Part shown: positions 1 through 36,930 of the stretch, piece after piece
How the letters are laid out: every line of letters starts with the position of its first letter
Position numbering within the stretch: position 1 is the first letter of the stretch
NCBI RefSeq assembly: GCF_002198675.1
Contig: NZ_MWLL01000134.1
Span: 11,177-48,106 of the forward strand
DNA length: 36,930 bases
Source: Kineosporia sp. R_H_3
GTDB taxonomy: Bacteria > Actinomycetota > Actinomycetes > Actinomycetales > Kineosporiaceae
Reading direction: 5' to 3'
Program-made: the position numbers and the translations under genes
Notes under the pieces: generated by a model
Seen by the model: only the letters and a program-made list of their open reading frames with translations
What the model was told of the DNA's origin: nothing
Database searches by the model: none

Positions 1-518
1 TCACGGCCCCGGCCGCCCCGGCGGCCCCGGCGGCCCCGGCGGCTCCGACCGCCCCTGTGGACACCACGACGCACGCCGCCACGACGACCGTCGCCGCGAC
101 GTCGTCCGCCGCGACGTCCTCCGCGGACGCGGCGGACGCGGCGTCGGCCGCCGGGACGCGCAGGGCCCGGCACACCGCCGCCGCGTTCTACGGCTCGCTC
201 ACCGGCTTCACGACGATGGTCGCGAACGCGGGCGGCCCGGTGATGTCGCTCTACATGCTCTCCATGCGGATGCCGATGCTCGCCTTCCTCGGCACGGGCG
301 CCTGGCTCTTCGCCCTCTTCAACCTCGTCAAGGTCCCGTTCAGCATCGGCCTCGGACTGCTCGACTGGCGCGCGCTCGGGGTCGACCTGGTGCTCGCACC
401 GGGTGTCGTCGTCGGTGCCGCCGTCGGCCGCTGGGCGATCCGCCGGATCGACCAGGCGCTGTTCGAACGGATCGTCCTCGTCGTCACGGTGCTCTCCGCG
501 GTGAACCTCGTCCGCTGA
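1..518 (+). CDS. TauE/SafE-family permease, C-terminal part (5' end outside window)
   Basis: The reading frame is open from base 3 to a stop at 516-518, so the gene starts upstream of the window. The first roughly 50 residues seen are a low-complexity linker of Pro-Ala-Ala units (a 9-base GC tandem repeat at about 11-45) followed by Ala/Thr/Ser-rich sequence. After it come hydrophobic segments typical of the second half of TauE/SafE permeases: a glycine-rich NAGGPVMSLYML stretch, a segment around AWLFALFNLVKVPFSIGLG, and a last segment ending at the C-terminus. This family exports sulfite, sulfoacetate or other organic anions across the inner membrane; the substrate cannot be told here. The long linker would join the two four-helix halves. 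A GTG at 57 could start a shorter protein, but that would cut the permease in half, so I favour the partial gene. Confidence 0.8.
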   Translation, partial: TAPAAPAAPAAPAAPTAPVDTTTHAATTTVAATSSAATSSADAADAASAAGTRRARHTAAAFYGSLTGFTTMVANAGGPVMSLYMLSMRMPMLAFLGTGAWLFALFNLVKVPFSIGLGLLDWRALGVDLVLAPGVVVGAAVGRWAIRRIDQALFERIVLVVTVLSAVNLVR

Positions 519-539
519 GCGGTCCGCGCGGTGGCAGGG

Positions 540-1106
540 TCAGGCGCCGTCGACCGCGCCGTCGCCCGGCGTACCGGGGCCCGCGGAGCCGATCGCCTCG
601 GTGATCGCCGAGGAGATCCGGCCGAGCGTCTCCACCTGCTCGGGGGAGAGCGCGTCGAAGACGAACCGGCGGACGGCCGCGACGTGGCCGGGGGCGAGCT
701 CGACGACCTTCGCCATGCCGGCGTCCGTGAGCATCGCGATCTGGCCGCGCCGGTCCGTCGGGCACTTGCGGCGCCGGACCCAGCCGTACCCCTCGAGCCG
801 GGCGACCGCGTGGGACAGCCGGCTCAGGGAGTTCGCGGTGACCTGGGACAGCTCGCTCATCCGCAGCTCGTGGCCGGGCGCCTCGGAGAGCATTGCCATG
901 ATCACGTAGTACGTGTGCGGGATCCCGGCGTCGGACTGGAGCTGGCGGTCGAGGGCGGCCGGCAGCTCGTGGAGCACGGGCATGAGCCCGCGCCACACCT
1001 GCTGCTCGGCGTCCGTGAGCCACCGCGGCCCCGGCCCGGCGGCTGCGCCCGGGGGCTCCTCGGCCCTCGCGGCCGCCAGGGTCGCCGACGTCGGGTCCGT
1101 CATCAC
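540..1106 (-). CDS. MarR-family transcriptional regulator
   Basis: A 188-residue protein with a winged helix-turn-helix of MarR type: around residues 75-120 it has the recognition helix (ELSQVTANSLSRLSHAVARL) and the wing with the conserved DRRG turn (CPTDRRGQIAMLTDAG). The N-terminal 30 residues are Ala/Gly/Pro-rich and probably disordered. MarR proteins are dimers that repress nearby genes and release DNA on binding phenolic ligands or on oxidation. Its start (GTG 1106, or ATG 1103) overlaps the stop of the upstream dioxygenase gene, so it is the last gene of the ribA-dioxygenase-marR operon and is translationally coupled. Two palindromes of TTGA-N4-TCAA type at the operon promoter (2808-2819 and 2843-2860) are its likely autoregulatory sites; that link is inference. 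Confidence 0.9.
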   Translation of the reverse strand: MMTDPTSATLAAARAEEPPGAAAGPGPRWLTDAEQQVWRGLMPVLHELPAALDRQLQSDAGIPHTYYVIMAMLSEAPGHELRMSELSQVTANSLSRLSHAVARLEGYGWVRRRKCPTDRRGQIAMLTDAGMAKVVELAPGHVAAVRRFVFDALSPEQVETLGRISSAITEAIGSAGPGTPGDGAVDGA

Positions 1107-1993
1107 GTGACCTGGAAGGACCGCTTCGACAGCCCCATCCAGAAGCCGTCGACGGTCGGCTCGACCGGGGCGTCCGGGGTCTGCGCGGCGCCGAGCGTCA
1201 CGAACAGCGGCGTGAAGTGCTCGACGGTGGGGTGGGCGTAGGGCATGCCGGGCGCCGCGCTCGCGAACGAGGCGAGCGTGTCGACGTCACCCTTGGAGAG
1301 CGCCTCGCCGGCCCATGCGTCGAACTCCGACGACCACGCCGGCGGTGCCGCGTCGCGGTTCGTCCAGTGCTCGCGGGTGAGGAACGGCAGGCCGTGGGTC
1401 AGGAACCCCGAGCCGATGACGAGGGTGCCCTCGGCGCGCAGGTCGTGGATCCGGCGGCCGATCTCCAGGAGCCGGGCCGGGTCGTGCGTCGGCAGGCTCA
1501 TCTGGACCACGGGCACGTCGGCGTCCGGGTACATCACCTTGAGCGGCACCCAGGCGCCGTGGTCGAGGCCGCGCCGCTTGTGCTCGTAGACCGGCTCGGT
1601 GTCGGGCATCGCGGACGCGACCCGCTTGGCGAGCGCGCTCGAGTCGGGGCTGGCGTACGTCATCTCGTAGTACATCTGCGGGAACCCGCCGAAGTCGTAG
1701 ACGAGCGGCGTGCCCTGCGCGGTGCCGGACAGGCTGAGCGGGGCCGACTCCCAGTGCGCGCTGATGACGAGCACGTCCTTCGGCTTGGGCATCGACTGCG
1801 TCCACGCGAAGAGCTGGCTCATCCAGCGCGCGTCCTCGAGCAGCGGGGGTGCGCCGTGGCCGTAGTACATGGCCGGCAGCGGGCCGTCGGCGGGCGTCCA
1901 CGCGCGCTGCGCGCGGGTCGCCGGCAGCGCCGTCCGGAGGAACTCCTCGTACTCGGCCGGGGCGGCCGGTCGGGAGGTGAAGCTGCTGCTCAT
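1103..1993 (-). CDS. 4,5-DOPA dioxygenase-like class III extradiol dioxygenase
   Basis: A 296-residue LigB-superfamily protein of the YgiD/DODA type, which opens catechol rings (DOPA in plants and fungi; the bacterial substrate is often unknown). Metal ligands visible are His46 in YYGHGAPP, His80 in VISAHW, and a C-terminal HPTVEHFTPLF block. The GLDHGAWVPL motif supplies the conserved His beside the active site. Length and motif order match the full family. The N-terminal 35 residues precede the usual YgiD start, but the initiator ATG at 1991-1993 is the first in frame after ribA. The gene lies 75 bases downstream of ribA and overlaps marR by 4 bases, which suggests control by a phenolic or catecholic ligand. 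What the enzyme cleaves cannot be read from sequence. Confidence 0.88.
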   Translation of the reverse strand: MSSSFTSRPAAPAEYEEFLRTALPATRAQRAWTPADGPLPAMYYGHGAPPLLEDARWMSQLFAWTQSMPKPKDVLVISAHWESAPLSLSGTAQGTPLVYDFGGFPQMYYEMTYASPDSSALAKRVASAMPDTEPVYEHKRRGLDHGAWVPLKVMYPDADVPVVQMSLPTHDPARLLEIGRRIHDLRAEGTLVIGSGFLTHGLPFLTREHWTNRDAAPPAWSSEFDAWAGEALSKGDVDTLASFASAAPGMPYAHPTVEHFTPLFVTLGAAQTPDAPVEPTVDGFWMGLSKRSFQVT

Positions 1994-2068
1994 CGCGTCC
2001 TCGCTCGTTCTGGTGTCGTCAGGGTGGGTGGGCGGCGCGGGTCCGTCAAGGCCCGCCGGGTGCGCGGG

Positions 2069-2797
2069 TCAGACCGCGAGGGGCAGCGCGATGGTGTGCG
2101 CGGTGTGCGTGACCTTCGCCTGCAGGTACCGGGCGTTCGCCGTCGACAGGTGCACCGCGGTCGGCACCCGGTGCGCGACCCGGACGCCGAGGCCCTCGAG
2201 CTGCGCCGCCTTGTCGGGGTTGTTGCTCAGCAGGTCGATCTCGTCGGCGCCGAGCGCCAGCAGCATCTGTGCGGCCGCCGTGTAGTCGCGCTCGTCGTCC
2301 GCACGCCCGAGCGCGCGGTTGGCGGCGTAGGTGTCGAGGCCGCCGTCCTGGAGGGCGTAGGCGTCGAGCTTGGCGTAGAGCCCGATGCCGCGGCCCTCCT
2401 GGCGCAGGTACAGCAGGAACCCGCCCGCCTCTGCGATCCGCTCGGCCGCCTCGCGCAGCTGCGGGCCGCAGTCGCAGCGCAGCGAGCCGAGGACGTCGCC
2501 GGTGAGGCACTCGGAGTGCGGGCGCACGAGCGTCCGACCGCCCGGGGTGCCACCCGCGAGGGCCGCGCGCCAGTCGCCGAGACCGATCGCCAGGTGCTCC
2601 TTGCCGTCGGCGAGCCCGTCGAACGTGAAGACGTCCGACGTCGTCGTCCAGCCGTCGGCGAACCGCAGTGGCACCGACACCGCGGTCCGGACGGTCGCCG
2701 CAGGGATGCCGGCCGCCGGGGTGGTCCCGGTCGCCGCCGCCGAGGGCGGCACGGTGCCGGGCAGGTCCGGTCCGGTGGTGGGGCGGGTCAGTCGCAT
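2069..2797 (-). CDS. ribA: GTP cyclohydrolase II
   Basis: A 242-residue stand-alone GTP cyclohydrolase II, which converts GTP to 2,5-diamino-6-ribosylamino-pyrimidinone phosphate, formate and pyrophosphate, the first step of riboflavin synthesis. The zinc site C-x10-C-x-C is present at Cys97, Cys108 and Cys110. The catalytic/arginine loop RQEGRGIGL is at residues 132-140, and the GTP-binding LLSNNPDKAAQLEGLG motif follows. No DHBP synthase (RibB) domain is fused, and no other rib gene is nearby. The extra N-terminal 40 residues are Pro/Thr-rich. ATG at 2795-2797 has a GGAG site seven bases upstream. It is the first gene of an operon with an extradiol dioxygenase and a MarR regulator, so this copy is probably a regulated paralogue feeding a special flavin or pterin need, not the housekeeping enzyme; that is inference. 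Confidence 0.93.
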   Translation of the reverse strand: MRLTRPTTGPDLPGTVPPSAAATGTTPAAGIPAATVRTAVSVPLRFADGWTTTSDVFTFDGLADGKEHLAIGLGDWRAALAGGTPGGRTLVRPHSECLTGDVLGSLRCDCGPQLREAAERIAEAGGFLLYLRQEGRGIGLYAKLDAYALQDGGLDTYAANRALGRADDERDYTAAAQMLLALGADEIDLLSNNPDKAAQLEGLGVRVAHRVPTAVHLSTANARYLQAKVTHTAHTIALPLAV

Positions 2798-2807
2798 GGT
2801 GGACTCC

Positions 2808-2819
2808 TTGAGCGCTCAA
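2808..2819. promoter_or_regulatory. Perfect 12-bp palindrome, proximal candidate MarR operator
   Basis: TTGAGCGCTCAA is its own reverse complement. It sits between the predicted transcription start and the ribosome site of ribA and has the same TTGA-N4-TCAA form as the palindrome 38 bases away (centre to centre). A MarR dimer bound here would block transcript elongation or initiation. Confidence 0.65.
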
Positions 2820-2829
2820 CTTCTGTCGG

Positions 2830-2857
2830 ACTCTACCAGGAGAACTTGAGTGTTCAA
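2830..2857 (-). promoter_or_regulatory. Predicted SigA-type promoter of the ribA operon
   Basis: Read on the minus strand, TTGAAC (2857-2852) serves as -35 and TAGAGT (2835-2830) as -10 with a 16-base spacer. Transcription would begin near 2823. The -35 lies inside the distal palindrome and the start site lies just before the proximal one, the usual arrangement for repression. Confidence 0.55.
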
Positions 2858-2860
2858 GTT
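2843..2860. promoter_or_regulatory. 18-bp inverted repeat, distal candidate MarR operator
   Basis: AACTTGAGTGTTCAAGTT has perfect 7-base arms (AACTTGA/TCAAGTT) around GTGT. It shares the TTGA-N4-TCAA core with 2808-2819 and overlaps the predicted -35 of the ribA promoter. Confidence 0.7.
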
Positions 2861-2867
2861 TTTCTTC

Positions 2868-2884
2868 CCCCGGTCGTTCCGGGG
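2868..2884 (-). terminator. Short hairpin downstream of the 2900-4012 gene
   Basis: CCCCGG and CCGGGG form a perfect 6-bp stem with a TCGTT loop 16 bases after the stop codon of the upstream minus-strand gene. There is no U-tract, so termination strength is uncertain. Confidence 0.35.
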
Positions 2885-2899
2885 TCGGCTGCCGGCCGG

Positions 2900-4012
2900 T
2901 CACCACGGCCGGGCCTCGAGCGCTGCGGACCACGCGAGCCGCCCGCGGGTGACCGTCGCCGCGGGGAGGCTGTCCGCGAACGCCTCGGTGGCGAGCAGGA
3001 CGTGCACGTGGGTGCTGAGCCGCTCCCGGGCGAGCCGCTCCAGCGCGGGGCGGTGCTGCGCGCAGACCCGGTGCTGCTGTGCGAGGTAGGCCCGCTGCCA
3101 ACGCATCGCGTCCCCGTGCCGGCCGGTGAGCAGCGTCGTCACGTCCTCGGCGGCGACCTCGAGCTCAGCGGGCACGTGCAGGCGTCCGGAGGCACCTGCC
3201 AGCGCGCCGACCGCGCCGAGGACCTCGCACGTGGTGTCGTCCTCGAGGTCCCAGGCGGTCGTCAGGAAGGCCTTGAGGAGGCGGACGTCGGCGAGCAGGA
3301 CCTGCTCGGCCCGGGCCACGACGACCGGGTGCCGCGGCCCGAACCGCTGCCGGGGTGCGGTCGCCGGGTGCGCGGCCGGTCGCGGGTTCGGGCGCCAGCG
3401 GGCGGGGACCCGGCCCGGTCGCCCCGCGCGGTCGAGGATCTGCGCTCGCAGGGCCGCCGTCCTGGCCCGGACCTGGGCCAGCTCCGCGGCGAGCGGCACC
3501 GGGTCGTGCCCGCCGACCGAGCCGAGGAAGGCCTCGACGGCGCGCGGGCCGTCGACGAGCTCCCAACGGACGAACGCCACCTCGGGGCGGCCCGCGGCGG
3601 GGAGCAGGTCCCGCAGCACGGACAGCAGCGGCCCGGTCGTGGGCAGGCGTGGCAGGGACGCGTCGAGCGGTGTGAGTGCGGCGAGGCCGACCGGGTGCCC
3701 GGGGGTCAGCCGGGCCGCGGTGACGCCGGTGTCGAGCTCGGCGAGGAGGTCCTGCTCCCACAGGTCGCCCCCGAGGAGGGCGTCGCCGAGGTCCCCGAGG
3801 AGGCTGCTCAGGTCGCAGTGCGACAGCCTCCAGCCGGGCCCGGGGTCGAGGTTCTCGGGCCGGGCGGGCAGGACCAGCTCGGGCAGCCCGAGGCTGTGCA
3901 GCCCGACGGTGACGGCGCAGGCCCCGGCGGGGTCGCCGTCCGCGTCGCAGATGCAGGCGACGCGCCACGGGCGGGCGGGGGACTCGACGATCTCGTGGAC
4001 GACCAGCTGCAC
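2900..4012 (-). CDS. Uncharacterised protein with DUF4262-like N-terminus
   Basis: A 370-residue protein of unknown function. Residues about 18-60 (CICDADGD...TVGLHSLGLPELVL) resemble the DUF4262 fold, in which an aspartate-rich start is followed by a TVGLH..GHPELV signature. The middle (about residues 175-240) is Ala/Arg/Pro-rich with a possible coiled-coil (ELAQVRARTAALRAQIL). The C-terminal third is helical, with a VRLLKAFLTTAWDLEDDTT stretch and a run of Arg, Gln and His residues. No signal peptide or membrane segment is seen. The GTG start at 4010-4012 has a GAGGAGG site about six bases upstream. The next minus-strand gene starts at 5467 and ends 228 bases upstream. I do not recognise the C-terminal part and assign no function. 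Confidence 0.6.
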   Translation of the reverse strand: MQLVVHEIVESPARPWRVACICDADGDPAGACAVTVGLHSLGLPELVLPARPENLDPGPGWRLSHCDLSSLLGDLGDALLGGDLWEQDLLAELDTGVTAARLTPGHPVGLAALTPLDASLPRLPTTGPLLSVLRDLLPAAGRPEVAFVRWELVDGPRAVEAFLGSVGGHDPVPLAAELAQVRARTAALRAQILDRAGRPGRVPARWRPNPRPAAHPATAPRQRFGPRHPVVVARAEQVLLADVRLLKAFLTTAWDLEDDTTCEVLGAVGALAGASGRLHVPAELEVAAEDVTTLLTGRHGDAMRWQRAYLAQQHRVCAQHRPALERLARERLSTHVHVLLATEAFADSLPAATVTRGRLAWSAALEARPW

Positions 4013-4167
4013 GGGGGCCTCCTCGCTCGGGACCGGCGGTGCCGGTCGTTCGAGCGACGAGGCTTCGGGGCGGGGGTGACGGTCCGGGGCGGACGGGACC
4101 TGCCCCTGTGGACAAGCCGGGTCCGGTCCGGGGTGTGGACGGGTCGGGCCCGGACGAGCGGTCGGGT

Positions 4168-4239
4168 CAGTGGCCTGCGGTGAGGCCTGTGGTGCGGCCT
4201 GTGGTGAGGCCTGTGGTGAGGCCTGCGGTGCGGTCGGCG
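4168..4239. repeat. 12-bp tandem repeat, about six units
   Basis: Units of the form GTGMGGCCTGYG run at 4180-4191, 4192-4203, 4204-4215 and 4216-4227, with degenerate copies on both sides (4168-4179, 4228-4239). The block ends two bases before the stop codon of the 4241-5467 gene. It lies between two minus-strand genes and encodes nothing recognisable. The rest of the gap (4013-4167) holds one DnaA-box-like TGTGGACAA at 4107-4115 and no other signal. Confidence 0.85.
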
Positions 4240-4240
4240 G

Positions 4241-5467
4241 TCAGGCCCAGCGCCACTGGACGCCGTAGCAGAGCCCCTGGACGACCTGCTCGAACCGGAC
4301 CCGGATCACCCCGGTGTCGTCGGGCGTCAGCGTGCGGGTCGTCGGGTGCGCGTCCTCGAGCACCGCCGGCGGGACGCCGTCCAGCCGCCAGGCGAGCGCC
4401 ACCGCGTCGGCGTCGGCGAACCGGATCTCGGCGGAGAACCGCCGTGTGCGCCGCAGCGGGATGAGCACGTAGTGCGGCCGCATCCGGTCCCGGTCCGCGG
4501 TGAAGCTCACGACGTACCGGTGGCGCTCGCCGGCGCGCAGCGGCCGCGGCAGAGCCAGCTCGTACCGCCAGTGGCTCTCCGAGACGCGGTGCGCGCCGCG
4601 GATCCGGCAGCCCGCCTCGGCGACGATGCCGAGCTCGGGCAGGGTCCCCGGCTCGAGCGCCTGGACGCTGAGGGTCGCCGTCACGGTGTCGAGCCCGTCG
4701 GCGTCGGCGACGATGACGCGGTCCTCGGTGAGCCGGGCGGACGCCGAGTCGAGGCGCATGGTGGCGGCGAGGCTCTCGACGTACCAGCCGGTCGGGGCGA
4801 ACGGGTTGCCCGGCTCGCCGCTCTGGCGGGACACCAGGGCGTCGGCGAGCTGGCGGGTCGCGGCGTCCAGCCGGCGGCGGGCCGTCCGGGCGTCGCGGTC
4901 CATCGCGGTCGCGATGGCGTCGATCCGGTCGGTGAGCAGCGGCACGTTGGTCCAGCCGTCGACGGCCAGGCTCACGAGCACGGCCTCGCGCAGGTCCCCG
5001 GCGAGCGCCTGGGCCGCCTCGACGATCCCGCTCTGGGCCAGCCGGCGCAGCTCGGTCTCGGGGAGGGCCAGGTCGAGGTCGAGCGCCGCGACGAGAGCGG
5101 GCCCGAGGCGGGACACCAGCCCCGGCGACTGCAGCGCCCGCCCCTTGCGCAGGGCCATGAGGTCCCGGGTGAGGGTGTCGACGTCGACCTGCGCGACGCC
5201 GTTCGGGTCGCCGTGGTCGTCGAGCGGGTCGTCGAGCTGGTCGTCACCATGATCGTCGAGGTGGTCGTCACCGTCGTCGCCCACGTCGGCGTCGTCGTCG
5301 CGCCGGCCGCCGAGGTGGTCCTCGGGCGGCGCGTCGGGGGCCGGCGTGCCGTTCCTGCCGGACCGCTCGACCCGCAGGCCGTCCAGGTCGTCGTGACGGG
5401 CCTCGAGGACGGTCGGGCCGTCGTCGGCCCGCCCGTCCGGCGTCGGCCCGGAGGTTCCCCCGGTCAT
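4241..5467 (-). CDS. Uncharacterised actinobacterial protein with Asp-rich N-terminus
   Basis: I do not recognise a named function. Starting at ATG 5465-5467 it has 408 residues; the frame stays open further upstream to 5614 but that extension has no coding character and runs through an A/T-richer promoter-like region. Residues about 55-85 are an acidic Asp/His/Gly run (repeated DDH and DDD), probably disordered. Next comes TRDLMALRKGRALQSPGLVSRLGP, a pattern often seen in actinobacterial helix-turn-helix-associated orphan proteins, then a helical domain and a beta-rich C-terminal domain ending ...GLCYGVQWRW. No membrane segment is predicted. The C-terminal part (from about residue 230) looks like an all-beta sensory or immunoglobulin-like fold, which is a guess. 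Confidence 0.6.
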   Translation of the reverse strand: MTGGTSGPTPDGRADDGPTVLEARHDDLDGLRVERSGRNGTPAPDAPPEDHLGGRRDDDADVGDDGDDHLDDHGDDQLDDPLDDHGDPNGVAQVDVDTLTRDLMALRKGRALQSPGLVSRLGPALVAALDLDLALPETELRRLAQSGIVEAAQALAGDLREAVLVSLAVDGWTNVPLLTDRIDAIATAMDRDARTARRRLDAATRQLADALVSRQSGEPGNPFAPTGWYVESLAATMRLDSASARLTEDRVIVADADGLDTVTATLSVQALEPGTLPELGIVAEAGCRIRGAHRVSESHWRYELALPRPLRAGERHRYVVSFTADRDRMRPHYVLIPLRRTRRFSAEIRFADADAVALAWRLDGVPPAVLEDAHPTTRTLTPDDTGVIRVRFEQVVQGLCYGVQWRWA

Positions 5468-5642
5468 CGTTGCCACACGTGCCCCGTAAGTCGTCCGCCC
5501 GGTACCGGCGGATGTGGCGATGGCCCCGAGATCGACCGCCCTGACACGGCCTCCATGCGCGGTCACACCATAGTTGACAAGTAGTGGACAGGCGCGGAGA
5601 ACGCTTTCAAACATGCGTAGCGATGACTATCGTCTCTGAGGC

Positions 5643-5660
5643 GGGACCGGGGGCGGTCCC
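5643..5660. other. Hairpin in the 5468-5894 intergenic region
   Basis: GGGACCG and CGGTCCC form a perfect 7-bp stem with a GGGG loop. A second stem (CGGTGAC 5674-5680 with GTCACCG 5692-5698) follows. The region between the divergent genes at 5467 and 5895 is 427 bases long; apart from these hairpins it holds the SigR-like promoter and palindrome listed next, and a LacI-half-site-like GAACGCTTTCAA near 5598. Confidence 0.4.
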
Positions 5661-5773
5661 TGGGGCGGGGCGTCGGTGACTCCACGGGGAGGTCACCGGC
5701 CCCCGCCTCCTGGCGTTCCGGGCAGGCGCCGACGCCGCGCAGGCGACCCGTCGTCGTCCCGTCGTCCGCTGCC

Positions 5774-5799
5774 GGAATGTCCCGGCGTCCTGTACCGTT
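5774..5799 (+). promoter_or_regulatory. SigR/SigH-type promoter ahead of the pirin genes
   Basis: GGAAT (5774-5778) and GTT (5797-5799) are separated by exactly 18 bases, matching the published Streptomyces SigR consensus GGAAT-N18-GTT for thiol-oxidative stress promoters. Transcription would start near 5807, inside the adjacent palindrome, about 90 bases before the pirin start codon. A short motif like this can occur by chance. Confidence 0.5.
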
Positions 5800-5806
5800 C
5801 TCGGGA

Positions 5807-5824
5807 TAGTTGAATTCGAAACTA
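5807..5824. promoter_or_regulatory. Interrupted palindrome, candidate operator of the pirin genes
   Basis: TAGTTGAATTCGAAACTA has arms TAGTT/AACTA, flanked by GGG (5803-5805) and CCC (5825-5827). Removing two bases (GA) gives the perfect palindrome TAGTTGAATTCAACTA. The AT-rich site stands out in this GC-rich region and lies at the predicted transcription start, as expected for a repressor of MarR or HxlR type; the regulator is not in the adjacent genes. Confidence 0.5.
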
Positions 5825-5894
5825 CCCGCGAGGACGGCGTGCCGGCCATGAGCAGGCACGGCAGACTCGTCGGGACGGACAGGAGCGTGGACCC

Positions 5895-6686
5895 ATGAGC
5901 GACACCCCCGCGAGCGCGTCGACCCTCGAGGTCGTGGACCCGGCCATCGACGTCCGGCGGGCCGGAGAGCGGTTCGTGACCCAGGCGGGCGGCTGGCTCG
6001 ACTCCAAGCACTCGTTCTCCTTCGGGCACCACCGCGACCCGCGGAACACCCACTTCGGGCTGCTGCTCGTCAACAACGACGACATCGTCAAGCCCGGCAC
6101 CGGCTTCGAGACGCACCCCCACCAGGACATGGAGATCGTCACCTGGGTCATGCAGGGGTCGCTCGTGCACCAGGACTCGACGGGGCACAGCGGCGTCATC
6201 TACCCGGGTCTGGCCCAGCGGATGAGTGCCGGCACCGGCATCCTGCACAGCGAGAAGAACGACTCGTGGCGGCTGAAGGGCGGCCCCGAGCACCTCGACC
6301 CGGTGCACTTCGTGCAGATGTGGGTCGTGCCCGACGAGGGCTCGATCGCGCCGGGCTACGAGCAGCTCGAGATCGCCGACGAGCTCATGCGCGGCGGGCT
6401 CGTGCCGGTGGCGTCCGGGATGCCCGGGCACGCCGACCACGCGGCCATCCGGATCAAGAACAAGTACGCCGCCCTGCTCGCCTCGCGGATGTCCGCGGGT
6501 GACACCGTGACGCTGCCTGAGGCGCCGTTCGTCCACCTCTTCGTGCCGCGCGGCACCGTGCGGCTCGAGGGCGCCGGCGAGCTGACGGACGGCGACGCCG
6601 CCCGGATCCTCGGCGGCGGCCAGAAGATCACGGCGTCGACCGACGCCGAGATCCTCGTCTGGGAGATGCACGCACGGCTCAGCTGA
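5895..6686 (+). CDS. Pirin-family bicupin protein (quercetinase-like), first copy
   Basis: A 263-residue bicupin of the pirin/YhhW family. Such proteins bind iron; some cleave quercetin to a depside and CO, others act as redox-linked regulators. All four metal ligands are in place: His74 and His76 in FETHPHQDME, His118 and Glu120 in TGILHSE. The second cupin (about residues 150-255) lacks a metal site, as usual. The N-terminal block ERFVTQAGGWLDSKHSFSFGHH is the family signature of the short, YhhW-like type. ATG 5895 follows AGGAG at about 5880 with a long spacer. It is followed 42 bases later by a second, longer pirin, so the two probably form one transcript from the SigR-like promoter at 5774-5799. 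Confidence 0.92.
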   Translation: MSDTPASASTLEVVDPAIDVRRAGERFVTQAGGWLDSKHSFSFGHHRDPRNTHFGLLLVNNDDIVKPGTGFETHPHQDMEIVTWVMQGSLVHQDSTGHSGVIYPGLAQRMSAGTGILHSEKNDSWRLKGGPEHLDPVHFVQMWVVPDEGSIAPGYEQLEIADELMRGGLVPVASGMPGHADHAAIRIKNKYAALLASRMSAGDTVTLPEAPFVHLFVPRGTVRLEGAGELTDGDAARILGGGQKITASTDAEILVWEMHARLS

Positions 6687-6728
6687 GCCGGCGGCCACCG
6701 CCGACCGACCGCCCCGCCGGAGGACCGC

Positions 6729-7775
6729 ATGAGCAGGCTCGACCCCGACGTCGTCGGCACGGACGCCGCACCCGCCCCCGACGGCCCGGGGACGAGCCTG
6801 CTCGAGCCGCGCGAGGTGCCGCTCGGCGGCCCGCGTGCGCTCCTCGTGCGGCGGACGCTGCCGCACAAGCAGATCCGCACGATCGGTGCCTGGTGCTTCG
6901 TCGACCACTTCGGCCCGGCGCCGGTCGCCGAGACCGGCATGCACGTGCCGCCGCACCCGCACATCGGGCTGCAGACGGTCACGTGGCTCTACTCCGGTGA
7001 GGTGCTCCATCGCGACGGGCTCGGCTCGGAGCAGGTCGTCCGCCCCGGCGAGCTCAACCTCATGACGGCCGGCCGGGGGATCGCGCACGCCGAGGACTCG
7101 GTGCTCGACGGCCCGGACGGTGCGGAGGGCCCGGACGGCCCGGACGGGCCGCCGGTCGACCGGGCGACGATGCACGGCCTCCAGCTGTGGGTCGCCCTGC
7201 CGGACGGCGAACGCCACCAGGAACCGCACTTCGAGCACCACGCGGGGCTCCCGACCGTCGGGCTCCCGGGAGCGACGGCGACCGTCGTCCTCGGGGCGCT
7301 CGGCCCGGCGGACGCACGGGACGCCGTCCGCTCACCGGCCGCGACGTACTCGCCGATCGTCGGCGCGGACCTCGTGCTCGACGCCGCGCAGGCCGGCCCC
7401 GGGGCGCCCGGGACCGCCGTCCCGCTCGACCCCGCCTTCGAGCACGGTGTCATCGCCGTCGAAGGTGAGGTCCGGGCCGACGGGGTGACCGTCCCGCGCG
7501 GCGCGCTGCTCCACCTGCCGCCGGGACGCGGCACCGTGACGCTCTCGGCCGTCGACGGCCGCGCGCGGGTGTTCCTCCTCGGCGGGCCGCCCTTCGGCGA
7601 GCGGCTCGTCATGTGGTGGAACTTCGTCGGCCGCGACCACGACGACATCGCCCGCGCCCGGGCGGACTGGGAGGTGGCGCGGTCGGCGCCGTCCGACCGG
7701 TTCGCGGCCGTCGTGCACCCGGTGCCGGCGCTGCCCGCCCCCGCCCTGCCGACCACCCGCCTGCTGCCGCGCTGA
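6729..7775 (+). CDS. Pirin-family protein, second longer copy
   Basis: A 348-residue pirin of the longer subtype. Metal ligands His76 and His78 (PPHPHIG) and His120 and Glu122 (GIAHAED) are complete. The C-terminal cupin carries the family block VFLLGGPPFGERLVMWWNFVGRD, followed by about 35 extra Pro/Ala-rich residues. Just after the metal site is a collagen-like insert of GPD units (residues about 128-142, bases 7110-7154). Being so different from the first copy, it is not a recent duplicate; the two may form a heteromeric or functionally split pair. A GGAGG site (6718-6722) precedes ATG 6729. The gene ends against the convergent VOC gene with 23 bases between stop codons. Confidence 0.92.
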   Translation: MSRLDPDVVGTDAAPAPDGPGTSLLEPREVPLGGPRALLVRRTLPHKQIRTIGAWCFVDHFGPAPVAETGMHVPPHPHIGLQTVTWLYSGEVLHRDGLGSEQVVRPGELNLMTAGRGIAHAEDSVLDGPDGAEGPDGPDGPPVDRATMHGLQLWVALPDGERHQEPHFEHHAGLPTVGLPGATATVVLGALGPADARDAVRSPAATYSPIVGADLVLDAAQAGPGAPGTAVPLDPAFEHGVIAVEGEVRADGVTVPRGALLHLPPGRGTVTLSAVDGRARVFLLGGPPFGERLVMWWNFVGRDHDDIARARADWEVARSAPSDRFAAVVHPVPALPAPALPTTRLLPR

Positions 7776-7802
7776 CCGCCGGCCGGGCTCGTCCCCGGTC
7801 AG
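7772..7802. terminator. Bidirectional hairpin between convergent pirin and VOC genes
   Basis: CTGACCG (7772-7778) and CGGTCAG (7796-7802) pair perfectly and enclose both stop codons. The interior is GC-rich and can fold further. No U-tract is seen on either strand, so this is a plausible but unproven terminator for both genes. Confidence 0.4.
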
Positions 7803-8176
7803 GCGTGGGTGACGGCCTCGACGTTGTGCCCGTCCGGGTCCCGCAGGAACACCGCGTAGTAGCCCGGGTGGTACTCGGGCCACTCCCGCGGCGCGTGCAG
7901 CACCTCGACCCCGGCGGCCACCGCCGCGGCGTGGACGGCGTCCACCGCGCCCCGGTCGGGCGCCTGCAGCGCGAGATGCGCCTCACGGCGCTCCTCGCCG
8001 AACGCGGGGCTGAGCCAGAAGTCCGGGTTGCCGTCCGGACCGGAGAACCCGACCGCGTAGGACTTCGCGACGGGGAAGCGCATCACCTCCTTGAGCCCGA
8101 TCGCGGCGAAGACGCCGGTGTAGAACCGCACGGACGCCTCGACGTCCCCGACCTGGATGCCCACGTGGTCGATCAC
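7799..8176 (-). CDS. VOC-superfamily (glyoxalase/bleomycin-resistance fold) protein
   Basis: A 125-residue single-module vicinal-oxygen-chelate protein with two beta-alpha-beta-beta-beta units. Candidate metal ligands are His4 (MIDHVGIQV), His in REAHLALQA, and Glu near the C-terminus in DPDGHNVEAV. The FYTGVFAAIGL and YYAVFLRDPDGHN blocks are typical of the lactoylglutathione lyase-like branch. Members include glyoxalases, dioxygenases, fosfomycin/bleomycin resistance and epimerases, so the reaction is not assignable. The initiator ATG (8174-8176) lies 66 bases downstream of a long inverted repeat (8236-8329), which could act on its expression. Confidence 0.9.
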   Translation of the reverse strand: MIDHVGIQVGDVEASVRFYTGVFAAIGLKEVMRFPVAKSYAVGFSGPDGNPDFWLSPAFGEERREAHLALQAPDRGAVDAVHAAAVAAGVEVLHAPREWPEYHPGYYAVFLRDPDGHNVEAVTHA

Positions 8177-8235
8177 GGGTCGAACCTACGACCGCCCACC
8201 GACAGCGGCTGCGGGCCGACGTCCCGGGGCGCAGC

Positions 8236-8329
8236 GCAGGCTCGTCGATGCACGCATCGATGTGCGGCCTGCGGGGTCATCGCCCCGGCGACGACACATC
8301 GATCCCTGCATCGACGATGCCGAGCCTGC
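8236..8329. repeat. Long interrupted inverted repeat with nested hairpin (element 1)
   Basis: Arms 8243-8264 and 8295-8316 are 22 bases each and match at 20 positions; they are built from GATGCA/ATCGATG motifs. Outer 7-base arms GCAGGCT (8236-8242) and AGCCTGC (8323-8329) extend the stem past a six-base bulge. The 30-base centre contains a further CGGGG-TCATCG-CCCCG hairpin (8272-8287). It lies in the 252-base gap between the macro-domain gene's stop (8429) and the VOC start (8176); nothing else is seen there. A similar element with the same 30-base centre occurs at 25319-25384. Confidence 0.85.
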
Positions 8330-8428
8330 CGTGGCTCGCTGGTGATGGCAGAGCAAAGCCTGCGCGCGACAGGTCCGCCCACGCGGCGACCCGGTCACCG
8401 GCGGCCCCGGCCGGCATGCCCCGGAGCG

Positions 8429-8941
8429 CTACCGCGCCAGCGCCGATGCGACGACGTCCAGGGCGGCGGGCGTCCGGACGACGAGCGTCGCCTCGCGGAC
8501 CCGGGTCGGGGTGTTCGGCAGGGTCGTCAGGGCCACCCGGGTCGCGACGTCGAGCGGCCAGTAGGGCTGCGTCATCCCGATCGGGGTGAGCGCGAGGGTG
8601 CGCGCACCGAGCGCGTCGGCGACCGCGAGCACAGAGCGGTACGCCGCGGAGAGCAGGTGCTCCCGGTCGATCCGGAGGTCGTACTGCGGCGCGGCGACGT
8701 GCACGAGCCAGCGTGCCGGCAGGGTGCCGGCCGTCGTCGAGACCGCCTGGCCCGCGGGCAGACCCGCGGGGTGCGACAGCGCGAGCAGCTCCTCGAAGGC
8801 GGCCAGCGCCTGCGGGCCGGCGGCCCGCAGCAGCCCGAGCTCGTCGTCCGGGGTGCGCCGGCGGCGGGGCGGGGGGACGACGCGCACGACGGCGTCCGCC
8901 GGCTGCCCGGCGAGGTCCCCGACGACGGTGCGCAGCTTCAC
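8429..8941 (-). CDS. Macro-domain (ADP-ribose-binding-like) protein
   Basis: A 170-residue protein resembling the macro domain, which binds or hydrolyses ADP-ribose and its derivatives. Supporting blocks are the GxAVSTTAGTLPARWLVHVAAPQYD strand-loop (macro domains have GEAVxTxAGxLPxxxVIHxVGP here) and LLSAAYRSVLAVADALGARTLALTPIG, the conserved YRxxLxxAxxxGxxSIAFPxIG region. The N-terminal part (residues 1-50) is divergent: the usual xNAAN motif for the distal ribose is not seen, so catalytic activity is doubtful. It is a stand-alone gene divergent from the response regulator at 9034, with 92 bases between start codons. Confidence 0.72.
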   Translation of the reverse strand: MKLRTVVGDLAGQPADAVVRVVPPPRRRRTPDDELGLLRAAGPQALAAFEELLALSHPAGLPAGQAVSTTAGTLPARWLVHVAAPQYDLRIDREHLLSAAYRSVLAVADALGARTLALTPIGMTQPYWPLDVATRVALTTLPNTPTRVREATLVVRTPAALDVVASALAR

Positions 8942-9021
8942 CGTCCCAGCATGCCGACGCAGGGCCGGGGCCGTAAGGGGACCGTGAGCCCGGCTGCGGC
9001 CCGGTGCACGCCCCGGCCGCC

Positions 9022-9027
9022 TAGGCT
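9022..9027 (+). promoter_or_regulatory. -10 element of a probably leaderless response-regulator transcript
   Basis: TAGGCT fits the actinobacterial TANNNT -10 hexamer and ends six bases before the ATG at 9034, so transcription would start at or next to the start codon. No ribosome site is present in those bases. Leaderless transcripts are common in actinobacteria. Confidence 0.5.
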
Positions 9028-9033
9028 GCGGTC

Positions 9034-9762
9034 ATGACGGCCTCGCCGACCGTGCTCGTCGTCGAGGACGACGAGACGGTCGCCGACGTCGTCACGGCCT
9101 ACCTGCAGGACGCCGGGCTGACCGTCGTCCGGGCCGCGGACGGGGTGACCGCGCTCGCGGTCGCTGCCCGGGAGCGGCCCGACCTCGTCGTCCTCGACCT
9201 CATGCTGCCGGGCCTCGACGGGCTCGAGGTGTGCCGCCGGCTCCGGGAGGCCCGCGCCGACCTGCCCGTCGTCATGCTCACCGCGCTCGGCGACGAGGCG
9301 GACCGGCTCGCCGGCCTCGAGAGCGGCGCGGACGACTACGTCGTCAAGCCGTTCAGCCCGCGCGAGCTCGTGCTGCGGGTGCAGGCGGTGCTCCGGCGGG
9401 CCGCACCGTCGGGGGCGGTCGGCACACCCGGTCCGGCGGCCGCCCTCGCCGCGGCCGGGCGCCGACGGCTCGTCGCGGGCGGGCTCGTCGTCGACCTTGC
9501 GGCCCGGACCGCGACCCGGGACGGCGCACCGCTCACCCTCACCGCCCGCGAGCTCGACCTGCTCGCCCACCTCATGGCCCACCCGGGGACGGCGTTCAGC
9601 AGGGAGCAGCTCATGCGCGACGTGTGGGGCTGGGATTTCGGGGACACCTCGACCGTGACCGTCCACGTCCGCCGGCTCCGGGAGAAGATCGAGGGGGACC
9701 CGTCGGCCCCCGTGCTCCTCGCGACCGTGTGGGGCGTCGGCTACCGCTGGGAGCAGACGTGA
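9034..9762 (+). CDS. OmpR/PhoB-type response regulator
   Basis: A 242-residue DNA-binding response regulator. The receiver domain (1-120) has the acidic pair Asp12/Asp13, the phosphoacceptor Asp55 (VVLDLMLPG), the switch Thr in VVMLTA and the Lys in YVVKPFSPREL. After a roughly 25-residue Ala/Gly-rich linker comes a winged-helix Trans_reg_C domain (about 145-240) with LTARELDLLAHLMAHPG and VTVHVRRLREKIE...VWGVGYRW. Its stop codon overlaps the GTG start of the kinase gene by four bases, so the two are coupled and form a cognate pair. No operator or target can be named; the convergent DM13 gene just beyond the kinase is a possible target. The start lies directly behind a TANNNT box. Confidence 0.96.
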   Translation: MTASPTVLVVEDDETVADVVTAYLQDAGLTVVRAADGVTALAVAARERPDLVVLDLMLPGLDGLEVCRRLREARADLPVVMLTALGDEADRLAGLESGADDYVVKPFSPRELVLRVQAVLRRAAPSGAVGTPGPAAALAAAGRRRLVAGGLVVDLAARTATRDGAPLTLTARELDLLAHLMAHPGTAFSREQLMRDVWGWDFGDTSTVTVHVRRLREKIEGDPSAPVLLATVWGVGYRWEQT

Positions 9763-11021
9763 GGATCCCGGACGGCCTGCAGGTCGTGCTGCTGGCCCTG
9801 GCCTGGTCCGGTGCCGTCGGGCTTGTGGGGCTGCTCGTGGTGCGGCTCGGGCCGCGCCGGTCCGTGCGGTCCACGCTCGTCGCGACCGCCGTCGTCGGGG
9901 TCGCCTCGCTCGTCGCGGGCGTCTGGGGCGCCGCCCGGGCCATGTTCATCTCGGAGCACGACCTCGGGGTCGTCGTCCAGGTCAGCCTCGCCGCCGGTGC
10001 CGTCGCGCTCGCCGTCGCCGTCGTCGCGGGCCGGGTCGTCGTCCGGGACGTCGTGGCCGTCCGGCGGCTCGCCCGGCTCACCACGGCCGACGGGCCCGAC
10101 GGGCCCGATGGTCCCGGTGGTCCCGGCGGTGACGCCCGTGCGGACGCCCCGCACCTGCTCGAGCTCGCGGAGATCCACGACGAGCTCGTCGGTGCCGGTG
10201 ACCGGCTCGCCGCCGCCCGGGCCCGGGAGCGGTCGCTCGAGGCGTCCCGCCGGGAGCTCGTCGCCTGGGTCAGCCACGACCTGCGGACCCCGCTCGCGGG
10301 CGTCCGAGCGATGGCCGAGGCGCTCGAGGACGGGCTCGCCCCCGACCCGGCCCGCTACCACCGGCAGATCCTCCAGGAGGTGGACCGGCTCGGCGGCCTC
10401 GTCGACGACCTCTTCGAGCTGTCCCGGCTCCAGGCCGGCACCGTCCTGCTCGACCTCGCCCCGCTCGACCTCGCCGCCCTCGCCCGCGACGTCACCGCGG
10501 CCGCGGCGGCCGGTGCGGCGGCCCGCGACGTCACCGTGGCGCCGGTCGCGCACCCGGGCGCCGTCCCGGTCCGGGGCGACGGCCGGGCGCTCGCCCGCGT
10601 CGTCGGCAACCTCGTCGCGAACGCCGTCCGCTACTCGGCGGCGGGCTCGAGCGTCCGGGTCGACGTCCGGGCCGACGTCCGGATAGACGTCCGGATAGAC
10701 GTCCGGGCAGACGCCGGACCCGGCCGGGCGGACGACGGCACGCCGGTCGCGGTCGTCGGCGTCGAGGACGGCTGCGGCGGCATCGCGGCCGCCGACGTCG
10801 AGCGGCTCTTCGAGCCGGGCTGGCGGGCGAGCACGGCCCGCACACCCGGCGCGGACGGCGGGGGCGGGCTCGGCCTCGCGATCGCCCGTGGCGTCGCCCG
10901 GGCGCACGGCGGCGACGTGACGGTCGGCGACGCCCCGGGCGGCTGCCGGTTCGAGCTGCGGGTGCCGCTCGCCGGCCCGGCGGACGGCCTCCGGCCCGGC
11001 GGCGCGCACCCGCCCCGCTGA
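9759..11021 (+). CDS. Membrane sensor histidine kinase, partner of the upstream regulator
   Basis: Starting at GTG 9759 (GTGA overlap with the regulator) it has 420 residues. Three hydrophobic segments at about 8-30, 38-62 and 70-98 give a compact membrane sensor with almost no external domain. A collagen-like GPD/GPG linker (111-125) is followed by a coiled-coil signalling helix and the HisKA H-box with His173 in WVSHDLRTPL. The ATPase domain has the N-box NLVANAVRYS, the G1 box (VGVEDGCGGI) and G2 box (GGGLGLAIARG). Between N and G1 boxes sits an unusual run of Asp-Val-Arg repeats (about residues 299-318) encoded by a 12-base tandem repeat. It should phosphorylate the adjacent regulator; the stimulus is unknown. 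Confidence 0.93.
   Translation: MRIPDGLQVVLLALAWSGAVGLVGLLVVRLGPRRSVRSTLVATAVVGVASLVAGVWGAARAMFISEHDLGVVVQVSLAAGAVALAVAVVAGRVVVRDVVAVRRLARLTTADGPDGPDGPGGPGGDARADAPHLLELAEIHDELVGAGDRLAAARARERSLEASRRELVAWVSHDLRTPLAGVRAMAEALEDGLAPDPARYHRQILQEVDRLGGLVDDLFELSRLQAGTVLLDLAPLDLAALARDVTAAAAAGAAARDVTVAPVAHPGAVPVRGDGRALARVVGNLVANAVRYSAAGSSVRVDVRADVRIDVRIDVRADAGPGRADDGTPVAVVGVEDGCGGIAAADVERLFEPGWRASTARTPGADGGGGLGLAIARGVARAHGGDVTVGDAPGGCRFELRVPLAGPADGLRPGGAHPPR
10662..10712 (+). repeat. 12-bp tandem repeat inside the kinase ATPase domain
   Basis: Four units of GACGTCCGGNNN (10662-10673, 10674-10685, 10686-10697, 10698-10709) plus a partial copy encode a DVRADVRIDVRIDVRAD run. The two middle units are identical and contain ATA, a very rare codon in this GC-rich DNA, which argues for recent slippage duplication. 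Confidence 0.9.
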
Positions 11022-11036
11022 CGAACGGCCGCGGGC

Positions 11037-11660
11037 TCAGGCCGCCGTCAGCGGTGCCGCGCCGAAGCCGACCGAGAACCGCTTGCACCAGATGACGAGG
11101 CTCTCGAACTGCGCGACGTCGGTCCCGGCGGGCACGGGGTAGGTCAGCGCCCCCCGGTTGCCGCGCAGCGGCCCGAGCTCGAGCCAGCGACCGGCGTCCG
11201 CGTCCTCGACGTCCGCCACGGGCCGCGCCGAGAGCCACACCCGCAGGTCTGGGCCGTCGGACGTCGAGAGGTCCTCGATCCGGACGGCGTGCCCGCCGTC
11301 CGGCAGCGCGACGAGCGTGACCCGGCCGGTGGTCTCGTGGGCGAGGGAGACGAGGTCGCCGCCCGCGACCACCTGCGGGCCGGCCGCGGACGGCGACCCC
11401 GCGGGACCGCTGGCGGGCGCCGGTGCCCCCGCGGTGGTCGCCCCGGTCGGTGCGGGCGCGGCACCGGGCACGGCACCGGGCACGGCACCGGGCGCGGCCT
11501 CGGCGACGACGGTCGTCGTCCACAGCCGCCAGGGCTGGAACAGCCAGGCCGCGACGCCGGCGCCGGCGACGACCACCGCGACGACGAGCAGCGAGGCGAC
11601 GAGCCGGCGCGGTCGTCGTTCCACGGGGCGGGATGCGGGTGCGGTCGAACGGTCGTCCAC
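11037..11660 (-). CDS. Membrane-anchored DM13-domain protein
   Basis: A 207-residue protein with a short Arg-rich cytoplasmic start, one membrane segment (about residues 22-42), a Pro/Ala/Gly-rich stalk with repeated GAVPGAVPGA, and an extracellular DM13 domain (about 95-205). The domain shows the family pattern: GRVTLVALPDGGHAVRIEDLSTSDGPDLRVWLS and, near the end, FESLVIWCKRFSVGFG with the conserved Cys192. DM13 domains are proposed to carry redox functions through this cysteine, though the reaction is not established. The gene converges on the histidine kinase with only 15 bases between stops. Start ATG 11658-11660 follows a GGAGG site. Extracytoplasmic location is inferred from the anchor orientation. 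Confidence 0.87.
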   Translation of the reverse strand: MDDRSTAPASRPVERRPRRLVASLLVVAVVVAGAGVAAWLFQPWRLWTTTVVAEAAPGAVPGAVPGAAPAPTGATTAGAPAPASGPAGSPSAAGPQVVAGGDLVSLAHETTGRVTLVALPDGGHAVRIEDLSTSDGPDLRVWLSARPVADVEDADAGRWLELGPLRGNRGALTYPVPAGTDVAQFESLVIWCKRFSVGFGAAPLTAA

Positions 11661-11967
11661 GGGGCGGCCTCCTGGTGATCGCGTCGTCGCGGCGGGTCAC
11701 CTCTGACCCCTTCGCCAGTCTCGGTGCCCCGCGGAGGGCATCGCGTTACACGACTCTTACGCCGCTCGCACCCCGGAGATCATGAAAATTCTGGACATAA
11801 CGGCATAGGCGGGTAACGACGAGGCATCTGTCCGGTGGCTGGGCGAGATATCGTGCTCCTCACGCCTGCAGCAGCGGGCGCGCCGGATGCGCCCGGCCAG
11901 ACTGCCGCCCGACATAGTCGAGAGTGCCGCCCGGACAGCGCGAGGGCGCACCAGCCGAAGGAGTGCC
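11661..11967. other. Intergenic region between divergent DM13 and phosphatidyltransferase genes
   Basis: This 307-base stretch has an A/T-richer core (about 11740-11820) in otherwise GC-rich DNA, as expected for divergent promoters. I see no convincing -35/-10 pair with correct spacing; CATAGT at about 11924-11929 is a possible -10 for the plus-strand gene. AAGGAG at 11958-11963 is the ribosome site of the gene starting at 11968. Confidence 0.5.
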
Positions 11968-12753
11968 GTGGCCACGCCCGACCTCAAGGCGGGATTCCTG
12001 CACGACGGGAACTGGGCGCGTGCCGGAGCAGGTGCCGTGCACCTGTACACCGCGAGCGGCAGCGCCCTCGCCCTGCTCATCGTGCTCGCCGCCTTCGCCG
12101 GGGACGCGATCACCGCGCTGTGGCTCGGTCTCGTGACGCTCATCGTCGACGGCACGGACGGCATGCTCGCCCGCCGGATGCGCGTCAAGGAGCGCATCCC
12201 GTGGTTCGACGGCGCCCGTCTCGACGACATCGTCGACTACCTCACCTACGCGTTCGCGCCGATGCTCCTGCTCTGGAGCGGCGGGTACCTGCCCGAGGGC
12301 GCGTTCGGCACGGCGCTGGCGACGATCCCGCTGCTCGCCTCGAGCTACCAGTTCTGCCGGGTCGACGCGAAGACCGACGACCACTTCTTCCTGGGCTTCC
12401 CGAGCTACTGGAACGTCGTCGCGTTCTACGTGATCATCGCGGACCTCAGCCCGGCCACGGTGACCGCGATCCTGCTCGTCTGCAGCGCGCTCGTCTTCGT
12501 GCCCATCTGCTACATCTACCCGTCGCGGACGGCGGCCTTCCGGCGCACCAACCTCGCCTTCACCGCGGGCTGGCTCGTGCTCTACGCCGTCCTCCTCACG
12601 CAGATGCCGAACCCGAACCCGATCGTCGTCGGGGCCTCGCTGGCGTACCTCGTCTACTACCTCGCCATGAGCCTGCACCTGACGGTGACCCGTCGCCGGA
12701 CGGCGGCTCTCGGGGTCACCCCGATGGCACCCGCGGCCGCCGGGGAACACTGA
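11968..12753 (+). CDS. CDP-alcohol phosphatidyltransferase of the phosphatidylcholine-synthase (Pcs) type
   Basis: A 261-residue polytopic membrane enzyme. The catalytic motif is DG-x2-AR-x12-G-x3-D-x3-D with Asp64, Gly65, Ala68, Arg69, Gly82, Asp86 and Asp90. Most CDP-alcohol transferases have x8 in the middle; the x12 form is characteristic of bacterial Pcs, which condenses CDP-diacylglycerol with choline to make phosphatidylcholine. Other Pcs-like features are the HLYTASGSALALL first helix and the PSYWNV and YIYPSR blocks. About seven hydrophobic segments are visible. GTG 11968 is chosen because AAGGAG stands four bases before it; the longer open frame upstream lacks coding character. The substrate alcohol is not proven, as Pcs relatives that use other head groups are possible. 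Confidence 0.82.
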   Translation: MATPDLKAGFLHDGNWARAGAGAVHLYTASGSALALLIVLAAFAGDAITALWLGLVTLIVDGTDGMLARRMRVKERIPWFDGARLDDIVDYLTYAFAPMLLLWSGGYLPEGAFGTALATIPLLASSYQFCRVDAKTDDHFFLGFPSYWNVVAFYVIIADLSPATVTAILLVCSALVFVPICYIYPSRTAAFRRTNLAFTAGWLVLYAVLLTQMPNPNPIVVGASLAYLVYYLAMSLHLTVTRRRTAALGVTPMAPAAAGEH

Positions 12754-12766
12754 CAGCTCGCTGGGT

Positions 12767-12787
12767 CCCGGCTGTGAGCAGGCCGGG
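12767..12787 (+). terminator. Weak hairpin after the phosphatidyltransferase gene
   Basis: CCCGGC (12767-12772) and GCCGGG (12782-12787) can pair around a nine-base loop, 14 bases after the stop codon. There is no U-tract and the stem is short. Confidence 0.3.
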
Positions 12788-12815
12788 TCGGGGAACGCGC
12801 TGCGTCGCCGGGACG

Positions 12816-12821
12816 TAACCT
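12816..12821 (+). promoter_or_regulatory. -10 element of a probably leaderless DMT-permease transcript
   Basis: TAACCT fits TANNNT and ends five bases before the GTG at 12827. No ribosome site lies between them, so translation would start at or very near the 5' end of the transcript. Confidence 0.45.
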
Positions 12822-12826
12822 CAGGT

Positions 12827-13678
12827 GTGGCTCTCGGACTGCTCTGCGCCCTCGCGGCCGCCCTCGCCTTCGGCGTCGGCGCGCTCCTCCAGGCCGTCTC
12901 GGCGCGCCGGGAGCAGACCACGGCGGGCGTCGACTTCCGGCTGCTCGTGCGGCTGCTGAGGCACCCGGTCTACATCGGCGCGGTCGTGCTCTACCTCGCC
13001 GGCTTCGTCCTGCACCTCGTCGCCCTGCGCACGGCCCCGCTCTTCCTGGCGCAGGCGGTGATCTCCTCGTCGGTCGCCGTGACCGCCGTGCTCGCCGCCC
13101 GCACCGTGGGTGCGCCCTTCGGCCGGGTCGAGCAGGTCGCGGTGGTCGCCGTCTGCTCGGGCCTGTTCGTGCTCGCCGTCGCCGCCGAGTCGCACGGCAC
13201 GGTGACGACGACGACCGGCGAGCGGGCCCTGCTGCTCGTCGCAGCCGGCCTGGTCGTCGTCCTCGGCCAGGTCGTCGGCCGGATCCGCACCGAGTGGGCA
13301 GCCGTCGGTCTCAGCCTGCTCTCCGGGTGCGGCTACGCCGTCGTCGCGCTCGCCGGCCGGGTCGTGCCGGACCTGTCCGTCGGCACCCTCGTCACCGACC
13401 CCGCGACGTACGCGCTCGTCATCGCGGGCGTCACGGCGTTCCTGCTCTACTCGACGGCGCTCCAGCGCGCCGGGGTGCTCGCGACGACGTCCGCGCTCAT
13501 CGTCACACAGACCGCCGTGCCGGCCGTCGTCGGCGTCGTGTGGCTCGGCGACAGCGTCGACGCCGGCTGGGGGGTCGCGGCGGTCGCCGCGTTCGGCGTC
13601 GCCATCGCGGGCGTCGTCGCCCTGTCGCAGCGGGACAGCCTCGCCGAGCTGCCGCCCGCGGAGCCGCTGCCCGCCTGA
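12827..13678 (+). CDS. DMT-superfamily (EamA-like) permease
   Basis: A 283-residue membrane protein with about nine to ten hydrophobic segments in two halves, as in drug/metabolite transporters. The first half has LGLLCALAAALAFGVGALLQAVSARR and the YIGAVVLYLAGFVLHLVALRTAPLFLAQAVISSSVAVTAVLAA stretch; the second half ends with the TQTAVPAVVGVVWLGDSVDAGWG block characteristic of the C-terminal EamA repeat. The C-terminal tail is short and acidic. These proteins export or import small metabolites; no substrate can be inferred. GTG 12827 directly follows a TANNNT box. The gene is probably a single-gene transcript, as a strong hairpin follows at 13741-13776. Confidence 0.88.
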   Translation: MALGLLCALAAALAFGVGALLQAVSARREQTTAGVDFRLLVRLLRHPVYIGAVVLYLAGFVLHLVALRTAPLFLAQAVISSSVAVTAVLAARTVGAPFGRVEQVAVVAVCSGLFVLAVAAESHGTVTTTTGERALLLVAAGLVVVLGQVVGRIRTEWAAVGLSLLSGCGYAVVALAGRVVPDLSVGTLVTDPATYALVIAGVTAFLLYSTALQRAGVLATTSALIVTQTAVPAVVGVVWLGDSVDAGWGVAAVAAFGVAIAGVVALSQRDSLAELPPAEPLPA

Positions 13679-13740
13679 CGGCGACGACGGGATGCCCCGC
13701 GGACCCACCCGTTCGGCCGGGACGGCGGTCCTCGCGATCG

Positions 13741-13776
13741 GTGCGGCGCTGTGGCAGCGTGATCCCGGCGCCGCAC
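13741..13776 (+). terminator. Hairpin after the DMT-permease gene
   Basis: GTGCGGCGC (13741-13749) and GCGCCGCAC (13768-13776) form a perfect 9-bp stem with an 18-base loop, 62 bases after the stop codon. No U-tract. Confidence 0.45.
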
Positions 13777-13841
13777 CTGCGGCGCACCCGCCGGACGCGG
13801 ACGCGTGACGGGGGACCCGGCAGACGACGAAGGAGTCGACC

Positions 13842-14066
13842 GTGGCAGTACAGGTCAACCTCGACAAGGCACTGGACAAGGCGTACGAGGGCAAGTCCCT
13901 CGCGGAGATCCTCGACGCGCCCGTGGCGGCCCTCGCCGGCGTCAGCGACTCGGACGCCGAGCACCTGGCCGCCGCGTTCGGCATCAAGACCGTCCGCGAC
14001 CTGGGCAGCAACAAGTACTTCGCGGTCGCGGGCGTCCTCGTCGCGCTCTCCAAGCACGCCGACTGA
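13842..14066 (+). CDS. Small helix-hairpin-helix-like protein of unknown function
   Basis: A 74-residue protein starting at GTG 13842, with GAAGGAG about seven bases upstream. Residues 25-60 (LDAPVAALAGVSDSDAEHLAAAFGIKTVRDLGSNKYF) have the shape of a helix-hairpin-helix: a short helix, the G-V-S turn, a second helix, and the IKTVRDLG motif seen in RuvA/RNA-polymerase-alpha-type non-specific DNA-binding hairpins. Similar tiny proteins are common in actinobacteria but I know no function. It is monocistronic: a hairpin precedes it (13741-13776) and a 15-bp-stem hairpin follows (14121-14165). Its codon choice is strongly biased, as in well-expressed genes, which supports it being real. Confidence 0.8.
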   Translation: MAVQVNLDKALDKAYEGKSLAEILDAPVAALAGVSDSDAEHLAAAFGIKTVRDLGSNKYFAVAGVLVALSKHAD

Positions 14067-14120
14067 CCTCCGTCGGCACACGCACCGACGCACGCACCGA
14101 GCACGCACCAGGTGCTGCAC

Positions 14121-14165
14121 CGGGGCGTCCCGGGCCGGGCGGATGCTCGTGCCCGGGGCGCCCCG
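14121..14165 (+). terminator. Large hairpin, 15-bp stem, between the HhH-like and shikimate dehydrogenase genes
   Basis: Left arm 14121-14135 and right arm 14151-14165 pair at 14 of 15 positions plus one G-U, with a 15-base loop. The stem lies 55 bases after the small gene's stop and six bases before a TAAGGT -10-like hexamer (14171-14176) for the next gene. Most likely a terminator. Confidence 0.6.
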
Positions 14166-14204
14166 CCGCGTAAGGTCTGGCCCGGGTCCAGCCTTGGAGG
14201 GGCG

Positions 14205-15059
14205 ATGACGGTCAACTTCCTGTCGACGATCACCGGGTCGTTCGCGACGCCGTGCGCGGAGAACCCGACGGTCGCGATGGTCGAGGCGGCCTACGCCCAC
14301 CACGGCATCGACGCCCGCTACATCAACTGCGACGTGCAGCCCGAGGCCCTCGGGGACGCCGTGCGCGGCGCCCGGGCCATGGGTTGGGCGGGCTTCAACT
14401 GCTCGCTGCCGCACAAGGTCGCCGTCATCGAGCACCTCGACGGGCTCGGCGGGTCCGCCGAGATCATCGGTGCGGTGAACTGCGCCGTCCGGCAGCCCGA
14501 CGGCTCGTACCTCGGCGAGAACACCGACGGCAAGGGCTTCCTCGCGTCGCTGCTCACCGTCGCCGACCCGGCCGGCGCGCACGTCGTCCTCTTCGGCGCC
14601 GGTGGTGCCGCCCGTGCGGTCGCCGTCGAGACGGCGCTCGCGGGCGCCTCCCGGGTCACCGTCGTCAACCGCTCCGCGGAGCGGGGCGCCGAGCTCGCGG
14701 CGCTCGTCGCGGAGAAGACGCCCGCGGCGTCCGGGCTCGTCGTCTGGGACTCGACGTACCGGGTGCCGGACGACGCCTCGATCGTCGTCAACACGACGTC
14801 CATCGGGCTCTACCCGGACGTCGAGGGCCGGCTCGACCTGGACCTCGACTCGCTGCGCCCCGGTCTCGTCGTCGCCGACGTCATCCCGAACCCGCCGCGC
14901 ACCCTGCTCGTCCGGGAGGCGGAGGAGCGCGGCTGCACGGTGCTCGACGGGCTGGGGATGCTCGTCAACCAGGGCGTCATCAGCATCAAGCACTGGACCG
15001 GTGTCGACGTCGACCCCGCGGTGATGCGGGCCCGGATCGGCGCGATCTTCGGCGTCTGA
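14205..15059 (+). CDS. Shikimate dehydrogenase-family protein, atypical substrate site
   Basis: A 284-residue AroE-fold oxidoreductase. ATG 14205 has GGAGG five to nine bases upstream and a TAAGGT box at 14171-14176. The catalytic Lys lies in CSLPHKVAV and the partner Asp in GENTDGKGF; the Rossmann loop GAGGAARAVAVE is followed by a NRSAERG motif typical of NADP binding. The N-terminal substrate motif differs: instead of the usual S-x-S-P-x-x-H-N, the protein has ITGSFATPCAENP. This argues against plain 3-dehydroshikimate reduction by a housekeeping AroE; quinate, an aminoshikimate or another cyclic polyol acid is possible. It lies five bases upstream of the phosphopantetheinyl transferase gene and is surely co-transcribed with it. 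Confidence 0.85.
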   Translation: MTVNFLSTITGSFATPCAENPTVAMVEAAYAHHGIDARYINCDVQPEALGDAVRGARAMGWAGFNCSLPHKVAVIEHLDGLGGSAEIIGAVNCAVRQPDGSYLGENTDGKGFLASLLTVADPAGAHVVLFGAGGAARAVAVETALAGASRVTVVNRSAERGAELAALVAEKTPAASGLVVWDSTYRVPDDASIVVNTTSIGLYPDVEGRLDLDLDSLRPGLVVADVIPNPPRTLLVREAEERGCTVLDGLGMLVNQGVISIKHWTGVDVDPAVMRARIGAIFGV

Positions 15060-15064
15060 CGCCG

Positions 15065-15700
15065 GTGGCCGCGGTCCGTGCCGGGCTCGACGTCGTCGTC
15101 ACGGGCACGGACGACGTCCACGCGCTGCTGCGCGCCCTCGCCGCCGCGCGGCTCGGGACGACGCCGGACGCCGTCCGGCTGGGCCGCGCACCGTGCCCGG
15201 CGTGCGGTGCCCCGCACGGCCGGCCGGTGCTCCTGGACGCCCCGGACCTCCACGTGAGCGTCGCCACGGCGGGTGGGGTCGGGGCTGCCGCCGTGTGCGT
15301 CGACGGCCCGGTCGGGATCGACGTCGAGGCCCTCGCCGGGACGGCGTTCGCCGGGTTCCCGGACGTCGCCCTGCACCCGCGCGAGCGCGCGGGCCCGGCC
15401 GCCGCGAGCCCTGCCGGCCGGGCCAGGACCTGGGTCCGCAAGGAGGCCGTCCTCAAGGCGGCCGGGGTCGGCCTGCTCGTCGAGCCGTCGTCGGTCGTCG
15501 TCTCCGCACCGGACGCCCCGCCCGTGCTCGAGGAGTGGCCGCGCCGACCGCCCCGGGTGACCGTCGCGGCGTACCTGCCGCTGCCCGACCCGGCGGCGGT
15601 GCACCTGCTCGACCTCGAGGCGCCGACCGGGTGCGCGGCGGCCGTCGCGGTCGTCAGCCGGTCGGCGGGCCCGGCAGCCGGGGCAGCTTCGGGGACCTGA
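15065..15700 (+). CDS. 4'-phosphopantetheinyl transferase
   Basis: A 211-residue Sfp-type transferase, which moves phosphopantetheine from CoA to a serine of acyl or peptidyl carrier proteins. Signature motifs are PVGIDVE (about residues 80-87, magnesium-binding Asp and Glu) and RTWVRKEAVLKAAG (about 120-133). An upstream CPACGAPHGRP block is the usual substrate-proximal motif of Sfp-type enzymes. GTG 15065 lies five bases after the upstream stop, without a clear ribosome site, so translational coupling is likely. The 3' end overlaps the convergent M1 peptidase gene by 47 bases. The only obvious carrier protein target in the window is the PCP of the Pls-type synthetase (Ser577 at about 19383); a functional link is inference. 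Confidence 0.9.
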   Translation: MAAVRAGLDVVVTGTDDVHALLRALAAARLGTTPDAVRLGRAPCPACGAPHGRPVLLDAPDLHVSVATAGGVGAAAVCVDGPVGIDVEALAGTAFAGFPDVALHPRERAGPAAASPAGRARTWVRKEAVLKAAGVGLLVEPSSVVVSAPDAPPVLEEWPRRPPRVTVAAYLPLPDPAAVHLLDLEAPTGCAAAVAVVSRSAGPAAGAASGT

Positions 15701-17000
15701 GCCATGCGGTGAACAGCGCGCCGAGCGGCTCCGGCGTCCAGGCCTGGGCGTGCGCCTCGAAGCCGGCGGTGGTCACCGTGCCGTGCCGGTGCTCCGTCGT
15801 CCAGGCCCGCAGCATGGGGCCGAACGCCGCGTCCCCCATCGTCAGCCGCAGCGCGTGCACGGCGAGCGCCCCGCGCTTGTAGAGCCGGTCGTCGAACATG
15901 AGGTCCGGACCCGGGTCGGCGATGACGAGGTCCTGCGGGAGCCCGGACAGCCGCTGCCAGGCCTTGCGCGCCAGGGCGTCGGCGGTCTCGCGGCCCTTCT
16001 CCTGGGCCCAGAGCCACTCGGCGTAGCAGGCGAAGCCCTCGTGGAGCCAGATGTCCTGCCAGCGCCCGAGGGTGAGGCTGTTGCCGAACCACTGGTGCGC
16101 GAGCTCGTGGGCGACGAGCCGCTCGCTGCCGCGCCGGCCGTCGACGTGGTTGGCACCGAAGATCGACAGGCCCTGCGCCTCGAGCGGGATCTCGAGCTCC
16201 TCGTCGGTGACGACGACCGTGTACGCCTCGAACGGGTACGGGCCGAAGACCCGCTCGAACAGCCGCACCATCGCGGCCTGCGGCGCGAAGTCGTGGTCGA
16301 ACGCCGCGAGCAGCCGCGGCGGCACCGCGGCCCGTTGCCGGACCGGCCCCATCGCCGTGTCGACGAGCCGGTACCGGCCGACCTGCACGGTCGCGAGGTA
16401 GGTCGCCATCGGCTCCGGGGACTCGTAGACCCAGGTCGTCCGGCTGGCGCCCGCGCGCCGGTCGACGAGCGAGCCGTTGCACACGACCGTGTAGAGCGAC
16501 TCCGTCGTCACGGTGAAGCGGTAGCTCGCCTTGTCGCCCGGGTGGTCGTTGCAGGCCAGCCAGGACGGTGCGCCGTCCGGCTGGCTCGCGACGATGACGC
16601 CGTCGCTCAGCTCCTCCCAGCCCACCTCGCCCCAGGGCCCGTCGAGCGGTGCGGGCGAGCCGCTGTACCGCACGGACAGGGTCAGGGCGGTGTCGGCCGG
16701 GGCCTGCCTCGGCAGCGTGACGACGAGCTTGCGGCCGCGGTGCACGTACCGGGCCGGCCGGCCGTCGACGAGCACCTTGACGACCCGCAGGCCCGCGAGG
16801 TCGACGTGCAGCCGGGACGTCGCGCGCCGGGTGAGCACGGAGAGCGCCACCGTCGCGTCGAGCCGGTTGCTCGCGACCCGGTAGTCGAGGTCGACGTCGT
16901 ACCGGAGCACCCGGTAGGCGTCGTCGCCGCTCTTCGGGCGGTAGGGGTCCCCGGCGGAGCCCTCGGCGGGCGCGCGACCCGTCGATCGTCGGTTCGTCAT
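15654..17000 (-). CDS. M1-family zinc aminopeptidase, Pld-like by context
   Basis: A 448-residue M1 (gluzincin) metallopeptidase. The zinc site HELAH has His298, Glu299 and His302, with the third ligand Glu321 in WLHEGF, the exact HEXXH-x18-E spacing. The exopeptidase motif (GAMEN in most members) is EAQGLSIFG here, a form seen in short actinobacterial M1 proteins. An N-terminal beta-sandwich (about 25-215) precedes it; the C-terminal ERAP-like domain is missing, as usual for this size. No signal peptide is seen. ATG 16998-17000 lies 11 bases after the Pls-type synthetase stop, so both are co-transcribed. Epsilon-poly-lysine-degrading enzymes of Streptomyces are, as I recall, HEXXH zinc aminopeptidases, which makes product trimming or self-protection the likely role. 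Confidence 0.9.
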   Translation of the reverse strand: MTNRRSTGRAPAEGSAGDPYRPKSGDDAYRVLRYDVDLDYRVASNRLDATVALSVLTRRATSRLHVDLAGLRVVKVLVDGRPARYVHRGRKLVVTLPRQAPADTALTLSVRYSGSPAPLDGPWGEVGWEELSDGVIVASQPDGAPSWLACNDHPGDKASYRFTVTTESLYTVVCNGSLVDRRAGASRTTWVYESPEPMATYLATVQVGRYRLVDTAMGPVRQRAAVPPRLLAAFDHDFAPQAAMVRLFERVFGPYPFEAYTVVVTDEELEIPLEAQGLSIFGANHVDGRRGSERLVAHELAHQWFGNSLTLGRWQDIWLHEGFACYAEWLWAQEKGRETADALARKAWQRLSGLPQDLVIADPGPDLMFDDRLYKRGALAVHALRLTMGDAAFGPMLRAWTTEHRHGTVTTAGFEAHAQAWTPEPLGALFTAWLRSPKLPRLPGPPTG

Positions 17001-17011
17001 CAGTGGCGACC

Positions 17012-20000
17012 CTATGCGCCCGCGCCCGGGGCCGCGCCGCCGGTCGGCTCCTCGACCCGGGCGGCGGGCCCGGTGGCCCGCGGGGCGTCGTCCGGCCAGA
17101 AGACGATCGGGTTGCCGCGCCACCGGGTCTGCGCGGGCACCTCCTCGCCGCGCAGCACGAGCGAGGCGGGCCCGACGGTCGACGACGTGCCGATCGTCGC
17201 CGCGGGCAGGACGACGCCGTGCGGCCCGAGGGTGGCGCCGGGCTCGAGCATCACGTGGTCCATCGAGAGGATCCGGTCGTGGAAGAGGTGGGTCTGGACG
17301 ACGCACCCGCGGTTCACGGTCGCGCCGTCCCCGAGCGTCACGAGGTCGGCCTCCGGCAGCCAGTACGACTCGCACCAGACGCCGCGGCCGATCCGCGAGC
17401 CCATCGAGCGCAGCCACCAGACCATCGCCGGGGTGCCGGCGGCCGACCGCAGGAAGAACGGCGCCGCGAGCATCTCGGTGAACGTGTCGGCGAGCTCGTT
17501 GCGCCAGACGAACGAGCTCCACAGCGGGTACTCGACGGCGCGGATCCGGCCCACGAGAAGCCATTTCGCGAGCGAGGTGACGACGGCGGCGACGACGGCC
17601 GCGGCGAGCAGCACCGGGCCGCCGAGCAGCGCGGCGGCCCACCAGCCCCAGGTGACGACGGCGGCCTGGAGGACGACGAGGACGGCGGTCGCGAGCGTCA
17701 CCGAGGCCAGCGTCGGCACGATCCGCAGCGCCTCTACGGTGCCGCGGGCGACCTTGAGCCGGGTCGCCGGTGCGTAGGTGCGGCTCGTGTCGGTCTCCTG
17801 GGCGGCGCGGCGCATCTGCACCGGCGGGCTGCCGACCCACGACGTGCCGCGCTTGGCCCGCTTCGGCGCGGCGGACAGGACCGCGACGAGGGAGTCCTTG
17901 GGCACCTTGCGGCCCGGCGCCGTCATCCCGGAGTTGCCGAGGAAGGCCCGCTTGCCGACCTTGGCCCGGGCGATCCGCATCCACCCGCCGGAGAGCTCGT
18001 AGGAGCCGACCATCGTGTCGTCCGCGAGGAAGGCGTGCTCCCCGACCGAGGTGAGGCTCGGCAGCATGACGACCGTCGAGGCCTCGACCCCGCGGCCGAC
18101 CTTCGCGCCGAGGATCCGCAGCCACACCGGGGTGAACAGCCCGGCGTACAGCGGGAACAGCCACGTGCGGGCCTCGTCCATGAGCCGCTCGACGCCCCAG
18201 GCCTGCCAGCCGACCCGGCTGCGGACGGCGTGGTGCCCGGTGGTGAGGCGGATCGACAGCAGCCGGACGGCGACCGCGACGACGACGGCGTACGTCGTGA
18301 ACGCGGCCAGCCCGGCGAGCGGGGACCAGAGCAGCGCCGTGCGGGCGGCCTCCGTGCCGGACATGAGCACGGGGTCGAGCCGCGGCGCGAGCACGAGCAG
18401 CCCGGCGCCCGCGGCGAGCAGCGGCAGCCCGGCGAACGCGGCCGCGCCGAGCCCGAAGACGGGCACCCAGCGCAGCCCGCGCGGCGGTCGTCCGGTCGGG
18501 GCGTCGTGCCGTGCCGGGCCGTCGAACTCGGCGGGGGAGCCGGCCCAGCGCTCGCCGGGCGGCACCGAGCCGAGCACGGCCGAGCCGGGGGCGAGCTGGG
18601 CGCCCTGGCCGAGCCGGGCGCCCGGGCCGAGCGTGCTCCGGGCCCCGACCGATGCGCCGGCCCCGACCCGGACCCGGCCCACGACGAGGACGTCGCCGTC
18701 GACCCAGTGCCCGGACAGGTCCACCTCGGGCTCGACCGAGCAGCCCTTGCCGAGCGTCAGCAGACCGGTGACGGGCGGCAGCGCGTGCAGGTCGACGTCC
18801 TTGGCGACGGAGGCGCCGAGCAGCCGCGCGTGGTGCACGACCCACGGTGCGCAGAGCAGCCCGTCGGCGCCGACCGCGGACGCCCACGCCTCGGCGAACC
18901 AGATCCGCAGGTGCACCCGGCCGCCGCGCGGGTAGTTGCCGGGCCGGACGCCGCGGGTGACGACCCGGGCCATGCCGCCGGCGAGCAGGAACCGGCCGGG
19001 CGGGGAGACGAGGACGAGCCAGCCGAGGGCGATCCACCACCAGGAGACCTGCTGCGCCCACGCAGGCGTCGTGAAGATGAGGAGCAGCGGCTCCTCCGGG
19101 GTGCGCCGCAGATACAGCTCCACGACGAGGTTCTGTGCCACGGCGAGCCACAGCAGCCACCGCAGCCCGGTCACCGCCGCGAGCGGCACCCCGAGCACGG
19201 TCTGCGCGACGCGCATCTGCCACCGGACCGGCTTGACGACCCGGTCCGTCGAGCTCACCGACGGGGTGAACTCCTCGAGCGTGTCGGCGAGCGTGCCGAG
19301 CCGCGGGTTCTCGTAGACGTCGGCGACGGTGACCTCGGGGTAGCGGGTGCGCAGCACCGAGACGAGCTGGGCCGCGGCGAGGCTGCCGCCGCCGTGGGCG
19401 AAGAAGTCGTCGTCGAGGCCGGCGATGCTCGCGCCGAGGATGCGGGCCCACTGCTCGGCGACCCACGCCGCGGTGCCGGTGAGGTGGGACGCGACCGCCG
19501 GCTCGGACGTCATGCCCTCGAGCGGCCACGGCAGGGCGTCCCGGTCGACCTTGCCCGACGTGCGGGTCGGGATCGTGGCGACGACGGCGAGCCGCGGGAC
19601 GAGCGCGGCCGGCAGGCTCTCGCGCAGCCGGGCGGTCGCGGCGGCGACGTCGAAACCCGGTGCTGCGTCGTCCGTCCCGGGCTCCGCGACCGGCCCGTCC
19701 GCGGGCCCGTCGACCGATCCGGGCGCGGCCTCGTCGGTCGCGAGCGCGACGTACCCGACGAGGATCTGGTTGCCGGCAGCGGTCTTGCGGACGGCGGCGG
19801 CCGCGCCGGCGACGCCGGGCAGCGCCTGGAGCGCGGCGTCCACCTCGCCGAGCTCGATCCGGCGGCCGCCGAGCTTGACCTGGTCGTCGGCCCGGCCCTG
19901 GAAGAGCAGCCCGGCCGGGTCGAGGGTCACGAGGTCGCCGCTGCGGTAGGCGCGCTCCCAGCCGAGCGTCGGCATCGGCGCGTACTTCTCGGCGTCCTTG

Positions 20001-21112
20001 GCCGGGTCGAGGTAGCGCGCGAGCCCGACGCCGCCGATGACGAGCTCGCCGACCTCACCCTCGGCGACGCGGGCGCCGTCCTTGTCGACGACCGCGAGGT
20101 CCCAGCCGTCGAGCGGCAGCCCGATCCGGACCGGACCGGTGCCGTCCAGGGTGGCCCCGCACGCGACGACGGTGGCCTCGGTGGGGCCGTAGGTGTTCCA
20201 GACCTCGCGGCCGGGGACGACGACGCGAGCGGCGAGGTCCGGCGGGCAGGCCTCGCCGCCGAAGATGAGCAGCCGGACGGCGTCCAGCGCCTCCGCGGGC
20301 CACAGCGACGCGAGGGTCGGCACCGTCGAGACGACGCTGACCCGCTGCTTGACGAGCCACGGGCCGAGGTCCATGCCGCTGCGGACGAGGGCGCGCGGCG
20401 CGGGCACGAGGCACGCGCCGTAGCGCCAGGCGAGCCACATCTCCTCGCACGAGGCGTCGAACGCGACCGAGAGCCCCGCGAGCACGCGGTCGCCGGGGCC
20501 GAGCGGGCGGTCCTGGAGGAACATCCGGGCCTCGGCGTCGACGAAGGCCGCGGCGTTGCGGTGCGTCACGGCGACGCCCTTGGGGGTCCCCGTCGAGCCG
20601 GACGTGAAGATGATCCACGCGTCGTCGTCCGGCGTGGGGTCGGCGGCGGCGCCGCTCTCGCCGTCCCCGCCGTCCGTGCCCGCCGCGGGCCGCGCCGTCC
20701 GGGCCTTGCGGCGGCGGACGACGAGGCCCTCGTCCGCGGTGAGCACCGCGGCGACGTCCGCCTCGCGGAAGACGAGGTGGGCGCGCTCGTCGGGGTCGTC
20801 GAGGTCGACCGGCACGTAGGCGGCGCCGGCGGACAGCACAGCGAGGATCGAGGTGTAGAGCGCGTGGGTGCCGGACGGCATCCGGACGCCGACCCGGTCG
20901 CCGCGCGTGATCCCGGCCGCCCGCAGCCCCTCGGCGGTCGCCCGGACCGCGGCGGCGAGGCCGGCGTAGGTGAGCACCGACGTGCCGTCGTCCATCGCCG
21001 GGGCACCCGGGTGCCGGGCGACGGTCTCGCGGAAGACGTCGACGAGCGTGCGCTCCGGCGGGGCGAGGGCCCCGCGCAGGAACGGGTCCACCGCTGCGGT
21101 CGCGTCGACCAC
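17012..21112 (-). CDS. Pls/PosA-family membrane-bound NRPS (epsilon-poly-lysine-synthetase-like)
   Basis: A 1366-residue single-module synthetase. An adenylation domain (about 1-520) carries FTSGSTGTPKG, NTYGPTE, YRSGDLV, GRADDQVKLGGRRIELGEVD and the SGKVDR lysine motif, plus a disordered insert before the first. A carrier domain (about 540-610) has FFAHGGGSL with phosphopantetheine-accepting Ser577. There is no condensation or thioesterase domain. Instead, three pairs of membrane segments alternate with three soluble domains of left-handed beta-helix acyltransferase type (hexapeptide repeats such as GRVRVGAGASVGARSTLGPG). This A-T-(TM2-C)x3 order and the length match epsilon-poly-L-lysine synthetase (1319 residues). 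The substrate amino acid is unknown; the A4 region reads FDASCEEM. GTG 21112 has GGAGGTGA upstream. An M1 peptidase follows. Confidence 0.92.
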   Translation of the reverse strand: MVDATAAVDPFLRGALAPPERTLVDVFRETVARHPGAPAMDDGTSVLTYAGLAAAVRATAEGLRAAGITRGDRVGVRMPSGTHALYTSILAVLSAGAAYVPVDLDDPDERAHLVFREADVAAVLTADEGLVVRRRKARTARPAAGTDGGDGESGAAADPTPDDDAWIIFTSGSTGTPKGVAVTHRNAAAFVDAEARMFLQDRPLGPGDRVLAGLSVAFDASCEEMWLAWRYGACLVPAPRALVRSGMDLGPWLVKQRVSVVSTVPTLASLWPAEALDAVRLLIFGGEACPPDLAARVVVPGREVWNTYGPTEATVVACGATLDGTGPVRIGLPLDGWDLAVVDKDGARVAEGEVGELVIGGVGLARYLDPAKDAEKYAPMPTLGWERAYRSGDLVTLDPAGLLFQGRADDQVKLGGRRIELGEVDAALQALPGVAGAAAAVRKTAAGNQILVGYVALATDEAAPGSVDGPADGPVAEPGTDDAAPGFDVAAATARLRESLPAALVPRLAVVATIPTRTSGKVDRDALPWPLEGMTSEPAVASHLTGTAAWVAEQWARILGASIAGLDDDFFAHGGGSLAAAQLVSVLRTRYPEVTVADVYENPRLGTLADTLEEFTPSVSSTDRVVKPVRWQMRVAQTVLGVPLAAVTGLRWLLWLAVAQNLVVELYLRRTPEEPLLLIFTTPAWAQQVSWWWIALGWLVLVSPPGRFLLAGGMARVVTRGVRPGNYPRGGRVHLRIWFAEAWASAVGADGLLCAPWVVHHARLLGASVAKDVDLHALPPVTGLLTLGKGCSVEPEVDLSGHWVDGDVLVVGRVRVGAGASVGARSTLGPGARLGQGAQLAPGSAVLGSVPPGERWAGSPAEFDGPARHDAPTGRPPRGLRWVPVFGLGAAAFAGLPLLAAGAGLLVLAPRLDPVLMSGTEAARTALLWSPLAGLAAFTTYAVVVAVAVRLLSIRLTTGHHAVRSRVGWQAWGVERLMDEARTWLFPLYAGLFTPVWLRILGAKVGRGVEASTVVMLPSLTSVGEHAFLADDTMVGSYELSGGWMRIARAKVGKRAFLGNSGMTAPGRKVPKDSLVAVLSAAPKRAKRGTSWVGSPPVQMRRAAQETDTSRTYAPATRLKVARGTVEALRIVPTLASVTLATAVLVVLQAAVVTWGWWAAALLGGPVLLAAAVVAAVVTSLAKWLLVGRIRAVEYPLWSSFVWRNELADTFTEMLAAPFFLRSAAGTPAMVWWLRSMGSRIGRGVWCESYWLPEADLVTLGDGATVNRGCVVQTHLFHDRILSMDHVMLEPGATLGPHGVVLPAATIGTSSTVGPASLVLRGEEVPAQTRWRGNPIVFWPDDAPRATGPAARVEEPTGGAAPGAGA

Positions 21113-21166
21113 CGGTCACCTCCGTGCGGCGTGCGGCGGGGAGGTCCCCGGGCGGGGTGCGCCGTC

Positions 21167-21204
21167 CGGCCCCGACCGTGACCATCCTCGTGGTCGCGGG
21201 GCCG
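21167..21204. other. Hairpin in the Pls/GH1 divergent intergenic region
   Basis: CGGCCCCGACC (21167-21177) pairs with GGTC-GC-GGGGCCG (21192-21204) with a two-base bulge. It lies 55 bases upstream of the synthetase start, in its probable leader. The 232-base gap otherwise holds the CebR-like box and a TAGCGT hexamer (21276-21281) that may be the beta-glucosidase -10. Confidence 0.45.
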
Positions 21205-21250
21205 GTCCCGCCAGGATGACCGCGTGTCGGACGTACCACCCGCCGCGGGA

Positions 21251-21264
21251 CGGGAGCGCTCCCA
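21251..21264. promoter_or_regulatory. CebR-type LacI-family operator
   Basis: CGGGAGCGCTCCCA matches the CebR operator TGGGAGCGCTCCCA known from Streptomyces cellobiose and chitinase-type regulons at 13 of 14 positions; the inner 12 bases are a perfect palindrome. It lies 81 bases before the beta-glucosidase start. Cello-oligosaccharides would relieve repression. Confidence 0.75.
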
Positions 21265-21344
21265 GCCGGACCGGGTAGCGTGCCTCCTGGACCGGTACAG
21301 GATGGGCGCCACGAGGGCGACCGACACGACCGCTGGAGGCACGC

Positions 21345-22745
21345 ATGGGGATGACGTTCCCGGAGGGGTTCCTGTGGGGCGCGGCGACCGCGTCCTACCA
21401 GATCGAGGGGGCGGCCACCGAGGACGGCCGCGGCCCGTCGATCTGGGACACCTTCTCCCACACCCCCGGGCTGACCCTGGACGGCGCGACGGGTGACGTC
21501 GCGTGCGACCACTACCACCGGGTCGACGCCGACGTCGCGCTCATGGCCGGCCTCGGGCTGCAGGGCTACCGCTTCTCGATCGCGTGGCCGCGCATCGTCC
21601 CGACCGGCTCGGGCGCCGTGAACCAGGCCGGCCTCGACTTCTACTCCCGGCTCGTCGACACGTTGCTGGCCAAGGGCATCCGGCCCATCGCGACGCTCTA
21701 CCACTGGGACCTCCCGCAGCCCCTCGAGGACGCCGGCGGCTGGCCGGAGCGGGAGACGGCGTACCGGTTCGCCGAGTACGCGCAGGTGCTCGCCGGGGCG
21801 CTCGGCGACCGGATCCACACCTGGACGACGCTCAACGAGCCGTGGTGCACGGCGTACCTCGGCTACGCCTCCGGCGTGCACGCGCCCGGCCGCCGCGAGC
21901 CGGCCGCCTCGCTCGCTGCCGCGCACCACCTCAACCTCGGGCACGGCCTCGCCGTCCAGGCGATCCGCGGCGTCCTCGGCGACGCCGCGCGCTGCTCGGT
22001 GACCCTCAACCTCCACGAGGTCCGCCCGGCCGACCCGGCGAGCGCCGCGGACGTCGAGGCGGCGGCCCGGATCGACCGCGTCGGCAACCAGGTCTTCCTC
22101 GGCCCGATGCTCGACGGTGCCTACCCGGCCGCGCTGCTGGCGGACACGGCTGCCGTCACCGACTGGTCCTTCGTCCGTGACGGCGACGAGAAGACCGCCG
22201 CCCAGCGCCTCGACGTCCTCGGCGTGAACTACTACACGCCGACCGTCGTGAAGGCCTGGGACGGCGTCGGGCCGCGGGTCCAGGCCGACGGCCACGGCGA
22301 CTCGGACGCGTCCCCGTGGGTCGGCAGCGAGGACGTCGACTTCGTCGACCAGGGCCCGCCCTACACGACGATGGGCTGGAGCATCGACCCCTCGGGCCTG
22401 GAGGACCTGCTCGTGCGCCTGCACCGGCGCGCCCCCGGCCTGCCCCTCATGATCACCGAGAACGGGGCGGCCTTCCCGGACGTCGTCAGCGAGGACGGCG
22501 CCGTCCACGACGACGACCGGATCGCCTACCTCGACGGCCACATCAACGCCGTCGGCCGCGCGATCGAGCGCGGCGCCGACGTCCGCGGCTACCTCGCGTG
22601 GTCCCTCATGGACAACTTCGAGTGGGCCCGCGGTTACGACCAGCGCTTCGGCATCGTCCGCGTCGACTACGACACCCTCGAGCGCACCCCCAAGGACAGC
22701 GCGCTCTGGTACCGCGACGTCATCGCGCGGCACGGGACGCCGTGA
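21345..22745 (+). CDS. GH1 beta-glucosidase
   Basis: A 466-residue glycoside hydrolase family 1 enzyme that removes terminal beta-linked glucose, typically from cellobiose, by a retaining mechanism. The acid/base Glu165 is in TLNEPW and the nucleophile Glu372 in ITENG; the N-terminal [19 protein letters not shown] and C-terminal [18 protein letters not shown] blocks are standard. It has no signal peptide, so it acts in the cytoplasm on imported oligosaccharide. GGAGG at 21335-21339 supports ATG 21345. The CebR-like palindrome upstream makes it part of a cellobiose regulon. No transporter gene is adjacent; it is a single-gene unit closed by the hairpin at 22764-22802. Confidence 0.96.
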
Positions 22746-22763
22746 CCTCGTCCTGCGTGTTCT

Positions 22764-22802
22764 GAGGCGGGTCGCCCGGCCGGTCGCCGGGCGATCCGCC
22801 TC
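22764..22802 (+). terminator. Strong hairpin terminator of the beta-glucosidase gene
   Basis: A 16-bp stem (22764-22779 with 22787-22802, one G-U pair) around a seven-base loop starts 18 bases after the stop codon. It has no U-tract, which is usual for GC-rich actinobacteria. Confidence 0.75.
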
Positions 22803-22865
22803 GGAGCGGTCAACCCTCGCCCGTCCTCGCCGTGGTGGCGGGACTTCGGGCGAGCGGGGTGACGT

Positions 22866-23498
22866 CTACGGCAGGTCGCCTTGGGGCTCACCCCGGTGAC
22901 GCGTCCCCGTGGCTCCCGGGCCGGCGACTGCTGAGGCGGGGTGAAGGTCCGGCAACACCATCTGGGCATCGGAGGTGCCGCGTCGTTGGCGGGGCACGAG
23001 CCACGACGCGGCCGTGCGCTTCCAGGATCCGTGCTCGAGATCTGCGTGGACGGCATCGAGAAACTCCTGGATGACGGAGTGCGACCAGTCGACGGTCGGC
23101 TGCGGCACCTGTCCTGCTCCGTAGGTGGCGCGGGCGCGGGCGACGTCCAGGAGATCGGTCATCGCGTGGAAGGCGGCGCGGTCGACCGGCGTCCGCCAGG
23201 CGATGATCTGCACCCGAGCGTTCGCCGACTGGACGGCGTCCCAGTGAGTTGCGGCTCCTTCGATCAGCGGAGTCCCCAGTCGACGCCCGTCCGGCGCGCC
23301 GGTCAGACGTACCTCGGCCGCGGTGAGAAGCAGCTTCCTCATGCGCTCGTACGAGCACAGGAACTCTGCGAACGTGGCCTCACGCGCCAGCCGCCGCTGC
23401 TCCAGGCGATTGCCGTTGTCGGCCCAGCGCTGCGACATCGCCGTGAGGCCGGCCCCCAACGTCACACCTGCCAGCGTGGTGATGGCTGTTGCATCCAC
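22866..23498 (-). CDS. Small membrane-anchored protein of unknown function
   Basis: A 210-residue protein that I do not recognise. GTG 23496-23498 with AAGGAG five bases upstream is the best start; an open frame continues upstream to 23600 without coding character. The N-terminus has one hydrophobic segment (TTLAGVTLGAGLTAM, about residues 5-20), followed by an Arg/Glu-rich amphipathic stretch (RLEQRRLAREATFAEFLCSYERMRKLLL) like the N-in membrane-anchor plus coiled helix of several actinobacterial orphan proteins. The rest is helical with a conserved-looking WDAVQSANARVQIIAW part; the C-terminus is low in structure. Its codon choice is looser (more A/T at third positions) than in neighbouring genes, a sign of recent acquisition. 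No partner gene is adjacent in an operon. Confidence 0.65.
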   Translation of the reverse strand: MDATAITTLAGVTLGAGLTAMSQRWADNGNRLEQRRLAREATFAEFLCSYERMRKLLLTAAEVRLTGAPDGRRLGTPLIEGAATHWDAVQSANARVQIIAWRTPVDRAAFHAMTDLLDVARARATYGAGQVPQPTVDWSHSVIQEFLDAVHADLEHGSWKRTAASWLVPRQRRGTSDAQMVLPDLHPASAVAGPGATGTRHRGEPQGDLP

Positions 23499-23617
23499 AG
23501 ATGCTCCTTCGACGTACGACGCCGCGTGATCAGCGGCAGCGTCGGACGCTAGCGGGCAGGCTGACGGCAGGGGGCGCCCTCGAGGCTTGGTGACGATCAC
23601 GTGTCGTGCACGCAGGG

Positions 23618-23686
23618 CTCAGGCACCCGCGCAGTACGCAGAACGGGCCCCCGGAGGGGTGCCGACGTACCGGAGTGGTGCCTGAG
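23618..23686. terminator. Three-step hairpin downstream of the LLM-hemerythrin gene
   Basis: Outer arms CTCAGGCACC (23618-23627) and GGTGCCTGAG (23677-23686) pair perfectly; inner arms GTACG (23634-23638) and CGTAC (23666-23670) pair next, and a C-run/G-run pairs at the centre. It begins 24 bases after the minus-strand stop at 23710. A terminator is likely; the region 23499-23617 upstream of the small membrane gene holds nothing else I can identify. Confidence 0.5.
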
Positions 23687-23709
23687 CAGCGGTGCGGCCG
23701 CGGGCGAGG

Positions 23710-25290
23710 TCAGTAGAAACCGTGGCGCGCCAGGGGCTCCACGAGCTGGTGCTCCTCGTACGACAGGTGGCTCAGCAGCGTGTCCGAGAGCAGGTCCACC
23801 GCCTCACGGAGGGCCGCCGTGCCCGTGCCGCCGGGCGCGACGAACGCGACGAGGGCCTGGTCGACCCGTTCGAGAACGCCGTGGATCGCGAGGTGCTCCT
23901 CGGCGAGGCGGTCGAGCACCGGGGTGAGGCGGGGCTCGGCACGGCGCAGGTGCGGGAAGACGCTCTCGTCCTCGAGCGTGTGGTGGACCGTGACGACCCG
24001 GCAGTACGACGCGCAGTAGGCGCCGACCGTCCAGCTGTTCTGCCGCATCGTCATCGCGTTGATGTGCGACCGGGCGGTGCCGGCGTCCAGGGTGCCGGCG
24101 GCGACCTGCTCTACGAGGCCCTGCACCTGGCGCAGCTCGCTGCGCAGGTGGTCGTGGACGTCGACGAGGTGCTGCCCGGCGGCCAGCTCGTGGGCGGTGT
24201 ACCGGCGGTCCGGGTCGGGCGGCGCGACGACGGGCCGGGTCGTCTCGTCCCAGGGGCGGACGGCGCTGCGCCGGGTCCCGTCGTCCGGCGTCGGGGTGAC
24301 CGCGAGCCCGGCCGGCCAGGCCGCCGCCACGGTGGCGACCTCGGTCGGGGCCGGTTCCTCCGGACCGCCGAGGTCGACCGGACCTGCCGGGGCCGGCTGC
24401 TGCACCCGGGTGCGCTCGGCGGCGACGATCTCGCGGACGGCGGGCACCACCTCGGCGGCGAACCGCTGGATGTCGTCGGCGTCGTCGCTGCCGAGGACGA
24501 AGCCGCTCATCCCGTGCGTGAGCGTGAGGTCGGCGAGCTCCTCGGCCCACTGCTCGGCCGGGCCGGAGAGGAACCCGTTGCCCCGCACCGTGAACCGGCC
24601 GTGCACGTTGTAGAGCCGCCGCACGTCCTGCGCCCCGCGCCCGGCCGCCTCCGCCGCCTCGTCGATGCGGGCGTTCATCCCGGCCAGGGTGTCGGGGGCC
24701 GCGTAGCCGAGGCTCGGCCACCAGCCGTCGGCGAGCCGCCCGGTCACCGCGAGCATCCGCGGCTTGTACGCGCCGAGCCAGATCCCGATCGGGTGCGCCG
24801 GTGCGGGGCCGGCCTTGGCCCCGACGACCGAGTAGTGCTCGCCGTCGACCCGGACCGCGCCGCCGTCCGCCCACAGCCCGCGGATGACGGCGATCGCCTC
24901 CTCGAGCGCCCCGACCGCCTCGCCGGGTGTGCGGCGCGGGCCGCCGTTCGCGGCGATGGCGTCCCAGAAGGCGCCGGTGCCCAGGCCCAGCTCGACCCGG
25001 CCGTTGCTCAGCAGGTCCAGGCTCGCCGCGGCACGGGCGAGGACGGCGGGCGGGCGCAGCGGCAGGTTCGCGACGTTCGGGACGACGCGCACCGACTGCG
25101 TCGACGCGGCGATGACGGACAGCAGCGTCCACGTCTCGAGGAACGTCGGCTGGTACGGGTGGTCCTGGACCGTCACGAGGTCGAGCCCGACGGCGTCCGT
25201 GAGCCGCGCGAGGGCGACGACCCGCTCGGCCGCGGCGGCCTCCGGGGTGATGAAGGTGCCGAAGATCAGGTCGTGGCCGTAGTCGGGCAT
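23710..25290 (-). CDS. Luciferase-like monooxygenase fused to a hemerythrin domain
   Basis: A 526-residue fusion. Residues 1-320 are a luciferase-like monooxygenase of the F420- or FMN-dependent type (TFITPEAAAAERVVALARLTDAVGLDLVTVQDHPYQP; GRVELGLGTGAFWD; GADGWWPSLGY-like region). A Pro/Ala/Thr-rich linker follows (about 320-380). The C-terminal 145 residues are a hemerythrin-like HHE bundle with the di-iron pattern: His in VDVHDHLRSEL, HHTLEDESVFPHL, EEHLAIH, and HLSYEEHQLVEPL. The iron centre may sense O2, NO or redox state or supply oxygen chemistry to the flavin domain. ATG 25288-25290 is preferred to the longer open frame, whose first 36 residues overlap the inverted repeat at 25319-25384. 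Confidence 0.9.
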   Translation of the reverse strand: MPDYGHDLIFGTFITPEAAAAERVVALARLTDAVGLDLVTVQDHPYQPTFLETWTLLSVIAASTQSVRVVPNVANLPLRPPAVLARAAASLDLLSNGRVELGLGTGAFWDAIAANGGPRRTPGEAVGALEEAIAVIRGLWADGGAVRVDGEHYSVVGAKAGPAPAHPIGIWLGAYKPRMLAVTGRLADGWWPSLGYAAPDTLAGMNARIDEAAEAAGRGAQDVRRLYNVHGRFTVRGNGFLSGPAEQWAEELADLTLTHGMSGFVLGSDDADDIQRFAAEVVPAVREIVAAERTRVQQPAPAGPVDLGGPEEPAPTEVATVAAAWPAGLAVTPTPDDGTRRSAVRPWDETTRPVVAPPDPDRRYTAHELAAGQHLVDVHDHLRSELRQVQGLVEQVAAGTLDAGTARSHINAMTMRQNSWTVGAYCASYCRVVTVHHTLEDESVFPHLRRAEPRLTPVLDRLAEEHLAIHGVLERVDQALVAFVAPGGTGTAALREAVDLLSDTLLSHLSYEEHQLVEPLARHGFY

Positions 25291-25318
25291 GGCGCCAGTG
25301 TCCCGGGTCGGCCGAACC

Positions 25319-25384
25319 CGTGCAGCGATGGGTGCATCCATCCGGGGGTGACGGCACCCGCCGCCCTGCACCCATGGCTGCACG
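25319..25384. repeat. Long interrupted inverted repeat with nested hairpin (element 2)
   Basis: Arms 25319-25336 and 25367-25384 are 18 bases each and match at 17 positions. The centre is 30 bases, as in element 1 at 8236-8329, and contains a GGGTG-ACGG-CACCC hairpin (25346-25359). The arms use the same TGCA and GATG words as element 1 but are not the same sequence. It lies 28 bases upstream of the LLM-hemerythrin start and 14 bases from the TetR-like palindrome. Confidence 0.85.
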
Positions 25385-25397
25385 CTCGCGCAGAACA

Positions 25398-25411
25398 AAG
25401 CACGAGTGCTT
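25398..25411. promoter_or_regulatory. Palindrome ahead of the catabolic operon, candidate TetR operator
   Basis: AAGCACGAGTGCTT has perfect 6-base arms around GA and stands in an A/T-richer stretch (25390-25420) 67 bases before the first gene of the operon (25479). The last gene of that operon encodes a TetR repressor. The assignment is by position and symmetry only. Confidence 0.5.
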
Positions 25412-25478
25412 GATTTGTCGCGCCGGCCCGTGTCACCCTCCTGGGGCGGCGACGGCGCCGTGACGCAGGAGGTGGGCG

Positions 25479-26326
25479 ATGCTCGACGAGGTGCTCACCG
25501 ACCTGCGGGCCGAGTGCGCCGACCTCGACACGCTCGTCGCGGACGTCCCCGACGCGCCGGCCGACCCGGCGGACCCGGCGGGCCTGGACGCCGGCACCGC
25601 GACCGGGCCGACCTGGCGGTCGGCCACCCCGGCCCCGGGCTGGACCGTCGCGCACCAGATCGCCCACCTCGCCTGGACCGACGAGGTCGCCACGCTCGCC
25701 GCGACCGACCCGGAGCGGTTCCTCGCGGCGGTGCAGGCACTGCTCGCCTCCGGCCGGCCGGCCGACGAGGTCGTCGACCGTGAGGCCGACGCCGGTGCGG
25801 CCGCGCCGGGCACCGACCTGCTCGCCCGGTGGCGCACCGGCCGCGCCGCGCTCGAGACCGCGCTGCGGGCCGTGCCCGACGGCACGCGGCTGCCCTGGTT
25901 CGGGCCGCCGATGGCGGCGACCTCGATGGCGACGGCCCGCCTCATGGAGACCTGGGCGCACGGCCAGGACGTCGCCGACGCGCTCGGGGTCACCCGGGTG
26001 CCGACGGCGCGGCTGCGGCACGTGGCGCGGCTCGCGGTCCGGACGACGGGCTTCTCCTTCGCCGTGCACGGGCGCCCGGCCCCGGTCGACGGGATCCGGG
26101 TCGAGCTCACCGCACCGGACGGCGCCACCTGGCTGTTCGGCCCGCCGGACGCCGCGCAGCGCGTCACCGGGCCCGCGCTCGATCTGTGCCTGCTCGCCGT
26201 CCGGCGCCGGCACCGCGCGGACACCGCGCTCGTCGCGACCGGCCCGGACGCCGACGCCTGGCTCGACGTCGCGCAGGCCTTCGCCGGCCCCCGGCGGGGG
26301 AGCCGGTGGCGGGGGAGCCGGCGTGA
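25479..26326 (+). CDS. TIGR03084-family DinB/MDMPI-like metal-binding protein, apparent frameshift near the 3' end
   Basis: First gene of the catabolic operon. The N-terminal 260 residues are clearly of the TIGR03084 family (DinB/mycothiol-dependent maleylpyruvate isomerase superfamily): the metal-site helix GWTVAHQIAHLAWTDEV, later METWAHGQDVADAL, and the family end DAWLDVAQAFAGP. After that the frame does not stop but runs on for 3.3 kb through two other genes. One missing base in the C-run at about 26287-26292 explains this: with six C's the protein would end AGP-PAGEPVAGEPA and stop at TGA 26324-26326, which overlaps the GTG of the next gene. It would then have 282 residues. Whether this is a real frameshift or a sequence error cannot be told. 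AGGAGG (25467-25472) precedes ATG 25479. Confidence 0.85.
26293..26322 (+). repeat. 15-bp tandem duplication at the end of the TIGR03084 gene
   Basis: Two copies of GGCGGGGGAGCCGG(T/C), 26293-26307 and 26308-26322, differ at the last base. They sit right next to the inferred missing base and encode AGEPV-AGEPA in the corrected frame. Confidence 0.85.
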
Positions 26327-28089
26327 CACCGCCCCCGCTGCGGATCGGCAACGCCTCCGGCTTCTACGGCGACCGGTTCTCCGCGGTGGCCGAGATGCTC
26401 GAGGGCGGCGACCTCGACGTCCTCACCGGCGACTACCTCGCCGAGCTGACGATGCTCATCCTCGGCCGGGATCGCGCCAAGGACCCCGCGACCGGGTACG
26501 CGAAGACGTTCCTGCGCCAGCTCGAGGGCACCCTCGGGACGGCGCTCGACCGGGGCGTCAGGATTGTCGCCAACGCGGGCGGGGTCAACCCGGCGGGTCT
26601 CGCGGACGCCGTCCGGGCGCTCGCCGACCGGCTCGGCCTCGACGTCCGCGTCGCGCACGTCGAGGGCGACGACCTCCTGCCCCGCGCCGCCGCGCTCGGG
26701 CTCGACGCGGTCGGGTCGCACGGCGCGCAGCCGTTGGCCGCCAACGCCTACCTCGGCGGCTGGGGCATCGCGGCGTGCCTGGACGCCGGCGCCGACGTCG
26801 TCGTCACCGGCCGGGTCACCGACGCCTCGCTCGTCGTCGGGCCGGCCGCGGCGCACTTCGGCTGGCGCCCCGACGACCCGGCCTGTCTCGATGCGCTGGC
26901 CGGCGCCGTCGTCGCCGGCCACGTCGTCGAGTGCGGCGCCCAGGCGACCGGCGGCAACTACGCGCTCTTCGCCGACCTGCTCGCCGCGGGGGTCGACCTC
27001 ACCCGCCCCGGCTTCCCGCTCGTCGAGGTGCACGCCGACGGCAGCAGCGTCGTCACGAAGCACCCGGGCACCGGCGGTGCGGTCACCGTCGGCACGGTCA
27101 CCGCGCAGCTCCTCTACGAGGTCGGCGGCCCGCGCTACCCCGGCCCCGACGTCGTCACCCGGCTCGACACCGTGCAGCTCGTGCAGGAGGGCCCCGACCG
27201 GGTGCGGATCGAGGGCGTCCGCGGCGAACCGCCGCCCGCGACCCTCAAGGCCGGGCTCGCCGGCCTCGGCGGGCTCCGCAACGAGGTGACCTTCGTGCTC
27301 ACCGGCCTCGACGTCGAGGCGAAGGCGGCGCTCGCGCGGGCCCAGCTCGAGCACGCCCTCGCGGCGCTGCCGCGCCGGCCCCGCGAGGTCCGGTGGACGC
27401 TCGCCCGCACCGACCACCCGGACGCCGCGACGCAGGAGGAGGCCAGCGCCTTCCTGCGCTGCGCCGTCAAGGACGGCGACCCGAAGGTCGTCGGCCGGGC
27501 GTTCTCCGCGGCCGCCGTCGAGCTCGCCCTGGCCGGCTACCCGGGCTTCCACCTCACCGCCCCGCCCGGGGACGCGAGCCCCTACGGCGTCTTCACCGCA
27601 GCCGCCGTCGACGCCGCGGACGTCGAGCACGTCGCCGTGCTGCCGGACGGCGCGCGGGTCGTCGTCCGGCCGAACCCGTTGCGCGAGAAGGCTCCAGCGG
27701 CACCGGACGACGCCGTCCCGGTACCCGCCCTGCCGCCGGGCTGCGCACCGGGCGACCCGACCCGGCGCGCCCCGCTCGGCACCGTCGTCGGCGCCCGCTC
27801 CGGCGACAAGGGCGGCAGCGCGAACGTCGGCGTCTGGGCCCGGACGCCCGACGTCTGGCCCTGGCTCGAGCGCACCCTCACCGTCGGGACGTTCCAGGCC
27901 CTGCTGCCCGAGACCGCCGACCTGCCGGTCACCCGGTTCGTGCTCGCGAACCTGCGGGCGGTGAACTTCGTCGTCGAGGGCGTCCTCGGCGAAGGGGTCG
28001 CCGCCCAGCACCGCTTCGACCCGCAGGCGAAGGGGCTGGCCGAGTGGCTGCGCTGCCGGGTCGTCGACATCCCGGAGGCGCTGCTGTGA
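26323..28089 (+). CDS. AtuA-family acyclic terpene utilisation protein (DUF1446)
   Basis: A 588-residue protein of the AtuA/DUF1446 family. The start RIGNASGFYGDR and the blocks IVANAGGVNPAGLADAV, GADVVVTGRVTDASLVVGPA and GHVVECGAQATGGNYA are the family core (about residues 5-450). A C-terminal AtuA-like domain (about 480-588) has the RSGDKGGSANVGVWAR motif. AtuA is needed for growth of Pseudomonas on citronellol and geraniol, but its reaction is still not defined. GTG 26323 overlaps the stop of the preceding gene (GTGA), and its own stop overlaps the GTG of the carboxylase beta gene in the same way, so expression is tightly coupled. Such fusions of both domains are found in many actinobacteria. 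Confidence 0.92.
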   Translation: MTPPPLRIGNASGFYGDRFSAVAEMLEGGDLDVLTGDYLAELTMLILGRDRAKDPATGYAKTFLRQLEGTLGTALDRGVRIVANAGGVNPAGLADAVRALADRLGLDVRVAHVEGDDLLPRAAALGLDAVGSHGAQPLAANAYLGGWGIAACLDAGADVVVTGRVTDASLVVGPAAAHFGWRPDDPACLDALAGAVVAGHVVECGAQATGGNYALFADLLAAGVDLTRPGFPLVEVHADGSSVVTKHPGTGGAVTVGTVTAQLLYEVGGPRYPGPDVVTRLDTVQLVQEGPDRVRIEGVRGEPPPATLKAGLAGLGGLRNEVTFVLTGLDVEAKAALARAQLEHALAALPRRPREVRWTLARTDHPDAATQEEASAFLRCAVKDGDPKVVGRAFSAAAVELALAGYPGFHLTAPPGDASPYGVFTAAAVDAADVEHVAVLPDGARVVVRPNPLREKAPAAPDDAVPVPALPPGCAPGDPTRRAPLGTVVGARSGDKGGSANVGVWARTPDVWPWLERTLTVGTFQALLPETADLPVTRFVLANLRAVNFVVEGVLGEGVAAQHRFDPQAKGLAEWLRCRVVDIPEALL

Positions 28090-29684
28090 CCGCTCTGAGG
28101 AGCACGTTCGACCCGCGCTCGGCGGACGCCGTCGCGAACCGGGAGACGATGCTCGCCCGGCTCGCCGAGGTCGAGGCCCAGCACGCGGTGGCCGTCGCGG
28201 GCGGCGGGGAGAAGGCCGTCGCCCGGCACCGGGCCCGCGGCAAGCTGCTGGCCCGCGAACGCATCGAGCTGCTCCTCGACCCGGGCTCCCCGTTCCTCGA
28301 GCTGTCCCCGCTCGCTGCGTGGGGCAGCGACTTCACGGTCGGCGCGAGCGTCGTCACCGGGATCGGCGTCGTCGAGGGCGTCGAGTGCGTCGTCGTCGCG
28401 AGCGACCCGACGGTCAAGGGCGGGACGACGAACCCGTGGACCGCCGCGAAGACCTACCGCGCGCTCGACATCGCCGCGAAGAACCGGCTGCCGCTCGTCA
28501 ACCTCGTCGAGTCCGGGGGCGCCGACCTGCCGACCCAGAAGGAGATCTTCATCCCCGGCGGGCGGATCTTCCGGGACATCACGCGGCTGTCCGCGGCCGG
28601 CATCCCGACGATCGCCATCGTCTTCGGCAACTCCACGGCCGGCGGGGCCTACCTGCCCGGGATGAGCGACCACGTCGTCATGATCCGCGAGCAGTCGAAG
28701 GTGTTCCTCGGCGGACCGCCGCTGGTGAAGATGGCCACGGGCGAGGAGTCGGACGACGAGTCGCTCGGCGGCGCGCAGATGCACGCCCGCCGCTCCGGGC
28801 TCGCCGACCACCTCGCGGACGACGAGCACGACGCGATCCGGATCGGCCGCCGCATCGTCGCCCGGCTCAACCACCGCAAGGCCGGCCCGCCGCCGGCCCC
28901 GGTCTACGCCGAGCCCCGCTACGACGCGGACGACCTGCTCGGCATCGTCCCCGGCGACCTGCGCTCGCCGTTCGACCCGCGTGAGGTCGTCGCCCGGGTC
29001 GTCGACGGCTCGGACCTCGACGAGTTCAAGCCGCTCTACGGCACGAGCCTCGTCACCGGGTGGGCCAGCGTCCACGGCTACCCGGTCGGGGTGCTCGCCA
29101 ACGCGCGCGGCGTGCTCTTCAGCGAGGAGTCGCAGAAGGCGGCGCAGTTCATCCAGCTCGCCAACGCCGCGGACACCCCGCTCGTCTTCCTCCACAACAC
29201 GACCGGCTACATGGTCGGCGCCGCCTACGAACAGGGCGGCATCATCAAGCACGGCTCGATGATGATCAACGCCGTCTCCAACTCGACCGTCCCGCACCTC
29301 TCGGTGCTCATGGGTGCCTCCTACGGCGCCGGGCACTACGGGATGTGCGGGCGGGCCTACGACCCCCGCTTCCTCTTCAGCTGGCCGTCGGCCCGGTCGG
29401 CGGTCATGGGGCCGGCCCAGCTCGCGGGCGTCCTGTCGATCGTCGCGCGGGCGTCGGCGCAGTCCCGCGGGCTGCCGTTCGACGAGGAGGCCGACGCGCA
29501 CCTGCGGGCCGCCGTCGAGCGCCAGGTCGAGGCGGAGTCGCTGCCCCTGTTCCTGTCGGGGCGGGTCTACGACGACGGTGTCATCGACCCCCGGGACACC
29601 CGCACCGTCCTCGGGCTCGCCCTGTCCGCCGCGCACAGCGCGCCCGTCGCGGGAGCCCGCGGCTACGGCGTCTTCAGGATGTGA
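28086..29684 (+). CDS. Acyl-CoA carboxylase beta (carboxyltransferase) subunit
   Basis: A 532-residue carboxyltransferase that transfers CO2 from carboxybiotin to an acyl- or enoyl-CoA. It has the N-half acyl-CoA-binding loops (ARGKLLARERIELLLDPGSPFLE; VVASDPTVKGGTTNP) and the C-half oxyanion region (FLHNTTGYMVG...QGGIIKHGSMMINAVSN, and GASYGAGHYGMCGRAYDP). This set is typical of the methylcrotonyl-/geranyl-CoA carboxylase branch, not acetyl/propionyl-CoA carboxylases. GTG 28086 lies in a GTGA overlap with the AtuA stop. As sequenced, it is also in frame with the frameshifted TIGR03084 reading frame, an accident of the lost base. The alpha subunit follows after four bases. Confidence 0.95.
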   Translation: MTALRSTFDPRSADAVANRETMLARLAEVEAQHAVAVAGGGEKAVARHRARGKLLARERIELLLDPGSPFLELSPLAAWGSDFTVGASVVTGIGVVEGVECVVVASDPTVKGGTTNPWTAAKTYRALDIAAKNRLPLVNLVESGGADLPTQKEIFIPGGRIFRDITRLSAAGIPTIAIVFGNSTAGGAYLPGMSDHVVMIREQSKVFLGGPPLVKMATGEESDDESLGGAQMHARRSGLADHLADDEHDAIRIGRRIVARLNHRKAGPPPAPVYAEPRYDADDLLGIVPGDLRSPFDPREVVARVVDGSDLDEFKPLYGTSLVTGWASVHGYPVGVLANARGVLFSEESQKAAQFIQLANAADTPLVFLHNTTGYMVGAAYEQGGIIKHGSMMINAVSNSTVPHLSVLMGASYGAGHYGMCGRAYDPRFLFSWPSARSAVMGPAQLAGVLSIVARASAQSRGLPFDEEADAHLRAAVERQVEAESLPLFLSGRVYDDGVIDPRDTRTVLGLALSAAHSAPVAGARGYGVFRM

Positions 29685-29688
29685 TCCC

Positions 29689-31833
29689 ATGACGACGGAG
29701 CCCGTGCCGCGCAGCACCTCCCGGCCGATCACGACGCTGCTCGTCGCGAACCGCGGCGAGATCGCCCGCCGGGTCTTCGCGACGTGTCGCGCCCTCGGGA
29801 TCGGCACGGTCGCGGTCTTCTCCGACGCCGACGCCGACGCGCCGTTTGTCGCCGAGGCGGACGCCGCGGTCCGGCTCCCCGGCACCGCCGCCGCCGACAC
29901 GTACCTGCGCGGCGACCTCGTCGTCGCGGCCGCGCTGCGCGCCGGGGCGGACGCCGTCCACCCCGGGTACGGCTTCCTCTCCGAGAACGCCGACCTCGCC
30001 GCGGCCGTGGGCGCGGCCGGGCTGGTCTGGGTCGGGCCGCCGCCCGCCGCGATCAGCGCGATGGGCTCGAAGACCGCGGCGAAGAAGGCGATGGAGGCCG
30101 TCGGCGTCCCCGTCCTCGCCGACCTGGACCCCGGCACCGTCACGGCGGCCGACCTGCCCGTCCTCGTCAAGGCGTCGGCGGGAGGCGGCGGGCGCGGGAT
30201 GCGGGTCGTCCGCGACCTCGCGGACCTGCCGGGCGCCGTGGAGAGCGCCGCCGCCGAGGCGCTCGCCGCGTTCGGCGACGGCACCGTCTTCGTCGAGCCG
30301 TACGTGGAGCGCGGCCGGCACGTCGAGGTGCAGGTGCTCGCCGACACCCTCGGCACGGTGTGGGCGCTCGGCGAGCGTGAGTGCTCGATCCAGCGGCGCC
30401 ACCAGAAGATCGTCGAGGAGTCCCCGTCCCCGCTCGTCGAGGCCGTGCCCGCGCTGCGGGAGCGGCTCCTCGACGCCGCGACGACGGCGGCCCGGGCGAT
30501 CGGGTACGTCGGCGCCGGCACCGTCGAGTTCCTCGTGGACGCCGCGGGCACCGGCCCGGACGGCGTGCCGCGCTTCTTCTTCCTCGAGACGAACACCCGG
30601 CTCCAGGTCGAGCACCCGGTGACCGAGCTGCGCCACGGCCTCGACCTCGTCGCCGCCCAGCTCGCGGTCGCCGCCGGCCGCACGCTCGACCCGCACCCGC
30701 CGGCGCCGCGCGGCCACGCCGTCGAGGTGCGGCTCTACGCCGAGGAACCGGCCGCCGGCTGGGCGCCGCGCACCGGCACGCTCCACCGGTTCGAGGTCCC
30801 CGGCGTCGACGCCCGCTTCACCGTGCCGGACCGGCCCGCCGACCGGGCGGTGCTCCGCCTCGACAGCGGCGTCGAGAGCGGCGCCGTCGTCTCCCCGTTC
30901 TACGACCCCATGCTCGCCAAGCTCATCGCCTGGGCCCCGCGCCGCGAGGACGCCGTCGCCCGGCTGGCCGCGGCCCTCGCCTCGGCCCGGGTCCACGGGG
31001 TCACGACGAACCGCGACCTGCTCGTGAACACGCTGCGGCACAGCGCGTTCGGTGCCGGTGACACCGACACCGGCTTCCTGGAGCGGCACGACGTCGCCGT
31101 CCTCGCGGCCCCGCTCGCCGAGCCGGACGCCGTCCGGCTGTCCGCGCTCGCCGCGGCGCTGGCCACCGCGGCCGGACGGCGGCGCGCGGCGCCCGTGCTC
31201 GGTGGCCTGCCCGGCGGGTGGCGCAACGTCCCCGCCCACCCGCAGACGGTGGCGTTCGAGCACGCCGGGGAGCGGGTCGACGTCGCCTACCGGCTCGGCC
31301 GCGGCGGTCTGCAGGCCGAGGCGTTCGACGCCGTCGCCCTCGTCTGCGCCGGGCCGGAGCGGGTCGTCCTCGACGTCGACGGCGTCCGCCGCACGTTCGA
31401 CGTCGCCGCCCACGGCAGCGCACCGCACGGCGAGGGCGACGCGGCGCTGGTCTGCGTCGACTCCCCGCTCGGCCCCGTGGCCCTGACACCGCTCGCGCGC
31501 TTCCCGCGGACCGGGGCCACGGCCGCCGCCGGGTCGTTGCTCGCACCGATGCCGGGCACCGTGGTGCGGCTCGGACCCGCTGCGGGGCAACGGGTCGAGG
31601 CGGGCACCCCGCTCGTCTGGCTGGACGCCATGAAGATGGAGCACGTCCTCGCGGCCCCGGCCGCCGGGGTCGTCGCGCAGGTCCTGGTCGCCGTCGGCGA
31701 CCAGGTCGAGGTCGGTGCGGTGCTCGCGGTCGTCAGCGACGACACGCCAGACGACACGGCAGACGAGACAGCTGATGTCACGGCTGATAATGCGGCAGGA
31801 GCGCCGGCAGGGAGCGAGGAGGAGCAGCGATGA
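29689..31833 (+). CDS. Acyl-CoA carboxylase alpha subunit (biotin carboxylase with biotin carrier)
   Basis: A 714-residue biotin carboxylase-BCCP fusion. ATP-grasp features are ANRGEIARRVF, GYGFLSENADLA, KASAGGGGRGMR (ATP-binding glycine loop), ECSIQRRHQKIVEE and ETNTRLQVEHPVTE. The biotinylated lysine is Lys649 in LDAMKMEH near the C-terminus. It ends with a 30-residue Asp/Thr/Glu-rich tail (DDTPDDTADETADV...), encoded by less GC-rich, repetitive sequence at 31735-31815, which looks like a recent extension. It uses ATP and bicarbonate to carboxylate biotin for the beta subunit just upstream. The stop overlaps the next ATG by four bases (ATGA). Confidence 0.96.
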   Translation: MTTEPVPRSTSRPITTLLVANRGEIARRVFATCRALGIGTVAVFSDADADAPFVAEADAAVRLPGTAAADTYLRGDLVVAAALRAGADAVHPGYGFLSENADLAAAVGAAGLVWVGPPPAAISAMGSKTAAKKAMEAVGVPVLADLDPGTVTAADLPVLVKASAGGGGRGMRVVRDLADLPGAVESAAAEALAAFGDGTVFVEPYVERGRHVEVQVLADTLGTVWALGERECSIQRRHQKIVEESPSPLVEAVPALRERLLDAATTAARAIGYVGAGTVEFLVDAAGTGPDGVPRFFFLETNTRLQVEHPVTELRHGLDLVAAQLAVAAGRTLDPHPPAPRGHAVEVRLYAEEPAAGWAPRTGTLHRFEVPGVDARFTVPDRPADRAVLRLDSGVESGAVVSPFYDPMLAKLIAWAPRREDAVARLAAALASARVHGVTTNRDLLVNTLRHSAFGAGDTDTGFLERHDVAVLAAPLAEPDAVRLSALAAALATAAGRRRAAPVLGGLPGGWRNVPAHPQTVAFEHAGERVDVAYRLGRGGLQAEAFDAVALVCAGPERVVLDVDGVRRTFDVAAHGSAPHGEGDAALVCVDSPLGPVALTPLARFPRTGATAAAGSLLAPMPGTVVRLGPAAGQRVEAGTPLVWLDAMKMEHVLAAPAAGVVAQVLVAVGDQVEVGAVLAVVSDDTPDDTADETADVTADNAAGAPAGSEEEQR

Positions 31834-32999
31834 GCTTCGTCGAGAGCCCGGAGAGGGTCGCCCTGCGCGAGGTCGTGAGCGACCTCGGGCGGCGGTACGG
31901 CTTCGAGTACTTCCAGCGGGTCTCCCGGGCCGGCCGGCACGCCGACGAGCTGTGGGCCGAGGCCGGCAAGCTCGGCTTCCTCGGGGTGAACCTGCCCGCC
32001 GAGCACGGTGGCGGCGGTGCGGGGCTCTACGAGCTCTCGCTCGTCCTCGAGGAGCTCGGGGCCGCCGGCTGCGGCCTGCTCATGATGGTCGTGTCGCCGG
32101 CGATCTGCGGCACGGTCGTCGCGCGCTTCGGCACCGACGCGCAGAAGGCCAGCTGGCTGCCGGGTCTCGCCGACGGCAGCCGGGTCATGGCGTTCGGGAT
32201 CACCGAGCCGGACGCCGGGTCGAACTCGCACAACATCACGACCGTCGCCCGGCGCGACGGGACCGGTGACGACGCGGGCTGGCTGCTCACGGGCCGCAAG
32301 GTCTACGTCTCGGGCGTCGACGCCGCGGACGACGTCATGATCGTCGCCCGCACCGAGGACGCGCGCACCGGGCGGCTGCGGCCGGCGCTGTTCGTCGTCC
32401 CGCGCACCGCACCGGGCTTCGAGCACCGCGCCATCGACATGGAGCTGCTCACCCCGGAGCGGCAGTTCGCGCTCTTCCTCGACGACGTGGCGCTACCGGC
32501 CGACGCACTCGTCGGGCACCCCGACGCGGGCCTCGCCCAGCTCTTCGCCGGCCTCAATCCCGAGCGGGTCATGGCCGCCGCCTACGCCCTCGGGACGGCC
32601 CGGTACGCGCTCGACAAGGCGGTCGCCTACGCGAAGGAACGGCAGGTCTGGTCGGTGCCGATCGGTGCGCACCAGGGCCTCTCGCACCCGCTCGCGCAGG
32701 TGAAGGTCGAGGTCGAGCTCGCCCGGCTCATGATGCAGAAGGCCGCCGCCCTCGTCGACGAGGGCCACGAGGAGGCGGCCGGCGAGGCGGCGAACATGGC
32801 GAAGTACGCCGCCGGCGAGGCGGGCGCCCGGGCCGTCGACCAGGCGATCCAGACCCTGGGCGGCAACGGCCTGAGCCGGGAGTACGGTCTCGCGCCGTTG
32901 CTCACGATGTCCCGCGTCGGCAGGATCGCTCCCGTGAGCCGCGAGATGATCCTCAACTTCGTCGCGCAGAACAGCCTCGGGCTGCCGAGGTCCTACTGA
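31830..32999 (+). CDS. Acyl-CoA dehydrogenase
   Basis: A 389-residue flavoprotein that introduces an alpha-beta double bond into an acyl-CoA. FAD-binding blocks AFGITEPDAGSNSHN and the C-terminal QTLGGNGLSREYGLAPLLTMSRV are present. The usual C-terminal catalytic Glu (EGT motif) is replaced by APVSREM; instead Glu245 in GLNPERV occupies the position used by isovaleryl-CoA-type dehydrogenases, fitting a branched substrate. In the operon it should act after the ligase and before the carboxylase, making an enoyl-CoA with a methyl branch such as citronellyl- or isovaleryl-like CoA. That substrate is inference. ATGA overlap with the alpha subunit. Confidence 0.94.
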   Translation: MSFVESPERVALREVVSDLGRRYGFEYFQRVSRAGRHADELWAEAGKLGFLGVNLPAEHGGGGAGLYELSLVLEELGAAGCGLLMMVVSPAICGTVVARFGTDAQKASWLPGLADGSRVMAFGITEPDAGSNSHNITTVARRDGTGDDAGWLLTGRKVYVSGVDAADDVMIVARTEDARTGRLRPALFVVPRTAPGFEHRAIDMELLTPERQFALFLDDVALPADALVGHPDAGLAQLFAGLNPERVMAAAYALGTARYALDKAVAYAKERQVWSVPIGAHQGLSHPLAQVKVEVELARLMMQKAAALVDEGHEEAAGEAANMAKYAAGEAGARAVDQAIQTLGGNGLSREYGLAPLLTMSRVGRIAPVSREMILNFVAQNSLGLPRSY

Positions 33000-33796
33000 T
33001 GGGCGCACCGACGGCCACACCGACGGGTCCGCAGCCGGACGACGGCGAGGTCGTGCGGTACGCCGTCCGGGACGCCGTCGCCACCGTCACCCTGGACTCA
33101 CCGGCCAACCGCAACGCGCTCTCCCGGGCGCTCGTCGCAGGGTTCGAGGCCGCGCTCGACCGCGCGGCCGCCGACCGCGACGTGCGGGCGGTCGTGCTCA
33201 CCCACACCGGGACGACGTTCTGCGCCGGTGCCGACCTGCGGGAGGCGCTCGCGGACGGCGTCGAGGCGACGGCTCGGACACTGCTGCGGCTGCTGCGCGG
33301 GATCGTCGCGCACCGCTGCCCGGTCGTCGCGCTCGTCGACGGGCACGTCCGGGCCGGCGGGCTGGGCCTCGTCGGGGCCTGTGACGTCGTCGTCGCCGGC
33401 CGCCGGAGCACCTTCGCGTTCACCGAGTCCCGGCTGGGCCTCGCGCCCGCGGTGATCTCCGCGGTCACGACACCCCGGATGACGAGCCGCGCAGCCGGCC
33501 GGTACTACCTCACGGGCGAGACGTTCGACGCCACGCAGGCGCAGGACGCCGGGCTGGTGACCGTCGCCGCCGACGATCCGGCCGCCGCGGCCGAGGAGGT
33601 CCTCGCCGCGCTGCGGCTGTGCTCCCCGCAGGGCCTCGCCGAGTCGAAGAAGGTCGCCGCGGCCGGCGTCCTCGCCGCGCTCGACGCGACCGGCCCGGCG
33701 CTCGCCACCCTGTCCGCGTCGCTGTTCGCCTCCGACGAGGCCCGCGAGGGCATGACGGCCTTCGCCGAGCGCCGTCCGCCGTCCTGGGCCCGCTGA
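32999..33796 (+). CDS. Enoyl-CoA hydratase/isomerase-family protein lacking the first catalytic Glu
   Basis: A 265-residue crotonase-fold protein starting at ATG 32999 (TGATG overlap with the dehydrogenase stop). The oxyanion-hole motif CAGADLREAL and the HVRAGGLGLVGACDVVVA helix are in place. Of the two glutamates used by enoyl-CoA hydratase (Glu144 and Glu164 of the rat enzyme), the first is Gly123 here and the second is retained as Glu143 in FTESRLGLAP. So simple syn-hydration may be impaired; crotonase relatives with one Glu act as isomerases, lyases or special hydratases. By operon logic it would process the glutaconyl-type product of the carboxylase, like AtuE or LiuC. Confidence 0.9.
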   Translation: MGAPTATPTGPQPDDGEVVRYAVRDAVATVTLDSPANRNALSRALVAGFEAALDRAAADRDVRAVVLTHTGTTFCAGADLREALADGVEATARTLLRLLRGIVAHRCPVVALVDGHVRAGGLGLVGACDVVVAGRRSTFAFTESRLGLAPAVISAVTTPRMTSRAAGRYYLTGETFDATQAQDAGLVTVAADDPAAAAEEVLAALRLCSPQGLAESKKVAAAGVLAALDATGPALATLSASLFASDEAREGMTAFAERRPPSWAR

Positions 33797-33816
33797 CCGC
33801 ACCGAAGGAGACCGTC

Positions 33817-35406
<1,590 letters not shown>

Positions 35407-35473
35407 CGCACCGGACGCTCGGTCTCCACGCCCCGGGCGCGACGCAGCAGCAGGACGGACCAGGAGGGTTCAC

Positions 35474-36109
35474 GTGGTGGTGACGGCGGGCCGGCCCGGG
35501 GGCGACCCCGCCGGTCGCGAGCCGCAGCAGGACCGCAGCCGGCTGACCCGGCGCAAGGTCCTCGAGGCGGCGGTGGAGTCCCTCGCCGAGCACGGCTGGG
35601 CGGGCTCCACGGTGGTCACCGTCGCCGAGCGGGCGGGTGTCTCCCGAGGGGCCGCGCAGCACCACTTCCCGACCCGGGAGTCGCTGTTCGCCGCGGCCTT
35701 CGAGCTCACCGCCGCCGAGCGGCTCGCCCACGTGCGCCGCGAGGCGGCCCGGCTCGCCCCGTCGGGGGAGCGGACCGAGGCCGTCCTCGTCATGCTCTGC
35801 GGTGTCTACACCGGGCCGCTGTTCCGCGCCGCCCTGCACCTGCACACGGCCGCGGCCGTCGAGGACGACCTGCGGGCGCTCGTGGCCCGCTCCGAGGCCG
35901 AGGTCAACGCCGAGGTGCACCGGACGGCGGTCGCGCTGCTCGGCGTCGACGAGACGCTGCCCGGCAACCGGGAGCTCGTCCAGGGCACGCTCGACCTGCT
36001 CCGCGGCCTGGCGCTCGCCGACGTCCTCACCGACGACAGCCGACGGCGGCGCGGCGTGCTGCGGCGCTGGGCCCAGGTGCTCGACGGGGCGGTGCGTCGC
36101 GCCGGGTGA
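35474..36109 (+). CDS. TetR-family transcriptional regulator
   Basis: A 211-residue regulator. The N-terminal helix-turn-helix (about residues 25-70) reads RRKVLEAAVESLAEHGWAGSTVVTVAERAGVSRGAAQHHFPTRESLFAAA, the standard TetR_N pattern. The C-terminal ligand-binding part is all-helical and of the type found with acyl-CoA-responsive repressors. GTG 35474 follows AGGAGG (35462-35467). It is the last gene of the catabolic operon, 67 bases after the ligase, in a region without an obvious promoter. It likely represses the operon at the palindrome 25398-25411 until an acyl-CoA intermediate binds. Confidence 0.93.
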   Translation: MVVTAGRPGGDPAGREPQQDRSRLTRRKVLEAAVESLAEHGWAGSTVVTVAERAGVSRGAAQHHFPTRESLFAAAFELTAAERLAHVRREAARLAPSGERTEAVLVMLCGVYTGPLFRAALHLHTAAAVEDDLRALVARSEAEVNAEVHRTAVALLGVDETLPGNRELVQGTLDLLRGLALADVLTDDSRRRRGVLRRWAQVLDGAVRRAG

Positions 36110-36121
36110 CGGCCCGACCCG

Positions 36122-36140
36122 GACGGGTCAACGACCCGTC
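36122..36140 (+). terminator. Hairpin terminator after the tetR gene
   Basis: GACGGGTC (36122-36129) and GACCCGTC (36133-36140) form a perfect 8-bp stem with an AAC loop, 13 bases after the tetR stop. No U-tract. Confidence 0.65.
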
Positions 36141-36242
36141 ACCCGGCAGGCGGCGGTCGGTGCCGTCCAGCGGCCGTGACCGGTTGCCGATGACTTGAGG
36201 ACGTCGGTCGTCGCGAACGGTCCTCCGCGCCCCCGCCGGGAG

Positions 36243-36265
36243 TCCCGGGCACGTCCCGCCCGGGA
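36243..36265. other. Hairpin in the leader of the chemotaxis receptor gene
   Basis: TCCCGGGC (36243-36250) and GCCCGGGA (36258-36265) pair perfectly around a seven-base loop. The gap between tetR and the receptor gene (36110-36405) holds this, the terminator at 36122-36140, and GCCGATGA at 36186-36193, which resembles a flagellar-sigma -10 but lacks a matching -35. Confidence 0.4.
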
Positions 36266-36405
36266 TCTCGGCGGCCGGATGATCAGGACGCTTCAGTCCC
36301 CGCCCGTTGCGGCCGATGCCCGGAGTGAGCGGACAGCAGTACCCCGGAGCCGTCCGTCCGAACAGGCACGCGCCGCCGGCGCGTCTCGAGAGCTGGAGTC
36401 GTCGA

Positions 36406-36930
36406 GTGTTCGACCGTCTGAGCCGTCAGGGGGCCCGTCCGGGGTCCCGTTCCGCAGCCGTGCACGCCGCCGTCACGACGGCGCTCGAGGCTGCCGCCCG
36501 TAACGACCTCACCCTTCGAGCGCCGGTCGAGGGGGTCGACCACGAGGACCTGCCGCTGTGCCTCGCGGCGAACTCGCTCATCGACACGATCGCCACGCTC
36601 CAGGCGGAGATCGCCCACATGTCCGTCGAGCACGACGCGGGCGACATCGACGTCGTCATCGACGTCGCACGGTTCCCCGAGGCCTACCGACCGCTCGCGC
36701 AGGCGATCAACCACATGGTCGGCGGTCACATCGCGGTGAAGAAGAAGGCGATGGCCGTCATCAAGGCGTTCGGCGAGGGCGACTTCGACGCCCCGATGGA
36801 GCAGCTGCCCGGCAAGAAGGCCTTCATCAACGACACGATCGAGACGGTCCGCGGCAACCTCAAGGGCCTCATGGCGGCGATGAACCACATGTCCGCCGAG
36901 CACGACGCGGGCGACATCGACGTCTCGATC
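36406..36930 (+). CDS. Cytoplasmic methyl-accepting chemotaxis protein, N-terminal part (3' end outside window)
   Basis: The frame is open to the right edge (175 codons seen). GTG 36406 is chosen because GGAG (36395-36398) lies seven bases upstream and earlier codons have no coding character. The first 60 residues are Arg/Ala-rich then helical; no membrane segment or signal is present, so the receptor is cytoplasmic. From about residue 55 it consists of HAMP-like repeats: the block HMSxEHDAGDIDV occurs at residues 71-83 and 161-173, 90 residues apart, with IKAFGEGDFDAPMEQLPGKKAFINDTIETVRGN between. This is the poly-HAMP arrangement of actinobacterial chemotaxis receptors; the methyl-accepting signalling domain should lie beyond the edge. 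It implies a motile host. Confidence 0.8.
   Translation, partial: MFDRLSRQGARPGSRSAAVHAAVTTALEAAARNDLTLRAPVEGVDHEDLPLCLAANSLIDTIATLQAEIAHMSVEHDAGDIDVVIDVARFPEAYRPLAQAINHMVGGHIAVKKKAMAVIKAFGEGDFDAPMEQLPGKKAFINDTIETVRGNLKGLMAAMNHMSAEHDAGDIDVSI
36616..36924 (+). repeat. 270-bp spaced direct repeat inside the chemotaxis receptor gene
   Basis: The 39-base segments 36616-36654 and 36886-36924 differ at a single base and encode HMS(V/A)EHDAGDIDV. The spacing of 270 bases equals 90 codons, one repeat unit. The near-identity at DNA level is stronger than protein conservation requires. Confidence 0.85.

Follow-up and report, generated by a model that had tools for sequence, protein, structure and literature searches.

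Two TTGA-N4-TCAA palindromes upstream of a ribA-dioxygenase-marR gene trio are probable operators of the trio's own MarR protein

Genes and palindromes at the locus

The window, by which we mean the whole 36,930-bp stretch of DNA that was analysed, contains three minus-strand genes in the order ribA (2797-2069), dioxygenase gene (1993-1103) and marR (1106-540). ribA encodes GTP cyclohydrolase II (PF00925, E = 1.1e-53; NF001591, 249.6 bits, cut-off 148). The second gene encodes a LigB-type (class III) extradiol dioxygenase, DOPA-dioxygenase-like, with PF02900 at E = 1.1e-27 and an NF007914 score of 159.1 bits, which is below the cut-off of 233. The third gene encodes the MarR protein P0001 (PF12802, E = 3.2e-08; also PF01047). 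The gap between ribA and the dioxygenase gene is 75 bases, and an in-frame ATG of marR (1103-1101) shares one base with the dioxygenase stop codon. The three genes are presumably co-transcribed. Their order is identical in two other genomes of the genus, G001 and G002, so that marR is the third and last gene in all three genomes, as the sequence-only reading had it when it said that marR closes the same operon. Within the genus, the DNA of the dioxygenase gene (1103-1993) is more conserved (96% identity) than that of its operon neighbours (92-94%), and 31 of its 33 differences from G001 are at third codon positions. Elsewhere in the window there are a pirin gene (P0004; 5895-6686, plus strand; PF02678, E = 1.1e-30), a tandem array of about six copies of the 12-bp unit GGCCTGCGGTGA (4172-4247), and a large imperfect inverted repeat in an inter-ORF gap (8242-8317), whose 35-nt arms are 80% complementary and 6 nt apart.

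Two palindromes lie upstream of ribA. The proximal one, TTGAGCGCTCAA (2808-2819), is a perfect 12-bp palindrome, and the distal one, AACTTGAGTGTTCAAGTT (2843-2860), has 7-bp arms around a 4-nt centre. It had been claimed that the two share one core and are 38 bases apart, and this proved correct: exact TTGA-N4-TCAA is found at 2808-2819 and 2846-2857, 38 bp from start to start. These are the only two exact occurrences in the 36,930 bp, while dinucleotide shuffles (n = 100) contained 0.02 on average and none contained two. In the 7.26-Mb genome, TTGANNNNTCAAG gave nine strand-matches against two for a reversed-pattern control. An alignment of the upstream regions of the three genomes showed that GAAAAACTTGAACACTCAAGTT and CAGAAGTTGAGCGCTCAAGGAGTCCA, and with them both sites, are invariant, whereas the spacer differs at several positions. 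Thus, both palindromes are genuine and exceed what chance would yield. G001 and G002 have one extra base in the spacer, giving a distance of 39 instead of 38, and because its length varies within the genus, strict helical phasing of two dimers is not required. The sites had also been called the most A/T-rich and most symmetric of the region. The window contains 20 18-mers that have perfect 7-bp arms and a 4-nt centre, and of these the distal site has the highest A/T content (67%; next 39%). The top A+T content of a 20-bp segment in positions 1-6000 (70%) is common to the distal site and a palindrome at 5807 before the pirin gene. One further TTGA-N4-TCAA in the genome (locus L094, around 1773, on contig C160) is located some 215 bp upstream of a 16S rRNA gene and is probably unrelated to the operators. 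The word alone is therefore no proof of an operator.

The sites have also been said to bracket the ribA promoter. By eye, a putative -35 element TTGAAC (2857-2852, minus strand) is followed after 16 bases by a putative -10 element TAGAGT (2830-2835, minus strand), and a putative ribosome-binding site AAGGAG (2804-2809, minus strand), conserved in the three genomes, precedes ribA. In G001 and G002, the counterpart of the -10 element is TACAGT with a 17-base spacer. A consensus promoter scan reported nothing in the ribA upstream region, including this -10 element, so the promoter assignment is a by-eye reading together with the three-genome alignment. On this assignment, bracketing is an inexact description: the distal palindrome contains the -35 element, and the proximal palindrome begins 10 bases after the -10 element, at about +5, lies in the region of the transcript start, which is expected near 2824-2823 on the minus strand, and extends into AAGGAG.

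The site recurs before orthologous dioxygenase genes

A search of 394 genomes of the class found the dioxygenase in 144 (148 matches). Of these matches, 147 lie outside the genome studied here, and our analysis covered 129 of them (29 + 100 loci); the other 18 all belong to one genus (g42). Exact TTGA-N4-TCAA occurs within 200 bp upstream of 59 of the 129 orthologues and in none of 129 control stretches inside the gene, and 200 sets of Markov shuffles of the upstream regions gave a mean of 0.21 and a maximum of 2. The same core before orthologous operons, whose absence would have spoken against operators, is thus present, in 30 of 52 genera and 17 of 25 families. Seventy loci have no exact site and eight families have none at all. 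The site is infrequent or missing in f35 (7/23), f26 (1/9), f25 (4/13), f12 (0/6), f45 (0/5) and f21 (0/4). A one-mismatch word is the best match at another 26 loci, where about 5 would be expected. Of the seven dioxygenase loci returned for other genera of the window's own family (L198-L204), six have the site; eight weaker matches came without a locus. Furthermore, 66 sites agree beyond the searched core, at T (73%), A (71%) and an inner A (70%), which were not imposed by the search, and their extended consensus is approximately TA(G/C)TTGAA-NN-TTCAA(C/G)TA.

A MarR of the same family is encoded within the fetched 1.5 kb at 33 of the 129 loci, divergently at 31 and downstream in the same direction at two. 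The exact site occurs at 18 of these 33 loci and also at 41 of the 96 loci that have no family MarR nearby, indicating that it is independent of a neighbouring marR. At none of the 129 loci was ribA found upstream on the same strand within about 1.5 kb, and therefore the order ribA-dioxygenase-marR is known from the genus only.

P0001 belongs to the SCO3205/AbsC family

The solved chains nearest to P0001 are 3ZPL, which is SCO3205 with DNA (E = 1.8e-45), and 3ZMD, which is AbsC (2.9e-29); the next one follows at 2.4e-09. By this search P0001 is a member of the SCO3205/AbsC family. Among the base and backbone contact positions of SCO3205 that we looked at, 14 of 17 are identical in P0001, namely (in SCO3205 numbers) Arg32, Tyr44, Arg60, Met61, Ser73, Arg74, Ser76, His77, Arg81, Arg90, Asp96, Arg98, Gly99 and Gln100. 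Thr62 is changed to Ser, Arg72 in the recognition helix to Leu, and Lys97 to Arg. Asp28, the anchor of the tail that orients Arg72 in SCO3205, is Ala in P0001. Part of the SCO3205 contact network is thus absent because of the changes at Arg72, Thr62 and Asp28. SCO3205 Trp16 and His119, which match the salicylate ligands of AbsC, correspond to Trp38 and His141 of P0001. This pair is kept in all 114 MarR rows compared, which were chosen by similarity to P0001; the six "own" rows represent three genomes, each entered twice, and the "other" group again includes these genomes. The only cysteine of P0001 is Cys115, located in the wing.

In a tree of 111 rows, P0001 groups with four MarRs whose genes lie downstream of the partner gene on the same strand, the partner being ribA at L206 and L207 and the dioxygenase gene at L076 and L128. 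That these nearest relatives share the operon-type layout speaks for our reading, as do the two sites 35 bp apart that precede the dioxygenase gene at L076. Against it, the support of the clade is only 97/72 and one of the four is on a long branch. Exact TTGA-N4-TCAA is missing before the operons at L207 and L128. SCO3205 is found among MarRs of family f27 that are divergent from the dioxygenase gene.

The ribA subfamily of the window is present in 28 of 296 genomes, own included. Among 28 loci of this subfamily outside the own genome, 12 adjoin a family MarR and two (L206 and L209) have TTGA-N4-TCAA at or near the 5' end. Ten of the 12 MarRs belong to f27 (L218-L220, L225-L231) and are encoded upstream of ribA on the same strand; they have Thr76/Tyr77 in the recognition helix instead of Ser76/His77, and their loci have no TTGA-N4-TCAA. 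One common operator for all relatives was therefore rejected. A strict palindrome scan before these ten loci also found nothing, but this null result is weak evidence because the same scan catches only the distal site of the window and misses the proximal and pirin sites. The own genome has a second ribA, with no such MarR in its locus (L233).

Candidate sites before pirin, reductase and other genes

A probable related operator, TAGTTGAATTCGAAACTA (5807-5824), lies 71 bp before the pirin gene, a possible second target. It has two mismatches to TAGTTGANNNNTCAACTA and is one of three places in the own genome at this threshold. The other two precede a homologue of malonic-semialdehyde reductase on C58 (L235, G000:C58:13895; NF003768, 257.7 bits, cut-off 152) and a second pirin gene on C265 (L236, G000:C265:3137). 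Weaker matches mean little, because with up to three mismatches there were 17 places and the reversed control already had 12. All three places recur in G001 and two of the three, all but that of the C265 pirin, in the incomplete G002; the control count in these genomes is 0. The pirin palindrome of the window stands at the same place before the orthologous pirin gene in both genomes, and the remaining TAGTTGANNNNTCAACTA site in each of them is at a MarR paralogue. The C58 reductase fits what has been published on sco5049, a target of SCO3205 (PMC3737563).

We also searched 16 hand-picked genomes, mostly dioxygenase carriers, for a consensus of the TAGTTGANNNNTCAACTA type. Eleven of them have a match with at most one mismatch (23 places, 18 of them given as loci). 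A dioxygenase gene follows the site in five of these loci (L293, L295, L296, L299 and L307). Ten further scanned proteins by the sites comprise three luciferase-like monooxygenases, two YceI proteins, both of which adjoin a family MarR, one DoxX, one F420_oxidored, two phosphodiesterase-like proteins and one sugar transferase. These matches support a common regulon theme, which sequence matches of this kind do not prove.

Among the best 30 loci of pirin orthologues (own included), 16 have an 18-mer of the same geometry with at most four mismatches in the 250 bp upstream, while only 4 of 600 shuffles reached four mismatches and none reached fewer. Exact TTGA-N4-TCAA was found in the 250 bp upstream of none of these 30 loci. 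Eight of the 16 have an altered word of the type TAGATGA-N4-TCATCTA. At L251, L253, L260-L262, L264, L265 and L267, a pirin orthologue is accompanied by a divergent MarR and a palindrome of this type. Because the word is altered and the MarRs near pirin orthologues are in a separate clade, such loci seem to be sister systems and not targets of P0001.

Relation to described MarR systems

The closest described system is that of SCO3205 in Streptomyces coelicolor. SCO3205 has two operators between sco3205 and the divergent gene sco3204, whose hypothetical product resembles class III extradiol dioxygenases (PMC3737563). The footprints are CAATACTTGAACTCTCAATCTTTA (KD 1.3 nM) and ATTTTGTTTAATGTTCAAGGAACC (2.4 nM) with the consensus TTnAAnnnTCAA, and the arrangement is syntenous in 15 genomes (PMC3737563). 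The authors assigned no function to SCO3205 and named no physiological theme for its regulon (PMC3737563). The likeness to the locus in the window extends to the MarR family, the dioxygenase partner, most of the contact residues looked at, the ligand pair and a pair of TT(G/n)A-N4-TCAA sites in the control region of marR and the dioxygenase gene. The layout differs. The SCO3204-SCO3205 genes are divergent with one operator each, whereas the window has a one-way trio with ribA first and marR last, and both operators precede ribA. We treated the divergent arrangement as variable, given that 31 of the 33 class loci have it and two do not. At position 5, the published consensus has A, which the distal site matches on the minus strand (TTGAACACTCAA), whereas the proximal site has G there on both strands. 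The operator and the MarR-dioxygenase pairing were already known from SCO3204-SCO3205, and the sequence-only idea was largely right and mostly not new. In open-licence PMC papers we found no description of the one-way ribA-dioxygenase-marR operon, nor of this lineage's sites before the pirin and reductase genes.

Other MarR systems are more distant. AbsC (SCO5405) is of the same family, and its salicylate-binding Trp/His pair is also in P0001, but it lies in another part of the tree and has been characterised as an antibiotic regulator that depends on zinc. RosR (Cg1324) of Corynebacterium glutamicum has the consensus TTGTTGAYRYRTCAACWA, which contains the same core as the sites in the window. 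A printed RosR site, rosRb (TAGGTGATATGACAACAC), is of the same size as these operators (PMC7764795). RosR is a MarR with autoregulatory sites, as we propose for P0001, and differs in its sensitivity to H2O2. The operators described for AesR and AcsR of C. glutamicum differ from the sites in the window. MhqR of Bacillus subtilis and Staphylococcus aureus, from another phylum, represses its own operon, which includes a ring-cleavage dioxygenase, and its described regulon includes quinone reductases (PMC12893000). Membership in the MhqR group was rejected, because the MhqR operator given there is TATCTCGAA-ATCGAAATA (PMC12893000) instead of TTGA-N4-TCAA.

Which protein binds the palindromes?

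We consider it probable that the two palindromes are operators of a MarR dimer made from the third gene of the same operon, which would repress that operon. The relationship of P0001 to SCO3205, the conserved contacts, the invariance of the sites in the genus and their recurrence before dioxygenase genes support this well. The strongest rival leaves the sites as MarR operators but makes a paralogous MarR their main binder, while P0001 would share the sites or serve other targets. The own genome encodes three further P0001-like MarRs, those of C109, C85 and C60, with similar recognition helices; that of the C109 paralogue (LSRLSHVVSR) is close to that of P0001 (LSRLSHAVAR), and this paralogue has its own pair of TTGA-N4-TCAA sites. 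The 41 site-bearing dioxygenase loci without a nearby family MarR imply that regulation in trans is common, and the authors of the SCO3205 study expect regulons that overlap with those of AbsC and SCO7727 (PMC3737563). Nevertheless, each of the three genomes of the genus has marR within this operon, and autoregulation is described as usual in the MarR family (PMC3737563; PMC13413800). We therefore regard a paralogue as main binder as unlikely.

Explanations that need no MarR fare much worse. Short palindromes are generic, and the word before the 16S rRNA gene illustrates this, so one could think of chance or of an unrelated repressor such as LexA or TetR. The LexA-type box is GAAC-N4-GTTC. Such a box is absent from the window, so LexA was rejected, and the conservation of the sites and their link to a MarR of known specificity make this whole group of explanations very improbable. 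ribA is a classic target of flavin riboswitches, which often precede rib genes. The proximal palindrome adjoins the ribosome-binding site, so the palindromes might act in the RNA, as a leader hairpin or a flavin riboswitch. However, no Rfam family, neither the FMN riboswitch nor another leader element, reached its gathering score in the window, and 172 of 200 shuffles folded at least as well as the expected 47-nt leader with the proximal site included. In addition, the same word stands before unrelated genes at differing positions. Control at the RNA level was thus rejected, and we give it almost no chance.

A possible mechanism and its meaning

Binding by the operon's own MarR suggests the following model, in which we infer binding, repression, a signal and a detoxifying role of the operon. 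Without a signal, one MarR dimer would sit on the distal site over the -35 element and keep RNA polymerase out, and a second dimer on the proximal site would cover the transcription start up to the ribosome-binding site. Repression would thus extend to ribA, the dioxygenase gene and marR alike. The dimers may be freed by a small aromatic compound resembling salicylate or catechol, bound in the pocket that holds Trp38 and His141, or by oxidation, for which Cys115 in the wing is the one cysteine available. The ring-cleavage enzyme and the flavin supply would then increase for as long as the signal lasts, after which fresh MarR would shut the operon again.

A broader idea is tentative, and we hold it to be rather less probable than the operon-level reading. 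MarRs of the SCO3205/AbsC type, and perhaps of the RosR type, might form one actinomycete regulator family with 18-bp TA(G/C)TTGA-N4-TCAA(C/G)TA operators over a flavin-linked regulon for the detoxification of aromatics and quinones. The extradiol dioxygenase, GTP cyclohydrolase II as flavin supply, pirins, the malonic-semialdehyde-reductase/nitroreductase homologue, luciferase-type monooxygenases and YceI might be its members. The window might then show three elements of that regulon, ribA, the dioxygenase gene and marR, condensed into a single operon that represses itself.

Although the crystal structure of SCO3205 on DNA has been solved, its authors could name no function for it. The candidate targets offered by the window and its relatives (dioxygenase, ribA, pirins and reductase) form a more coherent set, and a Trp/His ligand pair is conserved. 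A sensor of aromatics or quinones is a hypothesis that can be tested with one purified protein and one promoter. If the broader idea is true, it would give a function to the uncharacterised SCO3205.
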